Source: Halosimplex litoreum (GTDB lineage Archaea > Halobacteriota > Halobacteria > Halobacteriales > Haloarculaceae). From it: a stretch of DNA of 64,000 bases. Under the pieces are notes generated by a model. The model was not told the DNA's origin, made no database searches, and saw only the letters and a program-made list of their open reading frames with translations. Below are positions 1 through 64,000 of this stretch, one piece after another. Position 1 is the stretch's first letter, and every line of letters starts with the position of its first letter. Location of the stretch: contig NZ_CP065856.1 of assembly GCF_016065055.1 (NCBI RefSeq), positions 2,293,836 to 2,357,835 of the forward strand. The letters are read 5' to 3'. The position numbers were made by a program, and so were the translations under genes.

Positions 1-1355
1 ACGGTCCGCTCCATGTTCATCGCCGTCCCCTCGGATTCGCCCCAGGTCGCCGCTGGCAGGACCACGTCGGCGAGGTCGGTCGTCTCGGTCCGGAAGGCGT
101 CCTGGGCGACGAGGAACGTATCCTCGAGCGCCGCCTTGGCCGCGCTCGCGTCGGGCATCCCCGCGACCGGGTTGGTCGCGACGGTGTAGGCGACCCCGAC
201 CTCGTCGTCGAACGCGTCGAACGTGCCGACGGGCCCGGGGCCCGCGTCGTCCGGGAGCCGGTCGACGGGCACGCCCCACTCCTCGGCGACGAACGCGCGC
301 TCGTCGGGGTCCTGGAACGGTCGCTGGCCCGGCCAGCTCCCCTTGCACGAGCACACCCGGGTCCCCATCGAGTTGGCCTGGCCCGTCAGCGAGAACGGGC
401 CGCTCCCCGGCCGGAGGTTGCCCGTCGCGAGGCAGAGGTCGATCAGCGCCCGGGAGACGTCGGTCCCCTGGACGTGCTGGTTGACGCCCATCCCCCAGTA
501 ACACAGCGCGTCCCGCGCGAAGGCGTCCGCGAGGCGGTCCACGTCGGCCATCTGGACGCCGGCCCGCTCGGCGGCGGTCTCGCTGTCGGGCAGCGTCTCC
601 CGGAGGTCGTCGAACCCCTCGGTCGCCTCGGCGACGAACTCTGCGTCGACGCGGTCGGTCTCGACGACTCGGGCGAGCACCGCCCGCGCCAACGCCAGGT
701 CCTGTCCGGGCTCGGGCGCGACGTGGGCGTCGGCGTGGCCAGCCGTCTCGGTCTCGACGGGGTCGACGGCGATCAGTTCCACCCCGTCCTCGCTGGCCGC
801 CTGGCGGATCCACCGGAACATGACGGGATGGGCCGCCGCCGGGTTGGCTCCCCAGACGACGTGAGCCTCGGCCTCGGGGATGTCGTCGTAGCTGCAGGGC
901 GGCGCGTCGCTCCCGAACGCCTGGTAGTAGGCGGTGACGGCGCTGGCCATGCACAGCGTCGTGTTGGCGTCGTAGTACCGGGTCCCGAAGCCACCGCGGG
1001 CCAGCTTACCCAGCGCGTAGGCCGCCTCGTTGGTCTGCTGGCCGCTGCCCAACACCGCTACTTCGCCGTCGGGGTAGTCTTCGATCCCCTGGAAGGCGCT
1101 CAGCGCCTCCGACAGCGCCACGTCCCACGTCGTCGAGACCAGCTCGCCGTCCCGGCGCACCATCGGTCGCGTCAGCCACTCCCCGCCGGGGTCGGCCGTC
1201 TCGCGCACGCCGCGCTGGCAGGCCAGCCCCTGGTTGACCGGATGGGCCGCGTCGCCGCGCACCACGTCGATCCCGTTCCCGATGTCGGCCCCCCGCTGGA
1301 GGTGCCCACAGCCGACCGCACACCGCATGCAGGTCGTCGGCACCCAGTCACTCAT
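1..1355 (-). CDS. nasA: Assimilatory nitrate reductase, molybdopterin type (5' part only)
   Basis: The gene reads leftward and runs off the window, so only the first 451 or so residues are visible; haloarchaeal NasA is about 700. C9, C12, C16 and C46 (CMRCAVGC, then ACQRG) form the N-terminal [4Fe-4S] site of the molybdopterin oxidoreductase family. Further in are family segments such as VVWGANPAAAHPVMF, where molybdopterin oxidoreductases bind bis-MGD, and TGQANSMGTRVCSCKG, which resembles haloarchaeal NasA. NasA reduces nitrate to nitrite in the cytoplasm; no signal peptide is seen, which fits. The ATG is preceded by a near-consensus Shine-Dalgarno, unlike most genes here. Another cytoplasmic member of the superfamily, such as a formate dehydrogenase alpha chain, is possible but less likely. 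Confidence 0.85.
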   Translation of the reverse strand, partial: MSDWVPTTCMRCAVGCGHLQRGADIGNGIDVVRGDAAHPVNQGLACQRGVRETADPGGEWLTRPMVRRDGELVSTTWDVALSEALSAFQGIEDYPDGEVAVLGSGQQTNEAAYALGKLARGGFGTRYYDANTTLCMASAVTAYYQAFGSDAPPCSYDDIPEAEAHVVWGANPAAAHPVMFRWIRQAASEDGVELIAVDPVETETAGHADAHVAPEPGQDLALARAVLARVVETDRVDAEFVAEATEGFDDLRETLPDSETAAERAGVQMADVDRLADAFARDALCYWGMGVNQHVQGTDVSRALIDLCLATGNLRPGSGPFSLTGQANSMGTRVCSCKGSWPGQRPFQDPDERAFVAEEWGVPVDRLPDDAGPGPVGTFDAFDDEVGVAYTVATNPVAGMPDASAAKAALEDTFLVAQDAFRTETTDLADVVLPAATWGESEGTAMNMERT

Positions 1356-1360
1356 GGCCC

Positions 1361-1370
1361 GATCACCACC
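1361..1370 (-). promoter_or_regulatory. Strong Shine-Dalgarno in front of nasA
   Basis: On the minus strand the ten bases GGTGGTGATC lie 5 bases before the nasA ATG and match the sequence complementary to the archaeal 16S 3' end (GGAGGTGATC) at 9 of 10 positions. This fixes the start and implies a leadered mRNA. The A/T-rich stretch at about 1465-1500 is the likely promoter region. Confidence 0.6.
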
Positions 1371-1533
1371 GGTCGGCCCCGACTACCGGTTCGTCCCGAT
1401 CTTCCGCTGCAATGTAGACGATCTCGGACCATTCTGTCGTTCACTAGTCTATACGTCCTACACTAAACACTATCCCTTAGAGAATTAAAGTATATTTCGA
1501 AGAAATCGGAACGAACGGTCAGTTCGGTAGCGA

Positions 1534-2283
1534 CTACCCTGGCAGGTAGTCCCTCATCGACGAGGACTCGGGTTCGGGCAGGTCGAGGTCGGCACCGGTA
1601 AGCGTCTCCACCGTGGAGGCGACGGCGACGGCGAACGCGGTCGGTTCGACGGCGGCCGGTGCGTCCGAGAGCGACTCCGTCTCGCCCACCGGAACGACCG
1701 CGTCGGCCGCTTCGACGGTCGGGTCGCCGTCGACACGGTTCGCGACCACGGTGTCGACCGCGGCGTCCACGTCGGCCAGTCGGTCGCACAGCCGCGGGAC
1801 GGCGTCGCTCCCGCGCTCGGCGTCGGGGACGACGAGCGCCACGGCGTCGGCGGCGGTCACGGCCGCGACCGACTGGTTGGCCCCCACGGGCGGCACGTCC
1901 ACGAAGACGGCGTCGTAGCGCTCGGTCGCCGCCGACAGCCGCTCGGCGAGCCTGCGAGCGCACTCGCTGGTCTTCGCGCGCGCCAGGCGCTCGAAGGGCG
2001 TCCGCGCCGGCGCCACGGTCACCGACCCCGGGACGTCGAGCCCGAGTCGCGTCTCTGCCGCCGCCAGCGGCCGGTCGTCGGTCAGCACGCGCGTCACGTC
2101 CGGCTCGATCCGCTCGGGCACGAACGCTGCCAGCCCCTGGGTCGAAAACGCCGCGTCGACGACCGCCACGTCGCGGCCGGCCCGCGCCAGCGTCGCCGCG
2201 AACTCGACGGACAGCCGCGTCGCGCCTGCGCCGCCGACGCCCCCGACCACCGCGTAGATCTCACCGCCCCGCGTTCCGTTCAT
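1534..2283 (-). CDS. MinD/ParA-like P-loop protein with degenerate Walker A
   Basis: A 249-residue SIMIBI-class protein. After the first strand comes GGVGGAGATR (residues 14-23), where MinD/ParA ATPases have KGGxGKT; the signature first lysine and the P-loop lysine are both absent. The strand-D-loop part is kept: VAVVDAAF near residue 40 and DAVFVDVPP near residue 125 (Walker B-like). Family members position proteins or chromosomes on membranes or DNA; the degenerate P-loop makes ATP hydrolysis doubtful. The C-terminus lacks the amphipathic membrane-targeting helix of true MinD. A TATA-like GTTTTTC about 29 bases upstream suggests a leaderless mRNA. It is probably not functionally linked to the adjacent nasA. 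Confidence 0.75.
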   Translation of the reverse strand: MNGTRGGEIYAVVGGVGGAGATRLSVEFAATLARAGRDVAVVDAAFSTQGLAAFVPERIEPDVTRVLTDDRPLAAAETRLGLDVPGSVTVAPARTPFERLARAKTSECARRLAERLSAATERYDAVFVDVPPVGANQSVAAVTAADAVALVVPDAERGSDAVPRLCDRLADVDAAVDTVVANRVDGDPTVEAADAVVPVGETESLSDAPAAVEPTAFAVAVASTVETLTGADLDLPEPESSSMRDYLPG

Positions 2284-2356
2284 GTGGTCGGTTTGTCAGC
2301 TACTCTGTGAAAAACCTACGCCTCGCGGTCCGGTCGGAACGGGGGCGGTTCGGTCG

Positions 2357-2785
2357 CTACTCGGCGCTCCCGGAGATCGACGCGGCGATGTCGTCGAGTT
2401 CGTCGTCGTCGAGATCCGGCCGCTCGCCGAAGACCGAGTGGATCGGCCGTCCGCCGTCGTCCTCGAACCGTGGGACGACGTGGCCGTGGGTGTGGGGCAC
2501 TTCCTGGCCTGCGACCTCGCCGTTGTTGAACGCGACGGTCGACCCGTCGGCGTCGACGGCCGACTCGATCGGGTCGACGAGTCGCTGCATCGCGGCGAAC
2601 ACGTCCGCCGCGAGGTCGTTCGGCATGTCCTGGACGTGTTCGTGGTGCGCTTTCGGGATGACCAGCGTGTGCCCCGACGCCAGCGGGTTCGCGTCGAGAA
2701 AGGCCAGCACGTCGTCGTCCTCGTAGACGGTTCGACTCGGGATCTCCCCGGCCACGATCGAGCAGAAGATGCAGTCGTCGCTCAT
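2357..2785 (-). CDS. HIT family nucleotide hydrolase
   Basis: A 142-residue Hint/PKCI-like protein. The histidine triad is HTHGHVVPR with H98, H100 and H102; H100 is the expected nucleophile in hydrolysis of nucleoside phosphoramidates or AMP conjugates. C5 and C8 (CIFC) plus a downstream His form the structural zinc site of this branch. The start at 2785 is chosen because MSDDCIFC matches the usual N-terminus. An upstream ATG would add about 75 residues with no resemblance to the family. It is cytoplasmic. It is followed by the oppositely oriented nmd3, with about 240 bases of intergenic sequence in which I see no gene. Confidence 0.9.
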   Translation of the reverse strand: MSDDCIFCSIVAGEIPSRTVYEDDDVLAFLDANPLASGHTLVIPKAHHEHVQDMPNDLAADVFAAMQRLVDPIESAVDADGSTVAFNNGEVAGQEVPHTHGHVVPRFEDDGGRPIHSVFGERPDLDDDELDDIAASISGSAE

Positions 2786-3023
2786 GCCCGGGTGGTCGAC
2801 GCGAGTCCCAATCAAGGCGTCGGTGGGTGGCCCATCGCGCTCGTCGTCGGGGGTGCAGTCGCCGGTGCGGGCTCGTACGTCACGCGAGAGACGACCTGCA
2901 GGACACGTACGTCGTCCGCGTCCCGTTCGGGACTGCGGGACGCGTCCGACTGAGCGAGTTCGCACGGCGGCGACGCGGCCGGGAACGCGACGCTTAACCG
3001 GCCGAGGCAAGTACGAGGGGCCA

Positions 3024-4166
3024 ATGAGTCGCTCAGGCGAGTTCTGCCCCCGTTGCGGGACGGAGATAGAGGCGGACCTCGACGCCCGGCCGGCGGCGCC
3101 GGGCGGGGCGGGGTCGCGCGACGGCGACAGCGTGCTCTGTGACGACTGTTACTTCGAGGAGTTCGATCTGGTCGACGCGCCCGACCGCATCGACGTGCGC
3201 GTCTGCTCGCAGTGTGGCGCGGTCCACCGGGGCAACCGCTGGGTCGACGTGGGCGCCGAGGACTACACCGACATCGCCGTCGAGGAGGTCTCGGAGGCGC
3301 TTGGGGTCCACCTCGACGCCACCGACGTGAGCTGGGAGGTCGCGCCCGAACAGGTCGACGAGAACAACATCAGGATGCACTGCCAGTTCTCCGGCGTGGT
3401 CCGGGGGACGCTCGTCTCCGAGGAGGTGGTCGTCCCGGTGAAGATCGCCCGCCAGACCTGCGACCGCTGTGGCCGGATCGCCGGTGGCTCCTACGCGGCG
3501 ATCGTGCAGGTCCGCGCCGACGAACGCACGCCGACCGCCGAGGAGGAGGAGACCGCACAGGAGGTCGCCGAAGCCTACATCGCCGAGCGGGAGGCCACCG
3601 GCGACCGCAACGCGTTCATCACGGAGGTCACGGAGGTCGACGAGGGGCTGAACATGAAGATCTCCACCAACCAGATGGGTCAGGGGATCGCCAAACGGAT
3701 CACCGACCGCCTGGGCGGGGGCTTCGAGGACTACGAGACGCTCGTGACGGAAGACGGCGACGGCAACGAGGTCTATCGCGTGACCTTCGCCGTCCGCCTG
3801 CCCCGCTACCGGGCGGGGGAGGTCATCGACCCCGAGGACGGCGACGGGCCGATCCTCGTCCGCAGTGTCCGGGGCAACCTCAAGGGCACCCGGCTGGCCA
3901 CCGGCGAGGACTACGAGGCCAGCTTCGAGGACGGCGACGCGCCCGACGCGCGCCGCCTGGGCACTCGCGAGGACGCTACGGAGACGACCGTCGTCGCCGT
4001 CGAGGACGAAAACGCCGTGCAGGTGCTCGACCCCGAGACCTACGCCGCCGAGACGATCCCCCGTCCGGAGTATTTCGATACCGACGCCGACGAGGTGCCC
4101 GTCGTCAAGAGCCGCGCGGGCCTCCACGTCCTCCCCGAGGACGCCGTCGACGCCGGCGAGGACTGA
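3024..4166 (+). CDS. nmd3: NMD3-family ribosome-associated protein
   Basis: A 380-residue protein with four CxxC pairs in the N-terminal half (C8/C11, C39/C42, C61/C64, C146/C149), giving two zinc-binding knuckles as in archaeal NMD3. Eukaryotic NMD3 is the 60S export adaptor; in archaea, which lack a nucleus, a role in large-subunit maturation or ribosome protection is inferred. The middle part (VTEVDEGLNMKI...) and the C-terminal beta-rich domain have the usual order. The nuclear localisation and export extensions of eukaryotes are absent. The ATG at 3024 starts just before the first zinc pair. Confidence 0.88.
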   Translation: MSRSGEFCPRCGTEIEADLDARPAAPGGAGSRDGDSVLCDDCYFEEFDLVDAPDRIDVRVCSQCGAVHRGNRWVDVGAEDYTDIAVEEVSEALGVHLDATDVSWEVAPEQVDENNIRMHCQFSGVVRGTLVSEEVVVPVKIARQTCDRCGRIAGGSYAAIVQVRADERTPTAEEEETAQEVAEAYIAEREATGDRNAFITEVTEVDEGLNMKISTNQMGQGIAKRITDRLGGGFEDYETLVTEDGDGNEVYRVTFAVRLPRYRAGEVIDPEDGDGPILVRSVRGNLKGTRLATGEDYEASFEDGDAPDARRLGTREDATETTVVAVEDENAVQVLDPETYAAETIPRPEYFDTDADEVPVVKSRAGLHVLPEDAVDAGED

Positions 4167-4250
4167 CGAGAGCCGTCGATCGCCGGAACGGCGGCGGCTT
4201 CTGACCGGGCGGCGACAACTTTTTTCGTGGTTCGACCGGTTGACCGACAC

Positions 4251-4790
4251 ATGCGCGAAGCCCTCCGTTCGATTCGGACCGTGACTCGCCGGTTCGTCGC
4301 GCTCCTGCCGGTGCTGATCGCCGTCTCGACGCTGCCGACCGTCTTGCTGGTGTTGTTCAACGGCGGTGTCGTCACCGCTCTGGAAGTCGCGATCGCGGGC
4401 TGGCTGCTGGCGACGCCGGTGACGGCGCTGCTCGTGTGGGTCGTTCTGAACCTCTCGCCGGTGGACCTGCCGGGGTCGCTCGGCGAGCGCACCGTCGACC
4501 TCCCGTCGGTGCTCGACGGCCGGGAGGCGAGCGGTAATCGACCCGACGGCGACGACCCCGTCGAGACGCTCCGCGAGCGGTTCGCCCGCGGTGAGATCGA
4601 CCAGACCGAGTTCGAGCGCCGCCTCGACGCGCTGCTGGCGGCCGAAGACGGTGCGGGTGAACGGGCGAGCGAGGGCCCGTCGGATTCGGCCGTGCGACCA
4701 CCGGCGGCCCGCCAGGGGTCGCACGCGCAGTCACGGACGGACGACCGCCCGCAGGCGCCCGGTCGCGACCGCGAGCCGGAGTCGACCTGA
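4251..4790 (+). CDS. SHOCT-domain membrane protein
   Basis: A 179-residue protein. Two hydrophobic segments at about residues 15-36 and 45-66 form a hairpin, followed by a cytoplasmic SHOCT motif near residues 103-128 (ETLRERFARGEIDQTEFERR: RxAxGEIxxxEFxxr). The tail is charged and low in complexity. SHOCT helices are thought to mediate oligomerisation; the function of these two-TM haloarchaeal proteins is unknown. A pyrimidine-rich TATA-like ACTTTTTTC lies about 29 bases before the ATG, favouring this start over an in-frame codon 24 bases upstream. It ends 53 bases before taw2 and may be co-transcribed with it. Confidence 0.75.
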   Translation: MREALRSIRTVTRRFVALLPVLIAVSTLPTVLLVLFNGGVVTALEVAIAGWLLATPVTALLVWVVLNLSPVDLPGSLGERTVDLPSVLDGREASGNRPDGDDPVETLRERFARGEIDQTEFERRLDALLAAEDGAGERASEGPSDSAVRPPAARQGSHAQSRTDDRPQAPGRDREPEST

Positions 4791-4843
4791 ACGGCGCTCG
4801 GACTCGAAACCGTTTCGGCCGTCGACCGTCTGGGGAGGAGTAG

Positions 4844-5926
4844 ATGGACGAGCGCGACGAGCGACTGGCGGTCGTCGTCGACAAGCCTCGCGCGGAGGCG
4901 GTCATCGACGACCTCGAACGGGCGGGCGTCTACGACCCCGACCGCGCGGTCCGCGAGTACGACGAGGGCAGCGTCTCGCTCCCGGTGACCGCAGTTCCGG
5001 TGGCCGTCGACTACCGCGAGGTCGTCCGACAGGTGGGCGAACCCCGCCTCCGAGACCTCTCCGACCACCTCCGCGAGCGCGGCTGGACCGACGAGGAGAT
5101 CGAACTGGCGCCGTCGTCCTGGGCGGTTCTGGGGACGGTCGTCCTCGTCGACCCCGGCGAGGCGCCACGGCCCGAAGAACTCGGCGAGGCGCTGCTGGCC
5201 CTGCACGGCGCCGCCGACACCGTCCTCGCTCGCGGCCCGATCACCGGCGCCCACCGCGAGCCGGACGTGACGGTGCTGGCGGGCGAGGGCGACACCGAGA
5301 CCGTCCACCGCGAGCACGGCACCACGTACGCGATGGATCTCGCCGAGGTGATGTTCTCGCCGGGGAACAAGGCCGAGCGGGCGCGGATGGGCGACACCGT
5401 TTCGGACGGCGAACGCGTCGTCGACATGTTCGCCGGTATCGGCTACTTCACGCTGCCGATGGCCCGCGCGGGCGCAGAGGTGACCGCGATCGAGCGCAAC
5501 CCCGCTTCCTTCGAGTTCCTGCTGGAGAACGTCCGCCGAAACGGCGTCACCGACCGCGTCCAGCCCTACCGCGCGGACTGTCGGGACGTGCTTCGCGTGG
5601 CGGCGGATCCGCCACGGACCGACGAGGGCGACGAAGCCGACCTCGCACAGGTCGGCTCGACGACGGACGTACGGGCCGACCGGATCGTGATGGGCTACTA
5701 CGACGCCCACGAGTACCTCGACAGCGCGCTCGGGGCGCTCGAACCCGGCGGCGTCGTCCACATGCACGAGGCCACGCCCGAGGGACTGGTGCCCGACCGC
5801 CCCGTCGAGCGGTTGCGTGGGGCGGCCGCCGAGCGCGGCCGGTCGGTCGAGGTCCTCGAAACACGGCGCGTCAAGGGCTACAGCGAGGGCGTGGCCCACG
5901 TCGTCGTCGACGCGCGCGTCGACTGA
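4844..5926 (+). CDS. taw2: tRNA wybutosine-pathway aminocarboxypropyltransferase Taw2 (TYW2/Trm5 family)
   Basis: A 360-residue class I SAM-dependent fold with DMFAGIGYFTLP (194-205) as the SAM-binding motif. FSPGNKAER (171-179) and RIVMGYYDAHEYL are the TYW2-type versions of two motifs. True Trm5 methyltransferases have FxPRLxxER and an NLPxxA-type motif instead. Taw2 moves the aminocarboxypropyl group of SAM onto C7 of 4-demethylwyosine at position 37 of tRNA(Phe), protecting reading frame. The N-terminal 100 residues are the D1/D2 tRNA-binding region. GGAGGAG just before the ATG suggests a leadered message. A bifunctional or Trm5 role cannot be excluded. Confidence 0.8.
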   Translation: MDERDERLAVVVDKPRAEAVIDDLERAGVYDPDRAVREYDEGSVSLPVTAVPVAVDYREVVRQVGEPRLRDLSDHLRERGWTDEEIELAPSSWAVLGTVVLVDPGEAPRPEELGEALLALHGAADTVLARGPITGAHREPDVTVLAGEGDTETVHREHGTTYAMDLAEVMFSPGNKAERARMGDTVSDGERVVDMFAGIGYFTLPMARAGAEVTAIERNPASFEFLLENVRRNGVTDRVQPYRADCRDVLRVAADPPRTDEGDEADLAQVGSTTDVRADRIVMGYYDAHEYLDSALGALEPGGVVHMHEATPEGLVPDRPVERLRGAAAERGRSVEVLETRRVKGYSEGVAHVVVDARVD

Positions 5927-6033
5927 CCGGGTCGGTCCGAGGCGGACGGATCGGTCGGTCCCGTGGGGGTCGTCGGCTCGGTGGCACGGCTCCCGACAGC
6001 GTGGGGCGGTTCCGGACCGCGGGCACCACAGTA

Positions 6034-6042
6034 GTTTTTATC
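6034..6042 (+). promoter_or_regulatory. TATA box for a probable leaderless transcript
   Basis: GTTTTTATC is centred 28 bases before the ATG at 6066, putting the expected transcription start at or next to the start codon. The same spacing recurs across the window: TATA centres near 8436, 10596, 17033, 19156, 27516, 33558, 46475 and 58138 on the + strand, each 26-31 bases before an ATG. These were used to choose starts. Confidence 0.6.
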
Positions 6043-6065
6043 CCGTGGGGCGGAACAGTCCGTAC

Positions 6066-6347
6066 ATGGCGCCGGGGCCGTACGAGCGGGTGCTGGAGAC
6101 GCTGGACGATTTAGACGCCCGTCTCGCCGGCCTGGAGGTCGGCTACAACGAGACCAACGCCTCGGCGGCCCGGGAGCACGTCGACCGGTTGGGGGCGTTC
6201 TTCGAGAACGAACCCGAGCACTTCGTCGCGCTCGAGGAGGCCGTCGACCGGCTCGTCGAGACCGAGGACTCGGCACACGCCGCGACGGCCAAGGAACACG
6301 CCGACGCCCTCAAAGAGCGCGTCGAGGTCCAACTCGACGAGGAGTAG
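6066..6347 (+). CDS. Small helical protein, function unknown
   Basis: A 93-residue, strongly acidic, almost entirely helical protein with heptad-like spacing (ERVLETLDDLDARLAGLEV, then AAREHVDRLGAFFENEPEHF). It has no membrane segment, cysteine or recognisable catalytic motif. Haloarchaea encode many such single-domain proteins; I do not recognise a function. The start is well supported by the TATA element 28 bases upstream. It lies downstream of taw2 but has its own promoter, so the neighbourhood says little about its role. Confidence 0.65.
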   Translation: MAPGPYERVLETLDDLDARLAGLEVGYNETNASAAREHVDRLGAFFENEPEHFVALEEAVDRLVETEDSAHAATAKEHADALKERVEVQLDEE

Positions 6348-6420
6348 CGTCTACTCGTTGAGCAGTGGTTTCTGTTCGATCTGTCGTGGAAGAAAACGGA
6401 GTGAGTGTGACCGTAGTCGA

Positions 6421-6720
6421 CGGTGAGCGATGAAAGCCCTCGGCGCGCTCGTGGTCGCTGACCGAGATATCCGCGCTCTCCGCACCGCTCGCGCGGATAG
6501 TGCCCGCTCAGACGACTAGACAAGCACGAGCGCGCCTCGCCCTTTCAGTCCGCCGGAAGACTCACTGCGTTCGTCTTCCGAGCCTCGGCTCACTCCGTTC
6601 GCCGAGACGCCAGGACAGCACTGCCACGCACAGCAGCCGCAAACGGCCACGATCCTCCCCAACCGATTCGCTCACTCGCTACGCTCGTTCGCTCATCCCT
6701 CGCGCGGTGCTGTCGCGACA
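6421..6720 (-). repeat. Modular hairpin repeat, copy A (inverted relative to the others)
   Basis: This fills most of the gene-free stretch 6348-6852. Read on the minus strand the conserved blocks appear in order. Block 1 (GCGAATCGGTTGGGGAGG) lies within 6641-6720. Block 2 (GGACTGAAAGGGCGAGGC) is at 6531-6554. Block 3 (GAGCGGGCACTATCCGCGCG) is at 6488-6519. Block 4 (GAGCGCGGATATC, then GGTCAGCGACC) is at 6453-6478. Block 5 (GAGGGCTTTCATCGC) is at 6421-6441. TATCCGCGC pairs with GCGCGGATA (6468-6476 with 6491-6499) around a 14-base loop, the shortest version in the window. Two extra hairpins with 11-base loops lie at 6555-6579 and 6584-6606. No coding potential is convincing. Confidence 0.75.
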
Positions 6721-6852
6721 CGAGAGTCGCGACAGCGCGCGCCACCACAATTGCACACTCTATCCCCTACACTGAGCGAAGACCGAGAACGAAGGAGTGG
6801 TGCGGGAACCGTCGCGTGACACCTCACGGGAACGGCGAGCGACGGCTCGCGC

Positions 6853-8370
6853 TCACAGCCAGTCGACGAAGGTGCCCTCCAGTAGCGTCTCCTCTTGGTG
6901 GTCGACGTAGGCCGATTGCATCCCCCAGATGGCTTCGGCGAGGGGAACGTTCTGGTCGACGGCGGCGGCGACGTGGTCGTGTTTCCAGCGGGCGGGGGTA
7001 ATCCGGCGGTCGGCTCGCTCGCGTAGCGGGCGGACGTAGCGGCGGGCGGCGTCGGTCGGCAGGCCCTGGGTCTCCAGGCCCTGCCGGGCGGCTTCGAACA
7101 GCTCGCCGTAGACGTGGTCGAGGTCGGTCGTCTCCTCGCCGTCGCTCGTGATCCAGGTGAGGTCCGCGGCCAGTCCCTCGCGGCTGGCGGCGTAGAAGTT
7201 CTCGCGGGCGGTCTCCCACTCCATCGCGCGGACGGGGTGTTCGATACTGGTGAGCGTGGTGAGCAGGCCGGCGAACACCGCCTGGAAGCTGACGGCGTCG
7301 CGGACGGTCGGCTGGCCGGGCAGCGGCCGGAACTCGATGCGGGCGTTGGCCTGGGGTTCGGTGGGGCCGTCGAAGACCGGGCGGATCCACCGCCAGTAGC
7401 TGCCGTGTTTGTGTCGGAAGTGAGCGAAGGCGTCGTCGAAGCGCTGGCCGGCCTCGACGTCCATCGGGACGATGGTCTCGTCGGCGACGACGTCGTCGAT
7501 GGCCGCCTCGACGGAGTCGAAATCGGGGGGGAATCGGACCTTGTCGGCGGCGCCGTCGTCGTCGGGGTTGAGCACGTCCTCGAAGACGGTGATACGGTTC
7601 TCCAGCCAGGCGTCCTCGACGATCGTCTCGTCGTCGGCGTCGTCGTCGTACAGATCCGGCGGGAAGAACGGGGCGTTGACGCCGAGTGCGAGCAGCGGGC
7701 CGGCGACCCGCAGGGCGTAGCGGAAGTACTCGGGCAGGTCGGGGGCGTGGGGGATCTGGTAGTGCGGTTGAATGGAGGTGATGAGGCTCTCGGGCATCAC
7801 GGTGTCGGCCGACAGCGAGACGTGGGGCGCCTCGACCCGCATCCCCGTCGGGTAGTCGGTGTTGGCCATCGTGTGGTAGCGAGCGGCGTCGGACATGTTG
7901 GTCGCGATGCGGACGCCGTCCTGTTCGACCGAGTCACAGAGGTAGTCGGTGGCGGTCTCGCCCGTGGGTGGAACCGTCCACATGCCGTCGCTGACCAGAC
8001 GGATGTCGTCGCGGCCGGTCCGGTCGAGGGCGGGCGCGAGGTTGGCCTTGAGTTCGTGCTCCTGTGCGACGAGGCCGTGCTCGTTGAGCGGCTGGGGGCT
8101 GGTCTGCATCTCGGCGTTGTGCAGCCCCAGCTCCTTCTCGAAGCCGATGAGATCGAGCAGGCCGCGGGGCACCCGCTTGAGCGAGCCCGAGCGGGCGTCG
8201 ACGGCGTACAGTTCGAGTTCGAGGCCGACGATGGCCTCCGTGTTGTCGAAGGTGCCGTCGCGCACCTCGGCTTTGAGCCGCTCGGCCTCCTCGGCGGCCC
8301 GCCGGTCGAACGCCTCGCGGTCGACCGCCTGTGCCGCTCGGACGCGAGCCGCGAGTTCGGAGCCGGACAT
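6853..8370 (-). CDS. GCS2-type carboxylate-amine ligase family protein
   Basis: A 505-residue protein related to glutamate-cysteine ligase family 2, the ATP-grasp-like/glutamine-synthetase-fold family. Family-like stretches include VGLELELYAVDARSG near residue 50 (the ExE motif that binds metal and glutamate), GLHNAEMQTSPQPL near residue 80, and ARIEFRPLPGQPTVRDAV near residue 340. Haloarchaea use gamma-glutamylcysteine instead of glutathione, made by a GshA of about 360 residues. This longer relative may act on another amine, so no gene symbol is given. No signal peptide is seen. A TATA-like TTCAAGTAC lies about 26 bases before the ATG. It stands alone between the repeat and the lipoprotein cluster. 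Confidence 0.7.
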   Translation of the reverse strand: MSGSELAARVRAAQAVDREAFDRRAAEEAERLKAEVRDGTFDNTEAIVGLELELYAVDARSGSLKRVPRGLLDLIGFEKELGLHNAEMQTSPQPLNEHGLVAQEHELKANLAPALDRTGRDDIRLVSDGMWTVPPTGETATDYLCDSVEQDGVRIATNMSDAARYHTMANTDYPTGMRVEAPHVSLSADTVMPESLITSIQPHYQIPHAPDLPEYFRYALRVAGPLLALGVNAPFFPPDLYDDDADDETIVEDAWLENRITVFEDVLNPDDDGAADKVRFPPDFDSVEAAIDDVVADETIVPMDVEAGQRFDDAFAHFRHKHGSYWRWIRPVFDGPTEPQANARIEFRPLPGQPTVRDAVSFQAVFAGLLTTLTSIEHPVRAMEWETARENFYAASREGLAADLTWITSDGEETTDLDHVYGELFEAARQGLETQGLPTDAARRYVRPLRERADRRITPARWKHDHVAAAVDQNVPLAEAIWGMQSAYVDHQEETLLEGTFVDWL

Positions 8371-8464
8371 ACCACTCCGTTCGACCGCCGCGGTACTTGA
8401 ACGTGGGGCACTCGGCCGAGACGAGCCACGAGATATTTACCGCCGAGCCCCGACGCTGGGACAG

Positions 8465-9217
8465 ATGCCCCGACTCACCCGCCGCCGCGCCCTCCAGGCC
8501 GCGGTCGGACTGGCGGCCGGCCTGGCCGGCTGTCCCGACGGCGGGACCGACGCCGGTCCCGAGGACGCCGCCACCCCTGTCGAGTCGTCGTCCCGGTCGG
8601 TCCCCACGGCCGCCGCTGACCGCGTCGTCGACCCCGAGTACGTCACCCTCCGCGCCGACGAAGCCGACTACAGCGACCCGCTCGCCTGGTTCGTCCCCGA
8701 CCCAACGGACAGACCGACCGCCGACGCCACCGTCGAGCCGACCGCCCGCGAGACCGACGGGCTGATCGCCGACGCGGCCACCGCCGAGACGCTCGTCGTC
8801 GCCGACCGCGCGGCCGAGACCGAGGTCTCCGCGAGCGCCGAGACCGCCCGTCGGTTCGTCGCCGAGACGGACTTCGACAGCGAGACGCTGCTGGTCGAGG
8901 GGCGCTCGGTCCGCGAGTGCTACCGGCTGGTGCTCTGTCACGTCATCTGGAACGACGGTGAGGTCGAGACCGGCTACGGTCGGTTCCTCCGTGGCGCCGA
9001 CGTGGCCTGCGAGAGCGGGAAACGTGACACCCGCGCCACTATCGCTCGAATCCCGGCCGCCCTCGACCCCGACGAGTTCGAGATGGGTGCCACCGGCGTC
9101 GCCAACGGGCGGTGTTTCGGGGTGGGACGCGAGCGCGAGCGCACTCGCTCGACGCCCCGCCCACGCTCGGCGACCGCCGCGGACGCCCCCACCGCCACCG
9201 ACGGGGAGTCCCGATGA
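8465..9217 (+). CDS. Twin-arginine lipoprotein, function unknown
   Basis: A 250-residue protein beginning MPRLTRRRALQAAVG and ending its signal with a lipobox (GLAGC, Cys about residue 23), so it should be exported by Tat and lipid-anchored outside. The mature part is acidic with no family I recognise; four cysteines (two in ECYRLVLC, two later) may form disulfides. A TATA box (ATATTTAC) is centred 28 bases before the ATG. Its stop codon overlaps the next start as ATGA, so it heads an operon with the following lipoprotein gene. Confidence 0.7.
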   Translation: MPRLTRRRALQAAVGLAAGLAGCPDGGTDAGPEDAATPVESSSRSVPTAAADRVVDPEYVTLRADEADYSDPLAWFVPDPTDRPTADATVEPTARETDGLIADAATAETLVVADRAAETEVSASAETARRFVAETDFDSETLLVEGRSVRECYRLVLCHVIWNDGEVETGYGRFLRGADVACESGKRDTRATIARIPAALDPDEFEMGATGVANGRCFGVGRERERTRSTPRPRSATAADAPTATDGESR

Positions 9218-10551
9218 CGGACGAGCGAACGGAGTCGGCTGACGCCCGCCTCACCCGCCGCGGAGCGCTCGCGCTCGGCGCCACGACGCTGCTGTCGGGC
9301 TGTGGTGCGTTGCCGAACCCGCTCGGGGCGAACCCAGTAGAACTCGACGCGGCGCCCCTCGCTCGGATCGCCGACCGCGAGAGACCGACGGTCGACCACT
9401 CGTTGCCCGTCGACGTGGCCGACGCCCACGTCGCCGACTCCCGGGAGCGCGCCCACGCGATGCTCGACGTGGCGCCGCTGCCGCTGACCCCCGAGGACCT
9501 CCCCAACGGCGCCATGCGCGAGGAGATCGCCGACCGCGCCGAGCACGCTCGCGAGCACCTCGCCGAGGCGGTCCGTGCGACCGACACCCGCGAGCGGCTC
9601 GAACTACTCGCTCACGCCCGCGGCCCCGCCCGCGCAGTCGAAGCCGCCTGGGCCGCTATCGAGGACGAACTGGCCGCCGTCGACGTGCGCTCTACCCGGC
9701 GGTCGGTCGACGAGGACCGCCGCGAGTTCCGCGAACGGCGGACCCTGGTCGGTGAGGATCCGGTCCGGGCGCTCGTCGTCCACGCGCTCGTCGGCGACTG
9801 GCTCCGCGACGCCGAGCGCCACCTCGCGGAGGGGTTCGACGAGTCGTCCCCGGTCACCCCGCTGGTCGTCGGCGAACACGCCAGCGAGGTCGAACAGGCT
9901 CGCGCCACCCTCGCCGACGCGCGCCACGTCGACGAGCGGTTCACCGCCTCGCTGTCCGAGCCCCGATCGCTGGAGACGACGTTCGCCGACGCCCGCGACG
10001 CGCTGGCCGAGACGATCGATTCGCGGATGGCCGACAAACCCGCCGAGCACGCCGAAGTTCCTGCTCTCGTCGACGGCGGCGGCGATCTGGACGGGACGGT
10101 CGCCGGCGCGGCGCTCCGCGAGTTGCACGGCGACCTCCCCTACGAGGGGGAGTTCGTCCCGGAGACCGAACTTCCCGGACGGATCCTGTGGCAGGTCGAG
10201 TCGCTGGCACAGATCGGCGGCTTCGAGACGCTGCGCGAGCGGATCGCCGCCGACGAGCACCGAACTGTCGAGAGCGCCGACGACGTCGAGACACTGCGCC
10301 GGGCAGCCGAGACGGCCGTCGAGGACGCGCTCGAAGCAAGCGCCGACGAGCGGCTGGCGCGGACGGAACTCGCCTCGCTCGCGGGCTGGTTCGACTACGT
10401 GAGTCGTCACCTCGATCGACAGGCCGGCGACGACCCGGTCGAACTCGGCTGGGTCGTCGAGGATATCGGCCTGTATCTCCAGATCGAGGTGATCGCCGGC
10501 GCGGTCCCCGCGGCCGTCGACGAGACCCTCGCCGCGCTCGGTGTCGAGTGA
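9214..10551 (+). CDS. Twin-arginine lipoprotein, helical, paralogue of the next gene
   Basis: A 445-residue protein with a Tat signal (RLTRRGALALG) and lipobox LLSGC. The mature part is almost all alpha-helical. It shares a repeated pattern with the gene that follows: ATLADARHVDERFTASLSEP here against ARLADARHLDERFADSLADA there, and a common end (PAAVDETLAALG against PDAVDETLVELA). Function unknown. The ATG overlaps the upstream stop by four bases (ATGA), indicating coupled translation. The start was chosen so that the twin arginines sit near the N-terminus; an upstream in-frame start would bury them. Confidence 0.7.
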   Translation: MTDERTESADARLTRRGALALGATTLLSGCGALPNPLGANPVELDAAPLARIADRERPTVDHSLPVDVADAHVADSRERAHAMLDVAPLPLTPEDLPNGAMREEIADRAEHAREHLAEAVRATDTRERLELLAHARGPARAVEAAWAAIEDELAAVDVRSTRRSVDEDRREFRERRTLVGEDPVRALVVHALVGDWLRDAERHLAEGFDESSPVTPLVVGEHASEVEQARATLADARHVDERFTASLSEPRSLETTFADARDALAETIDSRMADKPAEHAEVPALVDGGGDLDGTVAGAALRELHGDLPYEGEFVPETELPGRILWQVESLAQIGGFETLRERIAADEHRTVESADDVETLRRAAETAVEDALEASADERLARTELASLAGWFDYVSRHLDRQAGDDPVELGWVVEDIGLYLQIEVIAGAVPAAVDETLAALGVE

Positions 10552-10625
10552 ACTGGCGACCGCGACCGTCGTTCCGTTCGAGACCACGAGACATTTATCG
10601 AGCCGCTCTCTCGACAGTCGTGTCG

Positions 10626-11987
10626 ATGGATAGATTGACCCGACGACGGCTGCTGGCCGTCACGGGGGCGACGGCGCTGGGGGGCTGTGCCGGCCTCGGG
10701 GTCGGTGGTGAGCTGGAACCGACGCCGCTGGACGCGACGGCGGTCGCGACCGCCGTCTCGGGGTCGCTTCCGACCGTGACCGAACCGTTTCCCGTCACCG
10801 TGGCCGGGTCGCACTTCGAGGCGTCCCGGCGTGCGGTTCGGTCGACGCTCGACGGACTCCCCGACCCGATCCCGTCGACCGGGCCGCCCGACGAGGCGAC
10901 GCGGGCGATGGTCCGCCGCGGCGTCGAGCGCACCCGCGTGAACCTGACGGCGGCGGACGACGCCGAGACGGCTCGGGAGCGACTCGGCGAACTCCGCGAC
11001 GCGCGCTCGTCGGCCGCGCGCGCCGCGGCCGCGTGGGCGTTCGCGACCGACGAGCTGACGCGCGAGGCGGTGCGCTCGCGGGGGCGAACGCTCGAACGCG
11101 AGGTCGAGGCGTTCCGCGACGCTCGGACTCTCGTCGGCGACCCCGACGAGCCCGTCCGGGCGCTGTTCGCCAACTCGATCGTCGGGTCGCTGGCCGAGCG
11201 GGCGGGCGACGACGCCACGCCCGAGTGGGACGACTACGAGCGCGACTCCTCGGACGCGCCGACCGCCGCCGACGCCGCGGCCGAGCAACTACCAGACGTG
11301 CGAGCCGTCGGCAAGCGCGCCGGGACGATCGCGGAGGGCCGTGCGCGACTGGCGGACGCCCGCCACCTCGACGAGCGATTCGCCGATTCGCTTGCCGACG
11401 CGTCGCCGATGGTCTCGACGTTCACCGAGGCCCGCGACGGGCTGACGGCGACGCTCCGATCGGGAGTCGCGGAGTTCCCCGGGCCGGACGTCGACGCGGC
11501 CGAACTGGTCGGGACCGACGCGGGCGACGTCGGTCGGGCCGTCGAGGACGCGCTCCGACAGCTCCACGCCGCCGCCCACTACCTCGCCGACCGCGAGGCG
11601 ACGGGCGACCCCGCCTCGGACGTGCTCGCGCGCCACAGGGGGCTCGCCCAGGCTGCCGCCTTCGAGACGCTGCGCGACCGGGTGACCCACGGCGACGGAC
11701 TCGGCGTCGACAGCGCCGCGGACCTGCGCGAGCGCCGCGACGAGGCCGTCGACGCCGTCGAGACGGCGCTGGCCGAGAGCGCGGACCGCCGGCTGGCGCG
11801 AGAGCTACTTTCGTATCCGGTCGCGCGGATGGAAAGCACCGACGCGTCGCTGCGCGAGTGGGACGACGCGACCCTCCAGCAGGCCGCCGTCGTCGACCGG
11901 GCCAGGTACTACATCGAGTTCGCCGCGCTCGCCCGCGCGGCGCCCGACGCCGTCGACGAGACGCTGGTCGAACTCGCCGCCTTCTGA
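10626..11987 (+). CDS. Twin-arginine lipoprotein, helical, paralogue of the previous gene
   Basis: A 453-residue protein with a Tat signal (MDRLTRRRLLAVTG) and lipobox ALGGC. It is helical throughout and similar in length, order and local sequence to the preceding lipoprotein, so the two are a tandem duplication. It has its own TATA element (CATTTATC) centred about 30 bases before the ATG. That favours the ATG over an in-frame GTG six bases upstream. Role unknown; all three neighbouring products should be anchored on the outer face of the membrane and might work together. Confidence 0.7.
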   Translation: MDRLTRRRLLAVTGATALGGCAGLGVGGELEPTPLDATAVATAVSGSLPTVTEPFPVTVAGSHFEASRRAVRSTLDGLPDPIPSTGPPDEATRAMVRRGVERTRVNLTAADDAETARERLGELRDARSSAARAAAAWAFATDELTREAVRSRGRTLEREVEAFRDARTLVGDPDEPVRALFANSIVGSLAERAGDDATPEWDDYERDSSDAPTAADAAAEQLPDVRAVGKRAGTIAEGRARLADARHLDERFADSLADASPMVSTFTEARDGLTATLRSGVAEFPGPDVDAAELVGTDAGDVGRAVEDALRQLHAAAHYLADREATGDPASDVLARHRGLAQAAAFETLRDRVTHGDGLGVDSAADLRERRDEAVDAVETALAESADRRLARELLSYPVARMESTDASLREWDDATLQQAAVVDRARYYIEFAALARAAPDAVDETLVELAAF

Positions 11988-12011
11988 CCGACCGAAGCCG
12001 CACCGACTCCG

Positions 12012-12461
12012 TTACGCGCGTCGCTCGACCGACTCGACCGCTTCCGCCGGGGTCTCGACGTGTTCGATACCGTCGACGCCGTCGATGCTGTGAGTGTCCA
12101 GGCCCGCGACCGGCTTGCCGAAATCGAGCGCGTGACCGAGTTCCGAGAGCGTCCCGGTGCCGCCGTCGACGGCGACCACGGCGTCGCCGTTCATGACGAC
12201 GAGGACGTTTCGCGCGTTGCCCATCCCGGTCGCGAGGGCCGTGTCGACGTACTCGTTGGCGTCCGCGCGGCGCTCGGTCGGGAGGATCCCGATCGTTGAC
12301 CCGCCGGCCTCGCTCGCGCCGCGACAGACCGCCTCCATCACGCCGCCGAGGCCGCCGCAGACCACCTCGTGGCCCCGCTCGGCGAGTTCCCGGCCGAGTG
12401 TTTCGGCCGTGGCCGCCTCTTGCTCCGTAACGGTCCCACCGCCGATGACGCTGACTCGCAT
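12012..12461 (-). CDS. LOG/SLOG-type nucleotide-binding protein (TIGR00725-like)
   Basis: A 149-residue Rossmann-like protein. It starts with MRVSVIGGG and has GGLGGVMEAVCRGASEAGG near residue 40 and DGGTGTLSE near residue 100, the last being the counterpart of PGGxGTxxE in LOG (so-called lysine decarboxylase) proteins. The SLOG superfamily binds nucleotides or nucleotide-derived ligands; the substrate of this short haloarchaeal branch is unknown. It is convergent with the lipoprotein cluster and divergent from vapBC, with a 98-base intergenic region that holds the vapBC operator. Confidence 0.75.
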   Translation of the reverse strand: MRVSVIGGGTVTEQEAATAETLGRELAERGHEVVCGGLGGVMEAVCRGASEAGGSTIGILPTERRADANEYVDTALATGMGNARNVLVVMNGDAVVAVDGGTGTLSELGHALDFGKPVAGLDTHSIDGVDGIEHVETPAEAVESVERRA

Positions 12462-12533
12462 AGACGGTGCTGGCGCGTGGAACGGTCAAAACCGCTCCCA
12501 TCTGCGAGCGGACGCGTCCGGCGCAACTACCTT

Positions 12534-12551
12534 GTATACGGGAGTGTATAC
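12534..12551 (+). promoter_or_regulatory. Paired GTATAC palindromes, candidate VapB operator and promoter
   Basis: Two perfect GTATAC palindromes (12534-12539 and 12546-12551) are separated by six bases, a 12-bp repeat spacing. They sit 9-26 bases before the vapB ATG and overlap where the TATA box should be. VapB-type antitoxins usually repress their own operon by binding such symmetric sites, so this is a natural autorepression operator. Confidence 0.6.
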
Positions 12552-12559
12552 GAACGGGT

Positions 12560-12772
12560 ATGAGCAAGAGCATCCGCGTCGACGAGGAGACGCACGCGGC
12601 GCTCGCGGCGCTGAAGGGCGACGACGAGACGTTCGACGACGTGCTCCTACGTCTCATCGAGGACCGACGCGAGCGCGTTCGGGAGGGTGCCGGACTCTGG
12701 GAGGGTACCGACGCCGCCGAGAAAGCCCTCGAAGCGAGGAAGGAGATGAAACGCGGCGTCGGCGAGCGATGA
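12560..12772 (+). CDS. vapB: VapB-like antitoxin
   Basis: A 70-residue protein. The N-terminal strand-helix-helix (SKSIRVDEETHAALAALKG) has the ribbon-helix-helix/AbrB-like look of haloarchaeal VapB antitoxins, and the C-terminal half is the charged toxin-wrapping tail (EDRRERVREGAGLWEG). It should neutralise the VapC nuclease encoded next and repress the operon through the paired palindromes just upstream. The stop overlaps the vapC start as ATGA, typical of a type II pair. Confidence 0.85.
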   Translation: MSKSIRVDEETHAALAALKGDDETFDDVLLRLIEDRRERVREGAGLWEGTDAAEKALEARKEMKRGVGER

Positions 12773-13161
12773 CCGTCTACGATAGCAGCGTTCTGATCCA
12801 CTATCTCGACGGCGAAACCGGAGCAGTCGACTACGTGGAACACCACCAGAATCGACGTGCGGTCGCACCGCAACTGGTACTGTTCGAGGTGTATCAGGGG
12901 GAGCTGTTCAAATCCGGCCCACCCGATTTCGACGCCGTCGACGACGCGCTCGGCTGGCTCTCGGTCGTCGAGAAGTCGTCCGGTATCGCTCGCGCTGCCG
13001 CCGAGTTGCAGGGCGAACTGCGCGACCGTGGGGAGTTGCTCGCCGCTCGCGACGCGTTCATCGTAGGAACAGCGAGACAACTCGGCGAACCGCTCGCCGT
13101 TGCAGACTCCGATTTCGATGTCGACGGAATCGACGAGCTACTCGACGTCGATTTCGTCTGA
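12769..13161 (+). CDS. vapC: VapC toxin, PIN-domain ribonuclease
   Basis: A 130-residue PIN domain. Acidic metal-binding residues are in the expected places: D5 in YDSSVLIHYL, the Glu in LFEVYQGE near residue 40, the Asp in ARDAFIVGTA near residue 97, and the Asp in ADSDFD near residue 113. VapC toxins cleave structured RNAs, often tRNA or the sarcin-ricin loop; the target here is unknown. It is translationally coupled to vapB through a 4-base overlap. All residues appear intact, so it is probably active. Confidence 0.9.
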   Translation: MTVYDSSVLIHYLDGETGAVDYVEHHQNRRAVAPQLVLFEVYQGELFKSGPPDFDAVDDALGWLSVVEKSSGIARAAAELQGELRDRGELLAARDAFIVGTARQLGEPLAVADSDFDVDGIDELLDVDFV

Positions 13162-13227
13162 GGCTCTCTCGGCGAGAACGGATACGCGTAACCGGGCCCC
13201 AGAAGTCTCAACCTGTCAGTTCGAACC

Positions 13228-13470
13228 CTACACGAGGTCGTCGATCGTGTCGAGAAACGACTGGAAATCCTTCGCACCGGCCTGTTCCGCGATAGAGCGG
13301 AGCGTGTCGGTCGCGACTTCGTCGTGCAGCGGGACCGTCACGGTTCGTTTCTCACCCGTGTTCGGGTCGATATACCGGAGTTTGACGTGACTTCCGGTCT
13401 GATCGACGCGCCGGAAGTTCCACTTCCGAAGCGCGTCGATCAGTTCCCGTCCGGAGTAGGGCCGAGACAC
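13228..13470 (-). CDS. hicA: HicA mRNA interferase toxin
   Basis: An 80-residue double-stranded-RNA-binding-fold protein with the HicA pattern: SGRELIDALRKWNF, then QTGSHVKLR with the catalytic His, then VTVPLHDEVATDTLRSI. HicA cleaves mRNA independently of ribosomes and is held inactive by HicB. Here it lies downstream of hicB (gap 64 bases), the reverse of the commonest bacterial order but frequent in archaea. Confidence 0.92.
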   Translation of the reverse strand: MSRPYSGRELIDALRKWNFRRVDQTGSHVKLRYIDPNTGEKRTVTVPLHDEVATDTLRSIAEQAGAKDFQSFLDTIDDLV

Positions 13471-13534
13471 AGAGGCGATGCTTCCGGGTCGAAAATAACG
13501 CTTTGGTTTGCGGGTATTCGTCGCTCGGGCGACT

Positions 13535-13759
13535 CTACTCGTCGGTCAGCCACGGTGCAGTGGCTTCTTCCAGATCCGCATCGTCGGGGTCCGGTCGCTC
13601 GTGGAGTTCCAGCGCTTCGGCGAGGTTGGCGAGTGCTTCCGCCTTGGTGTCGCCCTGACTCGCAACTCCGGAATCGTCGTCACGCGCGACGACGTACCCG
13701 TCGCTCTCGGTGAGCGTGACGGTGTCGGACTCGTCGGGCTCGCGGGACTGGACTCCCAT
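13535..13759 (-). CDS. hicB: HicB antitoxin
   Basis: A 74-residue protein with the partial RNase H-like HicB fold: VTLTESDGYVVARDDDSGVASQGDTKAEALANLAEALEL, here split at the hairpin near DDDSG, closely resembles the HicB core. There is no C-terminal DNA-binding domain, so autoregulation may need other factors. The start at 13759 is preferred to one 27 bases upstream because a TATA-like CTGATTTGC is centred about 27 bases before it. Confidence 0.85.
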   Translation of the reverse strand: MGVQSREPDESDTVTLTESDGYVVARDDDSGVASQGDTKAEALANLAEALELHERPDPDDADLEEATAPWLTDE

Positions 13760-13895
13760 ACCTCCCACTGGTCGGGCCCAGGGCAAATCAGTTTCGGCCG
13801 ATTCTCTCCGCTCTCGACGTCAGGCTGGGGCTGGTACGGATTCAGTCGGTCGCACGTGACGAACAACGCAAGAAAACGGAATCTATACTGACGAC

Positions 13896-15293
13896 CTACT
13901 CGACCTGCTCGAACCAATCTTCGACGCGGGCGACGGGTGCGCCGGTGATCTCCGCCACGTCGGTGGGCTCGCGTTCGAGCATGTCGGCGACGGTGTCGAT
14001 GCCGGCGTCGCGCAGGCGGTCGGCGTAGGTCGGGCCGACGCCGTCGACGGTGTCCACGTCCGGACTGTCCGGTTCGTCCTCGGCGTCGGTCGCTTCCTCG
14101 GCAGCCTCGGCGGCCTCGGCGGCCTCCTCGGCGACGGCGTCGACCGCCGCGGCGGCGTCAGTGTCGTCGCTCTCCGCCGAGCGGTCGGCGTACCACTCAC
14201 AGACTTCGGGCCAGACCTCCTCGTGCGATGAGGAGGAGACGGAGAGGCCGATGTGGCCGGTCGAGTACTCGATGGTGGTCACGTCGTCGCTGCCGACGAC
14301 CTCGTTGAACGGCTTGGAGGCGTCGGCGGGGATGAGGTGGTCGTACTCGCCCATGATCTGGAGGACGGGCATGTCGATCTCCTCGACGTCGACGTGGACC
14401 CCGTCGAGCTCCATCTCGTTGTGGTAGAGCTTGTTCTCCTGGTAGAGGTCGGTGAGGAACTGGTCGTAGGCCTCGCCGGCGACGTCGATGCCCTCGGAGA
14501 GCCACCGCTCCATGCGGCCGAAGTTCTCGACGAAGTCCTCGTTGTCGAGGTTCTCGTAGAAGCGGACGTACTTCGAGACGTAGTTGTCCACGGGGTCCAT
14601 CAGCGCGAAGCCCACGTCTAAGAACTCCGCGGGGACGTTTCCGAAGGTGTCGGTGATCTCCTCGGGGTCGTAGTACTCCTCGGAGCCCCACTGTTCGAGG
14701 AGGCCGCCGGTCCCGTCGAAACACAGCCCCGCGGCCATCAGGCCCAGTGCGTTGACCTTCTCGGGGTGCAGCGCCGCGTACATGGCCGACATCGTCCCGC
14801 CCATGCAGTAGCCGAGGACGTTGATCGCGTCCTGGCCAGACCGCTCGCGCACCACGTCGACGCAGTTCTCGATGTAGCGGTTGACGTAGTCGTCGAGCGT
14901 GAGGTGCTGGTCCATCCGCGAGGGCTCGTTCCAGTCGATGAGGTACACGTCGTGACCGGCTTCGAGCAGCCGGCGCACCACGGAGCGCTCCTCCTGGAGG
15001 TCGAGGATGTACGGCTTGTTGATCAGCGCGTAGACGATGAGGATCGGGACGTCGTGGGTCTCGTCGGGCTCGATACCGGCCGCCTCGGGCTGGTAGTGCA
15101 GTAGTTCGAGCTTGTTCTCCTCGTAGACGACCTCGCTGGGGGTCTGGCCCACGTCGACGCTCTCGACGCTCGCCAGCGCGTCGGGGAGCTCGGCGTTCTG
15201 CTCGGTCGCGTCGGTCATCGTCTCTAAGGCGGTGCGCTGGGCGTCCAGCGCCAGGGAGATGGGGTTGAACGGGTCCGCGCGTTCGCTCGCCAT
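13896..15293 (-). CDS. phaC: Class III polyhydroxyalkanoate synthase, catalytic subunit, with C-terminal HhH domain
   Basis: A 465-residue alpha/beta-hydrolase. The lipase-like box is GYCMGG (161-166), with C163 as the nucleophile; D318 (GEYDHLIP) and H347 (TGHIGL) complete the triad. It polymerises 3-hydroxyacyl-CoA on the granule surface together with PhaE. Beyond the hydrolase comes an Ala/Glu-rich linker (about 375-410) and then a helix-hairpin-helix segment (412-465, [17 protein letters not shown] and [12 protein letters not shown]), normally a DNA-binding or protein-protein module. It is the last gene of phaRPEC, starting one base after the phaE stop. Confidence 0.95.
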
Positions 15294-15294
15294 C

Positions 15295-15840
15295 TTACTC
15301 CTCCAGGTGGTCGAGGATCTCGTCGAGCTTCCGTTCGACGTCCTGCTGGCGCCGTTCGAGCTCGACGAGGCGCTCGCCGACCTCGTCCATGTCGTCGCGG
15401 GTCGGGAACCCGAGCTGGGAGATGGTCTCCTGGCTCACGTCGTCGGCCTCGCGGCGCATCTCCATCATGCGCTCGACGAGCTGGCCGTTGGCGGCGGCGA
15501 AGGCGCTGGTCGACATGACCTCCTTGAACGCCTCGTTGGCCGACTGCAGCCAGATGTCCCGGTACTCCGCGGGGGCGACGTCCTCGCCCTGGGCGGCGTC
15601 GGTGGTCCGCTCGAACATCTGCTCGGCGGCGTCCATCCACACCTCGTAGGCGCGGTTGTACCCCTGGATCCCTTCGGCCATCGCCTCGTCTTCGGGCACG
15701 GAGTCCTCGACGGCCTCGGCCCACGACTCGACGAACGCGGCCTGGGCCTTCATGTTCTGTTCGAGGGAGTCGGCGACGGCGTCGTTCATCTCCTCGACCA
15801 TCTCTGTCCACTGCTCCTGCATCTCGTTGGTGTTGCTCAT
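15295..15840 (-). CDS. phaE: Class III polyhydroxyalkanoate synthase subunit PhaE
   Basis: A 181-residue, mostly helical acidic protein. EEYRDIW-like [19 protein letters not shown] in the middle and a C-terminal coiled coil ([20 protein letters not shown]) match haloarchaeal PhaE. It forms the active synthase complex with PhaC, whose start lies immediately downstream. It is much shorter than bacterial class III PhaE (about 350 residues), as is usual in haloarchaea. Confidence 0.92.
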
Positions 15841-15879
15841 GGGTATATCTCTGGTATGCTGAAAGAAAAAACCGTGTTC

Positions 15880-16428
15880 CTACGCGTCGACGGCGGCGGC
15901 GGCCCGCTCCTGGACGTCGCTGACCTGGTCCTGCAGGTCCTCCATCTGGTCCTGCAGCGTCTCGAGCTGGTCGCCCCACTGCTCGGCGACGTCGACCGAC
16001 TGGGCCTCGAGCTCCTCGTGGGCCTCGGTGAGCATCGCGACCTGCTCGTCGAGGGCTTCGACGTAGTCGCCCGTCAGCTCGTCGTAGGCGTCGATACCCT
16101 CCTCGTACTCGCTGGCGACGGTCTCGAAGACCTCCGCGTGGTTCTCCAGCAGGAAGTCGTACTGCTCGTCGACGGCCGCGCGCATCTCGTCGACGGTGCC
16201 GGCGGTGCCGGGCATCGACGACTCGATCACGTCGAGGTAGCCGTGGACCATCGTCTGGGTCAGCTCGACGCCGCGGCGCTGGGCCGACTCCTGGCTGTCG
16301 AAGCTGTCGACGACGGCCTGGCTCATCGTCTGCTGCATCTCGAGACTCTGCTCGAAGGCCTTCTGGCTCTGCTCGATGGTCGCGCGCTGCATCTCGAACG
16401 CCGTGGTGATGGGGGTCGTGTATGCCAT
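15880..16428 (-). CDS. phaP: Phasin, PHA granule-associated protein
   Basis: A 182-residue all-helical amphipathic protein lacking Cys and basic clusters. Long heptad patterns run through the C-terminal half (AMLTEAHEELEAQSVDVAEQ, then QDQMEDLQDQVSDVQER). The position between phaR and phaE and the composition identify it as the haloarchaeal phasin that coats polyhydroxyalkanoate granules and controls their size. It lies 5 bases after the phaR stop, so the two are certainly one transcript, and 39 bases before phaE. Confidence 0.88.
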   Translation of the reverse strand: MAYTTPITTAFEMQRATIEQSQKAFEQSLEMQQTMSQAVVDSFDSQESAQRRGVELTQTMVHGYLDVIESSMPGTAGTVDEMRAAVDEQYDFLLENHAEVFETVASEYEEGIDAYDELTGDYVEALDEQVAMLTEAHEELEAQSVDVAEQWGDQLETLQDQMEDLQDQVSDVQERAAAAVDA

Positions 16429-16433
16429 GTGTA

Positions 16434-16727
16434 TCACTCTCTGTTCCGCTTGACCGGGATGACGACGGTCTGGACGATGTCGCCCTCTTCGATGTCCAGC
16501 GCCTCGCGCTCGGCGTCGGGGATAGATATCCGGCCGCCCGACTGGACGCGCGTCTTGAACGTCGCCGTCTGACTCATCGCGCCGAGCTGGTTCATATCCA
16601 GCCCCCCTGCGCCCGCCTGCATCATCCGACTCAGCATCTCCTGCTGGGTCTCCATCGCCTGCTCGCTCATCTCCTGCATCCCACTGAACATCGGCGGCCA
16701 CGTCGGACCGTCGCTCTCGTCGGTCAT
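16434..16727 (-). CDS. phaR: AbrB-type regulator PhaR of the PHA operon
   Basis: A 97-residue protein. The N-terminal half is Met/Gln-rich and helical, likely for granule or partner contact. The C-terminal half (about 58-90) is a swapped-hairpin AbrB DNA-binding domain: FKTRVQSGGRISIPDAERE then IEEGDIVQTVVIP. In Haloferax mediterranei the equivalent PhaR represses phaRP and senses granule load; the same order here supports the same role. A TATA box lies 30 bases upstream, with decamer repeats behind it as the candidate operator. Confidence 0.88.
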   Translation of the reverse strand: MTDESDGPTWPPMFSGMQEMSEQAMETQQEMLSRMMQAGAGGLDMNQLGAMSQTATFKTRVQSGGRISIPDAEREALDIEEGDIVQTVVIPVKRNRE

Positions 16728-16753
16728 CGGTCAACGATACGTACACCCCTCAG

Positions 16754-16805
16754 TTACATAAGGATTGCGCTCAAAACCATCGATTACCATTCGATACCAT
16801 TCGAT
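16754..16805 (-). promoter_or_regulatory. phaRPEC promoter with tandem decamer repeats
   Basis: On the minus strand a TATA element (TTATGTAA, 16754-16761) is centred about 30 bases before the phaR ATG. Immediately upstream of it are three ten-base reiterations. On the plus strand they read ACCATCGAT (16776-16784), ACCATTCGAT (16786-16795) and ACCATTCGAT (16796-16805), in phase with one helical turn. Such phased direct repeats next to BRE/TATA are a plausible binding site for PhaR or another regulator. Confidence 0.55.
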
Positions 16806-17062
16806 GGATCCGGATTCGGCTACCGGTCGTCGGGGTGGGTGCAGCCGGGCAGTCGACGCTCGGCGGACGGGGTAGCTGCGGCTTACCGGCGGGGTGGGGT
16901 CGGCCCGCCTCTGCGGGGCTCTCGACGTTCCCGCCGCCGCGAGAACCCCCAGCGGTAAGCGGTGCGTATGCCACGAATCGGCTCGAGAAGCTGCATCTCG
17001 GCTGATATCGGCGTTCTCGGACCACTACGTTTTAATAGCATCAAACCCAAACGCGGGTATCG
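16806..17062. other. Intergenic region between phaR and phaJ with a paired stem
   Basis: No gene is seen. GCTTACCG (about 16880) and CGGTAAGC (about 16958) can pair across some 70 bases that contain smaller hairpins such as CCCGC-CTCT-GCGGG. At its right end a TATA element, TTTTAATA (17030-17037), is centred about 30 bases before the phaJ start. Confidence 0.35.
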
Positions 17063-17674
17063 ATGAGTTCTGAACCGCACCGAAACGCGCTGCTGGACAC
17101 GTGGGCGGAGACGTCCTCGCACATGTTCAACAGCGTGGTCGCGGCCAACCGGGCGGCCTTCGCGGCCTTCGGCGTCACACCGTCGGACGACGACGGGCCG
17201 GCGGCCGTCGACCGTATCGAGGCCGACGAGGACCTGCCCGAGTGGCACGTCGAGCTGACGGAACACGACCGCGGTCGGCTGGGCGTCGGCGACCGCGTCG
17301 AGTTCACCAAGACCATCTCCGACCGCGACGTGCAGTCCTTCGCCGCCGCGAGCGGCGACACCAACCCGCTGCACCTAGACGACGAGTTCGCGAGCAAGAC
17401 CCGCTTCCGGGGCCGCATCGCCCACGGCACGCTCGTCGGCGGCCTCATCTCCGCCGGCCTCGCACGCCTGCCGGGGCTCACGATCTACCTCTCGCAGGAT
17501 CTCGAGTTCCACAACCCCGTCCGCCTCGGCGACCGGCTCACCGCTGTCTGCGAGATCGTAGAGGACCTGGGCGACGACCAGTATCGGCTGACCACCCGCG
17601 TCGTCGACGACGGCGAGACCATCATCGACGGCGAAGCCGTCGTCCTCGTCGACGAACTCCCCGACGACGAGTAG
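17063..17674 (+). CDS. phaJ: MaoC-like (R)-specific enoyl-CoA hydratase
   Basis: A 203-residue hot-dog-fold protein with the MaoC hydratase-2 motif: SGDTNPLHLDDEFA near residue 100, with the catalytic Asp and His, followed by GRIAHGTLVGGLIS. It converts trans-2-enoyl-CoA to (R)-3-hydroxyacyl-CoA, supplying PhaC with monomers from fatty-acid oxidation. The N-terminal 65 residues form a helical extension that is typical of the copy next to haloarchaeal pha operons. It is divergent from phaRPEC. The leaderless-type TATA box fixes the start. Confidence 0.88.
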   Translation: MSSEPHRNALLDTWAETSSHMFNSVVAANRAAFAAFGVTPSDDDGPAAVDRIEADEDLPEWHVELTEHDRGRLGVGDRVEFTKTISDRDVQSFAAASGDTNPLHLDDEFASKTRFRGRIAHGTLVGGLISAGLARLPGLTIYLSQDLEFHNPVRLGDRLTAVCEIVEDLGDDQYRLTTRVVDDGETIIDGEAVVLVDELPDDE

Positions 17675-17711
17675 CTCGTCGCTGCGTTCTCCCGCCCCCG
17701 ACAGCCGCCGC

Positions 17712-19064
17712 TCACGCCTCGCGCTCGTAGCTCCCTTCCCCTTCGAGTCGAGCCCGTTCCCGTACCACCGAGGGGGTCCGACAGACCCCGGGCGCACCCG
17801 TCACCTGCGGGACGGTGCAGTTGTTGCAGCTCTCACAGAGCGCCCGCGCGTCCTCGCCCGACCTCCACTCGCCGAGCAGTCGCGCCCCCAGTCGCGGCTC
17901 GGCGTAGAACGGCCGTCCCATCCCCACCAGATCGCAGGCCGGCTCGCCGTCGGCCCCGCCGCCGAGCACGTCCTCACAGGTCTCCCGCTTCCGGATGCCG
18001 CCCTCGCACAGCACCGGCACGTCCACCCGACGGCGCACCCGTCGACAGAGGTCGGCGTTCCAGCCGGGTTCCTCGGGGAAGCGCCGGCTCTGCAACCGAT
18101 TCAGCGCGGCGACCGCTCGCGCCTTCAGCGGACTCCCCAGCGCCCCGGCGTAGCCCGACTGCAGGTCCGCGTGCTCCCACGCCCGCTCGGGGTAGGCGCC
18201 CCGGACGACGCTCATGTCCCAGAACGTCGAAACCTCGACGGGCGCCACCGCGTCGTAGCCGATCTCGGCCACGCGCTCGCAGATCTCGATCGCGTCCTCG
18301 CGTGAGAGCCGTCGCCGGACGAACCGCGGCGCGGCCGTCTCGGCGGGCACCTTCGTCACCAGCGGGATGTCCCCGGCGTGGTCGCGCACGGCGTCGTGGA
18401 CCGCTTCGAGAAAGCGCACGCCGCCGCTGCCCGGCCGCTCGCCGGGACCGGTCCCGAACTCGTCGTCGCGGCGGTTGTAGAACGGTGAGAGAAACTGCTG
18501 GACGATCCCCATGTTCGCGCCCGAGAGGTGGATCCCGTCGTAGCCGGCGTCAGCGGCGTAGCCCGCCGCCTCGCCGAACCGCTCGGCCAGCTCGGACACC
18601 GCCGCCGTGGACATGACGCGGGGCCGAAACTCCACGAGGCCCGCGCGGTCGAGCGCGCGCAACTGTGCGGGCGGCCGCGAGACGGCCAGTTCCTCGTGGT
18701 CGGGCTCGCGAGCGCGGTGTTCGGCGTGCCAGACGGCGAGGCTCCGCAGGCCGCCGTGGCCCAACTGGACGAAGATCCGGCCGCCGTGGTCGTGGACCGC
18801 GTCGGTCAACCGCGCGCAGCGCTCGACGAACGCCGGGTCGTGGAAGCGAGTCATGTTCGGCGCGGCGCAGCCGCTGTCGGCGGTGACGATGCTGGCGCCC
18901 TGGAAGATCAGTCCCACGCCCGAGGCCGCGGTGGGTTCGAGTTCGTCGAGCAGGGTGTCGACGGCGTCGGTGCCGTTGCCGGCGCACTCCAGCAGCGGCG
19001 CGCGGTAGAGACGGTTCGGAACGTCGACCCCGCCGATCGAGACGGGATCGTCGAGCGTCGGCAT
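17712..19064 (-). CDS. NADH:flavin oxidoreductase, Old Yellow Enzyme family with Fe-S cysteines
   Basis: A 450-residue TIM-barrel FMN enzyme. Family landmarks are the N-terminal IGGVDVPNRLYRAPL, IFVQLGHGG near residue 95, GYDGIHLSGANMGIVQQFLSP near residue 180 and VPVLCEGGIR near residue 350. A C-terminal CESCNNC followed by GVC fits the [4Fe-4S] site of the 2,4-dienoyl-CoA reductase branch, but the large C-terminal FAD/NAD domain of that branch is missing. The substrate is unknown; unsaturated CoA esters or other enones are possible. TATA-like GCTTAACC lies about 27 bases before the ATG. Confidence 0.8.
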   Translation of the reverse strand: MPTLDDPVSIGGVDVPNRLYRAPLLECAGNGTDAVDTLLDELEPTAASGVGLIFQGASIVTADSGCAAPNMTRFHDPAFVERCARLTDAVHDHGGRIFVQLGHGGLRSLAVWHAEHRAREPDHEELAVSRPPAQLRALDRAGLVEFRPRVMSTAAVSELAERFGEAAGYAADAGYDGIHLSGANMGIVQQFLSPFYNRRDDEFGTGPGERPGSGGVRFLEAVHDAVRDHAGDIPLVTKVPAETAAPRFVRRRLSREDAIEICERVAEIGYDAVAPVEVSTFWDMSVVRGAYPERAWEHADLQSGYAGALGSPLKARAVAALNRLQSRRFPEEPGWNADLCRRVRRRVDVPVLCEGGIRKRETCEDVLGGGADGEPACDLVGMGRPFYAEPRLGARLLGEWRSGEDARALCESCNNCTVPQVTGAPGVCRTPSVVRERARLEGEGSYEREA

Positions 19065-19184
19065 GGTCGGACTAGCCGAGTCCGCAGGTTAAGCTTACTC
19101 CCCAAGTATGGCGGCGGCTACCGGTCGCCCGGGCGTTCGAACCGTCTCGCAGTTATTTATCGCCGATCCGACTCCTTCCGATCG

Positions 19185-19619
19185 ATGGCCGAGCGGATCC
19201 TGCTCTCGCTGGACGGGAGCGCGACCGAGAGGGACCGGACCGAGGAGACCGACCGAGCGATCGACCTCGCGCTCGACCTGGCGGCACGCCGCGGCGGGAC
19301 CGTCCACGCGCTGTACGTCGTCGACACCGGGCGGTACGGCGAGCCGGCGCTGTCGAGCGCGGAACTGGTCGTCGACGGCGTCGAGGACACGGCCCACGAC
19401 CTGCTGGCGACGGTCGATCGGCGCGGCCGCGACCGCGGCGTCACCGTACTCACGCGCTGTTGCCACGGGCGACCAAACGAGGAACTGCCCGCCTACGCGG
19501 TCGAGATCGACGCCGACGCGGTCGTCCTCGCGGGCCGGCGTCGCCCGGGTCGCGTCCGGCGGGAACTCGACCGGGTCGCGGACGTGGTCGTCGCCCCCAG
19601 CGTACTCGTTCGACGCTGA
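19185..19619 (+). CDS. UspA-like protein without the ATP-binding motif
   Basis: A 144-residue universal stress protein fold (MAERILLSLDGSATERDR, then GGTVHALYVVD). The C-terminal GxxGxxxxxxxxxG(S/T) nucleotide motif is replaced by AGRRRPGRVRRELDRVAD, so it probably does not bind ATP in the usual way. It is the first of three Usp-type genes within 2 kb. The role is presumably in stress physiology. TATA TTATTTAT is centred 28 bases before the ATG. Confidence 0.75.
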   Translation: MAERILLSLDGSATERDRTEETDRAIDLALDLAARRGGTVHALYVVDTGRYGEPALSSAELVVDGVEDTAHDLLATVDRRGRDRGVTVLTRCCHGRPNEELPAYAVEIDADAVVLAGRRRPGRVRRELDRVADVVVAPSVLVRR

Positions 19620-19709
19620 CTACGACCACCGTAGTCGCTCGTCGCCGACAGCGGTTCGGGTTGCGTATCCACCCGTGAGACACTTCTCGTCCCCGCGCCA
19701 GATCGAGGT

Positions 19710-20261
19710 ATGCGCGTCGCAGTCGCCGGCACGTTCGGACCGATCCACGACGGACACCGCGCTCTGTTCCGGAAAGCGCTCGAACGCGGGGACGAGGGAG
19801 TCCTCGTCGCGCTCACCAGCGACGAGTTCGCCCGCGGCGAGCGCGAGCGTCCGGTTCCCGATTTCACCGACCGGCGCGAACGGCTCTGCGAAGCGATCGA
19901 CGCCTTGGACGAGTGGGATCGCGACGTGGAGATCCGCGAGCTACACGACGAACACGGCATCGCGTCGACGGAGCCGACACTCGACGCGCTCGTCGTCTCG
20001 CCCGAGACGGCCCGAGAGCTCGCCGACATCAACGCCGAGCGCGTCCGCCGGAACCTCGCTCCGATGGAGGGGTTCGTCGTCCCGTTCGTCCGCGCCGACG
20101 ACGGCGAGCGGATCTCCTCGACACGGCTGGTCGCCGGCGATATCGACGAGCACGGCGAGCTATCGGCGGGCGAGCACCCCCCCTCCGACGAGGTATCCGG
20201 CGACGACTCCGAGGACGACGCGGCGGACGCCCGAGCGTCAGCGGACGACGGTCACCGGTAG
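19710..20261 (+). CDS. coaD: Archaeal phosphopantetheine adenylyltransferase
   Basis: A 183-residue nucleotidyltransferase fold. GTFGPIHDGH near the N-terminus is the (H/T)xGH signature, and ISSTRL near residue 135 is the second nucleotide-binding motif (ISSTxI). It adenylates 4'-phosphopantetheine to dephospho-CoA, the fourth step of CoA synthesis, which also feeds the PHA pathway nearby. The last 35 residues are an acidic low-complexity tail beyond the catalytic domain. The 3' end overlaps the convergent usp gene by 24 bases. Confidence 0.88.
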   Translation: MRVAVAGTFGPIHDGHRALFRKALERGDEGVLVALTSDEFARGERERPVPDFTDRRERLCEAIDALDEWDRDVEIRELHDEHGIASTEPTLDALVVSPETARELADINAERVRRNLAPMEGFVVPFVRADDGERISSTRLVAGDIDEHGELSAGEHPPSDEVSGDDSEDDAADARASADDGHR

Positions 20262-20699
20262 CGCCGAGCGCTCGACGATCCCCTTCGCGACGCTCCCGAG
20301 GACGCGCTCGTGGGCCTCCGAGAGGCCGCGGTGACCGACGAAGACGCCGTCGTATCCCTCTTCCGTCGCGAAGTCTGGGATCGTCCGCACGGGGTCGCCG
20401 TACAGCAACTCGGCGTCGACCTCGATCCCGGTCTCGGCTGCTCGCTCGTTCGACCGCTCGACCGCGTCGTCCAGCAGACGCTCGCCCCGGCGCTCGGCGT
20501 CGTCGACGCTCTCGACGACGAGCCGGTCGTCGTACTCTGTCCGGTCGGCCGGCGGCTCGGCCCCGCCGGTGTCGTACACGTCCGGGTCGACCGAGTGGAC
20601 GGCCGTCAGCGCCGCACCTGCGGCGGTCGCCATCGCTACGGCGTGGTCGAGCGCCCGGTCGCTCTCCGCCGAGCCGTCTATCGCCACTGCGAATCGCAT
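20238..20699 (-). CDS. Universal stress protein UspA family
   Basis: A 153-residue Usp fold starting MRFAVAIDGSAESDRAL. The end, GVFVGHRGLSEAHERVLGSVAKGIVE, keeps a near-canonical ATP-binding loop (GxxGxxxxxxxxGS), so nucleotide binding is likely. It should be a cytoplasmic dimer with a stress-related role. It converges on coaD with a short overlap and is separated from the next usp gene by about 60 bases. Confidence 0.88.
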   Translation of the reverse strand: MRFAVAIDGSAESDRALDHAVAMATAAGAALTAVHSVDPDVYDTGGAEPPADRTEYDDRLVVESVDDAERRGERLLDDAVERSNERAAETGIEVDAELLYGDPVRTIPDFATEEGYDGVFVGHRGLSEAHERVLGSVAKGIVERSALPVTVVR

Positions 20700-20759
20700 A
20701 CGTGAACGTATGGCACGAACCGTCCTGAGCCTTTCTCCCGAGGCCGGTTCGACTCCGCA

Positions 20760-21242
20760 CTACGTCCGTTCGTCGCCGGCGTCATCGTCCGCGGCCTCGT
20801 CGCTCTCCGCACCGTCTTCCTCGTCCGCTCGGACCGTCAGCACCGGCACGTCGGCGGTACGGACCACCTTTTCGGTGACGCTGCCGAGGAGGTACCGCTC
20901 CAGTCCCGTGCGGCCGTGGGTTCCCATGACGACGAGGTCGATACCCTGGTCGTCGACGTAGTCGAGGATCGCACGGTGGGGGCTTCCGGTCGCGACCGAC
21001 CCGGTCGCTTCGACGTCGGCGTCGCGCGCTCGCGTCGCGGCCGCCTCCGTCGCGTCCTCGCCCATCCGCTCGAACGATTCGACCAGGTCGACGGTCCCGG
21101 CTTCGGCGCCCACCGACGCCACGTCGACGACGTACAGCGAGTGAACCGTCGCGTCGAACTGGGCCGCCAGCTCGATAGCTTCCCCGAGCGCCGCGCTCGC
21201 GCCGGTGCTCCCGTCCGTCGGAACGAGGATGTCCTCGTACAT
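20760..21242 (-). CDS. Universal stress protein UspA family
   Basis: A 160-residue Usp with a complete ATP-binding motif: VVMGTHGRTGLERYLLGSVT (GxxGx9GS). After the domain comes an acidic tail of about 20 residues (ADEEDGAESDEAADDDAG), common in haloarchaeal proteins. It begins with MYEDILVPTDGS, the usual N-terminus. It lies just downstream of cgi121 on the same strand and might share its transcript. Confidence 0.9.
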   Translation of the reverse strand: MYEDILVPTDGSTGASAALGEAIELAAQFDATVHSLYVVDVASVGAEAGTVDLVESFERMGEDATEAAATRARDADVEATGSVATGSPHRAILDYVDDQGIDLVVMGTHGRTGLERYLLGSVTEKVVRTADVPVLTVRADEEDGAESDEAADDDAGDERT

Positions 21243-21301
21243 ACACGAGGGTTCGATTCGGAGCTATAAACTGGTGACGGCCGCTCCCGGTTCCCGAGGA
21301 C

Positions 21302-21865
21302 TCACTTCTCCACGTCGAGCAGCGCGACCCGCTCGCTCACCGCGTCGGCCAGCGTCCCCTCGACCGCGTCGAGTTCCGCGTCGCTCACCTCGAAGTACTC
21401 CCGGACTCGGTCGGCGTCGTACGCCCCGAGCGTCTCCGCGGGCTCGATCCGGCCGGGACCGTCCATCCGACGGACGGCCGCAGCCGCTGCCCGTTCGGCT
21501 GCCGCGACGGCGTCGCCACCCTCTCCCTCCTCCGACGCACTGGCCGCGCCCTCGGGTTCGCCGGCGTCGACCAGGACGACCGCCGGCCGCTCGCCCTCGT
21601 CGACGCCAAGCGCCAGCGCGCGGTCGATCTGCCTGGTACCGGCGGCGTACAGCAGGATCTCGACCGCGCGGTCGCGGGCGACGTTCTCGCCGCGGGCGAG
21701 CGCCCGGTCGGCGAGTGCGACCGCCCGACGGAGGTGCGCGCGGTCGACGACGTAGCGCGCGTCGAACGCCTGGACCGTCACGTCGTGCTCGTCGCCGATC
21801 GCGCCCAGCCGAGCGACGAACGCGTCCAGGTCCTCCACGGTCGCGACCCCCTCGACCAGCTCCAT
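21302..21865 (-). CDS. cgi121: KEOPS complex subunit Cgi121
   Basis: A 187-residue protein matching archaeal Cgi121: an N-terminal ELVEGVATVEDLDAFV, a core with ENVARDRAVEILLYAAGTRQI (catches the tRNA 3' end in the family) and C-terminal ERVALLDVEK. KEOPS installs t6A at position 37 of ANN-decoding tRNAs; Cgi121 recruits tRNA through Bud32. An acidic insert near residues 105-125 (ASASEEGEGGD) is extra. Its ATG overlaps the hel308 stop by one base (TGATG), so the two are co-translated. Linkage of hel308 and cgi121 is common in haloarchaea. Confidence 0.88.
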   Translation of the reverse strand: MELVEGVATVEDLDAFVARLGAIGDEHDVTVQAFDARYVVDRAHLRRAVALADRALARGENVARDRAVEILLYAAGTRQIDRALALGVDEGERPAVVLVDAGEPEGAASASEEGEGGDAVAAAERAAAAAVRRMDGPGRIEPAETLGAYDADRVREYFEVSDAELDAVEGTLADAVSERVALLDVEK

Positions 21866-24303
21866 CAGAAGTCACCCAGGCTCGACTGGTCCTCCTCGTC
21901 GTCCGGTTCGGTGCCCGCGGCTCCGCTCCCGTCGTCGCTCGCGCCCCCGTCGTTCTCGTCCGGGCGGGCGCTGTCGTCGGGGTCGACGCCGTCCATCGAC
22001 GGGTCGCGATGGCCGGCGTTCTCCAGCACCGTCTCCGCCGTGCGCTCGCGCCCGCGGAGCGCGCCGAGGACGACGGACTTGTCGGCCTCGCGGAGGTCGG
22101 CGCGGTTCTCGATGCCCGCGTCGAACAGCCGACGGGCGCGCTTGCGGCCGACGCTCCGGACGCCCGCGAGGTCGGTCAGCTCCTCGCGGACGCCGTGTTC
22201 GGCCCGGACTCGCGCCTCGCGGATCGCCGGCGCGAGGCCGAGGCCCAGTTCACCCGCGAGCGACTCCGCCGCGCCGAGCAGCCACTGGGCGGTCTCGACT
22301 TTGCCGCGCACGTCGCCGGGACCCACGCCGTAGCGGTCGGTCACGACCTCTTCGTCGACCTCGCTGGCCCAGTCTTCGAGCATGCGGGCGGTCTTCAGCG
22401 CCGACAGCCAGTCCTCGAAGGCGGGGTCGAACTCGCTGGGCATCGACCCCAGGAACTCCGCCTCGCGTTCGAAGGCGAGCATCTGGTACTCCTCCTCGTC
22501 GCCCGAGCGCAGGTACAGCTCGTACATGTCCGGCGTGCGCGCGACGAGGTGGTACAGGCCCATCGCGGTGGGCTCCGGCCGTTCGGCCGCCTCGCCGCCG
22601 CCGTCGTCGGCCAGATCGCTCGCGGTCGTAAATCCCGGTGGCTCCTCGCCCTCGGCGACCGCGTCGGTGGCCGCCGAGCGCTCGGCCGCGCTCGCCCCGT
22701 CGTCCGCGCGGGCACGGCCGTCGCCGCGCTGCCAGGCCCGCAGGCCGTCGATGATCTCCGCCGCGCTCATCGGGTCGAGATACAGCCGCGAGACGGTGTG
22801 GCCCAGCGACGTGGCGGTCAGATCCTCGCCCTCGCCGCTCGGCTCGCGTTCCATGAACTCGTTTCGCTCCAGGTACTCGATCATGTCGTCCATCACGCGC
22901 TCCAGGCGGCCGCGCTCGGTCGTCTGGGAGGCGTACAGCGTCCCTTCGAGGAACTCCAGCAGCCCCTCCCGGGAGTTGGCGAATCCGGAGGCGACGGTTG
23001 CGAGGATGTGCGTCCGCAGCGCGGGCTCGGCGGCCAGTTTCGACTCGACGGGCTCGGGGTCGGCCCAGACGTAGCGCTCGAACAACTCGTCGAGTTCGTC
23101 GTGGCTGTTGGCGATCAGGAGTGCCTCGCCGTAGGGGTCCAGCCCCGGGCGGCCGGCCCGCCCCATCATCTGGTGGACCTCCAGCACCGACAGGGGTTGC
23201 ATCCCGCCGGCGGTGCCGTCGTAGCGGCGCCAGTCGCGGACGACGACGCGCCGCGAGGGCGTGTTGACCCCCGCAGCGAGCGTCGGCGTCGCCGAGACGA
23301 CCTTGACGAGCCTGTCGCGGAAAGCCTCCTCGACGAGCGCGCGATGTTCGCTCGCGCAGCCGGCGTGGTGGAACGCCGCCCCCTGCTCGACGGCGTCGGC
23401 GAGGTCGTCGCTCGTCTCGGTGTCGCTCACCTCCCGGATCTCCGCCGCGATGTCGGCCAGTCGGTCGCGTTCGTCGGCCGTGAGATGAGGTTCGACCGTC
23501 GAGCCCAGCCGACCGGCCGCGGCCTCGGCGTTGCGCCGGGAGTTGACGAACACCAGTGTCGAGCCCTCGTCCTCCAGCGTGTCGCGGACGATGGCCGCGG
23601 TGGGTTTCTCGGAGTTGCGAACCGGTAACTCGCTCTGGGACCCGTCTTCGAGGTGGAGCGCCTGCCCGTAGTGGACCCCCTTCTTCAGGTCGATGGGGCG
23701 CCAGTCCGAATCGACGAGGGCGGCGTCGAGCCAGTCGGCCAGCGCCTCGGCGTTGCCGATCGTCGCCGACAGCGCGACGGTCTGCAGGTCGGGATTGAGC
23801 TGGCGCAGCTTCGCCAGCGTCACCTCCAGCGTGGGGCCGCGCTGGCCGTCGTCGACGAGGTGGACCTCGTCGGAGACGACGCAAGTCAGATCGTCGAGCC
23901 ACGGCGCGTCGTTCCGCACGAGCGAGTCGACCTTCTCGCTGGTCGCGACGACGACGTCCTTCGTGGCGAGCCAGCCGCCCTCGGACTCGTAGTTGCCGGT
24001 CGAGACCCCCACGTCGAGGCCGTACTGTTCGAACTGTTCGAACTCCTCGCGCTTCTCGCTCGCCAGGGCACGGAGGGGAACGATGTAGAGCGCCTTCCCG
24101 CCGCGCTCGACGGAGGCGAGCATGGCGAGCGTGGCGACCAACGTCTTCCCGCTGGCCGTCGGCACGCTGGCGACGAGGTTCTCGCCTTCGGTGATACCCG
24201 CCTCCACCGCTTGGCCCTGTGGCGGGTACAGCGACTCGATGCCGTCCGCGCGCAGGTGGTCGGGCAACCACTCGGGCACGGCCGGGATGTCCGCGACGTC
24301 CAT
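21865..24303 (-). CDS. hel308: ATP-dependent DNA helicase Hel308 with PCNA-binding C-terminus
   Basis: An 812-residue Ski2-like superfamily 2 helicase that acts on stalled replication forks. Motifs in order: Q-motif (YPPQGQAVE), Walker A PTASGKT (48-54), DEVH, SAT ([16 protein letters not shown]), GCASEHR, and motif [12 protein letters not shown]. The winged helix and ratchet domain follow, then a helix-hairpin-helix ([20 protein letters not shown]) near residue 720. An insert rich in Ala/Glu/Gly near residues 525-575 interrupts the C-terminal part. The last residues, QSSLGDF, form a PIP-box-like PCNA-binding motif. TATA TTTAAA is centred about 30 bases before the ATG. Confidence 0.95.
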
Positions 24304-24349
24304 TACTGGCGAGGTAGTGCGCTCCGCGATTTAAACTGTCGGGACCATC

Positions 24350-24412
24350 TTTTTCCGGACGGGGTTTCCTCGCGCGCCTTTGGCGCGCTGCGGGGAACCC
24401 CGTCCGCAAAAA
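24350..24412. repeat. Long inverted repeat upstream of hel308
   Basis: The 17-base arm TTTTTCCGGACGGGGTT (24350-24366) pairs with AACCCCGTCCGCAAAAA (24396-24412) with one mismatch. Inside is a second perfect stem GCGCGCC-TTT-GGCGCGC. Because the arms start with T and end with A on both strands, it is not shaped like an intrinsic terminator. It is the first of a chain of hairpins continuing to about 24530, including GGGAGAGC-AA-GCTCTCCC and CCGCGCGCC-CCC-GGCGCGCGG. Confidence 0.7.
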
Positions 24413-24549
24413 CATGGGTGAAAACACCGGGAGAGCAAGCTCTCCCGAGCCCTCGTTCGCTTCGCTCACGAGGAAGGCCGCATCTCGGCCTTCGGCCTCG
24501 ATGCGGTGAACCGCGCGCCCCCGGCGCGCGGATGCTCAGTACAGGTGCG

Positions 24550-25190
24550 GGAGTGAGCGGTGCGGTGGCGCGTGCTGTCGAGCGGTGCGAGGTCGACCGG
24601 AGGGAGACCTCGATGCGAACGGGGAGCGAAGTGACCCGTGAGCGTGCCCGCCTCTTGGCGGGCCGCTCGAAACAGTCACGCGAGGGATGAGCGGAGGAAC
24701 GAAGTGACAGAGCGAATCGGTTGGGGAGGTGTGTGGTGCGGTGTGGTTGCTATGCGGGCCTGGCGGACTGAACGGGCGAGGCGCGCGTGGCGGCGTAGCC
24801 GCCACGGACTGTGGCGGTCGGCGGAGCCGACCGCCCGCTCGCGCTCGTGCAGTCGCCTGAGCGGGCACTATCCGCGCGGTGCGAGGCGCGCAGCGCCTCG
24901 AAGCGAATAGCGTGGGAGCGAAGCTCCCACGGACCGTGCGAGCGGGCCAGTGGCCCGCGAGCAGACGGCCCTGCCGTGAGCGGGCGGTGCCGAGAGCGCG
25001 GATATCCCGTCTTGGTTCGAGAGAGCGAAGCTCTCTCGTCATCCTGAAAATCTCCGATTTTCAGAGACAGCGACCGCGAGAGCGAGGCGCGACCACCGGG
25101 AGCGCCTCGACACGCGAACGGCGACCGAAGGGAGCCGTGAGCGAGCGCGCCGAGGGCGTTCACCGCTCACTGTCGAGTGCGGTTGCGCTT
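24550..25190 (+). repeat. Modular hairpin repeat, copy B (longest)
   Basis: With the hairpins before it, this occupies the gene-free stretch 24304-25309. Conserved blocks in order: block 1 24677-24735, block 2 24759-24788, block 3 24850-24880, block 4 24991-25010 with CAGCGACCGCGAG at 25068-25080, block 5 25152-25175. TATCCGCGC (24869-24877) pairs with GCGCGGATA (24996-25004) around 118 bases. Six perfect hairpins with 8-9 bp stems and 3-base loops lie at 24787-24805 (GTA), 24814-24834 (GGA), 24882-24900 (GCA), 24912-24930 (GAA), 25018-25038 (GAA) and 25044-25064 (TCC). Hairpins with 11-base loops lie at 25083-25109 and 25118-25138. Confidence 0.75.
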
Positions 25191-25309
25191 GATCCACTCG
25201 CTTCCAGACGAACTGGACTAGAAACGCACGATACACTCGCAACGCGAACGGCACGCCCTCGTCCCGAGTACCACCCACGCTTAGGTTCGCGCACACCCAC
25301 AGCCGATCC

Positions 25310-25693
25310 ATGCAGGTCGAAGCACACTCGGCGAACGAGACGGTCGAAGTCGTCGACGGCGTCCACCTCACACAGCTGGCGGTCGGCGACCGGATGAGTA
25401 TGCAACACGTCCACATCGAGCCCGGGGCCGTCGTCCCGAAGCACAGCCACGAACACGAACAGGTCGGCTATATCACGAGCGGCTCGGGCGTGTTCGTCGT
25501 CGACAGCGATGCGTCGAAGACGCATCGTGTGAACGGGGAACCCGTGAACGGCGAGGAGTTCCCGGTGAGTGCGGGCGACGCCTACCACCTCGGGAGCGAG
25601 GAACCGCACAGCGTCGCGGCGACGGGCGACGAGCCCCTCGACGGTATCGACGTGTTCGCGCCGCCGCGGACGAACCCCGACTGGATGGAGTGA
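25310..25693 (+). CDS. Cupin-domain protein
   Basis: A 127-residue single-domain cupin. Motif 1 is PGAVVPKHSHEHEQVGYITSG, with two or three metal-binding His and a Glu. Motif 2 is GDAYHLGSEEPHSVAA, with the fourth ligand. Single-domain cupins bind small molecules or catalyse isomerisation and dioxygenation; nothing here points to a substrate. A short insert (DSDASKTHRVNGEPVNGEE) lies between the motifs. It is preceded by repeat copy B and has no operon partner. Confidence 0.82.
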   Translation: MQVEAHSANETVEVVDGVHLTQLAVGDRMSMQHVHIEPGAVVPKHSHEHEQVGYITSGSGVFVVDSDASKTHRVNGEPVNGEEFPVSAGDAYHLGSEEPHSVAATGDEPLDGIDVFAPPRTNPDWME

Positions 25694-25776
25694 GCGGCGC
25701 GACCGCGCTCGAACCGCGCGTCGCGAACACCTGAGTCCAAAGGTCTAAGCACCGTCGTCGCCAACCACGAACCACT

Positions 25777-26148
25777 ATGAGCACCGAAACCGAGGACGGC
25801 GACGACCTGCGCGAGCGCATCTCGAACTTCCTGCGGCGGAACTTCCCGCAGATCCAGATGCACGGGGGCAGCGCGGCCATCGAGGAGATCGACCGCGAGA
25901 GCGGCACCGTGACGATCCAGCTCGGCGGCGCCTGCTCGGGCTGTGGCATCTCCCCGATGACCATCCAGGCCATCAAGACCCGCATGACCAAGGAGATCCC
26001 CGAGATCGAGACGGTCAACGCCCGTACGGGCGGCGGCATGGGCGGCGGCGAAGGCATGATGGGCGGCGACACCGGCCCCTCGATGCCCGGCGACTCCCGC
26101 GGCGGCGACATCGGCGGCGACGACGAAGGCCCCGAAGCGCCGTTCTGA
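25777..26148 (+). CDS. NifU C-terminal-domain Fe-S scaffold protein
   Basis: A 123-residue protein. Residues about 10-80 form a NifU C-terminal domain with GGACSGCGISP, whose CxxC carries a transferable [4Fe-4S] cluster. It is a likely intermediate carrier to Fe-S targets such as NasA or XPD in this window. The last 40 residues are Gly/Met/Asp-rich low complexity (GGGMGGGEGMMGGD) and not part of the domain. TATA-like sequence near 25742 supports the start. Confidence 0.9.
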   Translation: MSTETEDGDDLRERISNFLRRNFPQIQMHGGSAAIEEIDRESGTVTIQLGGACSGCGISPMTIQAIKTRMTKEIPEIETVNARTGGGMGGGEGMMGGDTGPSMPGDSRGGDIGGDDEGPEAPF

Positions 26149-26252
26149 GGCCGTCCCCTCGGTTCACCTTCTCGCGTTTTTCCCATCGACCAGGCGCGGC
26201 GCTGGCACTGGAACGGTAGCCGAACGTACCGAGCGACGGTCGTGAAAAGCGT

Positions 26253-27329
26253 CTACAGCCCGAGTGCGGTCGTGACGGGGATCCCGGCGGCGACGGCGCC
26301 GAGGAGATACCCACCGAGGACGCCGGCGTTCAGCGGCGGGAGGCCGGCGTGGGCGCCCTCGACGCGGTGGACGAGATACAGCAGGCCGCCCATGCCGACG
26401 AGTCCGCCCACGAGGGCCCCGAGGGCGGGCGCGTTGGCGTTGAGCGCCGGGACGACCGCGGGCGCGTCGAGGAAGTGCCCGGCGCTGACCGCGAGCATCC
26501 CGGGGATGATCGCGTCGCCGAGGCCGAGCAGGGCGATCTTCGAGCGGGTCGGCGACCCGGCGTCGTCGCCGCGTTCGTCCGCCGGTTCGGTGTCGGCGTC
26601 GTCGCCGCCCCCGTCGCCGATCAGGTCGAACTCGGGGTCGCGCATCGAGAACTCGAGCGAGTGGGGGACGACGAAGACGATGGGGGCTTTCAGGTCGCCG
26701 AGGCCCGCGGCGAGTTCCTGCATGTGCCCGGAGACGTAGACGGCGTAGGCGTCGTAGCCCGCCCACGCGACCAGGAGGACGACGACCGGGAGCGGCCCGA
26801 ACCCGAGCCCGAGCATCGGGATCGCCGCGGCGCCGAAGACCACCGCCGCGACGTCGTTGACGTACCACTCGGGGTAGCCCCAGAGGACGGCGAAGGTGAC
26901 GACGGCGACCGCTATCGAGGCTGGGCTCGTCGGCAGGCCCATCAGGACGCTCCCGCTCGCCGCGATCGCCCCGACCCCGGTCAGGGCGACGAACGCGACG
27001 GCGGTGAGCGTGCCCGCCGACCCCAGCAGGAACACGCGGACGAGCGCCTCGCCGTAGCCGTAGCGGAACGCGGCGACCATCCCGGCCGTCGCAACGAGGA
27101 GCATCGCCGCGAAGACGCCGACGTTCCCGACGCTGCCTGGATTCTGGAACATCGCCAGCCCCATCGCGTCGACCTCGTCGGTCAGCGCCAGCCCCAGCAG
27201 GATGGTCGCGGCGTAGCACGCGACGATCCCGACGTAGGCGTAGGTGCCCGAGGGGATCCCGGTCGTCGACTCTGTCGCGTCGGCGACGGCCTCGCCATCG
27301 TCTGCGGCGTCGGCGGCGCGCTCGCTCAC
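26253..27329 (-). CDS. Presenilin-like intramembrane aspartyl protease (A22 family)
   Basis: A 358-residue protein with about nine hydrophobic segments. Catalytic aspartates are D193 in the YD motif (AWAGYDAYAVYVSGH) and D272 in the GLGD motif (LLGLGDAIIPGM). A C-terminal LPPLNAG near residue 335 stands where the PAL motif is found. It should cleave transmembrane substrates within the bilayer; none is known in haloarchaea. The loop between the two halves (about 235-262) is acidic, as in archaeal homologues. The start is taken as GTG at 27329. It overlaps the stop of an 18-codon leader ORF as GTGA, so its translation is probably coupled. Confidence 0.8.
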   Translation of the reverse strand: MSERAADAADDGEAVADATESTTGIPSGTYAYVGIVACYAATILLGLALTDEVDAMGLAMFQNPGSVGNVGVFAAMLLVATAGMVAAFRYGYGEALVRVFLLGSAGTLTAVAFVALTGVGAIAASGSVLMGLPTSPASIAVAVVTFAVLWGYPEWYVNDVAAVVFGAAAIPMLGLGFGPLPVVVLLVAWAGYDAYAVYVSGHMQELAAGLGDLKAPIVFVVPHSLEFSMRDPEFDLIGDGGGDDADTEPADERGDDAGSPTRSKIALLGLGDAIIPGMLAVSAGHFLDAPAVVPALNANAPALGALVGGLVGMGGLLYLVHRVEGAHAGLPPLNAGVLGGYLLGAVAAGIPVTTALGL

Positions 27330-27382
27330 GGCTCGGTCCCCCCGCCGAGCCGAGTCGTCGACGCCGACGACGTTCGTTGCAT
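27326..27382 (-). CDS. Putative 18-residue leader peptide coupled to the presenilin gene
   Basis: ATG at 27382 opens an 18-codon frame, MQRTSSASTTRLGGGTEP, whose TGA (27328-27326) overlaps the GTG start of the protease gene. A TATA-like GTATTT (27409-27414) is centred about 29 bases before this ATG. A leaderless mRNA would therefore begin at the leader, not at the protease. Whether the peptide has a function or only delivers ribosomes is unknown. Confidence 0.4.
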   Translation of the reverse strand: MQRTSSASTTRLGGGTEP

Positions 27383-27542
27383 GGTCGAGTCCGAGGGCCA
27401 CCGCCGGCAAATACTTCCCGGACTCGCCGCCGACGCTCCCGGGCTCGCCGTCGAGTGCGGCGGCCCGTGATCGAGCGTGGGGCGAGCACGGGGCGGACGC
27501 GGAATCACGGAGTTTAATTCCGTCCGACGCGCCCACCCTGTC

Positions 27543-29096
27543 ATGAGCGAGACAGACGGTCCGGGGAACGTCCTGTTCGTCGTCATGGACACGGTCCGCC
27601 AGAGCCACCTCTCGGTGTACGGCTACGACCGGCCGACGACGCCGAATCTCGAGGACTTCGCCGACGACGCGCGCGTCTTCGAGGAGGCCGTCGCGCCGGC
27701 ACCCTGGACCCTGCCCGTCCACGCCTCGCTGTTCACCGGGCTCTACCCCACTCAGCACGGCGCCACCCAGGAGAACCCCTACCTGGAGGGCGCCACCACG
27801 CTCGCCGAGTCGCTGTCGGCGGCGGGCTACGCCACCGCCTGTTACTCCTCGAACGCCTGGATCACCCCTTACACCAACCTCGCCGACGGCTTCGACGACC
27901 AGGACAACTTCTTCCAGGTCATGCCCGGCGACCTGCTGTCGGGCCCCCTCTCGAAGATCTGGAAGACGATGAACGACAACGACACGCTCCGGTCGGTCGC
28001 CGACCGCCTGGTCGAACTCGGTAACACCGCCCACGAGTACTTCGCCGAGAGCGGCGGCGGTGACACCAAGACCCCCGAGATCGTCGACCGCGTTCAGGAC
28101 TTCGTCGAGGACAGCGAGGCCGAGGGCGACGAGTGGTTCTCGTTCATCAACCTGATGGACGCTCACCTCCCGTATCACCCCCCCGAAGAGTTCGCCGACG
28201 AGTTCGCCCCCGGCGTCGACTCCACCGCCGTCTGCCAGAACTCCAAGGAGTTCAACTCCGGCGCCCGCGACATCGACGACGAGGAGTGGGAAGACATTCA
28301 GGGCCTCTACGACGCCGAGATCGCCCACATCGACCACCACCTCGGTCGGCTGTTCGACTGGCTGCGCGAGACCGACCGCTGGGAGGACACCCTGGTCGTC
28401 GTCTGCGCCGACCACGGCGAACTGTTCGGCGAACACGATCTGTACGGCCACGAGTTCGGCATCTACGACCCGCTCGTCAACGTCCCGCTCATGGTCAAAC
28501 ACCCCGAGGTCGCCGCCGAGCGCGACACCGAGACGCAGGTCGAGTTGCAGGATCTGTATCACACCGTCCTCGACCACGCGGGCGTCGAGGCCGATACCGG
28601 CGGCGAACCGTTCGACCGCGCCCGCTCGCTGCTCGACGCCGACTATCGCGAGTTCGCGAGCGTCGACGCGCCCCGCGGGGGCGACTCTCGCTTTTCGGCC
28701 CACGACGACGGCGAACTCGACGAGTACGCCTTCGTCGACTACCACCGGCCGGTCGTCGAGCTGAACCAACTGGAGAGCAAGGCCAGCGCCGCGGGCATCG
28801 AGCTGGACACCGACTCCCGGTTCTACTCGCGGATGCGCGCCGCCCGCCGAACCGACGGGAAGTACATCCGCAACGAGCGCATCCCCGACGAGGCCTACCG
28901 GCTCGACACCGACCCCGACGAGCTGGACGACCTCGTCGGCGACGACGACGAGGTGATCGCCGCGACGGAGGACGCGCTGGTCACCTTCGAGTCGGAGATG
29001 GACGGCGAGTGGGCCGACGTGACCGACGAGGACGTACTGGACGACATGGGCGAGGAGGCCAAAGACCGCCTGTCGGACCTGGGCTACATCGAGTAA
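27543..29096 (+). CDS. Sulfatase-like / phosphoglycerol-transferase-like enzyme (alkaline phosphatase superfamily)
   Basis: A 517-residue soluble protein. The N-terminal NVLFVVMDTVR carries the first metal Asp, and VVVCADHGELFGEHDLYGHE is the second metal cluster. At the nucleophile position it has PWTLPVHASLFTG: T56 replaces the Cys/Ser that sulfatases convert to formylglycine, and the usual Arg is His. LtaS-type phosphoglycerol transferases also use Thr, so transfer or hydrolysis of a phosphodiester may be likelier than sulfate removal. No signal or membrane segment is seen. TATA TTTAATT is centred 27 bases upstream. The next gene follows after two bases. Confidence 0.78.
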   Translation: MSETDGPGNVLFVVMDTVRQSHLSVYGYDRPTTPNLEDFADDARVFEEAVAPAPWTLPVHASLFTGLYPTQHGATQENPYLEGATTLAESLSAAGYATACYSSNAWITPYTNLADGFDDQDNFFQVMPGDLLSGPLSKIWKTMNDNDTLRSVADRLVELGNTAHEYFAESGGGDTKTPEIVDRVQDFVEDSEAEGDEWFSFINLMDAHLPYHPPEEFADEFAPGVDSTAVCQNSKEFNSGARDIDDEEWEDIQGLYDAEIAHIDHHLGRLFDWLRETDRWEDTLVVVCADHGELFGEHDLYGHEFGIYDPLVNVPLMVKHPEVAAERDTETQVELQDLYHTVLDHAGVEADTGGEPFDRARSLLDADYREFASVDAPRGGDSRFSAHDDGELDEYAFVDYHRPVVELNQLESKASAAGIELDTDSRFYSRMRAARRTDGKYIRNERIPDEAYRLDTDPDELDDLVGDDDEVIAATEDALVTFESEMDGEWADVTDEDVLDDMGEEAKDRLSDLGYIE

Positions 29097-29098
29097 CC

Positions 29099-30127
29099 GT
29101 GAGCGAAACCGGACGGGATCTCTTCGACTTCGTCGACCGCCGGACGGCCGTCAAGATCGTCGGCGGGTTCGCCATCGCCTTCGTCGCCCTCGCGCTGATC
29201 GCCTACGGGATCGGCATCGAGAAGATCCAGCGCGAACTCGTCCGCGCCGACCCGCTGTGGCTGGCCGCGGGCTGTCTCTCGACGGCTATCGGCCTGGTCG
29301 CCTGGGCGAAGGCCTGGCAGGTCGTGCTCCGCGTCGTCGGCTACCGGGTCCCGTTCCGCAAGCTCGTCGTCACCTACTACGCCGCGACGTTCGCCAACTA
29401 CGTCACCCCGCTGGGTCAGGCCGGCGGCGAGCCGTTCATCGCCTACGTCCTCTCCCGCGATACGGAGGCGTCCTACGAGGACTCGCTGGCCTCCGTGGTG
29501 ACGGCCGACCTCCTGAACCTGCTGCCCTTCTTCACCTTCGCGGCTATCGGCACCGTCGTCCTCGTCGTACGGACGACTCTTTCGGGGCAAGTCCGCGGCG
29601 TCGCGGGCATCCTCGTCGTCTTCGCCGTGGGCGTGCCCGTCGCCGCGGTCGTCGGCTGGCGCTCGCGCCGGCGCGTGGGGTCGTTCGTCCTGCGCGTCGC
29701 CGCCCCGGTCGTCCGCCGGACCCGCTTTCTCAGCGTCGACGGCTTGCGCGAGCGACTGCGCGAGCTCAACACGGCCTTCGAACGCATCGCGGCCGACCGC
29801 CGTGCGCTGGCCCACGCGCTCGTCTACTCCTTCGTCGGCTGGCTCTTCTTCGCGCTGCCGCTGTACGCCGCCGTCGAGGCGGTCGGCCGGGAGATCTCTA
29901 TCTTCCTCGTCTTCTTCATCGTCCCCGCGAGCACGCTGGCCGGGCTGACCCCCTCGCCCGGCGGTCTCGCCGGCGTCGAGGCGGCGCTGGCCGGCCTGCT
30001 CGGGACGCTCGGCGGGTTCTCGTTCGCGACGGGGCTCTCCATCGCCATCGTCTACCGGCTGGCGAGCTACGTGTTCGCGGTGCTGGCCGGCGGGGCGGCG
30101 GCGCTGTACGTGGTCTCGCGGTCGTGA
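29099..30127 (+). CDS. Flippase-like membrane protein (UPF0104 / lysylphosphatidylglycerol-synthase TM family)
   Basis: A 342-residue protein with about eight hydrophobic segments. Family features are YYAATFANYVTPLGQAGGEP near residue 100 and PSPGGLAGVEAALAGLL near residue 285 (P-G-G-x-G-x-x-E). Such proteins accompany surface glycan or lipid modification and may move lipid-linked intermediates across the membrane. The GTG start lies two bases after the preceding stop, so it is co-translated with the sulfatase-like enzyme and probably part of the same process. A decayed copy of its 3' end is found about 1 kb downstream. Confidence 0.8.
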   Translation: MSETGRDLFDFVDRRTAVKIVGGFAIAFVALALIAYGIGIEKIQRELVRADPLWLAAGCLSTAIGLVAWAKAWQVVLRVVGYRVPFRKLVVTYYAATFANYVTPLGQAGGEPFIAYVLSRDTEASYEDSLASVVTADLLNLLPFFTFAAIGTVVLVVRTTLSGQVRGVAGILVVFAVGVPVAAVVGWRSRRRVGSFVLRVAAPVVRRTRFLSVDGLRERLRELNTAFERIAADRRALAHALVYSFVGWLFFALPLYAAVEAVGREISIFLVFFIVPASTLAGLTPSPGGLAGVEAALAGLLGTLGGFSFATGLSIAIVYRLASYVFAVLAGGAAALYVVSRS

Positions 30128-30322
30128 TCGGAGTCTCTACGGGGCGCGGTGCACTCGGTCGGTCGGCTCGAACGCGTATCGAAACACGTCCAGCCGTCGA
30201 TGTAATCGAACATTGCCGACGACGACTTCCTCGAAGCCGAATCGCCAGCGAACTCGGGGGCTCGATACGGCAAGCAGCAGTTCGCCGCTCTGAGATCGAG
30301 ACGTGTCCTGTAGGGGGCGGAG

Positions 30323-30907
30323 TCATTCGGGTCTCACATACAGCACCCCTTCTCTGAGCTCCCCGTACTCTACTCGGTCGACGAGTTTTCCATCTCTGGT
30401 ACGTACTTCGAGCTTCATCCCCGAGTTTGACAAGGCCGGGCTATCCCTCTCTAAGAAGATCGTTCGAGTTCGGTTCCGTGGTGTGGGCGTGCGGTCCTTC
30501 GGTTTCCCAGTGACAAGTCGAATCGATGTGTGTGGGTCTACATCTGTGAGCGTAGCGGGGTGCGAAAATGACAGCTTCTCACCGTAGTTTATCTCGTATC
30601 CGGCAAGATCGACGGTGCTGTCTGTATTGACCTCAAGAAGGCAATACTCTGCATCTAAATTGCCCGCATCATCTCCCTCAGGGTTTGGCAGTACCTCGGA
30701 GAAGTAGATCGGAGAAGACGGCCGTTTTTCGGCATGGTCACCGTTCTGATCCGGTGAGTTTGAATGTATCGTCGAGGTTCGCAGTTCGGAGGTGTCTTCG
30801 TCGGAGTGACCAGGGTCCTGTACGTTCTCCGACTCAGATCCGCAACCCGAGAGACAGATCACAGCTACGGACACGCTTCGAACGAGGTCTCTCCGACGTA
30901 TTGTCAT
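30323..30907 (-). CDS. Lamin-tail-domain lipoprotein in an AT-richer segment
   Basis: A 194-residue protein with a Tat-type N-terminus (MTIRRRDLVRS) and lipobox CLSGC. Residues about 65-190 look like a lamin tail domain: IYFSEVLPNPEGDDAG, then AEYCLLEVN, DLAGYEINYG and DGKLVDRVEYG. Such domains on archaeal surface proteins are thought to be anchoring or binding modules. The gene and its flanks (about 30130-31050) are visibly less GC-rich and use codons unlike their neighbours, which suggests transfer. The TATA-like GTGTAAATAC lies about 33 bases upstream. Confidence 0.7.
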   Translation of the reverse strand: MTIRRRDLVRSVSVAVICLSGCGSESENVQDPGHSDEDTSELRTSTIHSNSPDQNGDHAEKRPSSPIYFSEVLPNPEGDDAGNLDAEYCLLEVNTDSTVDLAGYEINYGEKLSFSHPATLTDVDPHTSIRLVTGKPKDRTPTPRNRTRTIFLERDSPALSNSGMKLEVRTRDGKLVDRVEYGELREGVLYVRPE

Positions 30908-31070
30908 TGATTCAACCGTCCTACTCGATACAGTTGTATTTACACATTATCGCGCCACCTCGAGGAGGGGATACGATCGCTTGCGGAGCGTATGCGATCG
31001 AAAGCAGCGATAGTAACATCACGGTCGATTTGACCTGATACAGCGGTATTAGAGAGTGGCTCTCGACCAA

Positions 31071-31157
31071 GCTCTCTATCGCCATCGTCTACTGGCCAGC
31101 TACGCTTCCGCGGTGCTGACCGGCGGCGTCGCTACGCTGTCCGTCGTCTCGCGGTCC
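31071..31157 (+). pseudogene. Decayed duplicate of the 3' end of the flippase-like gene
   Basis: The stretch CTCTCTATCGCCATCGTCTAC through GTCGTCTCGCGGTCC aligns with the last 90 or so bases of the flippase-like gene (about 30036-30123). A 4-base deletion early on shifts the frame, and there are scattered substitutions, so it encodes nothing intact. Together with the true gene end it flanks the AT-richer lamin-tail segment as a diverged direct repeat. Confidence 0.65.
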
Positions 31158-31189
31158 AAAAACGTCGGGAACCGGTGTGTGCGGCCGCC

Positions 31190-31435
31190 TCAGACGGCGC
31201 CGAGTCGGATCTCGTCGTCTGTGACGGTCTCGATCTTCTCCTCCTGGAGCGGGTAGGTGTCTTCGCCGCGGCTTCCCCAGCCGAGCTTGGTCATGATCGT
31301 GTCCGAGATGTCCGGGTCGGGCTCGACGTGAGCCGTGCCGTGGCTCACCTCGACGACACGACCGATCTCGTCGCCGTCCGCGCCGATCACTTTCTTGCCC
31401 TCGTCAGAGTCGGTGATTTCGGTATCAGTCGCCAT
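31190..31435 (-). CDS. PRC-barrel domain protein
   Basis: An 81-residue single PRC-barrel: TDSDEGKKVIGADGDEIGRVVEVSHG is the classic opening, and YPLQEEKIETVTDDEIRL closes it. PRC-barrels occur in RimM, photosynthetic reaction centre H subunits and, in archaea, in CdpB-type division proteins and many small proteins of unknown role. The start at 31435 gives the usual haloarchaeal length. The region upstream (31436-32644) holds repeat copy C and a G-rich tract but no gene. Confidence 0.82.
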   Translation of the reverse strand: MATDTEITDSDEGKKVIGADGDEIGRVVEVSHGTAHVEPDPDISDTIMTKLGWGSRGEDTYPLQEEKIETVTDDEIRLGAV

Positions 31436-31676
31436 AGCGCTCCAACGTATCGGTGTTGGCCACCTGTGTCCGTCCCTTGCGACTGCAGGTGGTCGGCGCG
31501 CTCGTCCGAGGCTCTCGCCGACCCACCCGAGCCACCGGGAGCCCTGGGTCGCGGGACGGTTGCGGTGCTGTGCGGGGCGGTCGCGGGGCGGTTGCGGTCG
31601 CGGGACGGTTGCGGTCACGGGGGCGGTTGCGGTCGCGGGGTAGTTGCGGTGCTGTGCGGGGCGGTCGCGGGGCGGT

Positions 31677-32116
31677 CCTGGTGGACTGAAAGGGCGAGGC
31701 GTGCGTTGCGCGACCGAAGGGAGCGCAACGATTGGCCGAACGGGGAGCGAAGCGACCCGTGAGGCGCGCTCGCGTGTAGTTCAGTCGCCCGAGCGGCCCC
31801 TATCCGCGCGAGTGCGGCGCGGTGCGGTTGTTCGACGCGCGGATATGTCGCTCGGCGACCGCGAGAGCGAGGCCGACCGAAGGGAGGCCTCGTCAACGCG
31901 AACGGGGTCTGCGCGAACGAAGTGAGCGCAGGCTCGGAAGACAAGCGGAGCGAGTCTTCCGGCGAGCGGAGCGACCCGTGAGCGAGCGGGTCGAGGGCGT
32001 TCGTCGCCTGCTGTCGTCGGCAGTCGCAATTTCTCGTGGCGGGCGGGGTGAGGGCGTTCAGCGCTTGCTGTCTCCTGCGGTCGCGGTCACTGCTGGGGTC
32101 GCGGTCACTGCTGGGG
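31677..32116 (+). repeat. Modular hairpin repeat, copy C
   Basis: Block 1 is missing; in its place is a run of imperfect GCGGTTGCGGTCGCGG reiterations (31555-31676). Block 2 is 31677-31703, block 3 31781-31812, block 4 31836-31867 and block 5 31991-32020, with a second block-5-like GAGGGCGTTCAGCGCTTGCTG at 32050-32070. The conserved stem is 31801-31810 with 31836-31845 (10 bp). Hairpins with 11-base loops: 31704-31730 (loop GACCGAAGGGA), 31868-31892 (same loop), 31909-31931 (GAACGAAGTGA) and 31936-31960 (AAGCGGAGCGA). An 18-base unit TCGCGGTCACTGCTGGGG is tandemly doubled at 32081-32116. Confidence 0.72.
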
Positions 32117-32197
32117 TGGCTCCACCAGCTGCCGCGGCGGGGAGAGTCAACGCACACAGTCGAGTGCGGTCGCTCGCGGTACTGACTGGTCTGGAAA

Positions 32198-32226
32198 GGG
32201 GAAAGTAGGGGGGGAAAGTAGGGGGG
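32198..32226 (+). repeat. G-tract tandem repeat with G-quadruplex pattern
   Basis: GGGG-AAAGTA-GGGGGGG-AAAGTA-GGGGGG. Splitting the seven-G run gives four tracts of at least three G separated by loops of 6, 1 and 6 bases, which satisfies the usual intramolecular quadruplex pattern. More G-runs follow at about 32260, 32310 and 32324. I see no gene between here and 32644. Confidence 0.5.
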
Positions 32227-32644
32227 AAGTCCACCGGAAGGCGGGCAACGGAGGCCGGCAGGGGGGAGAGCCGGCGGGTCGGAAGACCCGTTCGGTCCCG
32301 GGCTGCGTCGGGGGAGACGCGTTGGGGGGGAATGCCCGGGATCGACCTCCGGCAGCGCGCTCGTGCCGGCGAGGACCGCATGCGAGCCCGGCCGACCCGG
32401 GCCGGCCCGCGAGGGAACGCCGCACGCCGGATGGCGCGGTCGGGCTCCCGCCGCGGGCCGGTCGAACCCACACCCCACCAGGCACACACGGATGCGCACG
32501 GTGCGATGGGTCGTCTGGGCTCGCACTTGGTCCGCATCTCAGCGTTGTGGGGGGATTCGTATAATGGGGTAGGCGCGTTTTCTGAGCCTGAAAGAGCCGA
32601 CCGCTCGAAAGGCCTTTGTAACACCTCAATAGATCACACTGGTA

Positions 32645-32995
32645 GTGGACGACGAACGGGCCATCGAGGAGATCCTCGATACCATCGGAGACGAACACGC
32701 CCGCCGCGTGCTCGCGGCGATCAGTCGCGAGCCGCGGTCGGCGAAGGACCTGAGCGAGGAGTGCGACCTCTCGCTGCCGACCGTCTACCGCCGCATCGAG
32801 ATGCTCACCCAGTACGACCTCGTCAAAGACCAGACCCTGGTAGCCGACGACGGCAACCACTACAAGGTCTACGAGTCGAACTTCGAGTCGACGGTCATCT
32901 CGCTGGAAGACGACGAGTACAAGGTGCGGATCTACCGCGAAGAGAACCTCCCGGACCGGTTCAGTCAGCTCTGGGACGACCTCAACCCGGAGTAG
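32645..32995 (+). CDS. Winged-helix (ArsR-like) transcription regulator
   Basis: A 116-residue protein. Helices ARRVLAAISREPRSAKDLSEECDLSLPTVYRRIEML (here described in two parts, 20-36 and 37-55) form a winged-helix DNA-binding domain, with a C-terminal strand-helix portion for dimerisation. There is no metal-binding Cys, so it is not a metal sensor. The GTG start is supported by a TATA-like TTTGTAA centred about 28 bases upstream. The next gene, a small membrane protein about 120 bases on, often accompanies such regulators in haloarchaea and may be a partner. Confidence 0.78.
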   Translation: MDDERAIEEILDTIGDEHARRVLAAISREPRSAKDLSEECDLSLPTVYRRIEMLTQYDLVKDQTLVADDGNHYKVYESNFESTVISLEDDEYKVRIYREENLPDRFSQLWDDLNPE

Positions 32996-33116
32996 ACCCT
33001 GCCGCGACGGGACGCCCCTGCGAATCCGCGACGGCGCCAGTCCAGCGCTCGCTCGATTCCGCGCGACGGATCGGCGAAATTATATGTCGGAGCGTGCTGT
33101 CGGACAGACGACGCCA

Positions 33117-33416
33117 ATGGTAGAAGTCGTCGCGGTCATGCGGGGGGTCCTCGCGCTGATGCGGATGGCGGTGTTCGGGCTCTCGCTCGGGATCACGTTG
33201 ATCAGTTTCCAGGCGTACCGGCAACGCCCGTCCGAGCGCCTGCAGTACGCCTTCATGGGTTTCGCCTTCATCAGCATGGGCGTCGCCAGCACCGTCATCG
33301 CCCAGATCGGGGCCCGTGAGGCGTCCGAAGTCGTCCGGCTGTTCTTCCGGATGACCGAGGCCATCCCCTTCATCATCGGGTTCACGATGCTGTACGTCTC
33401 GCTGTACCGAGACTGA
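33117..33416 (+). CDS. Small three-TM membrane protein
   Basis: A 99-residue protein with three hydrophobic segments at about 7-30, 42-62 and 74-95. A basic loop (QAYRQRPSERLQ) between the first two should lie inside. I recognise it as the kind of small membrane protein found beside haloarchaeal winged-helix genes, but no function is known. TATA-like AATTATAT is centred about 35 bases before this ATG and overlaps the alternative ATG at 33084, which favours the later start. Confidence 0.6.
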   Translation: MVEVVAVMRGVLALMRMAVFGLSLGITLISFQAYRQRPSERLQYAFMGFAFISMGVASTVIAQIGAREASEVVRLFFRMTEAIPFIIGFTMLYVSLYRD

Positions 33417-33586
33417 GCGAACGCGATGCGTTCGCGATGGTCGCGGGGCGAGCACAGCGAGTCCCGCGGGACTGACCGACGGTTCGCGCCGCTCGACCCG
33501 TCGCGCGAGCGTCCGCGCCCGCGCCCGGACGCGACGACGAGTCCAAGCCACGCCGTTTATGACCCACGGGCCCCACTAGCAGTCCA

Positions 33587-35443
33587 ATGACTGAACCGTC
33601 CACCCAGGTGACGCGCCTGTTTGGTGGTCCCGGGAGCGGGAAGACGACGGCACTGCTCGACAGGGTCGAGACCCTGCTCGAAGAGAACGACGACGTGGAG
33701 TTCCGGGACGTGCTGGTGGTGTCCTACACCCGGGCGGCCGCGGCCGAGATCCGCGAACGCCTCGCCGAACGACTCGGCGAGTCCCCGCGGGCGCTCAAGG
33801 GGAACGTCTGCACGATGCACGCGAAGGCGTACGAACTCCTCGACCTCTCGCGGGGGGACGTGGTCGGCGAGTCCGACAAGGAGGAGTTTTGCGACGAGTT
33901 CGGCGTCGAGTACGAGGACGAGTACGAGGGCTCGCGACGCCGGACCGCTCGCTCGACCACGATCGGCAACAAGATCATCGCCACGAGCCAGTGGCTCCAG
34001 CGGACCCGCCGGGACGTGGCCGACTGGTACGACGTACCCTTCAAGTGGGACGACGAGGTCGTCCGGCTCCCGCCGGACATCGACGACAACGCCCAGACCG
34101 GCAACAAGTACACGCCGACCTGGCCCTCCGACGACGACCGGATCAGCGTCCCCGAGACGATCCGCGCCTGGCGCCAGTACAAGGGCGAAAACGACGTGGT
34201 CGGCTTCGCCGACATGCTCGAACGGGTCGCACAGCGCTCGCTCATGCCGAACGTCGACTACCTCGTCATCGACGAGTTCCAGGACATCACGACGCTGCAG
34301 TACGACGTCTACCGCGAGTGGCGCCCCAACATGGAGACGGTGCTGATCGCAGGTGACGACGACCAGGTCGTCTACGCCTGGCAGGGCGCCGACCCCGATC
34401 TGCTGCTGGAGGAGCAGGTCACCGACGACAACATCCTGCCCAACTCCTACCGGCTCCCCTCCCGGATCTTGAACGTCGTCAACCGGGAGGTCAGCCACAT
34501 CGACAAGCGCCAGGAGAAAGACCTCAACCCGCGCAAGGAAGGCGGCCGCGTCGAGGGCGTCGAGAACCCCTCGATGATCGACCTCGTTCGCAACGTCCGG
34601 ACGACGATCGAGCAGGACGAGGACGGTACCGCGATGATCCTCTTCCGCGCGCGCTACCAGATGTTCCAGTTCATCGACGAGTTCATCGGCGAGGGGATCC
34701 CCTTCACGTGCCTGACCGACCAGCGGATGTGGACCGATCGGCTGACCCAGTACGTCCGCGCCATCGAGAAACTCGACGAGGACGAGCCCGTCACGGGTCT
34801 GGAGGCCCGCCGGCTGGCGGACATGCTCGCCGACTCGGCGTTCGGCACGAGCGAGCGCGACGATCTGTTCGACGAGCTCGACGAGATGGAGGAGGCCGCC
34901 GACGTCGAGGATCTGGAAGAGCTGTCGGTCGAACCGGAGACGGTCCGCGACTACGCGCCGTTCGCCCCCGACCCGCGGGCCGCGGCCGACATGCTCCGGA
35001 AGGTCACCAGCTTCCAGGAGCGCTCCGTCGAGGCGTACTTCTCCGGGGAGTACGCGGGCATGGAGACCGACCGCGTGCGCCTGGGCACCATCCACAGCGC
35101 GAAGGGTCGCGAGGCCGACCACGTCTTCGTCGCCACCGACCTCACCGAGAAGGTCGTCGAGCAGATGGCCGCCACCGTCGACCAGTCCGACCGCGACGTG
35201 CCGGGCGACGAGGAGTTCACCAAGCGCACCTCGCCGGTCCCGACGCTCACCGACAACGAACGGCGCGTGTTCTACGTCGGGATGTCCCGCGCCCGCGAGC
35301 GGCTCGTCATCATGGAGAACCTCGTCGACGGCGCGCCCACGCTGCCCATCGACGTACTGTTGAACAACGAGCCGACCGGCGACTCCATCGAGGACGTGCT
35401 CGCCAACGCGCAGGAACTGGGCGACGCCGTCGCCGCCGACTGA
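33587..35443 (+). CDS. UvrD/Rep-family superfamily 1A DNA helicase
   Basis: A 618-residue helicase. Motifs in order: Walker A FGGPGSGKTTALL (about 12-24), Ia VVSYTRAAAAEI, motif II YLVIDEFQDI, motif III VLIAGDDDQVVYAWQGA, motif IV FRARYQ, motif V RLGTIHSAKGREADHV and motif VI FYVGMSRARERLVI. All essential residues are present, so it should be an active 3'-5' translocase in repair or fork restart. It is smaller than bacterial UvrD (about 720), the 2B domain being reduced. TATA GTTTATGA is centred 29 bases before the ATG. Confidence 0.9.
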   Translation: MTEPSTQVTRLFGGPGSGKTTALLDRVETLLEENDDVEFRDVLVVSYTRAAAAEIRERLAERLGESPRALKGNVCTMHAKAYELLDLSRGDVVGESDKEEFCDEFGVEYEDEYEGSRRRTARSTTIGNKIIATSQWLQRTRRDVADWYDVPFKWDDEVVRLPPDIDDNAQTGNKYTPTWPSDDDRISVPETIRAWRQYKGENDVVGFADMLERVAQRSLMPNVDYLVIDEFQDITTLQYDVYREWRPNMETVLIAGDDDQVVYAWQGADPDLLLEEQVTDDNILPNSYRLPSRILNVVNREVSHIDKRQEKDLNPRKEGGRVEGVENPSMIDLVRNVRTTIEQDEDGTAMILFRARYQMFQFIDEFIGEGIPFTCLTDQRMWTDRLTQYVRAIEKLDEDEPVTGLEARRLADMLADSAFGTSERDDLFDELDEMEEAADVEDLEELSVEPETVRDYAPFAPDPRAAADMLRKVTSFQERSVEAYFSGEYAGMETDRVRLGTIHSAKGREADHVFVATDLTEKVVEQMAATVDQSDRDVPGDEEFTKRTSPVPTLTDNERRVFYVGMSRARERLVIMENLVDGAPTLPIDVLLNNEPTGDSIEDVLANAQELGDAVAAD

Positions 35444-35488
35444 CCGTCGTTTCGCCGCCGCGTTCGCCGATCGGTTCTCTTCCTCGCT

Positions 35489-36634
35489 TCACTCGTCGAC
35501 GGTGCCGCCTTCCAGGTAGTGGGCGGTCTTGTCCCGCGTCGCGCTGGCGCGCTTGACGAACTCGACGGCGCGCTCGTCGCCCTCGCGGCGGTCCGCGCGG
35601 ACGTGTACGTCGAGCCCCTGGTCGCGGAACTGCGCGAGCAACGCGTCGAGCACGGCGGGGTCGCCGCGGACGGTGTGCTCTTCGCCGACGACCTCGCCGC
35701 GGTCGACCGCTCGCACGGTCTCGACCGCCGGCAGGAGGATCGACTCGCCGAGCCGCCTGGCGCGCTCGCGGGTCTCCGCGGGCGCCTCGTCGCGCTCGAC
35801 CGCCTGGAACACTTCCCGGATCACCCGCGAGAACAGGAACTCCCGGCCGTAGTCGAACGGGAGCGCGAAGGCGTGCGCCAGGTCCGACCGATGGACGGCG
35901 GAGGTAGTGTACTTCAGCCGACGCTCGCCGTCCGCCGAGGCGAGGACGACCCCCTCGCGGCCGCGCCAGTCGAGTTCGTCGATAGCGTCCGCCACCGCGT
36001 CGACCGCCGCCCTGGGGTCGTCGGTGCCGAACGAGCGGACCTGCTCGAAGCCGTACGTCTCGCACAGAGCCCGGCGCTCGTCGACGGGCAGCGGGTCGCC
36101 GGTCGCGCGCTCCCGGAGGTCGAAGACGCGGAAGGCCACCGAATCCACGTCGTCGTAGTCGTGAGCGGTGTAGGGATTCTCCGGGCCGACGAGTTCCCCA
36201 CAGACCATCAGGTCCGGGTGGTCGGCGAAGAAGGCGCCCAGGTCGCACTGCTCGCGGACGATCTCGGTGGTGTAGCGGCAGACGCGACCGCTGCGAGTGA
36301 ACGCCAGTGGGCCAACGGGGTCGTCGCGGTCAGTATCGTCCCACTCGTCGGGGCGCACGTCCGCGACGCGGACGTTGTAGCCGTTCAGCTTCTCCTCGAC
36401 GGTGACGGGGCCGTCGAAGAATTCGACGATTCCGGGGTCGAGGACGAGGACGCGCGGGATCGAGGGGAACCCGCGGACGACGGCGCTTCCGAGGATGGCC
36501 GTCCCGCGTTCGACGCCGTGGCGCGCGTCGGGGAGGTAGCGGTACTCGCGGCCGCGATAGGTCCCGCGCTCGAAGTGCTCGAAGAGGTCCGCGGCGTCCG
36601 CGACGCCGAAGACCGCGCCCCAGTCTCGGCACAT
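35489..36634 (-). CDS. Archaeal ATP-dependent RNA ligase (Rnl3 / Pab1020 family)
   Basis: A 381-residue nucleotidyltransferase. Motif I is VEEKLNGYNVR (Lys about residue 82), which forms the ligase-AMP intermediate. Motif III-like LMVCGELVGPENPY, motif IV REGVVLASADG and motif V RRLKYTTS follow in the correct order. Enzymes of this family adenylate and circularise RNA in Pyrococcus and Methanothermobacter; the physiological RNA substrate in haloarchaea is unknown. The C-terminal domain (about 260-381) is the family dimerisation region. The gene is convergent with the UvrD-like helicase. Confidence 0.88.
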   Translation of the reverse strand: MCRDWGAVFGVADAADLFEHFERGTYRGREYRYLPDARHGVERGTAILGSAVVRGFPSIPRVLVLDPGIVEFFDGPVTVEEKLNGYNVRVADVRPDEWDDTDRDDPVGPLAFTRSGRVCRYTTEIVREQCDLGAFFADHPDLMVCGELVGPENPYTAHDYDDVDSVAFRVFDLRERATGDPLPVDERRALCETYGFEQVRSFGTDDPRAAVDAVADAIDELDWRGREGVVLASADGERRLKYTTSAVHRSDLAHAFALPFDYGREFLFSRVIREVFQAVERDEAPAETRERARRLGESILLPAVETVRAVDRGEVVGEEHTVRGDPAVLDALLAQFRDQGLDVHVRADRREGDERAVEFVKRASATRDKTAHYLEGGTVDE

Positions 36635-36773
36635 ACCGACCGTTCGAGTGCCGGGCGCTTCAACTCCGCGCCGACGAGTGCAACGGCTGTCGGAGGCGGT
36701 TCACACCCATGGAAACAGTAGTGATCGACCGTCCCCCCGGACGGCCGGCACGAGCGATGGACAGGCGAGATGC

Positions 36774-36929
36774 CTATGACCGCGACGACCGAGCCTCGCG
36801 CACCTCGGCGCCGTCACGGAGTTTGTCTTCGCAGAACGGACAGACGCGGGGGCCGGTGTGACCGTCGGGCGTGAATACGCGTACGTACGCCTCTGTCACG
36901 AACGACCCACAGTTCTGACACTCTGGCAT
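36774..36929 (-). CDS. Very small zinc-ribbon-like protein
   Basis: A 51-residue protein beginning MPECQNCGSFVTEAYVRVF, with a second knuckle RVCPFCEDKLRDG and a basic tail. C4/C7 and C30/C33 form one CxxC...CxxC zinc site. It belongs to a highly conserved haloarchaeal family (from memory the one catalogued as DUF7563) of unknown function. Small zinc proteins in haloarchaea often affect gene expression or growth. A TATA-like CATATG centred about 30 bases before the ATG supports expression from its own promoter. The 289 bases before it, up to xpd, hold nothing I can name. Confidence 0.82.
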   Translation of the reverse strand: MPECQNCGSFVTEAYVRVFTPDGHTGPRVCPFCEDKLRDGAEVREARSSRS

Positions 36930-37218
36930 CCCTTGAGTAACTGTAATCCTCCGTCATATGCTTTCCGGCCGTCGACGGCGGTATAGACCGATTAACTTCC
37001 CCTTTCGCCCCGGCAGGAGCCCGATTCCGCCCGGTACTACCGCACTACCGATCCCGGGGTTGACACAACTGTCCGATCACACGAGTGCGTGCCGATAGGG
37101 CCGAGCGGACTACGAGAGGTCGTCCGGCGTCGGGGACCGAACCGAGACGAACGCGACCCAGCGGTCGTGACGAGTTGCATCTCCGATCCCCGCCTCCCGA
37201 ACCGAGGGCGCTTCCGGG

Positions 37219-39828
37219 TCACTGCGACCGGTCGGTCCAGAACCGGTCGAGCTGGCCGTCGAGGAACTCGGCGGTCATGCGGACGAACTCCTCGCGCTCG
37301 GCGGGCGAGAGGTACTCGTGGACCGACCGGGGGGCCCCGGCCGTGTAGCGGCGGTCGGCGAACACGCGGACGCCGACCTCGTCGGTACCGCGAACGACGC
37401 GGCCGATGGCCTGGCGCGCCCGGCGGACCGCCGGAACGGTCAGCGCGTAGGCGAAGGCGTCGTCCTCGCCGAACGCCTCGGCGTAGGCCCGCCGGACCGC
37501 CTGGACGCGCGGTGACCCGACGTTGACGAGCGGGACGCCGATCACCAGCGCGGCGGCCAGCTTCTCGCCGTCGTAGTCGACGCCCTCCGTCAGCGTCCCC
37601 CGGGTGCTGGTGACGAGTACTTTCCCACCGCCGCGGAAGAAGTCGGCTTTCAGCTCCTCCGTCGCCTCGTTGCTGGAGCTCTCGTCGACGAGGACGGGTT
37701 TGTCGACGGCGCCCGATAGGTAGGCGCCGGCCCACTCGGCCTCGCGGTAGTTGGGCATCGCGACGAGGACGTTCCCCGGCGAGCGCGCGACCGAACGGAG
37801 GACGTGGGCGTACTCGTCGCGCGTGCGGTTCCAGCCGTCGCCCAGCGGGTCCATCTCCGCGGGGTCACCGCGGTTGCGCGCGGTGAACGGCTCGGCGTCG
37901 ACCGTCCAGCTCGCGCGGTTGTCTTCGGGGAACCGCAGCGGGTAGCTCGTCGCCCGGACGGGCCGACCGTGGTCGCCCTCGTCGGGTTCGGGTCCTGGTT
38001 CGGGATCGCCCTCGCGCAGGGATTCCAGGCCCGACACCTCGGTGAACACGGAAAGCGGCGAGAGGGTGGCGCTCATGAGGACGCCGCCGCCCAGCGAGTC
38101 GAAGATTTCCTGCAGCGACTCGGCGGGCATACAGTCGAACAGGACGAGCCCGGGCGTGTACACCCGGAGGTACTCGGTGTCGACGGCGTCGGCGGCCTGC
38201 CCGGTCTTCGGCGCGTACTCCAGTTCGATCTCCCGGAGATACCGGTCGTGGCCGCGCTCCCACCAGTGGCCCATCACGGCGCCGACGGCGGCGCAAACGG
38301 GCTGGCGGGTCAGGCCGAGGCCGTCGATGGCGTCCTCGACGGCGGCGCCGACGACCGAGAGCGTCCGCCAGAGTTCCCCGTCGTAGCCCTGGCGCTCGGC
38401 CCAGCGGGTGAGTTCGTCGGGTTCCGGTTCGTCGGGGTCCCGCAGCGGGACTTCCACGTCGCGCTCGGGGACGCTCTCGGCGGGGTCACCGACGCGCCAG
38501 TCGCGCTCGAACTCCTCGTCGAGGTAGCGCTCGACGCGCTCGTCGAGCCACCCCAGGAGGTCGTCGTAGAACTCCCGCGCCTGGTCGAGCGCCGAGAGGG
38601 GCACGTCGTGGCTCGCGAGGCGGTCGCGGACCTGCTGTTTGCGGTCCTCGCTCTCCCGTGCCCGCGAGAGGAGGTGGTTGCAGTCGTTTCGGGCGCGCTT
38701 GATCGTCGACCGGCCCACCCGATCCGAGAGCAGGTCACGGACGCGCTCTTCGAGGCGGTGGGCCTCGTCGACGACGAGGAACGTCGAGGAGTCGAGCGCG
38801 GCCGCGACGAGCGGGCGCGACCCCGGGTCGAAGACGTGGTTGTAGTTGCCGATTATCACGTCGGCGTGTTCGAGCATGACGCCCATCGCCCGGTGGGGAC
38901 AGGTTCCCCGCTCGACGCTTTCGGGCAGGTAGTCGTCGGCCGTCACCACTCGCGACTCCCCGACGGAGAAGTCGACGGGCGAGCCCTTGTTACGGGCGAA
39001 CCAGTCGGCCTCGAAGGGGCAATACAGCGGCTCGTCGTCGCCGGCGGTCATCGACTCGGGCGCGCTGGGCTGGCTGCGCGGGTAGGGCGACTCGGCGCCC
39101 CCCGTTTCGAGCGCGCTGTCGAAGGTGCGGTAGGTGTCGGCGTCCATGCGGGCCTCCCGGACGAGGTCGCTCGCCAGGCTCGGGTCCCACCAGACGTCAT
39201 CGGGATCGGCCGCGAGCGCGGCGTCGGCGACCGGTTCGTCGCCGGACCGGCGGTCGCCCTCGACGAGGTCCGCGGTGGTCTCCCGGAGGTCCTCACAGCG
39301 GTCGTGGGTCGAGGCGTCGTCGGGGAACGCGCCTTCCCGGCCGTAGGGACAGAGGTCGCGCTTGCCGACGAGTGCGACGCCGTCGAGCGGCTCCGGACTG
39401 TCGGGCTCGCTCGCCAGCCGGGCGTTCATCGCCCGCAGGTCCTCGACGAACTGGTTGCGTTGCTGTTTGACCGGCGTGACGACCACCACGCGGTCGTACT
39501 TGCGGGTCGTCCGGACGAGCGTCGCGCCCGCGGTGAGCGCGGCCATCGTCTTGCCGGTCCCGCAGGGTCCCTCCATGGCGAAGTAGCCGCCGCGTTGTCC
39601 CACTTCGATCGCCGTCTCGATCGCGTCGGTCTGGCTCTCGTAGGGATCCGCGAACCCGAACACGTCGCGCCAGGCCTCGGCGGGGTCGCCACTCGACCAC
39701 CCCTCGGGACCCCCGTCGTCGCCGTCCCCCGACCGGCCGTCGCTCTCGGCTGACTCGCCGGCGGCGTCGGCGCTCCTCGTTCCGACCTCGGTCGTCTCGT
39801 CCTCGCTCGCGGCCCGGTCGTCGGCCAT
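37219..39828 (-). CDS. XPD/Rad3-type Fe-S helicase
   Basis: An 869-residue superfamily 2 helicase. Walker A is GPCGTGKT (87-94) and motif II is VVDEAHRL near residue 355. Four cysteines between them (in LCPYGREG, HDRCEDL, LYCPFEADW and GTCPHRAMG) form the [4Fe-4S] cluster domain needed for 5'-3' unwinding. C-terminal motifs VLVTSTRGTLTEGVDYDG and QAIGRVVRGTDEVGV are intact. It is longer than crenarchaeal XPD (about 550), mainly through an acidic N-terminal tail and inserts. The start at 39828 is preferred; an upstream ATG would add a basic stretch that looks non-coding. DinG is an alternative name within the family. Confidence 0.85.
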   Translation of the reverse strand: MADDRAASEDETTEVGTRSADAAGESAESDGRSGDGDDGGPEGWSSGDPAEAWRDVFGFADPYESQTDAIETAIEVGQRGGYFAMEGPCGTGKTMAALTAGATLVRTTRKYDRVVVVTPVKQQRNQFVEDLRAMNARLASEPDSPEPLDGVALVGKRDLCPYGREGAFPDDASTHDRCEDLRETTADLVEGDRRSGDEPVADAALAADPDDVWWDPSLASDLVREARMDADTYRTFDSALETGGAESPYPRSQPSAPESMTAGDDEPLYCPFEADWFARNKGSPVDFSVGESRVVTADDYLPESVERGTCPHRAMGVMLEHADVIIGNYNHVFDPGSRPLVAAALDSSTFLVVDEAHRLEERVRDLLSDRVGRSTIKRARNDCNHLLSRARESEDRKQQVRDRLASHDVPLSALDQAREFYDDLLGWLDERVERYLDEEFERDWRVGDPAESVPERDVEVPLRDPDEPEPDELTRWAERQGYDGELWRTLSVVGAAVEDAIDGLGLTRQPVCAAVGAVMGHWWERGHDRYLREIELEYAPKTGQAADAVDTEYLRVYTPGLVLFDCMPAESLQEIFDSLGGGVLMSATLSPLSVFTEVSGLESLREGDPEPGPEPDEGDHGRPVRATSYPLRFPEDNRASWTVDAEPFTARNRGDPAEMDPLGDGWNRTRDEYAHVLRSVARSPGNVLVAMPNYREAEWAGAYLSGAVDKPVLVDESSSNEATEELKADFFRGGGKVLVTSTRGTLTEGVDYDGEKLAAALVIGVPLVNVGSPRVQAVRRAYAEAFGEDDAFAYALTVPAVRRARQAIGRVVRGTDEVGVRVFADRRYTAGAPRSVHEYLSPAEREEFVRMTAEFLDGQLDRFWTDRSQ

Positions 39829-40017
39829 CGTGCGTTCCTGTGTCGTCCTCGCGTATGAACGCACGGATGCCGCGGTGGGTCGACCGCCGGCGGTTGCGCC
39901 CGACGGTGGGCGACCGACTCGCTCGTCGCGGCGCTCTCCCCCGATTTCGGGTGCCCACTCGTCCCGATCCACGGGAGACTTAAGTTGGTGGAGACTGGAA
40001 TTCCGGCACTACGGTCG

Positions 40018-40074
40018 ATGACACGGGTTGGCAGGGGATCTCGGCGAGGCGGTTCGAAGGGGGCGAAGAGATGA
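40018..40074 (+). CDS. Putative 18-residue basic leader peptide coupled to the histidine kinase gene
   Basis: ATG at 40018 opens MTRVGRGSRRGGSKGAKR, ending in a TGA (40072-40074) that overlaps the kinase ATG as ATGA. Eight of 18 residues are Arg or Lys, the opposite of the acidic proteome. A TATA-like ACTTAAGT (39978-39985) is about 36 bases upstream, so a promoter for the leader is plausible, though a little far for a leaderless start. Confidence 0.35.
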   Translation: MTRVGRGSRRGGSKGAKR

Positions 40075-42275
40075 CGGGTTCCGACGGCGACGACGACCCG
40101 ATAGCGGACGACGATCCGACCGACTCCGACGACACAGACGCCAGCGTCGTTCGAATCCTGCATCTCGACCCCGACGAGACGGTGACCTCGCGGCTGACGG
40201 CGGAGACCGCCGATCTCGAGGGGATCGACTACGAAGGGACGAGCGACGCCGACCGGGCTCGCGCGCGGTTCGACGCCGGCGACGTGACCGTGTTCGTGGT
40301 CGAGCCGGACGCGCCGACGGACGTGGCGGCGCTGGTCGAGGACGCTACTGCGGCCGGTGCGGCGGTCGCCCTCTACACGCGGGTCGACCCCGGCGACGTG
40401 GACCCGGCGGTGTTCGACGCGGTCGACACGCTCGTCGAGAAGTGGACGGCCGAGGAAGGGCTGGACTTCGTCGTCGAGAAACTGTTGCGGGCGGCCCGCA
40501 CGCCCGACGCCGCCTCGCGGTTCGCCCGGGCGTTCGACCGGGTGGACCCGGACACCCAGTCGTCGTGTTCCTCCCTCGTCTACGAGGACGGCACCGCCAT
40601 CTGGGAGTCGACGCCCCTCGACGAGTACTTCGACCGTCGCGGCGTCACCACGGCGGTCCCGGAGACGCCGAACTTCTATCGACAGCTCACCGCCGCGCTC
40701 TCTCAGGACCCCGACGCGATCCGGACGATCCGCGGCCCGGACGTGCCCGCCGAGCCGACGGAGTTCTCCGTGCCGACCGAGGACGGTCGGGCCCGGTTTC
40801 GCTACACCGAACACGAGTTTCCCGACACGGTCGGCCCGCTCCGGCTGGTCGTCGTCGAGGACGTGACCTGGTCGGCCCGGTCGAGCGCCAGGCTGGAGCT
40901 GCTCGACCTGTTGGACCGCCACGTCCAGGACGGGATCAGTGTCGTCGACGCCAACGGTCGCGTCGAGTACCACAACGAGTCGTTCGCCGGCCTGTTGGGC
41001 TACGACGACATGGTCGGCGAGCACACCGCGGCCTACATGGCCGAGGGACAGCTCCAGTCGGGCCAGCGGACGCTCCAGCAGCTACGGACGTCCGACCGCG
41101 ACAGCGCCGTCATCGACATGACCTTCGAGACGGCCGACGGCGAGGAGCGGACGCTGGCGGTTCACTTCTCGGTCCGCGACGGCGAGGACGGCTACGAGGG
41201 ACTGGTCAACGTCGCCCGCGACGTGACCGAGCGCCGCGACCGCGAGCGCACCCTCGAACGGTACCGCCGGCTCGTCGAGAGCGCCGGCGACCCGATGTAC
41301 GTCCTCGACGACGACGGTCGCGTCGAGATCTGCAACGACGCGCTGGTCGAGCTGTTCGACGGGGACCGCGAGTCGCTGGTCGGAACCCCCCTGTCCGAAC
41401 TGCTCCCCGAGGCGGCCGCCGAGCGCATCACCGAAGCGCTCGATCGGGTGAGCGCGGCCGACGAGAGCGTCACTCGCGGGTTCGACCTCCCGACCCCGAC
41501 GGGCGAGGTCCGGCAGTTCGAGGCCACCGTCGCGGGTCTGGGCCCGGCCGACGACGCGGACGGCTCGGTCGGGATCCTCCACGAGGTGACCGCTCGCGAG
41601 CGCCGCGAGAGCGAACTGGACCTGCTCAAACAGGTGCTGACGCGCGTGCTCAGACACGACGTGCGAACGGGGTTGACCGTCGTTCGCGGCCAGGCGGAGG
41701 TGCTGGCCGAGCGCACGGACGGCGAGCAACGGCGGATGGCCGAGACGATCGTCGACCGCAGCGAGCAGCTCGTCGAGACCACCGAGAAGGCCCGTGCCAT
41801 CGAGCGGGTCATCGACAGCGACGAGGGACGCGTCGCGCTCGATCTCAGGTCCGTGGTCAACCGGAGCGTCGCCAACGTCGCGGCCGTCCGCGGGGACGCC
41901 GAGTACGACGTGCGGATCACCGAGCAGGTTCCGGTCCGCGCCCACCGCGCGCTCCCCTACGCCGTCGAGAACCTCGTCGAGAACGCCGTTGCGCACGACG
42001 AGGCGACCCCCGCCGTGACGATCACCGCGGTCGACGGCGGCGACGGGACCGTCGAACTCCGGATCACCGACGACGGTCCCGGCATCTCACAGTCGGAACT
42101 CGACGTGCTCGCCGACCGCGAGGAGACGCCGCTCAAGCACGGCACCGGCGTCGGTCTCTGGCTCGTCTCGTGGGTCGTCGAGCGCTCGGGCGGCGACCTC
42201 GAGTTCGACACCGGGGACGACGGAACGACCGTCACCGTCTGTCTCGACGCCGGCGACCCAGACGAGGAGAACTGA
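40071..42275 (+). CDS. PAS-domain sensor histidine kinase
   Basis: A 734-residue soluble kinase. Residues about 25-140 are a degenerate receiver-like domain (VRILHLDPDETVTSRL, then DVTVFVVEPDAP). A linker follows, then two PAS domains at about 285-395 (DGISVVDANGRVEYHNESF) and 400-515 (DPMYVLDDDGRVEICNDAL). The H-box is VLRHDVRTGL (His about residue 527), the N-box is ENLVENAVAHD, and the ATP lid has ITDDGPGIS and HGTGVGLWLV. No membrane segment is seen, so it senses a cytoplasmic signal, as do many haloarchaeal kinases. No response regulator is adjacent. The leader ORF overlaps its start. Confidence 0.9.
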   Translation: MTGSDGDDDPIADDDPTDSDDTDASVVRILHLDPDETVTSRLTAETADLEGIDYEGTSDADRARARFDAGDVTVFVVEPDAPTDVAALVEDATAAGAAVALYTRVDPGDVDPAVFDAVDTLVEKWTAEEGLDFVVEKLLRAARTPDAASRFARAFDRVDPDTQSSCSSLVYEDGTAIWESTPLDEYFDRRGVTTAVPETPNFYRQLTAALSQDPDAIRTIRGPDVPAEPTEFSVPTEDGRARFRYTEHEFPDTVGPLRLVVVEDVTWSARSSARLELLDLLDRHVQDGISVVDANGRVEYHNESFAGLLGYDDMVGEHTAAYMAEGQLQSGQRTLQQLRTSDRDSAVIDMTFETADGEERTLAVHFSVRDGEDGYEGLVNVARDVTERRDRERTLERYRRLVESAGDPMYVLDDDGRVEICNDALVELFDGDRESLVGTPLSELLPEAAAERITEALDRVSAADESVTRGFDLPTPTGEVRQFEATVAGLGPADDADGSVGILHEVTARERRESELDLLKQVLTRVLRHDVRTGLTVVRGQAEVLAERTDGEQRRMAETIVDRSEQLVETTEKARAIERVIDSDEGRVALDLRSVVNRSVANVAAVRGDAEYDVRITEQVPVRAHRALPYAVENLVENAVAHDEATPAVTITAVDGGDGTVELRITDDGPGISQSELDVLADREETPLKHGTGVGLWLVSWVVERSGGDLEFDTGDDGTTVTVCLDAGDPDEEN

Positions 42276-42482
42276 CTCGCGCCCGTCGGACACGGTCCGT
42301 CTGGGGGCGCTGCCGACCTGCGGCTTTCTCCGATCGTTCGTCGTCGACGGGTCCGTGCCTACCCACCGGATCGCCGTCGTCGCCGTCGGCAACGCCGTCG
42401 GGGCCCACATGCGAGCGTACGGCCGGCTCGACGACGGCCGCGAGTTCCTCGACGCTCGGGCGAGCCCGTGTCTATCGAGTGA

Positions 42483-43604
42483 TCAACCGAGGTAATCGGC
42501 CAGCCGCTCGGCGGCCTCCTCGACCCGCGGGGAGACCAGCGCGAACCGGAGCCAGTCGGCGCGTGACTCGCCGAACGCCTCCCCGGGCATCCCCGCGACG
42601 CCCGCCTCGTCGATCAGCCGTTCGACGTTGTCCATCGTCCCCGGGAAGCCGTCGAAGCGGGCCATCACGTAGAACGAGCCGCCAGGCGTCGTGTACTCGG
42701 CACCGGACGCGTCCAGTGCGTCGGTGAACCGGTCGATACGCTCGCCCAGGCGCTCGCGGTTGCGCTCGTAGTACTCCGGCGGCGTCTCCCGCAGCGCCCG
42801 CAGCACCGCCGCCTGGGCCGGCCGGCTCCCGGTCACGTTCTGGATCATGTGTCTGGTGCGGGCGCGCTCGACCAGCTCGCCTAGCGGTCCGTCTTCCGGC
42901 GGGAAGACGGCGTAACCGACCCGCAGGCCAGTGATCGCCAGCGTCTTCGAGAAGGAGTTGGTGGCGACGACGTGGTCGGAGTCGGCCGACAGCGCGCTCT
43001 CGAAGGACCCGGTGAAGTCGTAGTGGTCGTACACTTCGTCGGCGACGAGGACGGCGTCGCGTTCCGCTGCGATCCCCGCGAGCGCCTCGACCGTCTCCGG
43101 CGGATACACCGCCCCCGTGGGGTTGTTGGGTGAGTTGACGACGATCGCGGCCGTCCCGTCGCTCGCGGCCGCCCGCACGTCGGCGGGGTCGAGCTGGCCC
43201 GTTTCGTCGACGGGGACGTACGTCGCGTCGGCGTCGAGCAGGTTCGCTCGCCCGGCGTAGTAGGGGTAGACGGGGTCGGTCATGATAACTTCCGACCCGG
43301 TCCCCGCCCGCTCCAGCGCGCCCGTCGTCGCGAGGTGGTTGGCCTCGCCAGCGCCGTTGGTGACGATCACCCGGGAGCGGTCGACGCCGCGCCGGTCGGC
43401 GATCTCGGTGCGGAGTTCGGTGAGCCCGACGCTCGGGGGGTACTGGAACTCGCTCACGTCGCCGTCCGCGTAGTCGCGCAGTCCCTCGCGGAGCGGTTCG
43501 GGGGGTGCCCAGTCGGGGTTGCCGCTCACCATGTCCACCACGTCGCGGTCGGCGTCGGCCGCGTACTGCATCACCCGGAAGAACTGGGGCGTCTCGTAGT
43601 CCAT
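42483..43604 (-). CDS. PLP-dependent class I/II aminotransferase
   Basis: A 373-residue fold-type I enzyme. PLP-site features: GAGEANHL (cofactor phosphate loop), VVNSPNNPTGAVYP, LVADEVYDHYDF and ATNSFSKTLAITGLRVGY, with the Schiff-base lysine in SFSK. The C-terminal Arg-containing RADWLRFALV binds the substrate carboxylate. It resembles aspartate/aromatic aminotransferases; the exact amino donor cannot be read from sequence. A TATA-like GTTTACG lies about 31 bases before the ATG. The 207 bases upstream of its stop, toward the kinase gene, contain no convincing gene. Confidence 0.88.
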   Translation of the reverse strand: MDYETPQFFRVMQYAADADRDVVDMVSGNPDWAPPEPLREGLRDYADGDVSEFQYPPSVGLTELRTEIADRRGVDRSRVIVTNGAGEANHLATTGALERAGTGSEVIMTDPVYPYYAGRANLLDADATYVPVDETGQLDPADVRAAASDGTAAIVVNSPNNPTGAVYPPETVEALAGIAAERDAVLVADEVYDHYDFTGSFESALSADSDHVVATNSFSKTLAITGLRVGYAVFPPEDGPLGELVERARTRHMIQNVTGSRPAQAAVLRALRETPPEYYERNRERLGERIDRFTDALDASGAEYTTPGGSFYVMARFDGFPGTMDNVERLIDEAGVAGMPGEAFGESRADWLRFALVSPRVEEAAERLADYLG

Positions 43605-43693
43605 CGGATACCCGCTCGTTGGCCGCCCCCGACGTAAACCCTGGCGCTCGGCTGTGCAGACGGGGTCGACCGCACGGACCGGCCGACGCCCGG

Positions 43694-44188
43694 TCAGAAC
43701 AGCACGTCGACCTGCCGGCGCGTCGTCGCCAGGTCGCCGGAGTTGTCGACGGTCACGTGGTCGCGTTCGGGCGGCTCGAAGCGGTCGAGCGCGTTCTCGT
43801 AGACGGACACGTCCGCCTCGCTCGGGTCGTCCTCTCGGTCGCGGATCCGCCGACGGGCGACCTCGTCGTCGCAGACCACGCGGACGAGCGTCAGGTCGGC
43901 GCCGACCGCCTCGGCCAGGGCCGCCGCGTCGTCGCGGCGAGCGCGGCGCTCGAACGTGGCGTCGAGGACGACGGGACGGCCGTCGGCGAGCGCCTCGCGC
44001 GCCCGCTCCAGCAGCGCGCCGTAGACGCGCTCCTTCTCGGCGCGGCTGTATGTCGGGTCGTCGACCACCTCGCGGCGGACGGCGTCGCTGCGGATCCGCT
44101 CGCCGTCGAGACGGTCGGCGATCGCCCTCGCCACGGTCGACTTCCCGACACCCGGGAGCCCGCATTGCACGACGAGTCGCGGTGGCAT
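43694..44188 (-). CDS. P-loop nucleoside/nucleotide-type kinase (COG0645-like)
   Basis: A 164-residue small kinase. Walker A is CGLPGVGKSTVA (9-20), RIRSDAVRREV follows as the substrate-binding strand and helix, and PVVLDATFERRARRDDA is the Walker B region. A lid-type RRRIRDREDDPSEADVSVY completes the fold. Such kinases phosphorylate small molecules or belong to the zeta-toxin/shikimate-kinase neighbourhood; the substrate is unknown. It is divergent from the CinA-like gene. Confidence 0.78.
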   Translation of the reverse strand: MPPRLVVQCGLPGVGKSTVARAIADRLDGERIRSDAVRREVVDDPTYSRAEKERVYGALLERAREALADGRPVVLDATFERRARRDDAAALAEAVGADLTLVRVVCDDEVARRRIRDREDDPSEADVSVYENALDRFEPPERDHVTVDNSGDLATTRRQVDVLF

Positions 44189-44361
44189 CTACGTCGGACT
44201 GGGACTCCCCGCCTCAAGAACGTGGGTGTCACGTCGCCGCCCCGCGCTCTGCCGTCCCCTCGCCACGGGCCCCGGCCCGCTCCCCCTCGCTTCGCCCCGA
44301 CGACCGTCCCGTGAATCGCCCCGTCCCCTGCGCTTTTCCGGGGGCCGCCCGTCGTGCCGAT

Positions 44362-44883
44362 ATGCGTGACTTCGCCGAGGACCCGCCGGTCGAGCAGCGG
44401 GTCGGCGACCTGTTGGCCGAACGCGCCGAGACGCTGGCCGTCGCCGAGACGGCTACCGGGGGGCTCGTCGGGGCGCTGCTGACGAGCGTCCCCGGCGCGA
44501 GCGACTACCTCGACCGCGTCGTCGTCCCCTACGACTACGACGCGCTCCGGACGACGCTCGCGGTCCCCCGCGAGACGCTCGACGAACACGGCGCCGTCAG
44601 CGAACCCACCACCCGCGCCCTCGCCCGGGCGGCCCGCGACACCGCCGACGCGACCTGGGGTCTCGCCACCGCCGGCGTCGCCGGCCCCGGCGGCGGCACC
44701 GAGGACAAGCCGGTCGGCACCGGCTTCGTCGGTATCGCCTACGCCGCGCTCTGGGAGTCGGGCGACTCGACCGCCAGCGTCTCGCGCTACGAGTTCGACG
44801 GCGACCGGACGGCCGTCCGCGAGCGACTGGCCCGCCGGGCGCTGCGGGACCTGGAGACCGCCGTTCGCGGCCGGGCCGACTGA
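44362..44883 (+). CDS. CinA C-terminal-domain protein with altered active site
   Basis: A 173-residue protein with the PncC/CinA C-terminal fold. HGAVSEPTTRALARAARD and GVAGPGGGTEDKPVGTGFVG are diagnostic. PncC enzymes hydrolyse nicotinamide mononucleotide with a Ser in AESCTGG and a Lys in YSNxAK. Here the same places read AETATGG (T30, A31) and YDYDAL (L62), so both the serine and the lysine are gone. It may have lost deamidase activity or use another chemistry. No N-terminal molybdopterin-binding domain is present. Confidence 0.8.
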   Translation: MRDFAEDPPVEQRVGDLLAERAETLAVAETATGGLVGALLTSVPGASDYLDRVVVPYDYDALRTTLAVPRETLDEHGAVSEPTTRALARAARDTADATWGLATAGVAGPGGGTEDKPVGTGFVGIAYAALWESGDSTASVSRYEFDGDRTAVRERLARRALRDLETAVRGRAD

Positions 44884-45048
44884 CCCGACTCTCGTCGCGG
44901 CCTCGGCGGTGGCGTGGCGACACAGCGGTGCGGCGTCTCACCGGACGGCCGACCTCGGCCGTGAGCCTCCGGGGCCACTCACTTACTTGAACATTCCTCG
45001 TCAGTGGGGCCCTACGGTTACCGTTCCGGAGGACCACGTGGGAACCGT

Positions 45049-45210
45049 ATGACCGAACCGACGGTGCGACTCCCGCTCCGACCGCTCGGCCGGCGTCTCG
45101 AACACGACGGGTCGACGCTCCGACTCGTCGGCGAGTGCGTGTCGACGGGCGCGCTCCTGGCGCTGACCACCCAGGGGTTCGCCGCGATACCGGGAGGCGT
45201 TCCCGTCTGA
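45049..45210 (+). CDS. Possible small protein, unrecognised
   Basis: A 53-codon frame, MTEPTVRLPLRPLGRRLEHD onward, ending in a hydrophobic stretch (TGALLALTTQGFAAI). It has no family I know. GGAGG lies 17 bases before the ATG, too far for a good Shine-Dalgarno. It is the only candidate in the 421 bases between the CinA-like gene and the next CDS; it may be spurious in such GC-rich DNA. Confidence 0.3.
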   Translation: MTEPTVRLPLRPLGRRLEHDGSTLRLVGECVSTGALLALTTQGFAAIPGGVPV

Positions 45211-45304
45211 GCGGCGGTCGTCTCCGCGACGGGGGACGCCGCCGCCCGTCCCTTCCGGCACCGAAGGGCAACACTTGTCCCCCGCGGGTCCATCGAATCG
45301 CCCC

Positions 45305-45784
45305 ATGGACAAGCGCGGACACGTGTTGAACGCGGTCTTTCTCGCCGTCGGGCTCGGGTTCATCCTCGAACCCGCGGGCAACGTCGAGACGTTCCGGACC
45401 ATCGCCGCGGTGTTCGTCCCGCTCGTGCTCGGTGCCCTGTTCCCCGACGTGGACACCCACTTCGGAAAGCACCGCAAGACGCTGCACAACCTCCCCGTCC
45501 TGGCGATCGTCGCCGCGTACCCGATCTACTTCGGGAACCTCCACTGGGTCTGGCTTGGCGTGCTCACCCACTACGTCCTCGACGCGCTCGGGACGACCCG
45601 CGGGCTCGCCCTCTTCTACCCGCTGTGGGACGAGGAGTTCGGTGCCCCCATCGGCGTCCCCGTCAGCAGCGACTACAGCGACGCGATGATGCTGGTCATC
45701 ACCGCCTTCGAACTCGTCGTCGCCGCCGGCCTCGTCCACGTCCTCCCCGCCTACCTCCCCGAGGGCGTCGCACTCCCGTTCTGA
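45305..45784 (+). CDS. YdjM/DUF457-type membrane metal-dependent hydrolase
   Basis: A 159-residue membrane protein with four or five hydrophobic segments. LFPDVDTHFGKHRKTLHNLP carries the conserved acidic and His residues at a membrane boundary, and GVLTHYVLDALGTTRGL supplies a second His/Asp set. The family is described as inner-membrane metal-dependent hydrolases (LexA-regulated in E. coli). The substrate is unknown. It is followed by repeat copy D rather than another gene. Confidence 0.78.
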   Translation: MDKRGHVLNAVFLAVGLGFILEPAGNVETFRTIAAVFVPLVLGALFPDVDTHFGKHRKTLHNLPVLAIVAAYPIYFGNLHWVWLGVLTHYVLDALGTTRGLALFYPLWDEEFGAPIGVPVSSDYSDAMMLVITAFELVVAAGLVHVLPAYLPEGVALPF

Positions 45785-45902
45785 TCCGGTTTCGACCCGT
45801 CGGCCGACCGTGTTCGATACGGACGAGTAGGGTGTGGTGGCGGTGCGTCGTCTGCGGTGTGTGATGCGGTAGTGGTGCGGTAGTGGTGTGGTAGTGGTGC
45901 GG

Positions 45903-46400
45903 TCGGCGCGTGCTGTCGCGCGCTCTCGTGCGCGCGACGAAGCCGCGCGAGGGATGAGCGAGCGGAGCGAGCGAATCGGCTGGGGAGGATCGTGGCCGTT
46001 TACGGTACCGTGCGGGGCGGTTTGCTGTCGCAGTCCCTGGTGGACTGAAAGGGCGAGACGCGCTCGCGTTCAGTTCAGTCGTCTGAGCGGGCACTATCCG
46101 CGCGAGTGCGGCGCAGTGCGGTTGACCGAGCGCGGATATCCCGGTCAGCGACCGCGAGGGGGTCGAGGGCTTTCGTCGGTTGCTGGTCGTGGTAGTCGCA
46201 GCGGTTCGTAGCGAGGGGGTCGAGGGCTTTCGTCGGTTGCTGGTCGTGGTAGTCGCAGCGGTTCGTAGCGAGAGGGTCGAGGGCTTTCGTCGGTTGCTGG
46301 TCGTGGTAGTCGCAGCGGTTCGTAGCGAGGGGGTCGAGGGCTTTCGTCGGTTGCTGGTCGTGGTAGTCGCAGCGGTTCGTAGCGAGAGGGTCGAGGGCAC
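45903..46400 (+). repeat. Modular hairpin repeat, copy D, with 57-bp tandem array
   Basis: This lies in the gene-free stretch 45785-46503. Block 1 is 45943-45999, block 2 46037-46063, block 3 46076-46107, block 4 46124-46155 (GAGCGCGGATATC then CCGGTCAGCGACCG). TATCCGCGC (46095-46103) pairs with GCGCGGATA (46130-46138) around 26 bases. Block 5 has become a tandem array: exactly four 57-bp units from 46161 to 46388, each GGTCGAGGGCTTTCGTCGG onward, plus a partial fifth. The units alternate between two variants, so a 114-bp dimer was probably duplicated. Upstream, GCGGTAGTGGT is repeated three times (about 45866-45900). Confidence 0.75.
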
Positions 46401-46503
46401 ACGATGCGGGCCGCCGGTTGCGATCGCGACGGCGACCGGATTCGTCCGAGAGGCCACGCCGAGGGGAACGCTTTTACTGAGCGGGAGGCATCACCCGAGT
46501 ACC

Positions 46504-46809
46504 ATGGCCTCCTGGGAGTGTGCGATCGACGGCGACGACGAGCAGTTCGAGCGGGTCGAGGACCTGATCGTCCACCAGTCGACGGCACACGAACGCATCG
46601 AGTGCAAGGTCTGTGGGACCGTCCTCCCCGACGGCTACTTCGCGATCCGCCACGCCTTCGACGAGCACAGCCGCGCGGAGTACGTCCGCGCCTACGACGC
46701 CACCGCCAAGGAGGTCCGCCGTCGCGAGAACACCAAGGAGAACATCGAAGAGGAAGCGGACATCCGCGAGGTAATCGACCGGCTCGAAGGCGGCAGCGGC
46801 TCGCTGTAG
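46504..46809 (+). CDS. Small zinc-finger-like haloarchaeal protein
   Basis: A 101-residue protein. A C2H2-like arrangement can be seen: C6 in SWECAIDGDDEQF, HQSTAHERIECKVCGTVL with two His and a CxxC, then HAFDEHSRAEYVRAYDA. The C-terminal third is a charged helix. It belongs to a conserved haloarchaeal family (from memory DUF7565) of unknown function. TATA TTTTACT is centred 29 bases before the ATG, immediately after repeat copy D. Confidence 0.75.
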   Translation: MASWECAIDGDDEQFERVEDLIVHQSTAHERIECKVCGTVLPDGYFAIRHAFDEHSRAEYVRAYDATAKEVRRRENTKENIEEEADIREVIDRLEGGSGSL

Positions 46810-46857
46810 CGTCTGTCACACCGATTCTCGCCGGAAAAATCGAATCGCGAGCGCCCG

Positions 46858-47436
46858 CTACTTCGAGGAGAGCAGGTAGCCGCCGACGCCGAGCGACAGC
46901 ACTGCCAGCAGGACCGAGACGAGGCGGATGAGCTGCGGGGTCGCGCCCAGCGGCGGCTCGGCGGTCCGGGTACTCATCGCGTCGTAGCGCTCGATCTGCT
47001 GTCTGCGCTGTTCGAGCTGGGACTCGTTCACGTCCTCGTCCTCGCTCGGGTAGCCGTAGAACCGCTCGTCCGAGGGGGGCAGCGACTCCGCGTCCTCCGG
47101 GCGTTCGATGACGACGCCGGGTTCGGTCCCGTTGTCGTACATCGCGCGGACCTCCCCGTCGGTCGGGTAGCCGAAGTCGTCGGCGCCCTCGCCGACGGCG
47201 ACGCGGTACTCGCCGTCGTTCTCCAGAGTGGTCACGTACAGCTCCTGGCCGCGCTCGGAGAGGTTCTCGTAGGTGACGATCTCGTAGCCCTGCTGTCGCA
47301 ACTCTTCGGGCGGGGCCGGCGCGGTGTCGCCGGTGTCGTGGGTCAGCATCGGCTGGACCGGGAAGAAGGCGGGGACGGCGAACAGGACGACCGCCAGGAC
47401 CGCCAGGCCGGTGCCGAGTTGGCTGCGTCGGTTCAT
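46858..47436 (-). CDS. Two-TM membrane protein of an ABC operon
   Basis: A 192-residue protein with an N-terminal hydrophobic segment (about 7-28) and a C-terminal one (about 168-189). The roughly 140-residue soluble part between them is probably outside the cell. No family is recognised. Its ATG overlaps the stop of the upstream permease as ATGA, so it is the third gene of the ABC operon and presumably an accessory subunit. Confidence 0.65.
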   Translation of the reverse strand: MNRRSQLGTGLAVLAVVLFAVPAFFPVQPMLTHDTGDTAPAPPEELRQQGYEIVTYENLSERGQELYVTTLENDGEYRVAVGEGADDFGYPTDGEVRAMYDNGTEPGVVIERPEDAESLPPSDERFYGYPSEDEDVNESQLEQRRQQIERYDAMSTRTAEPPLGATPQLIRLVSVLLAVLSLGVGGYLLSSK

Positions 47437-48314
47437 TCCAGATCAGCCCTCTCGAACAGCGCGTAGCCGATCAGTAGCGGGACGACCAGCCAGAACGCCA
47501 GGACGACGAGCGAGAACCCGTCCTGGAGGTAGACCGGCAACACCTCGTTGGCTTCCGGCGAGCCGTAGCTGATGTCGTCGGGCAGGCTCGAGTAGAAGAC
47601 GATATGGCGCATCTCGGCCGGCAGCGCGAGGTTGACGGCCTTGCGGTAGGCCAGGTACGGGCTGGTGTACTGGACGGCGTTGTACAGGTCGGGGTTCGGA
47701 CTGGCGCCGAGCAGGGTCGTGTGAACCCAGCGGGCGATATTGCCGAACGAGACGGCCGGGAAGACGTAGAGGATGACGAGCACGAAGTACGTCCCGAAAG
47801 CGCCCGCGATGGCGCGGCTGCGCGAGGCGGCGGCCGAGGACATCGCCAGCGCGATGCTGACGAACGTCGACCCGTAGACGAGCGTGATCAGCAACGTGCC
47901 GAAGATCATCCCCGCGGGGAACGCCCCGTGGCGGGTCAGCGCCGTGCTGATCGCGGCGACGTACATGAACGCGACGCCGCCGGCGACGATACCGTTGCGG
48001 CTCAGCAGCTTCCCGACGAAGACGCTCCGGCGGGTGTTCGGCAGTGAGAGCAGGAACTTGATGCCGCCGCCTTCCCGTTCGCCCGCGATGGCGAGGTAGC
48101 TCGCCACCAGCGCGACGATGGGGAGGAGGACGGCGAGCAGCAGCGTCAACACGCGGAAGAGCGCGCGCACCTGCTCGACGTCCGCTCCGGACGCTCCGCC
48201 CGAGACGTAGCCGACGAACGCCGCGATCAGCCCGAGGACGATCGCCGCGGCCCACAGCATCTTCGAGCGCCGGGCGGCCTTGAAGTCCTTCTTCGCGACG
48301 GTGACCGTGCTCAT
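47433..48314 (-). CDS. ABC-2 type transporter permease
   Basis: A 293-residue protein with six predicted membrane segments. YLAIAGEREGGGIKFLLSLPNTRRSVFVGK, described here in two parts (YLAIAGEREGGGIK; SLPNTRRSVFVGK), is typical of NosY/ABC-2 permeases and contacts the ATPase. It overlaps the genes on both sides by four bases (ATGA). With the ATPase it should form an exporter or a membrane-remodelling transporter; the substrate is unknown. A large extracytoplasmic loop lies at about 215-255. Confidence 0.85.
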   Translation of the reverse strand: MSTVTVAKKDFKAARRSKMLWAAAIVLGLIAAFVGYVSGGASGADVEQVRALFRVLTLLLAVLLPIVALVASYLAIAGEREGGGIKFLLSLPNTRRSVFVGKLLSRNGIVAGGVAFMYVAAISTALTRHGAFPAGMIFGTLLITLVYGSTFVSIALAMSSAAASRSRAIAGAFGTYFVLVILYVFPAVSFGNIARWVHTTLLGASPNPDLYNAVQYTSPYLAYRKAVNLALPAEMRHIVFYSSLPDDISYGSPEANEVLPVYLQDGFSLVVLAFWLVVPLLIGYALFERADLE

Positions 48315-49276
48315 GCCGAGACCTCCTGAGACTCCTCGAGGTCGATCCCCTCGCCGACGGTCCCGTCGCCGTCGCGGCCGCCGCCGGTGAACTGGTTGAA
48401 CAGCTCCTCCAGTGAGGTGTTGTCCGCGAGGATGTCGACGACCTCGGCCTCGCTGTCGACTCGCTTGACCACGTCGACCTTGGCGCTGGGGTCGGAACAC
48501 TGGGCGGTCAGCGTCCGGTCGGCCACGTCGACGGTGGAGACGCCGGGGATGTCGGCGACGCCGTCGGCTCGCGGCGGCTGGGCGCACTCCAGTTCGATGG
48601 TCGCCTCCCCGGTCGCGCTCTCGCGCAGCCCCTCGATGGTGTCGACGGCGACGAGTTCGCCCTCGTTCATCACGCCGACGCGGTCACACACCGCCTCGAC
48701 CTCCGAGAGGATGTGGCTGGAGAAGAAGACGGTCGTCCCCTCACTGGCGCGGTCGCGGATGACCGACCGCATGTGCTGGATGCCGTTGGGGTCCAGCCCC
48801 GTCGAAGGTTCGTCGAGGACGAGCAGGTCGGGGTCGTCGGCCAGCGCCATGCCGAAGGCGAGCCGCTGTTGCATCCCCTTGGAGTAGCCCGAGGCGACGC
48901 GGCCCGCGTCCTCGCGGATGCCCACGAGGTCGAGCAGGTGCTCGGGGTCGTCGTCGGCGTCTTTGGTCTCGACGGCCCACTCCATGTACTCGCGGCCGGT
49001 GAGGTAGTCGTCGAAGCCGTACCCCTCGGGGAGGACGCCGATGCGCTCGCGGATGGCCGCACACTCCTCTTGGGCGTCCATGCCGAACACCTCGGCCGAC
49101 CCGTCGGTCGGACGGATGAAGTCGAGCAGCATGTTGATCGTCGTCGACTTCCCCGCGCCGTTGGGCCCGAGGAAGCCGAATATCTCCCCCTCCTCGATGG
49201 TGAGGTCGAGGGAGTCGACGGCGACGACGTCCTCGCCGAAGGTCTTGGTCAGTCCGTTCGTCTGGATGGAGGGCAT
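48311..49276 (-). CDS. ABC transporter ATP-binding protein
   Basis: A 321-residue ATPase. Walker A FLGPNGAGKSTTI (about 36-48), Q-loop region GVLPEGYGF, signature ASGYSKGMQQRL in place of LSGGQ, Walker B LLVLDEPSTGLDP and the switch His in FFSSHIL are all present. The C-terminal 100 residues are an extra domain ending in an acidic tail (DLEESQEVSA). It is the first gene of a three-gene operon with ATGA overlaps. The start at 49276 matches the usual MPSIQTNGLTKTFG opening. Confidence 0.92.
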   Translation of the reverse strand: MPSIQTNGLTKTFGEDVVAVDSLDLTIEEGEIFGFLGPNGAGKSTTINMLLDFIRPTDGSAEVFGMDAQEECAAIRERIGVLPEGYGFDDYLTGREYMEWAVETKDADDDPEHLLDLVGIREDAGRVASGYSKGMQQRLAFGMALADDPDLLVLDEPSTGLDPNGIQHMRSVIRDRASEGTTVFFSSHILSEVEAVCDRVGVMNEGELVAVDTIEGLRESATGEATIELECAQPPRADGVADIPGVSTVDVADRTLTAQCSDPSAKVDVVKRVDSEAEVVDILADNTSLEELFNQFTGGGRDGDGTVGEGIDLEESQEVSA

Positions 49277-49370
49277 GTGTCGTACTCGTCCGGCGAGAAC
49301 ACGGGGCCGATGTAAGTGTCTTTTCGTTGGGCGAACGACGACGGGACCGCTCTCGTCCGCGGCGATACTC

Positions 49371-50954
49371 TCACTCGTCGGCGACACCGCTCGCCCGAAA
49401 GACGGTGACGCCGTCGTTCTCGTGGACGCGCGCCCAGCCGTCGGCGGCCGCGAACGAGCGGTCGAGGGTGCCGAAGTCGACGAACGTCGTCCCGCGGACG
49501 GTGTAGCGGCCCTTCGGGACGACGACGTAGTCGGGGTCGGCGTCGACGGTCGCGACCGCCGACGCGACGCAGTCGGCGGTCCTGCAGATCGAGGCGGCCC
49601 GGAACGCGGCGAGGTGGCGGTCGTAGGCGGTCGAACTCGCCCACTCGACGCCCCACGGGCCGACGGCGATCGACCGCCCCGACAGCGCGGGGAACCACTC
49701 GGCGGCGTCGCCGAGGACGAGGAACCGTGCGTCGGCGGCGGTCTCGGCGGCCGCCCACTCGGCGGTCGCGACAGACTCGTCGTCGAGGAACGAGGGGGTC
49801 GTCGGGTCGGTCGTCGACGTGGTCTCCGCGGCCAGCGCCGTCCCGCCGGCGACGGTCGCCAGGAGGACGAGCGCCGCGGCGGCGGCGGCGCGGCGCTCGG
49901 GCGACGCGAGCGCGCTGCCCTCCCGTCGAGCGAGGCGGGCGGCGACGCCGAGACCGACGACCGCCGCGGCCAGCGCGGCGACGGCGTAGGCGAACCGGAC
50001 CTGGAAGAACAGCAGCGTCGCCACGACGACCCAGGCCGCCACCGTCGCGTCCCGCCGGAGCGCCAGCGTCGCGGCGGCGACCGACAGCGGGAGAAGTCTG
50101 ACCCACGAGGGACCGGCGAGCAGGGCGTCGAGCCCGCCGCCGAGGCCGCCGTGAGTCCCGGCGGCTGCGGTGAACACGCCGGGGCCGTGGGTCGCGACCA
50201 CCCAGCCGAGCCAGGGGCTCGCCAGCGCGAGCGCGCCGCTGCCGACGGCCAGCCCGCGCGCGAGTCCTCCGACCGAGCGGTCGAGGCCGCCCCAGAGGAC
50301 GAGGTAGCTCGCGACGACGAACAGCGCGTAGGTCGGGTGAGTGAGGCCGGTCAGCGCGACCGCGACCGCACCCCCCACCACTGCTCGCCGACCGCCGCCG
50401 CTGAAGACGTGATAGCCGGCGTATATCGCGGTCAGGGCGTACAGGAAGGCGAACCCGCGGACGACGCCGCCGGCGGAGACGTGCCACTCGACGACCTGCG
50501 GGTTCAGCGCGACCATCGCGGCCGTCGCGGTCCCGGCCGGGCGCGACCCGGTGTAGTCGCGGCCGAGCAGGTACGCCGGGAGCAGGCCAGCGACGACGGC
50601 GACGGAGGGCAGAAATCGGGTGACGGCCACGGGGTCGAACCCCAGATCGAGGAGTGCGGCGAAGACGTAGAACTGCAGCGGCGGGTACGCGAAGGGGACG
50701 GTGACGGCGTAGCCGTCGACCGTCGCGGGCGGCGCGTAGCCGTTGGCGGCGATCGCGGCGGCGATCTGCGCGTACAGCCCGCCGCCGTAGGCGGGGTAGG
50801 GGTTCGTCGCCAGGTAGACGCCGACGGCGACGACCCCCGGGACGAGCGCCAGGCCGAGCCAGCCCGCGTCGCGCCCGTCGAGCGGCGCTGCGCGTCGCAG
50901 TCGGGCGGCCAGTGCGAGCGAGCGGTCGCGGCCGACGGCGTCGGTCGCCGTCAT
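49371..50954 (-). CDS. Multi-pass membrane glycosyltransferase-like protein (GT-C type)
   Basis: A 527-residue protein with about ten to twelve hydrophobic segments and a soluble C-terminal domain (from about residue 400). The first external loop (YLATNPYPAYGGGLYAQIAA) and FAYPPLQFYVFAALLDLG resemble the loop that carries the catalytic Asp in GT-C enzymes such as PMT/ArnT, but a DD/DE/ED motif is not clear. It probably transfers a sugar from a lipid carrier on the outer face. The ATG overlaps the upstream stop by four bases, so it acts with the arylsulfotransferase-like protein. Confidence 0.65.
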   Translation of the reverse strand: MTATDAVGRDRSLALAARLRRAAPLDGRDAGWLGLALVPGVVAVGVYLATNPYPAYGGGLYAQIAAAIAANGYAPPATVDGYAVTVPFAYPPLQFYVFAALLDLGFDPVAVTRFLPSVAVVAGLLPAYLLGRDYTGSRPAGTATAAMVALNPQVVEWHVSAGGVVRGFAFLYALTAIYAGYHVFSGGGRRAVVGGAVAVALTGLTHPTYALFVVASYLVLWGGLDRSVGGLARGLAVGSGALALASPWLGWVVATHGPGVFTAAAGTHGGLGGGLDALLAGPSWVRLLPLSVAAATLALRRDATVAAWVVVATLLFFQVRFAYAVAALAAAVVGLGVAARLARREGSALASPERRAAAAAALVLLATVAGGTALAAETTSTTDPTTPSFLDDESVATAEWAAAETAADARFLVLGDAAEWFPALSGRSIAVGPWGVEWASSTAYDRHLAAFRAASICRTADCVASAVATVDADPDYVVVPKGRYTVRGTTFVDFGTLDRSFAAADGWARVHENDGVTVFRASGVADE

Positions 50955-52336
50955 TCTCGCTCGACTCGGAGCGGGTTCCGAACTCCGACGGACACGTTCG
51001 ACCAGCGGTACTCCAGCCGAATCCAGAGCGGAACGGCGACGAGGAGCGCGACGACGGCGACCCCTTCGAGCGGGCCGACCCAGCGCGGGAAGGCGTAGGC
51101 GATGCCGTTGGCGATCGACGGCGGCAGCGACGCCAGCACGCTGCCCGAGACCGAGCGGTCCGCCGCGGTCGGCTCGCGGTCCGGCAGGTCGAGCGCGGCC
51201 GCGCTCTCCCCGCCCGCGCTCTCCTCGCCGGTCCCCAGCCGCTCGGCCTCGTAGGGGAACCCGATGGTGGCGCTCCACACCACTTCGCCCGTGCGGTCGA
51301 CCTCCAGCACGCGGTCGCCGTTCGAATCGGTGACGAGCGTGTGGCCGTTGGGCAGGCGGTCGGCATCTCGCGGCCAGCCCAGACGGGCGTCGCTCCAGGT
51401 CCACGACCGGTTCCAGCTCCCGTCCTCGCGCTGGTACTCGACGACCCGACCGTTCTCGGAGTCGGCGACCAGCAGCGCCGGTCCGCCCCGCTCGGGCGGG
51501 ATGTAGTCGGGGTTGTGCTGCTCGTAGAGGGTGTCGTGGTCGCCGTCCTCGCCGAGCGTCCAGTTCTCCATCAGTCCGCGCTCGAAGTCCACGAAGGCGA
51601 CCTGGTCGTGGTTGCGGAGGCTGACCATCGCGGCGTCGCGGCCCTCGATCTCGACGTGTTCCACGTCGTTGAGGTGGGTCCAGTCGGCGGGGAAGGGGCC
51701 GCCGCTGTGGACGTCGAAGGCGGCCTGAGCGCCCCACTCCCAGGTGATCAGGTCGGTGGTCGTGTTGACGACGAAGACGCGGTCGCGGTCGATGTCGGCG
51801 ACGAGCAGGCGGTGGTCGTCGATCCGGTCGACGTCGTGCCACCGGGTCGAGTGCTTGCCGGGCGTGACGCGGCTGAACACGTCGGTCGACTCGCCGGTGG
51901 TGAGGTTGACGCGTTCGACGCCGTTTCGCGTGCAGACCGATCCGTCGCAGGCCTCGGGCGTGAGATGGTCGGCGTAGACGAACTCGACGGTCGAGTTCGT
52001 CCCGGCGACGGGGTCGACGTCCCAGTAGCGGGTGTGGTCGTTCTCGTGGTAGTAGATCCCTCCGTCGGCGGCGAAGGCCACGAGTTCGGCTTGCGCACGC
52101 GGGCCGTCGTTCTCGTCGGCGACGAAGGCGTTGGAGTCGGTCGCGACCACGGTCCGGCCGTCCCGCGGGTCGACGACCGGCGACAGGTCACCCGAGCGCA
52201 GCGCCTGTTCGACCGAGGGGTCGCCGACGACGCGGTCGCTCGACCGCTCGGCCTCGACGTACCCGACCGCGACGATCCCGCTCGCGAGGACGACGACGAG
52301 CGCCAGCGACACTCGGAGAGTCCGGCGGTCGAGCAT
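50951..52336 (-). CDS. Arylsulfotransferase-like beta-propeller membrane protein
   Basis: A 461-residue protein with membrane segments at both ends (about 9-28 and 420-440). Between them is an extracellular beta-propeller: repeated blades such as LLVADIDRDRVFVVNT, LLVADSENGRVVEYQ and TLVTDSNGDRVLEVDR. THLNDVEHVE in the middle is the type of His-containing strand found in the ASST family. Sulfation of surface glycans is plausible because haloarchaeal N-glycans can be sulfated. It is co-translated with the glycosyltransferase-like gene downstream (ATGA overlap). Confidence 0.7.
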   Translation of the reverse strand: MLDRRTLRVSLALVVVLASGIVAVGYVEAERSSDRVVGDPSVEQALRSGDLSPVVDPRDGRTVVATDSNAFVADENDGPRAQAELVAFAADGGIYYHENDHTRYWDVDPVAGTNSTVEFVYADHLTPEACDGSVCTRNGVERVNLTTGESTDVFSRVTPGKHSTRWHDVDRIDDHRLLVADIDRDRVFVVNTTTDLITWEWGAQAAFDVHSGGPFPADWTHLNDVEHVEIEGRDAAMVSLRNHDQVAFVDFERGLMENWTLGEDGDHDTLYEQHNPDYIPPERGGPALLVADSENGRVVEYQREDGSWNRSWTWSDARLGWPRDADRLPNGHTLVTDSNGDRVLEVDRTGEVVWSATIGFPYEAERLGTGEESAGGESAAALDLPDREPTAADRSVSGSVLASLPPSIANGIAYAFPRWVGPLEGVAVVALLVAVPLWIRLEYRWSNVSVGVRNPLRVERE

Positions 52337-52484
52337 GCCCGGGGTGACGGGGGCGACCCACTAAGAGCGATCCCCGGCGATACCGTGGTCGTGCCCCGCC
52401 GCCCGCCGCCCGTCGCGGAGTCCGGTGGACTCGTCGCTCGCAGGCCGAAGGGACTTGACCGTCGCCACCCAACCGACGGGGGAG

Positions 52485-54413
52485 ATGGGGGAGTCATTCG
52501 AACCGGCTTCGAGCCGACGCCGTACCCTCCTCCGGTCGCTGGCCGTCGGGGGGAGCCTGGCGACCGTCGGGTGCATGCGCCGACTGCGCGCGGCGTCGGG
52601 CTGGGAGTCGGTGTCGCCGGTGTCGATCGGGATCGCGACGCTCCCGGCGGACGCCGACCCCTACGCGTTGCGGGTCGCCCAGTCGGTCGCCGGGTGGTTC
52701 CGCGCGGCGGGCCTGCGAGTGACCGTCACGCCAGTCGCGCCAGAGGAGCTGTACCGCCGGGTGCTCATCCGCAACGACTTCGACGCCTTCGTCGGCCGCG
52801 TCCCCGCTCGCCTCCGCGAGGCCGACGGGCTCTACGCGCTGTTGCACTCGCGTTTTGGCTCCGAGCCGGGCTGGCAGAACCCCTTCGGCTACGCGAACCT
52901 CGACGTCGACGAGCGGCTGACCGAAGCGCGGTCCGCCACCGGCGAGGCCCACAGAGAGGCGATCGCCGCCGTCCAGCGCACCGTCGCCCGGACGCAGCCG
53001 TTCGCGCTGGTCGCGTTCCCAGACGCCGTCAGGGCCGTCCGCGGCGACCGCTTCGCCGGGTGGACCCGCCGCGACTACCGGTCGCCGCTGGGCTATCTCG
53101 CGCTCGACGCGTCGCCGGCGCGGGGCGACCGGCCGGGCGACGCGGGCGCGACTACCGGACCGACCCCCGACGGGCCGGCGGCCACACCGACCGACCGACC
53201 GACCGTCGCGGACGACCGGGCGACCACTCGGGCCGCCCCGGCGACGCTTCGCGTCGTCGTCACCGACCGGCGGCCGACGGAGAACCTCAACCCCCTGGCC
53301 GCGGAGTTTCGGTGGAGCGGCGCCCTGACGGGGCTGCTGTACGACCGGCTGGGACGCGAGACGGGCGACGGACGGATCGAACCGTGGCTGGCCGACGGCT
53401 GGGAGTTCGAGACCGTCGACGGTCGCCCGCGAGCGCGCGTCCGCCTCCGCGACGACTGCTCGTGGCACGACGACGAACCGGTGACGGCCGCCGACGCGGC
53501 GTTCACCTACGCGCTGCTCGCCGACGTGACGCTCGGCCGGACCGACGAATCGACCGAGACGCCGACCGAGAGCGACGCGGCCGTGGCCGCCCCCCGCTTT
53601 CGCGGCCGGAGCAGCCTCGTCGCCGACGCCGAGGCGATCGATTCGCGGACGGTCGAGATCCGGTTCGTCGAGTGCACTGCCGAAGTCGCGACGCGCGCGC
53701 TCGCGGTTCCGGTGTTGCCCGAACACGTCTGGCGTGACCGGACCGGCCCGGCGTCGGTCGGCGGCGTCGATTTCGGCGCCGCCTCGGAGGCGCTCGTCAC
53801 GAACAACGTCCCGCCCGTCGGCAGCGGCCCGTTCAGATTCGAGCGCAACGTCCCCGGCGACCGTCTCGTACTCGAACGCGACGACGACCACTTCCTCGCC
53901 GACGCCGCACCCGCCGAGCTACCGGGCGACGCGGGCGGACTCCCACCGTACGAACAGATCGACGTGACCGTCGTCGGCGCCGACGAGACGGCCGTCTCGA
54001 TGGTCACGAACGGCGACGCCGACGTGACCGGCACCGCGGTCGGCGCCGACACCATCCCACGGATCGGCCGGGCGGACGGCGTCGACCTGGTCGTCGGTCG
54101 GTCGCCCTCACCGTACGTCGTCGGCTACAACGCCCGCCGGCCGCCGCTGACGAACCCGCGGTTCCGGAACACGCTCGGCCACCTCGTGGACCGCCGGGTG
54201 CTGGTCGAGGACGTGTTCGACGGGTACGCCTGGCCCGCGGCGAGCCCGCTTTCCGGGACCGGCTCGGTCCCCCAGGACCTCCGGTTCGGGGACGACCATC
54301 CCGTGACGCCCTTTCTCGGCTCGGACGGCACCCTCGACGCCGCCGCCGCGCGGGCGACGTTCCGTGAGGCCGGCTACGAGTACGACGACGGCACCCTCGT
54401 GGAGCGCGACTGA
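52485..54413 (+). CDS. Lipoprotein solute-binding protein, family 5, apparently circularly permuted
   Basis: A 642-residue protein with a twin-arginine signal (SSRRRTLLRSLAVGG) and lipobox Cys30. Residues about 45-205 match the second lobe of family 5 oligopeptide-binding proteins: AQSVAGWFRAAGLRVTV, RNDFDAFVGR, NPFGYANLDVDERL, then FPDAVRAVRGDRFAGW. A Thr/Pro/Asp linker (206-253) leads into the first lobe from 254: TENLNPLAAEFRWSGALTGL, LADGWEFET, then NARRPPLTNPRFRNTLGHLV. It ends at FREAGYEYDDGTLVERD, exactly where the normal second lobe would begin. No ABC permease is nearby. Its stop overlaps the PAP2 start by one base. Confidence 0.8.
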   Translation: MGESFEPASSRRRTLLRSLAVGGSLATVGCMRRLRAASGWESVSPVSIGIATLPADADPYALRVAQSVAGWFRAAGLRVTVTPVAPEELYRRVLIRNDFDAFVGRVPARLREADGLYALLHSRFGSEPGWQNPFGYANLDVDERLTEARSATGEAHREAIAAVQRTVARTQPFALVAFPDAVRAVRGDRFAGWTRRDYRSPLGYLALDASPARGDRPGDAGATTGPTPDGPAATPTDRPTVADDRATTRAAPATLRVVVTDRRPTENLNPLAAEFRWSGALTGLLYDRLGRETGDGRIEPWLADGWEFETVDGRPRARVRLRDDCSWHDDEPVTAADAAFTYALLADVTLGRTDESTETPTESDAAVAAPRFRGRSSLVADAEAIDSRTVEIRFVECTAEVATRALAVPVLPEHVWRDRTGPASVGGVDFGAASEALVTNNVPPVGSGPFRFERNVPGDRLVLERDDDHFLADAAPAELPGDAGGLPPYEQIDVTVVGADETAVSMVTNGDADVTGTAVGADTIPRIGRADGVDLVVGRSPSPYVVGYNARRPPLTNPRFRNTLGHLVDRRVLVEDVFDGYAWPAASPLSGTGSVPQDLRFGDDHPVTPFLGSDGTLDAAAARATFREAGYEYDDGTLVERD

Positions 54414-55276
54414 TGGGGCTCGCGACCGTCCTCGCCCAGCTGGCCACCGTCGTCGTCGCACTCCACCTCCTCGGACTGGCGGCGGTCGTCGGCCGTGACG
54501 GGCTGGCTGGCGCCCCGAGCCGGATTCAGGCGAACCTCCGGCGAGTCGCGCCCACGCTCGGCCTGCTCGTCGTCGTCCTCGCCGTCAACGGTATCGTTCG
54601 CGACGTGGGCGTCGAGATCTCGTGGCTCATCGGCGTCAACGTCACCGGCGCCATCCACGCGATCGAGGGGGGGTTCGTCGCCCGCCTCCAGTCGGTCGCC
54701 GCTCCGCCGCTGACCGCCTACTTCGGCGCCGTCTACGTCTTCGGCTACGCCTTCCTCGTCACGTTCCCGGTCGTCGTATACCTCGCCTGCGAGGACGACC
54801 GCCCGGTCCGGACGCTGCTTGTCGCCTACGCGGTCAACTACGCGCTCGGACTCGTCTGTTACGTCTGCTTCATCTCCTACGGCCCCCGGAACGTCACGCC
54901 CCAGGCGGTCGAGTCGCTGTTGTACACGAACTGGCCCCAGGCGCAGCTGCTGACCGGCCGGGTCAACCGGAACACGAACGTCTTCCCGTCGCTGCACGCC
55001 TCCCTGTCCGTGACGGTCGCGCTCGTCGCCCGCCGCTATCGCGATATCTTCCCCCGTTGGTACCCCGTCGCCGCCGCCCTCGCGGTCTCGATCGCCGTCT
55101 CGACGATGTATCTCGGCATCCACTGGGCGACCGACGTGGTCGCCGGCGGGGCGCTCGCCGCGGTCGCGGTCGCGGTCGGCGCCACCGTCGCCGAGGCAGC
55201 CGACGAGTCCCAGCCGGCACCAGGCGACCCGTCCGCGGGGTGGACCGACCGCGTCGTCGCGTGGATCCGGCGGTGA
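54413..55276 (+). CDS. PAP2-family membrane phosphatase
   Basis: A 287-residue membrane protein with about six hydrophobic segments. Catalytic motifs: FPSLHASLSVTVAL near residue 190 (PSxH with the catalytic His) and MYLGIHWATDVVAGG near residue 235 (the HxxxD part). It resembles the PAP2_3/inositol-phosphorylceramide-synthase branch, so it may hydrolyse or transfer lipid phosphates on the outer face of the membrane, for example polyprenyl diphosphate. The ATG overlaps the stop of the solute-binding gene (TGATG). Confidence 0.82.
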   Translation: MGLATVLAQLATVVVALHLLGLAAVVGRDGLAGAPSRIQANLRRVAPTLGLLVVVLAVNGIVRDVGVEISWLIGVNVTGAIHAIEGGFVARLQSVAAPPLTAYFGAVYVFGYAFLVTFPVVVYLACEDDRPVRTLLVAYAVNYALGLVCYVCFISYGPRNVTPQAVESLLYTNWPQAQLLTGRVNRNTNVFPSLHASLSVTVALVARRYRDIFPRWYPVAAALAVSIAVSTMYLGIHWATDVVAGGALAAVAVAVGATVAEAADESQPAPGDPSAGWTDRVVAWIRR

Positions 55277-55334
55277 CCCGCCGTGTCGCCCGCTCCTACC
55301 GCCGGGCCCGCCACCGGGTACTACCGCCCCGCGG

Positions 55335-56450
55335 TCAGAGCGTCACCACGATCGGGACCGGCGTGAAACACAGCGCGCCGAGCACGAGCGCGAGCGCCCC
55401 GACGGCCTGCCGCCGGCGGTCGACGGGCCGATCGTCCAGCGGCGTCGCGGTTCCGGCGCGACCGAGGACGAGCGTCAACAGGCCCCAGAGGACCCAGATG
55501 CCGACCGCCTGCCCGTCGGCGAACACCAGCAGCGCCGCCGCGAGTCCGAACAGCGCGAGCGGCAGGACGTACCGCAGCGCCGCGACGCGCTCGCCGACGA
55601 GCGCACGGGAGACGTGCGCGCCGTCGAGCTGTCCGACCGGCAGGAGGTTGAGGAACGTGACGAACGCGCCCACCCACCCACCGATCAGGACGGGGTTGAC
55701 CGCCAGGCCGGGGTCGCCGTAGCGTAGCGGCTCGCCCAGCACCGCCGCGACGGCCTGGATCAACGGCGGGTAGCCCAGCTCGTACTGCGTCGCGTAAGCC
55801 AGCCCGCCCGCCCCGCTCACGTCGATCGGCGGCAACGAGACGCCGATCGCGGTCACGGCGACGGTCGCGACCAGCCCCGCCAGCGGGCCGGCGACGCCGA
55901 TATCGAACAGCGCCTCCCGGTCGGGGATGTGGTCGCGCATCCGGATAACCGCGCCCAGAGTCCCGAGCGCGGTCGGTACCGGGATGAAGTAGGGCAGCGA
56001 CGCCTCCACGTCGTGGTACCGCGAGGCGAGGTAGTGGCCGAACTCGTGGACCGCTAGCACCGAGAGGACGGCCGCCGCGAACGGCCACGCCGACAGCAGC
56101 CGCCCCGGCGCCGTTCCCAGGCCGTAGCCGTACCACCCCGTCCCCGCGAACAGCGTCGTCGCGAGCGTCGCGACGAACAGGGCGACGTTCGTCCACGGGA
56201 CCCCCTCGACCGCCGTCGAGCGCTCCGTGGCGACGAGGACGTGTTCACCGGTCTCGCGGGCCAGCCGCACGCGGTAGCCCCGTTCGCGAAAGCGCCGCGC
56301 GAGCCGCTGTTCGACCGCCTCGCGCCCACCGTCCAGTTCGCCGTAGTAGCGCGCGCCGTCGTCGGTAGCCTCCACCTCGTACACGTCGAAGGACTCGCCG
56401 AGCGACCCCGGCTCGGGCAGGTCCGGCGACGGCGACGTGGGTGCGGACAT
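55335..56450 (-). CDS. Site-2 protease-like M50 metalloprotease
   Basis: A 371-residue membrane protease. AVHEFGHYLASRYHDVEA holds the HExxH zinc motif, and FLNLLPVGQLDGAHV holds the LDG motif with the third zinc ligand. About eight hydrophobic segments follow a roughly 70-residue cytoplasmic N-terminal domain. It should cleave membrane-anchored substrates within the bilayer; with the presenilin-like gene it makes two intramembrane proteases in this window. TATA GGTATTTGC is centred 28 bases before the ATG. Confidence 0.88.
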   Translation of the reverse strand: MSAPTSPSPDLPEPGSLGESFDVYEVEATDDGARYYGELDGGREAVEQRLARRFRERGYRVRLARETGEHVLVATERSTAVEGVPWTNVALFVATLATTLFAGTGWYGYGLGTAPGRLLSAWPFAAAVLSVLAVHEFGHYLASRYHDVEASLPYFIPVPTALGTLGAVIRMRDHIPDREALFDIGVAGPLAGLVATVAVTAIGVSLPPIDVSGAGGLAYATQYELGYPPLIQAVAAVLGEPLRYGDPGLAVNPVLIGGWVGAFVTFLNLLPVGQLDGAHVSRALVGERVAALRYVLPLALFGLAAALLVFADGQAVGIWVLWGLLTLVLGRAGTATPLDDRPVDRRRQAVGALALVLGALCFTPVPIVVTL

Positions 56451-56565
56451 CACCCTGCCTATGGACGGGATCCGCAAATACCTGACCACGCCGTGGGCGA
56501 CGGCGTTTCCGCCGACCACGCGCCCGGTCGGGCCGTTCATGCCGGTCCGGCCCGTAGCGTCGCCG

Positions 56566-57330
56566 ATGGCACGCCCACCGACACCGGACGCCGAGCCGGT
56601 CCTCGCCGATCTCGCCGACCGCGGCTACGAGACGACCCGGCTCGCGGGCACCGACCAGCCGGCGGCGGTCGCGACCGGCGGCGACCCGCCGGGCGCGGTG
56701 ACCGACCGCCCGTTCTCGGTCGAGCCGCTCGCCGTCGCGACGCCGCTGGAGGTCGTCGCGAGGCTGGCCGCGGCCGCCACCGAGCGGCGCGCGACGCTGT
56801 TCGTCGCCGACCCCGAGACCGCGGCCGACGCCCGCGAGATACTGACCGAACCGTTCCTGCGTCGCCCCGACGCCGAGGAGTGCCGAGCGTTCTACTCGAT
56901 CCCCGACCGCATCCGTCTGACCGACGGGACGCTCGCCGCCGCGCCCGCCGACGGCCCGCTTTGCTGGCGCGAGGAGCCCGCCACCCCCGGGGTCACCGGC
57001 GACGGCGGCGACGCTCCTCGCCTCCTGCTCGAAGCCGACGGCGACCTCCTCGCCGCGCTCCCGTCGGTCGACGGACTGGCCTGTCCCGGTCCCGACCCCG
57101 ACGCCTTCCCGTATCGCTACGCGCGCGGAACCGACAGACGGATCCACGTCTCCGACCGCGACGGCGAGATCGGGAGTCTATCGAGTATCACCGCGATGAA
57201 ATCCGACGGCTACCGTCCCGTCCCGCTTCCGCTCGTCCCCGAACACCACATCCGCGAGAACGCCTACCTCGCCCGCCGGTGGGCGATCGCCGTCGTCGAC
57301 GACGGTGACGTGTCCTACCGCACCGCCTGA
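56566..57330 (+). CDS. Conserved-looking soluble protein, function unknown
   Basis: A 254-residue protein, Ala/Asp-rich, with a mixed alpha/beta pattern (EVVARLAAAATERRATLFVA near the middle) and a basic-hydrophobic end (GYRPVPLPLVPEHHIRENAYL). There is no signal peptide or membrane segment, and cysteines are scattered. I do not recognise a family. The start is uncertain: ATGs at 56437 and 56539 are in frame, but 56566 begins where the sequence looks coding and acidic. It is divergent from the M50 gene. Confidence 0.6.
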   Translation: MARPPTPDAEPVLADLADRGYETTRLAGTDQPAAVATGGDPPGAVTDRPFSVEPLAVATPLEVVARLAAAATERRATLFVADPETAADAREILTEPFLRRPDAEECRAFYSIPDRIRLTDGTLAAAPADGPLCWREEPATPGVTGDGGDAPRLLLEADGDLLAALPSVDGLACPGPDPDAFPYRYARGTDRRIHVSDRDGEIGSLSSITAMKSDGYRPVPLPLVPEHHIRENAYLARRWAIAVVDDGDVSYRTA

Positions 57331-57423
57331 TCGTCTCCGCCCCGAAAAGAGAGGTGAAAAGTGCGACTCGCTCGGCTCGACGCGGGGAACCGGCGGCCCC
57401 GTCGTCGGACACCGAACCTCGGC

Positions 57424-57861
57424 CTACCGCTCCTCGGAGTCGAGAACGCGGATCTGGTCGCCGCGGACCGTCACGGGGATCGGGACGGTCGCCTCGTACA
57501 GTTCGACGGTGACCTGGTCTTTGCCCTCGTCGATGCGCTGTACCTGGGCCTTCTCGCCCTTGAACGGGCCGGCGATGAGCTCGACGATGTCCCCCTCGGC
57601 GATACCCTCGACGTCGGGCTTGGGCGAGAGGAAGTGTTCGACCTCGGCGATGCCGGACTTGCCGGGGACGACGCCGCGCATGTGCGGAATCTCGTCGGAG
57701 ATGCGCTCGAAGACCGCGGACTCGTCGGCCTCGACCATGACGTAGGAGGTCAGCGAGTCCGGCGCGAGCGCGGCGTGGATCGACTCCTCCTCGCGGTTCA
57801 TGATCATATCGGCGACGGTGCGCTCCTGGCTGGCCGTGGTCTTGACGGCGAAGATACCCAT
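57424..57861 (-). CDS. spt5: Transcription elongation factor Spt5 (NusG homologue)
   Basis: A 145-residue protein with the archaeal two-domain layout. The NGN domain starts [20 protein letters not shown] and binds the RNA polymerase clamp with Spt4. The KOW domain near residues 92-125 ([19 protein letters not shown]) contacts ribosomes or other factors. The start at 57861 is chosen because five upstream residues would interrupt the secE stop. It follows secE by one base; the secE-spt5 pair next to ftsZ1 is a well-known euryarchaeal arrangement. Confidence 0.93.
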
Positions 57862-57862
57862 C

Positions 57863-58039
57863 TCAGGGCACCCCACCCGGGACGAAGTTCATGATCACGA
57901 AGATCAGAAAGCCGAGGATGCCGACGAGGATGATGCCGGCCCCGGCGATCTTCGCGACTTGGGAGAACTCTTCCCACGACGGCGTGCTGGCCAGCTTCAG
58001 CACGCGGACGTAGGAGCTCAGGTCGTAGGGAACGTTCAT
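57863..58039 (-). CDS. secE: Protein translocase subunit SecE (Sec61 gamma)
   Basis: A 58-residue protein: an amphipathic N-terminal helix ([20 protein letters not shown]) followed by one membrane helix (about 32-52, [19 protein letters not shown]). This is the standard archaeal SecE, the clamp subunit of SecYE-beta. It ends one base before the spt5 start. A TATA-like CAATAGATAG is centred about 29 bases before the ATG and serves both genes. Confidence 0.9.
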
Positions 58040-58163
58040 GACCGGCAGTTGCTCCCGCGGGCTCTTCTATCTATTGATGCCGCTCGGCTCGGGCGCGGGA
58101 TCCGTCGCAACCCCGGGCCGGGCTCCCAGAACCGTTTTACGCGACAGCGGTAACCAAGCGGGT

Positions 58164-59798
58164 ATGAACACGTGGCAGCGCCGGTCGGTCATCTACACCG
58201 GCGTGCTCGCCCTCTCGATGTACGCCTTTACGGTCGTCTACCAGTACGGGATGGCGACCTTCGAGGGCGACCCCAAGACGTTCCTGGAGTCGTTCCAGTT
58301 CGTCGTCGAGACGTTCACGACGACCGGCTACGGCTCCCAGGCGGGCTGGGACGCGGCGGCGATGCTCGTGCTCGTGATCGTCATGGACATCACGGGGACG
58401 GTCATGATATTCCTCGCGCTGCCGGTGGTCGCGTTTCCCGCCTTCGAGGAGGCGCTGTCGACCACCGTGCCCACGGCGGTCCAGAACGGCCACGAGGACC
58501 ACGTCATCGTCGCCACCTACACCCCCCGCGTCGAGACGCTCATCGGCGAACTCGACTCCCGCGGCGTGGACTGGGTGATCGTCGAACCGGACCGCGACCG
58601 CGCCACCGACCTCTACGAGGAGGGCTACGACGTGATCCACAGCGACCCCGACTCCGCCGACGGCCTCCGCGCCGCGAACCTCTCGGCGGCCCACGCCCTC
58701 GTCGCCGACGTGTCCGACCAGGTCGACGCCAGTATCGTCCTCACCGCCAAGGAGATCGACGAGTCGGTACGCATCGTCAGCGTCGTCGAGGAACCCGACC
58801 GCTCGCGCTACCACGAACTCGCCGGCGCCGACGCGGTGCTCTCCCCGCGCCCGCTGCTGGGCGAGAGCCTCGCCCGGAAGGTCTCCGCCAGCGTCTCGAC
58901 GGATCTGGGTAGCAAGGTCGAGGTCGGTGAGGACTTCGATATCGTCGAACTCCCCGTCCACAGGGGCGCCGAAGTGGCCGGGCGCACGCTCGCCGAGAGC
59001 GGCCTCCGCGAACAGGCCGGCGTCAACGTCATCGGCGCCTGGTTCGACGGCGAGTTCGAGAGCCCGCCCCCGCCCGACTCGGTCATCGAGCCCGGGACGG
59101 TCCTGCTGATGACCGGCCGCGACGACCGGCTGGCAGCGCTCGCCGACCGCACCCGCTCGGAGGTGCGCCGGCACACCTCCGGCGAGACCGTCGTCGTCGG
59201 CCACGGCGAGGTCGGCCAGACCGTCACGGAGATCCTCGACGACGTGGACCTCCCCTACACCGTCGTCGACAAGGAGGACGGCCCGGGCGTCGACGTGGTC
59301 GGCGACGCGACCGACCCCGCGGTGCTCGAACGTGCCGGCCTCCGTGACGCCCGGTCGGTCATCCTCGCGATCCCCGACGACACCGCCGCGGAGTTCGCCA
59401 CCCTCGTCGTCCGCGACGAGAGCGGGCAGGTCGAGATCGTCGCCCGCGCCGAGGAGGCCGAAGCCGTCCAGAAGATGTACCGCGCCGGCGCCGACTACGT
59501 CCTCGCGCTCGGGACCGTGACGGGACGGATGGTCGCCTCGGCCGTCCTCGAAGAGGAGGACGTGATCTCCCTGGACACGCAGGTCGAAGTCGTCCGCACC
59601 CGCGCGCCCGGCCTCGTCGGGACCTCCCTGGGCGACGCCGACGTGCGCGCCCGCACCGGCGTCACCGTCGTCGCCGTCGAGCGCGACGGCGAGGTCGTGA
59701 CGGATCTGGGTCCGGACTTTCGCGCCCAGTCGGGCGACGAACTCATCGTCGCCGGCCCCGACGAGGCGACCAATCGGTTCACCGAAGTGTTCGGGTGA
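58164..59798 (+). CDS. Potassium channel with two RCK (TrkA) modules
   Basis: A 544-residue protein. Two membrane helices (about 10-28 and 66-90) flank a pore loop with the K+ selectivity filter TTTGYG (52-57). Then come two tandem RCK modules. The first Rossmann domain (HVIVATYTPRVETLIGEL) has lost the GxGxxG glycines. The second (VVVGHGEVGQTVTEIL, about 344-359) keeps them. Each is followed by a TrkA-C domain (PVHRGAEVAGRTLAESGL and RTRAPGLVGTSLGDADV). In a single chain this resembles MthK/BK-type ligand-gated channels, here probably gated by a nucleotide through the second module. TATA TTTTAC is 27 bases upstream. Confidence 0.88.
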   Translation: MNTWQRRSVIYTGVLALSMYAFTVVYQYGMATFEGDPKTFLESFQFVVETFTTTGYGSQAGWDAAAMLVLVIVMDITGTVMIFLALPVVAFPAFEEALSTTVPTAVQNGHEDHVIVATYTPRVETLIGELDSRGVDWVIVEPDRDRATDLYEEGYDVIHSDPDSADGLRAANLSAAHALVADVSDQVDASIVLTAKEIDESVRIVSVVEEPDRSRYHELAGADAVLSPRPLLGESLARKVSASVSTDLGSKVEVGEDFDIVELPVHRGAEVAGRTLAESGLREQAGVNVIGAWFDGEFESPPPPDSVIEPGTVLLMTGRDDRLAALADRTRSEVRRHTSGETVVVGHGEVGQTVTEILDDVDLPYTVVDKEDGPGVDVVGDATDPAVLERAGLRDARSVILAIPDDTAAEFATLVVRDESGQVEIVARAEEAEAVQKMYRAGADYVLALGTVTGRMVASAVLEEEDVISLDTQVEVVRTRAPGLVGTSLGDADVRARTGVTVVAVERDGEVVTDLGPDFRAQSGDELIVAGPDEATNRFTEVFG

Positions 59799-59802
59799 GC
59801 GG

Positions 59803-61437
59803 TCAGCGGCGGGCGTCGCCGCGGCGGGCCGCCAGCAGCACTGCACCGACGAGTCCCAGCAGTGTCGCGACCGCGCCGAAGCCGGGGCCGTCGCCGCTCG
59901 TCGCGGTCCGGCGGGCGGTGCTCGACGGGTCCGCGGTCGACTGCGGCGTCGGCGTTATCCCGTCGTCGATGTGGACGGTGACCGTCGACGGCGGCGGCGC
60001 GGTCGAGGGCTCGTGCGGCGTCGGACTCTGCGTGGTCGTCGGAGCGGGGGTCGTGGTCGGCGTGTCGGTCGGCGCGAGCACGGGGTCGACGTACCCTCGA
60101 TACCCTTCCCCTTCTTCCCAGGAGTTCAGCGGGCCGAGTTGCGTTCCGTTCGACCGGACGCGGATGTCGAAGGTGGTCCTCGGCGCGGCCCCTCGGAGGT
60201 CGAACTCGGCGCGGAATCGGTAGCGCGCTCCCGCCTCGTTCTCGGGTGGACGCTCCCGCGTGACCCGAACCGTCTCGGTGACCGGGAACGGGTCCCCGGC
60301 GCCGTCCGATAGCGTGACCGTCACCGTCGACCCCGGCGCGAGGTTCGTCCACCCGGCGATCCCCTGGTTCGGTGCCGGCGCGAGCGGAACCGTCCCGCCT
60401 TCCTCCATCGGGAACGTGACGGTCGCGTCGGGTTGGAAGATTCTGATCTCCCCCGTCCGACCGCCTTCGGAGATGTCGCCCGGGTTCAGCCGGTGTTCAC
60501 CGACGACGAGTCGGGGGACGTAGTCGGTCCCATCGACAAGAAAGGACTCGTCGAACGACCACTCGTCGACCTCGTGGTCGTGACTGGACCCCCACGGGAG
60601 CGCCGTCAGGTCGGCTGCGGCGTAGTAGGTGTCGTTGTCGGGGTCGGCGACGACCGTCGTCGTGTTCGCCCAGTCGAGCGAGAGGTGCTGGCGCGGACGC
60701 GAGGGACCAGGCATCCGCTCGCTCAACAGGAGCGACGCGTTCGACCCCGCGAGCAGCCGCCGGAAGCGAGCCTCGTCGGTCGCCCCCGACTCGTTCGCGA
60801 CCGCACCGGCGACGCCGGGCACGGTCAGCCGCAGGACGAGGGTGTCGCTCAGGGCGACTTCGTTCGTCCGAGTAAGCCACCCGCGTTCCCGCGCTCGCTC
60901 GATCGCCGCCAGCGAGTCGAGGTGCTCGCGTGACCCGTTCGGCGCGACCATGACCGTGGCGTTGCCGAGGCCGGGTTCGGTCAGTGTGAGTCCCGCGGTA
61001 TCGGCCGGCTCGCCGGTCCCGTTCGCGTACGCCGCGAGGCGGTACGACCCCGGCGGCAGTCGACCGGTGGCCTCGCCCTCGACCGACAGCCGGTCGCCCT
61101 CGCCGACGCCGTACACGTCGGTCACGGTCGCGTCTGGCCCGGCCAGGTAAGAGTTCAGCGCGAGCGCGATCCGGCCGTCACCGTCGGCATCGGTGAGATT
61201 CAGGCGGCGCTCGCCGCCCGCGCCGTCCACGACGACGGCGACCGACTCGCCGCTCGGAACCGAGAGCGCGAACCGCGCCACGTCGCCGGCGGCCTGTTCG
61301 ACCGCGTCCTCCTCGATGGTGACGTGTGAGTCGACGGAACCGGAAACCACTGCAGCGAACGCGCCGGCCGAGACCGCGAGGAGGACGGCAATACCGACGA
61401 CTGCGACGCGGCCGTCGGACGGGCGATCGACCGTCAT
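59803..61437 (-). CDS. PGF-CTERM surface glycoprotein, paralogue of the next gene
   Basis: A 544-residue secreted protein. An N-terminal signal or membrane helix lies at about 11-31. The C-terminus has a Thr/Pro-rich, probably O-glycosylated, stretch (about 440-510), then SGDGPGFGAVATLLGLVG and a basic end. This is the PGF-CTERM layout processed by archaeosortase ArtA and lipid-anchored. Several N-x-S/T sites are present. The region NATVMVAPNGSREHLDSL to DTLVLRLTVPGVAGAV is shared with the neighbouring paralogue. Its ATG overlaps the upstream stop by four bases. Confidence 0.8.
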   Translation of the reverse strand: MTVDRPSDGRVAVVGIAVLLAVSAGAFAAVVSGSVDSHVTIEEDAVEQAAGDVARFALSVPSGESVAVVVDGAGGERRLNLTDADGDGRIALALNSYLAGPDATVTDVYGVGEGDRLSVEGEATGRLPPGSYRLAAYANGTGEPADTAGLTLTEPGLGNATVMVAPNGSREHLDSLAAIERARERGWLTRTNEVALSDTLVLRLTVPGVAGAVANESGATDEARFRRLLAGSNASLLLSERMPGPSRPRQHLSLDWANTTTVVADPDNDTYYAAADLTALPWGSSHDHEVDEWSFDESFLVDGTDYVPRLVVGEHRLNPGDISEGGRTGEIRIFQPDATVTFPMEEGGTVPLAPAPNQGIAGWTNLAPGSTVTVTLSDGAGDPFPVTETVRVTRERPPENEAGARYRFRAEFDLRGAAPRTTFDIRVRSNGTQLGPLNSWEEGEGYRGYVDPVLAPTDTPTTTPAPTTTQSPTPHEPSTAPPPSTVTVHIDDGITPTPQSTADPSSTARRTATSGDGPGFGAVATLLGLVGAVLLAARRGDARR

Positions 61438-63053
61438 CGATCGGTCCTCCGGTTCCGTCCGACCGCGAGCAGTCCGGCGACCAGTAGCCCCGCGAGTGTC
61501 GGCGCGGCGCCGAACCCGGGCCCGTCGCCGCTCGTGGTGGCCGCCGGTGCGTCCGTCGTCGCCGGGTCGGTCGCAGTCTGCGTCTCGGCGGTCGCCGTCG
61601 CGGTCGGCGTTGCCGTCGGGGCCGCCGACGTGGGCGTCGGCGAGCCGGTGGTCGTCGGCACGTCGGTCGGCGTCGCCGTGGCGGTCTCGGTCGGCGTCGC
61701 GGTCGACGCGGCGGTTCGCGAGACGGTCGCGCCGACCGCTCGCATCGAGTCGGCGTACGACCGGTCGGCTGACCGGAAGTAGTTCCCGTCGCCGTCGGAG
61801 TCGTGGGCGAGGTAGGCCCGGAGGCTTGCCTCGCCGGTCGAGGCCACCTCGCTGACGGTCACCCGCAGCCCCTCGTGCGTGCCGGGGTCGAGGTAGTCGG
61901 TACTGCCGACGACCGTGCCGTCGCTCGCCCGCTCGACGGCGACGAACCCGCCGTCGGGCAGAGTCGCGCGGTCGATCCGGATCGAGTCGTCGAGTATCGG
62001 GTCGGTGGAGAGATCTACCGCCGCACCCGAGGCGTCGATCGGCGCCCAGTACCGATCCAGTTCGTACTGGTCGCTGATGACTGTCCCGTTCGACGCGACG
62101 ACCAGGCCGATTTCGGTTCCGGGCTCGACGCCGCTGAGGTTCAGCGCGGTCTCGAAGACGAACTCCGGGGGACCGTAGTCGTCGGAGTCGACCGTCCGGT
62201 CGGTGACTCTAGCGGTCACGTTCCGCGGCGTCTCGATGCCCGAGGCGTCGGTCACGCTGACGGTCACCGTCGACCCGGGGGCCAGCGTCGTGGTGCCGGC
62301 GACGGTCTGGTTCGACGTGGCGGCGAACCCGGGGGCGAGCACGCCGTCGGTATCGGCGCCGGAGAGCCATGCCTCGCGGCCGAGGACCTCGAAGCGCCCC
62401 GTCCGGTTCGGCTCGTCGACCGGCCCGGGATTCAGCCGGTGGTTCCCCTCGACGACGAGTCGCGGGACGAACTCCCCTCGGAGGTCGTCGATCCCCAGGC
62501 CGCCCGCGGCGTCGGAGACGGCCGTCAGGTCGGTCACGACGTAGTAGGTGTCGTTGGCGGGGTCAGCGACGACCGACTGGCCGCGCGACCCGTTCAGGAA
62601 GAAGAGATGGCGGGTCCCGTGAATGGTCTCGGGGCGCTGGACGAGCCGGAGCGACACGTTCTCACTCGCCAGCACCGACCGGAACCGCGCGCTGTCGGTG
62701 TCGCCGGTCGCGTTCGCCACCCGCTCGGCCATCCCGGGCAAGCGAAGTCGGAGCACCAGCGTGTCCCCGGCGGCGAGGACCGGCGACGGGGTTACCCATC
62801 CGGCCTCGCGGCCCCGTTCGACCGCCGCGACCGATGCGAGGCGGTCGACCGACCCACGGGGCGCGACCATGACCGTCGCGTTCGTCTCGTCCGAGACGGG
62901 TTGCGTCGCGACCGCGTCGCCGTCGAGTTGGTCGCTCGCTCCGTCGAGACTTCCGGTACCGAGCGCGGCGGCCGAACCGGCCGCCAGCGCCGCCGCGACC
63001 AGGGCGACTGCGGCGACGGTCGCGACCGCACCGTGGGAGGGCGAAGCTGTCAT
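61434..63053 (-). CDS. PGF-CTERM surface glycoprotein, first gene of the pair
   Basis: A 539-residue secreted protein with a signal helix (about 9-30, VATVAAVALVAAALAAG) and a Thr/Ala-rich spacer (about 455-510). The C-terminus has SGDGPGFGAAPTLAGLLVAG followed by Arg. NATVMVAPRGSVDRLASV and DTLVLRLRLPGMAERV parallel the other copy, so the two arose by duplication and are co-translated (ATGA). The start at 63053 is supported by a TATA element centred 26 bases upstream; an ATG at 63074 would sit inside the promoter. Confidence 0.8.
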   Translation of the reverse strand: MTASPSHGAVATVAAVALVAAALAAGSAAALGTGSLDGASDQLDGDAVATQPVSDETNATVMVAPRGSVDRLASVAAVERGREAGWVTPSPVLAAGDTLVLRLRLPGMAERVANATGDTDSARFRSVLASENVSLRLVQRPETIHGTRHLFFLNGSRGQSVVADPANDTYYVVTDLTAVSDAAGGLGIDDLRGEFVPRLVVEGNHRLNPGPVDEPNRTGRFEVLGREAWLSGADTDGVLAPGFAATSNQTVAGTTTLAPGSTVTVSVTDASGIETPRNVTARVTDRTVDSDDYGPPEFVFETALNLSGVEPGTEIGLVVASNGTVISDQYELDRYWAPIDASGAAVDLSTDPILDDSIRIDRATLPDGGFVAVERASDGTVVGSTDYLDPGTHEGLRVTVSEVASTGEASLRAYLAHDSDGDGNYFRSADRSYADSMRAVGATVSRTAASTATPTETATATPTDVPTTTGSPTPTSAAPTATPTATATAETQTATDPATTDAPAATTSGDGPGFGAAPTLAGLLVAGLLAVGRNRRTDR

Positions 63054-63075
63054 ACTCTCCGATGATACTATCACG

Positions 63076-63082
63076 TTAAAAA
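63076..63082 (-). promoter_or_regulatory. TATA box of the surface-protein pair
   Basis: TTAAAAA on the plus strand (TTTTTAA on the minus strand) is centred 26 bases before the ATG at 63053 in a short A/T-rich island. It is the only promoter-like element for the two overlapping genes and decides between two possible starts. Confidence 0.55.
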
Positions 63083-63154
63083 TGTTTTGTGGTGATCAAA
63101 TACCGGACGAACGCTCACGCTCGCGAGAAGACAGAACGGAGAATCCCGAGCGGA

Positions 63155-64000
63155 TTACTCGACGTAGTCGATGTCGTCGCCGAGTTCCTTGGAGGCGCGT
63201 TCCTGCTCGGCCTCCGATTTGCCGTAGATCTGGGGACTCTCGACGCCGGTGACGACGATCATCGTCTCCATCTTGCCCTCGAACTGGTTGTTGACGCTCG
63301 CGCCCCAGATGATGCGGGCGTCCGGGTCGATGCGGTCGTAGATCTCCTCGACGACGCCCTCGGCCTCCTCGATGGACATGTCGGGACCGCCGACGACGTT
63401 GACCAGCGCGGAGTTGGCGCCGTCGAACTCCACGTCGAGCAGCGGCGACCGGAGCGCCGAGCGGATGGAGTCCTGGGCCTTGTTCTCCGAATCGGACTCG
63501 CCGAGGCCGATCATGGCGACGCCGCCGTTCTCCATGATCGTGCGAACGTCGGCGAAGTCGACGTTGACGAGGCCGGGCTTGGTGATCAGCTCGGTCATGC
63601 CCTTGACCGAGCGCATCAGGACGCGGTCGCAGATCTTGAACGCGTCCTGCAGGGGCATCGACGGCGCGTAGTCGAGCAGGCGGTCGTTCGGCACGACGAT
63701 GACGGTGTCCGAGACGGCGCGGAGCCGTTCGAGGCCGGCGTCGGCGTTGGCCCTCCGTCGCTCACCCTCGGCGGTGAAGGGAATGGTGACGATGGAGATG
63801 GTGAGCGCGCCCTGGTCCTGGGCGGCCTGGGCGACCACGGGGGCCGAGCCGGTGCCGGTGCCGCCGCCGAGGCCGGCGGTGACGAACACCATGTCCGAAC
63901 CGTCGATGGACTGCTGGATGTCCTCGATGTTCTCCTGGGCGGCCTCCTCGCCGATCTTCGGGACCGAGCCCGCACCGCGACCGCCGGTGCGCTTGCGGCC
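63155..64000 (-). CDS. ftsZ1: Cell division GTPase FtsZ, probably FtsZ1 (3' part only)
   Basis: The gene enters from the right edge and its last 281 codons are visible. The tubulin signature is [16 protein letters not shown], followed by [18 protein letters not shown] (T7 synergy region with NVDFAD) and a C-terminal end [20 protein letters not shown]. FtsZ1 in Haloferax is needed for proper assembly of division and shape complexes alongside FtsZ2. Assignment to FtsZ1 rests on linkage to secE-spt5, here interrupted by about 5 kb of channel and surface-protein genes. The short C-terminal tail could be a partner-binding peptide. Confidence 0.88.

Follow-up and report, generated by a model that had tools for sequence, protein, structure and literature searches.

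We describe a solute-binding lipoprotein of family 5 in Halosimplex litoreum that, on well-supported sequence grounds, is circularly permuted, with its former C-terminal part now preceding its former N-terminal part, and whose gene is coupled to that of a PAP2_3-family membrane enzyme rather than to an ABC permease. We infer, with a probability of roughly 60%, that this solute-binding protein (SBP) has been diverted from ABC transport to serving or regulating a PAP2_3 lipid phosphatase/phosphotransferase that acts outside the cytoplasm. The window, i.e., the whole stretch of DNA that was analyzed, comprises 64,000 nt of the forward strand (GCF_016065055.1, NZ_CP065856.1, 2,293,836-2,357,835), and its relevant features are collected in Table 1. 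An alternative GTG start for the SBP is possible upstream, at 52425. Since the twin-arginine motif and the lipobox are both conserved among orthologues, the protein is most likely a Tat-exported lipoprotein anchored by lipid at the cell surface.

Table 1. Features of the permuted SBP and of its surroundings (coordinates are positions in the window).
Feature	Coordinates	Strand	Basis
Circularly permuted family-5 solute-binding lipoprotein, 642 aa	52485..54413	+	ATG start, open frame
Twin-arginine signal and lipobox RRRTLLRSLAVGGSLATVGC, residues 11-30	52515..52574	+	Sequence; RR..L and GC invariant in 15 orthologues
Former SBP C-terminal part, now N-terminal, approximately residues 47-200 (remaining part of lobe II, then back to lobe I)	52623..53084	+	hhalign; Foldseek of the isolated segment
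Linker between the old C and N termini, residues 214-248, Asp/Pro/Thr-rich, disordered	53124..53228	+	pLDDT <50; length varies among orthologues
Former SBP N-terminal part, now C-terminal, residues 254-642 (lobe I plus the beginning of lobe II, ending past the EAGY helix)	53244..54410	+	Pfam, hhalign
PAP2_3-family membrane phosphatase/phosphotransferase, 287 aa	54413..55276	+	Pfam PF14378 (5.1e-17); conserved residues
Divergent arylsulfotransferase-like (ASST-like) protein	50951..52336	-	Pfam; neighborhoods
Membrane protein with a weak PMT_2/PTPS_related (GT-C glycosyltransferase-like) match, adjoining the ASST-like gene	49371..51068	-	Sub-threshold Pfam; neighborhoods

Family membership is clear from Pfam, where the protein scores 157.6 bits against PF00496 (SBP_bac_5; gathering score 32.4), and the parts do not follow the canonical linear order of the family but are swapped: residues 298-637 match profile positions 2-284, and residues 39-120 match positions 277-360. 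The match of the N-terminal piece is weak by itself (E 0.018) in a single sequence, so we compared alignment with alignment, setting this segment, as aligned from 16 permuted proteins, against an alignment of 18 normal-order SBPs. By hhalign, this segment corresponds to columns 381-529 of the normal-order proteins (E 9.9e-29) and the C-terminal part (residues 254-641) to columns 42-377 (E 1.9e-71); matched in exchanged order, the two pieces therefore tile the family, with only about three columns lost at the old junction, which is otherwise contiguous. A bacterial permuted relative behaves in the same way against the solved structure of AppA (residues 214-539 onto AppA 24-352, residues 47-180 onto AppA 366-495), and no solved chain among those listed for this relative has a best match that spans both pieces in the permuted order.

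AlphaFold2, given a 31-row alignment, predicted one confident fold with both lobes in the two-lobed arrangement of the family (mean pLDDT 85.3, pTM 0.83), as judged from the prediction itself, and the only segments with pLDDT below 50 were the signal region (residues 1-29) and the linker; the fold of the permuted protein is thus modeled as intact. Modeled in isolation, the N-terminal segment reached a pLDDT of 68.5, a lower value that is expected for a piece of a larger fold, and the 50 PDB matches that Foldseek listed for it were family-5 SBPs or their fragments, including the crystallized lobe-II-type fragments 3pam, 3lvu and 3o6p, together with LpqW (2grv). The Foldseek search with the whole model (about 410 columns, target TM near 0.5) supports family identity only and cannot show the permutation, because its alignment is sequential.

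The cut itself falls in lobe II, in the loop that follows the A..LL.EAGY helix and leads into the next strand (around AppA 352/366); lobe II of DppA and OppA we take to span roughly residues 261-478 and 271-486, respectively. Since the cut lies inside this lobe, the C-terminal piece comprises lobe I with the opening portion of lobe II; the N-terminal piece supplies what remains of lobe II and leads the chain back to lobe I. A first-pass annotation, made from the letters of this DNA, had proposed a permuted family-5 SBP with a linker between its second-lobe and first-lobe parts and had predicted that each half, searched separately, would hit the same family in reversed order and that homologues would share this order. 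All of this agrees with our results, but the annotation had placed the cut in the hinge strand, where it is not.

Two ways of explaining the permutation away were considered. Residues 1-200 might instead be an unrelated domain placed before a truncated SBP, a reading to which the weak lone Pfam match and the only moderate confidence of the isolated model (pLDDT 68) lend something; it is nevertheless very hard to credit, since the profile comparison places this segment on precisely the columns that are absent from the rest of the protein, Foldseek returns family-5 SBPs for it, and the bacterial relative aligns with AppA in swapped order. An independent, non-homologous fold of the first 200 residues, which the first-pass annotation had named as the outcome that would count against it, was not seen with AlphaFold2, hhalign or Foldseek. 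An assembly or frameshift artefact can be dismissed outright, as the frame is open in a single-contig genome, the identical order recurs in many independent genomes, and comparison with congeners (dN/dS about 0.33) indicates purifying selection.

The reversed order is common to orthologues across Halobacteria. Permuted orthologues, nearly all of full length, were found in 95 of 145 high-quality Halobacteria genomes (about two thirds), representing 45 of 59 genera (among them Halorientalis, Halorubrum, Halovenus, Halovivax, Natrinema, Halostella, Halomarina, Natrialba and Haloterrigena), and a draw from the whole phylum gave matches in Halobacteriales genomes only. In Halobacterium sp. CBA1126 (L093, 6055-7487) the permuted SBP lies in two ORFs, roughly one per piece, possibly through a frameshift. 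Further, very divergent permuted family-5 SBPs occur in haloarchaea (L033, L035, L036); of these, L036, with its very long branch, may represent yet another case.

The start of the PAP2_3 gene overlaps the stop of the SBP gene by one base (TGATG). Its product scores 62.7 bits against PF14378 (gathering score 27) and carries the active-site motifs NVFPSLH and STMYLGIHWATD (conserved form T-M-YLGIHW..D), with the catalytic residues H195, H237 and D241 invariant; it falls far short of the cut-off of every named NCBIfam equivalog. In a set of 50 SBP-PAP2 pairs, a few loci of which entered via two collections, the PAP2 gene is directly downstream of the SBP gene, overlapping it in 27 and lying within 10 bases in 40. 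Beyond these pairs, six SBP rows come from Natrinema-type genomes, where an SBP-PAP2-SBP array contributes a second SBP copy; one SBP locus stops at a contig edge. Arrays of this kind and duplicated pairs were observed in Natrinema, Natronolimnohabitans and Natrialba (L055/L081, L076, L078, L079, L080; L075, L084).

Over the 145 genomes, at the thresholds used, 94 contained both genes, 50 neither, one the SBP only (a partial match) and none the PAP2 gene only, an association (Fisher p 2e-38) for part of which physical linkage and shared ancestry account. The two genes are retained or lost together. Extra PAP2 paralogues apart from any permuted SBP are present in several genomes (G010, G026, G029, G046 and others); at E 1e-40 there were none in genomes that lack the pair. 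An oligopeptide ABC importer subunit of the OppA/DppA type would be expected to be encoded with its cognate permeases and ATPases; in the neighborhoods examined, the operons of the window SBP and of its PAP2-linked orthologues held neither, and the PAP2 gene is there instead. The first-pass annotation was therefore right that transporter genes are absent beside the SBP and that a PAP2 phosphatase gene is coupled to it. The ASST-like and GT-C-like genes upstream fit work on envelope glycans or lipids, but they are not general across loci, being divergent from the SBP-PAP2 module only in the genus of the window and in three related genomes (G015, G021, G022).

More distant SBPs that share the permuted order and are cut at almost the same place adjoin permease genes, both in haloarchaea (L062, L063, L102) and in bacteria, where permuted SBPs lie beside permease and ATPase genes in Aliihoeflea (L091), Halomonas (L092), Pararhodobacter, Roseibium (L107) and a Paracoccus; these bacterial cases are individual instances that show existence and imply no frequency. 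The bacterial loci observed in this setting are L091, L092, L094, L107 and L121; permuted family-5 SBPs are also present at the bacterial loci L095 and L097. The permuted SBP was found as well on metagenome-assembled contigs of a Desulfobacteraceae and an Anaerolineae bacterium, and collinear homologues, mostly annotated as "ABC transporter substrate-binding protein" or unannotated, are carried on plasmids of Nitratireductor, Maritalea, Roseomonas, Microvirga, Neorhizobium and haloarchaea. When the sequences were un-permuted in silico before tree building, the PAP2-linked proteins grouped together in a single clade (100/100). A single clade of PAP2-linked and permease-linked permuted SBPs is not displayed by the tree, but neither is it rejected (p-AU 0.43-0.44, in a test that excluded L036 for its very long branch).

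The Halosimplex litoreum genome holds a second permuted family-5 SBP, L003 (C1:3180937-3182898; L003 514-2478), which adjoins oligopeptide permeases. Against its normal-order paralogue L002, residues 299-653 align with 104-456 (41% identity) and residues 75-270 with 467-653 (33%), and it groups with L001 and L002 at 100/100. A single origin for this permutation and that of the window type was rejected (p-AU 5e-78, log-likelihood loss 190, in a 33-row tree), and the tree test thus indicates that L003 was permuted independently. Its order is common to eleven other genomes, and others carry normal-order sisters about 50% identical to it, so that L003 and these sisters offer a before/after pair for experiment. 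The cut in L003 lies just before the EAGY helix and that in the window SBP just after it, one helix apart; with cuts on either side, this loop-helix-loop seems to tolerate permutation.

How such a protein came to be paired with a lipid enzyme can be pictured as follows. The SBP gene would have been permuted by tandem duplication and subsequent trimming of the outer parts, presumably while its product served an ABC importer, as the permease-linked permuted relatives still do; the haloarchaeal lineage would then have lost the importer, and the permuted SBP may have become a surface ligand-binding or regulatory partner of the PAP2_3 enzyme, whose substrate would be a lipid phosphate or lipid pyrophosphate on the outer side of the membrane. 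The SBP might either deliver substrate or sense a ligand, with control possibly running in either direction. Taken as a whole, we can propose only tentatively a two-gene haloarchaeal envelope system in which the permuted, lipid-anchored SBP binds or presents a ligand to the PAP2_3 enzyme, or switches it, and in which the lineage was rewired from ABC transport to lipid metabolism after the permutation.

The strongest competing explanation is that the permuted SBP remains an ordinary importer subunit, supplying peptides or some other solute to an ABC permease whose gene lies elsewhere, and that the PAP2 gene is functionally unrelated to it. SBPs without an adjacent permease can work with one encoded far away, which counts against a PAP2 partnership; further, the canonical SBP motifs are kept in the orthologue alignment, the genome holds other SBP_bac_5 genes and permease sets, and permuted relatives do adjoin permeases. 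We nevertheless consider this unlikely in view of the strict linkage and co-occurrence with PAP2 and the count of PAP2-linked loci with an adjacent permease, which is zero. Some archaeal lipid-anchored SBPs are sensors for taxis or signaling, and the lipid anchor and missing permease would suit a receptor whose regulon happens to include the PAP2 gene; yet the sole constant partner is an enzyme, and a non-systematic inspection of adjacent genes identified no transducer or kinase, so that we regard this as a decidedly poor prospect. Partnership with the PAP2_3 enzyme remains our preferred reading, and the strict pairing marks a conserved and apparently unstudied haloarchaeal envelope module that gives a testable lead for genes labeled only "ABC transporter substrate-binding protein."

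Engineers permute SBPs to make biosensors; to our knowledge, natural circular permutation has rarely been documented among them. One naturally permuted solute-binding lipoprotein, TpMglB-2 (Tp0684) of Treponema pallidum, has been described and proposed as Type Ic or cluster Bc (PMC4990184), but it belongs to the sugar-binding cluster B and has three strands of one lobe moved, and both its family and its cut site differ from those of the window SBP. A naturally permuted SBP therefore has precedent in another cluster, and we found no report of one for family 5 in the open-access literature; the present case is a widespread one in a large peptide-binding family, and the same genome adds a second case that arose independently. 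With AppA, DppA and OppA (family 5, SBP_bac_5, cluster C) the window SBP shares all sequence motifs and the predicted fold, and its lipid-anchored surface location is that of archaeal SBPs, whereas its N- and C-terminal parts are exchanged, no permease is adjacent and its partner is a PAP2 enzyme. L003 and the Aliihoeflea, Halomonas and Roseibium proteins likewise have swapped family-5 parts and a cut near the EAGY helix, but unlike the window SBP they adjoin permease or ATPase genes. The partner resembles PAP2 lipid phosphatases (PgpB, YbjG, AUR1-like PAP2_3) in its PAP2_3 match and catalytic motifs, and differs from them in falling so far short of every named equivalog. LpqW of mycobacteria and corynebacteria (PDB 2grv) is described as a lipoprotein of SBP-5 fold that governs membrane glycolipid synthesis and not transport (PMC3229680; see also PMC3522272). 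Like the window SBP it is a lipoprotein of this fold, and it stands among the listed Foldseek matches of the N-terminal piece, but its partner is a mannosyltransferase pathway and not PAP2. We know of no indication that LpqW is permuted; by analogy, it would be the closest functional counterpart of the window SBP.
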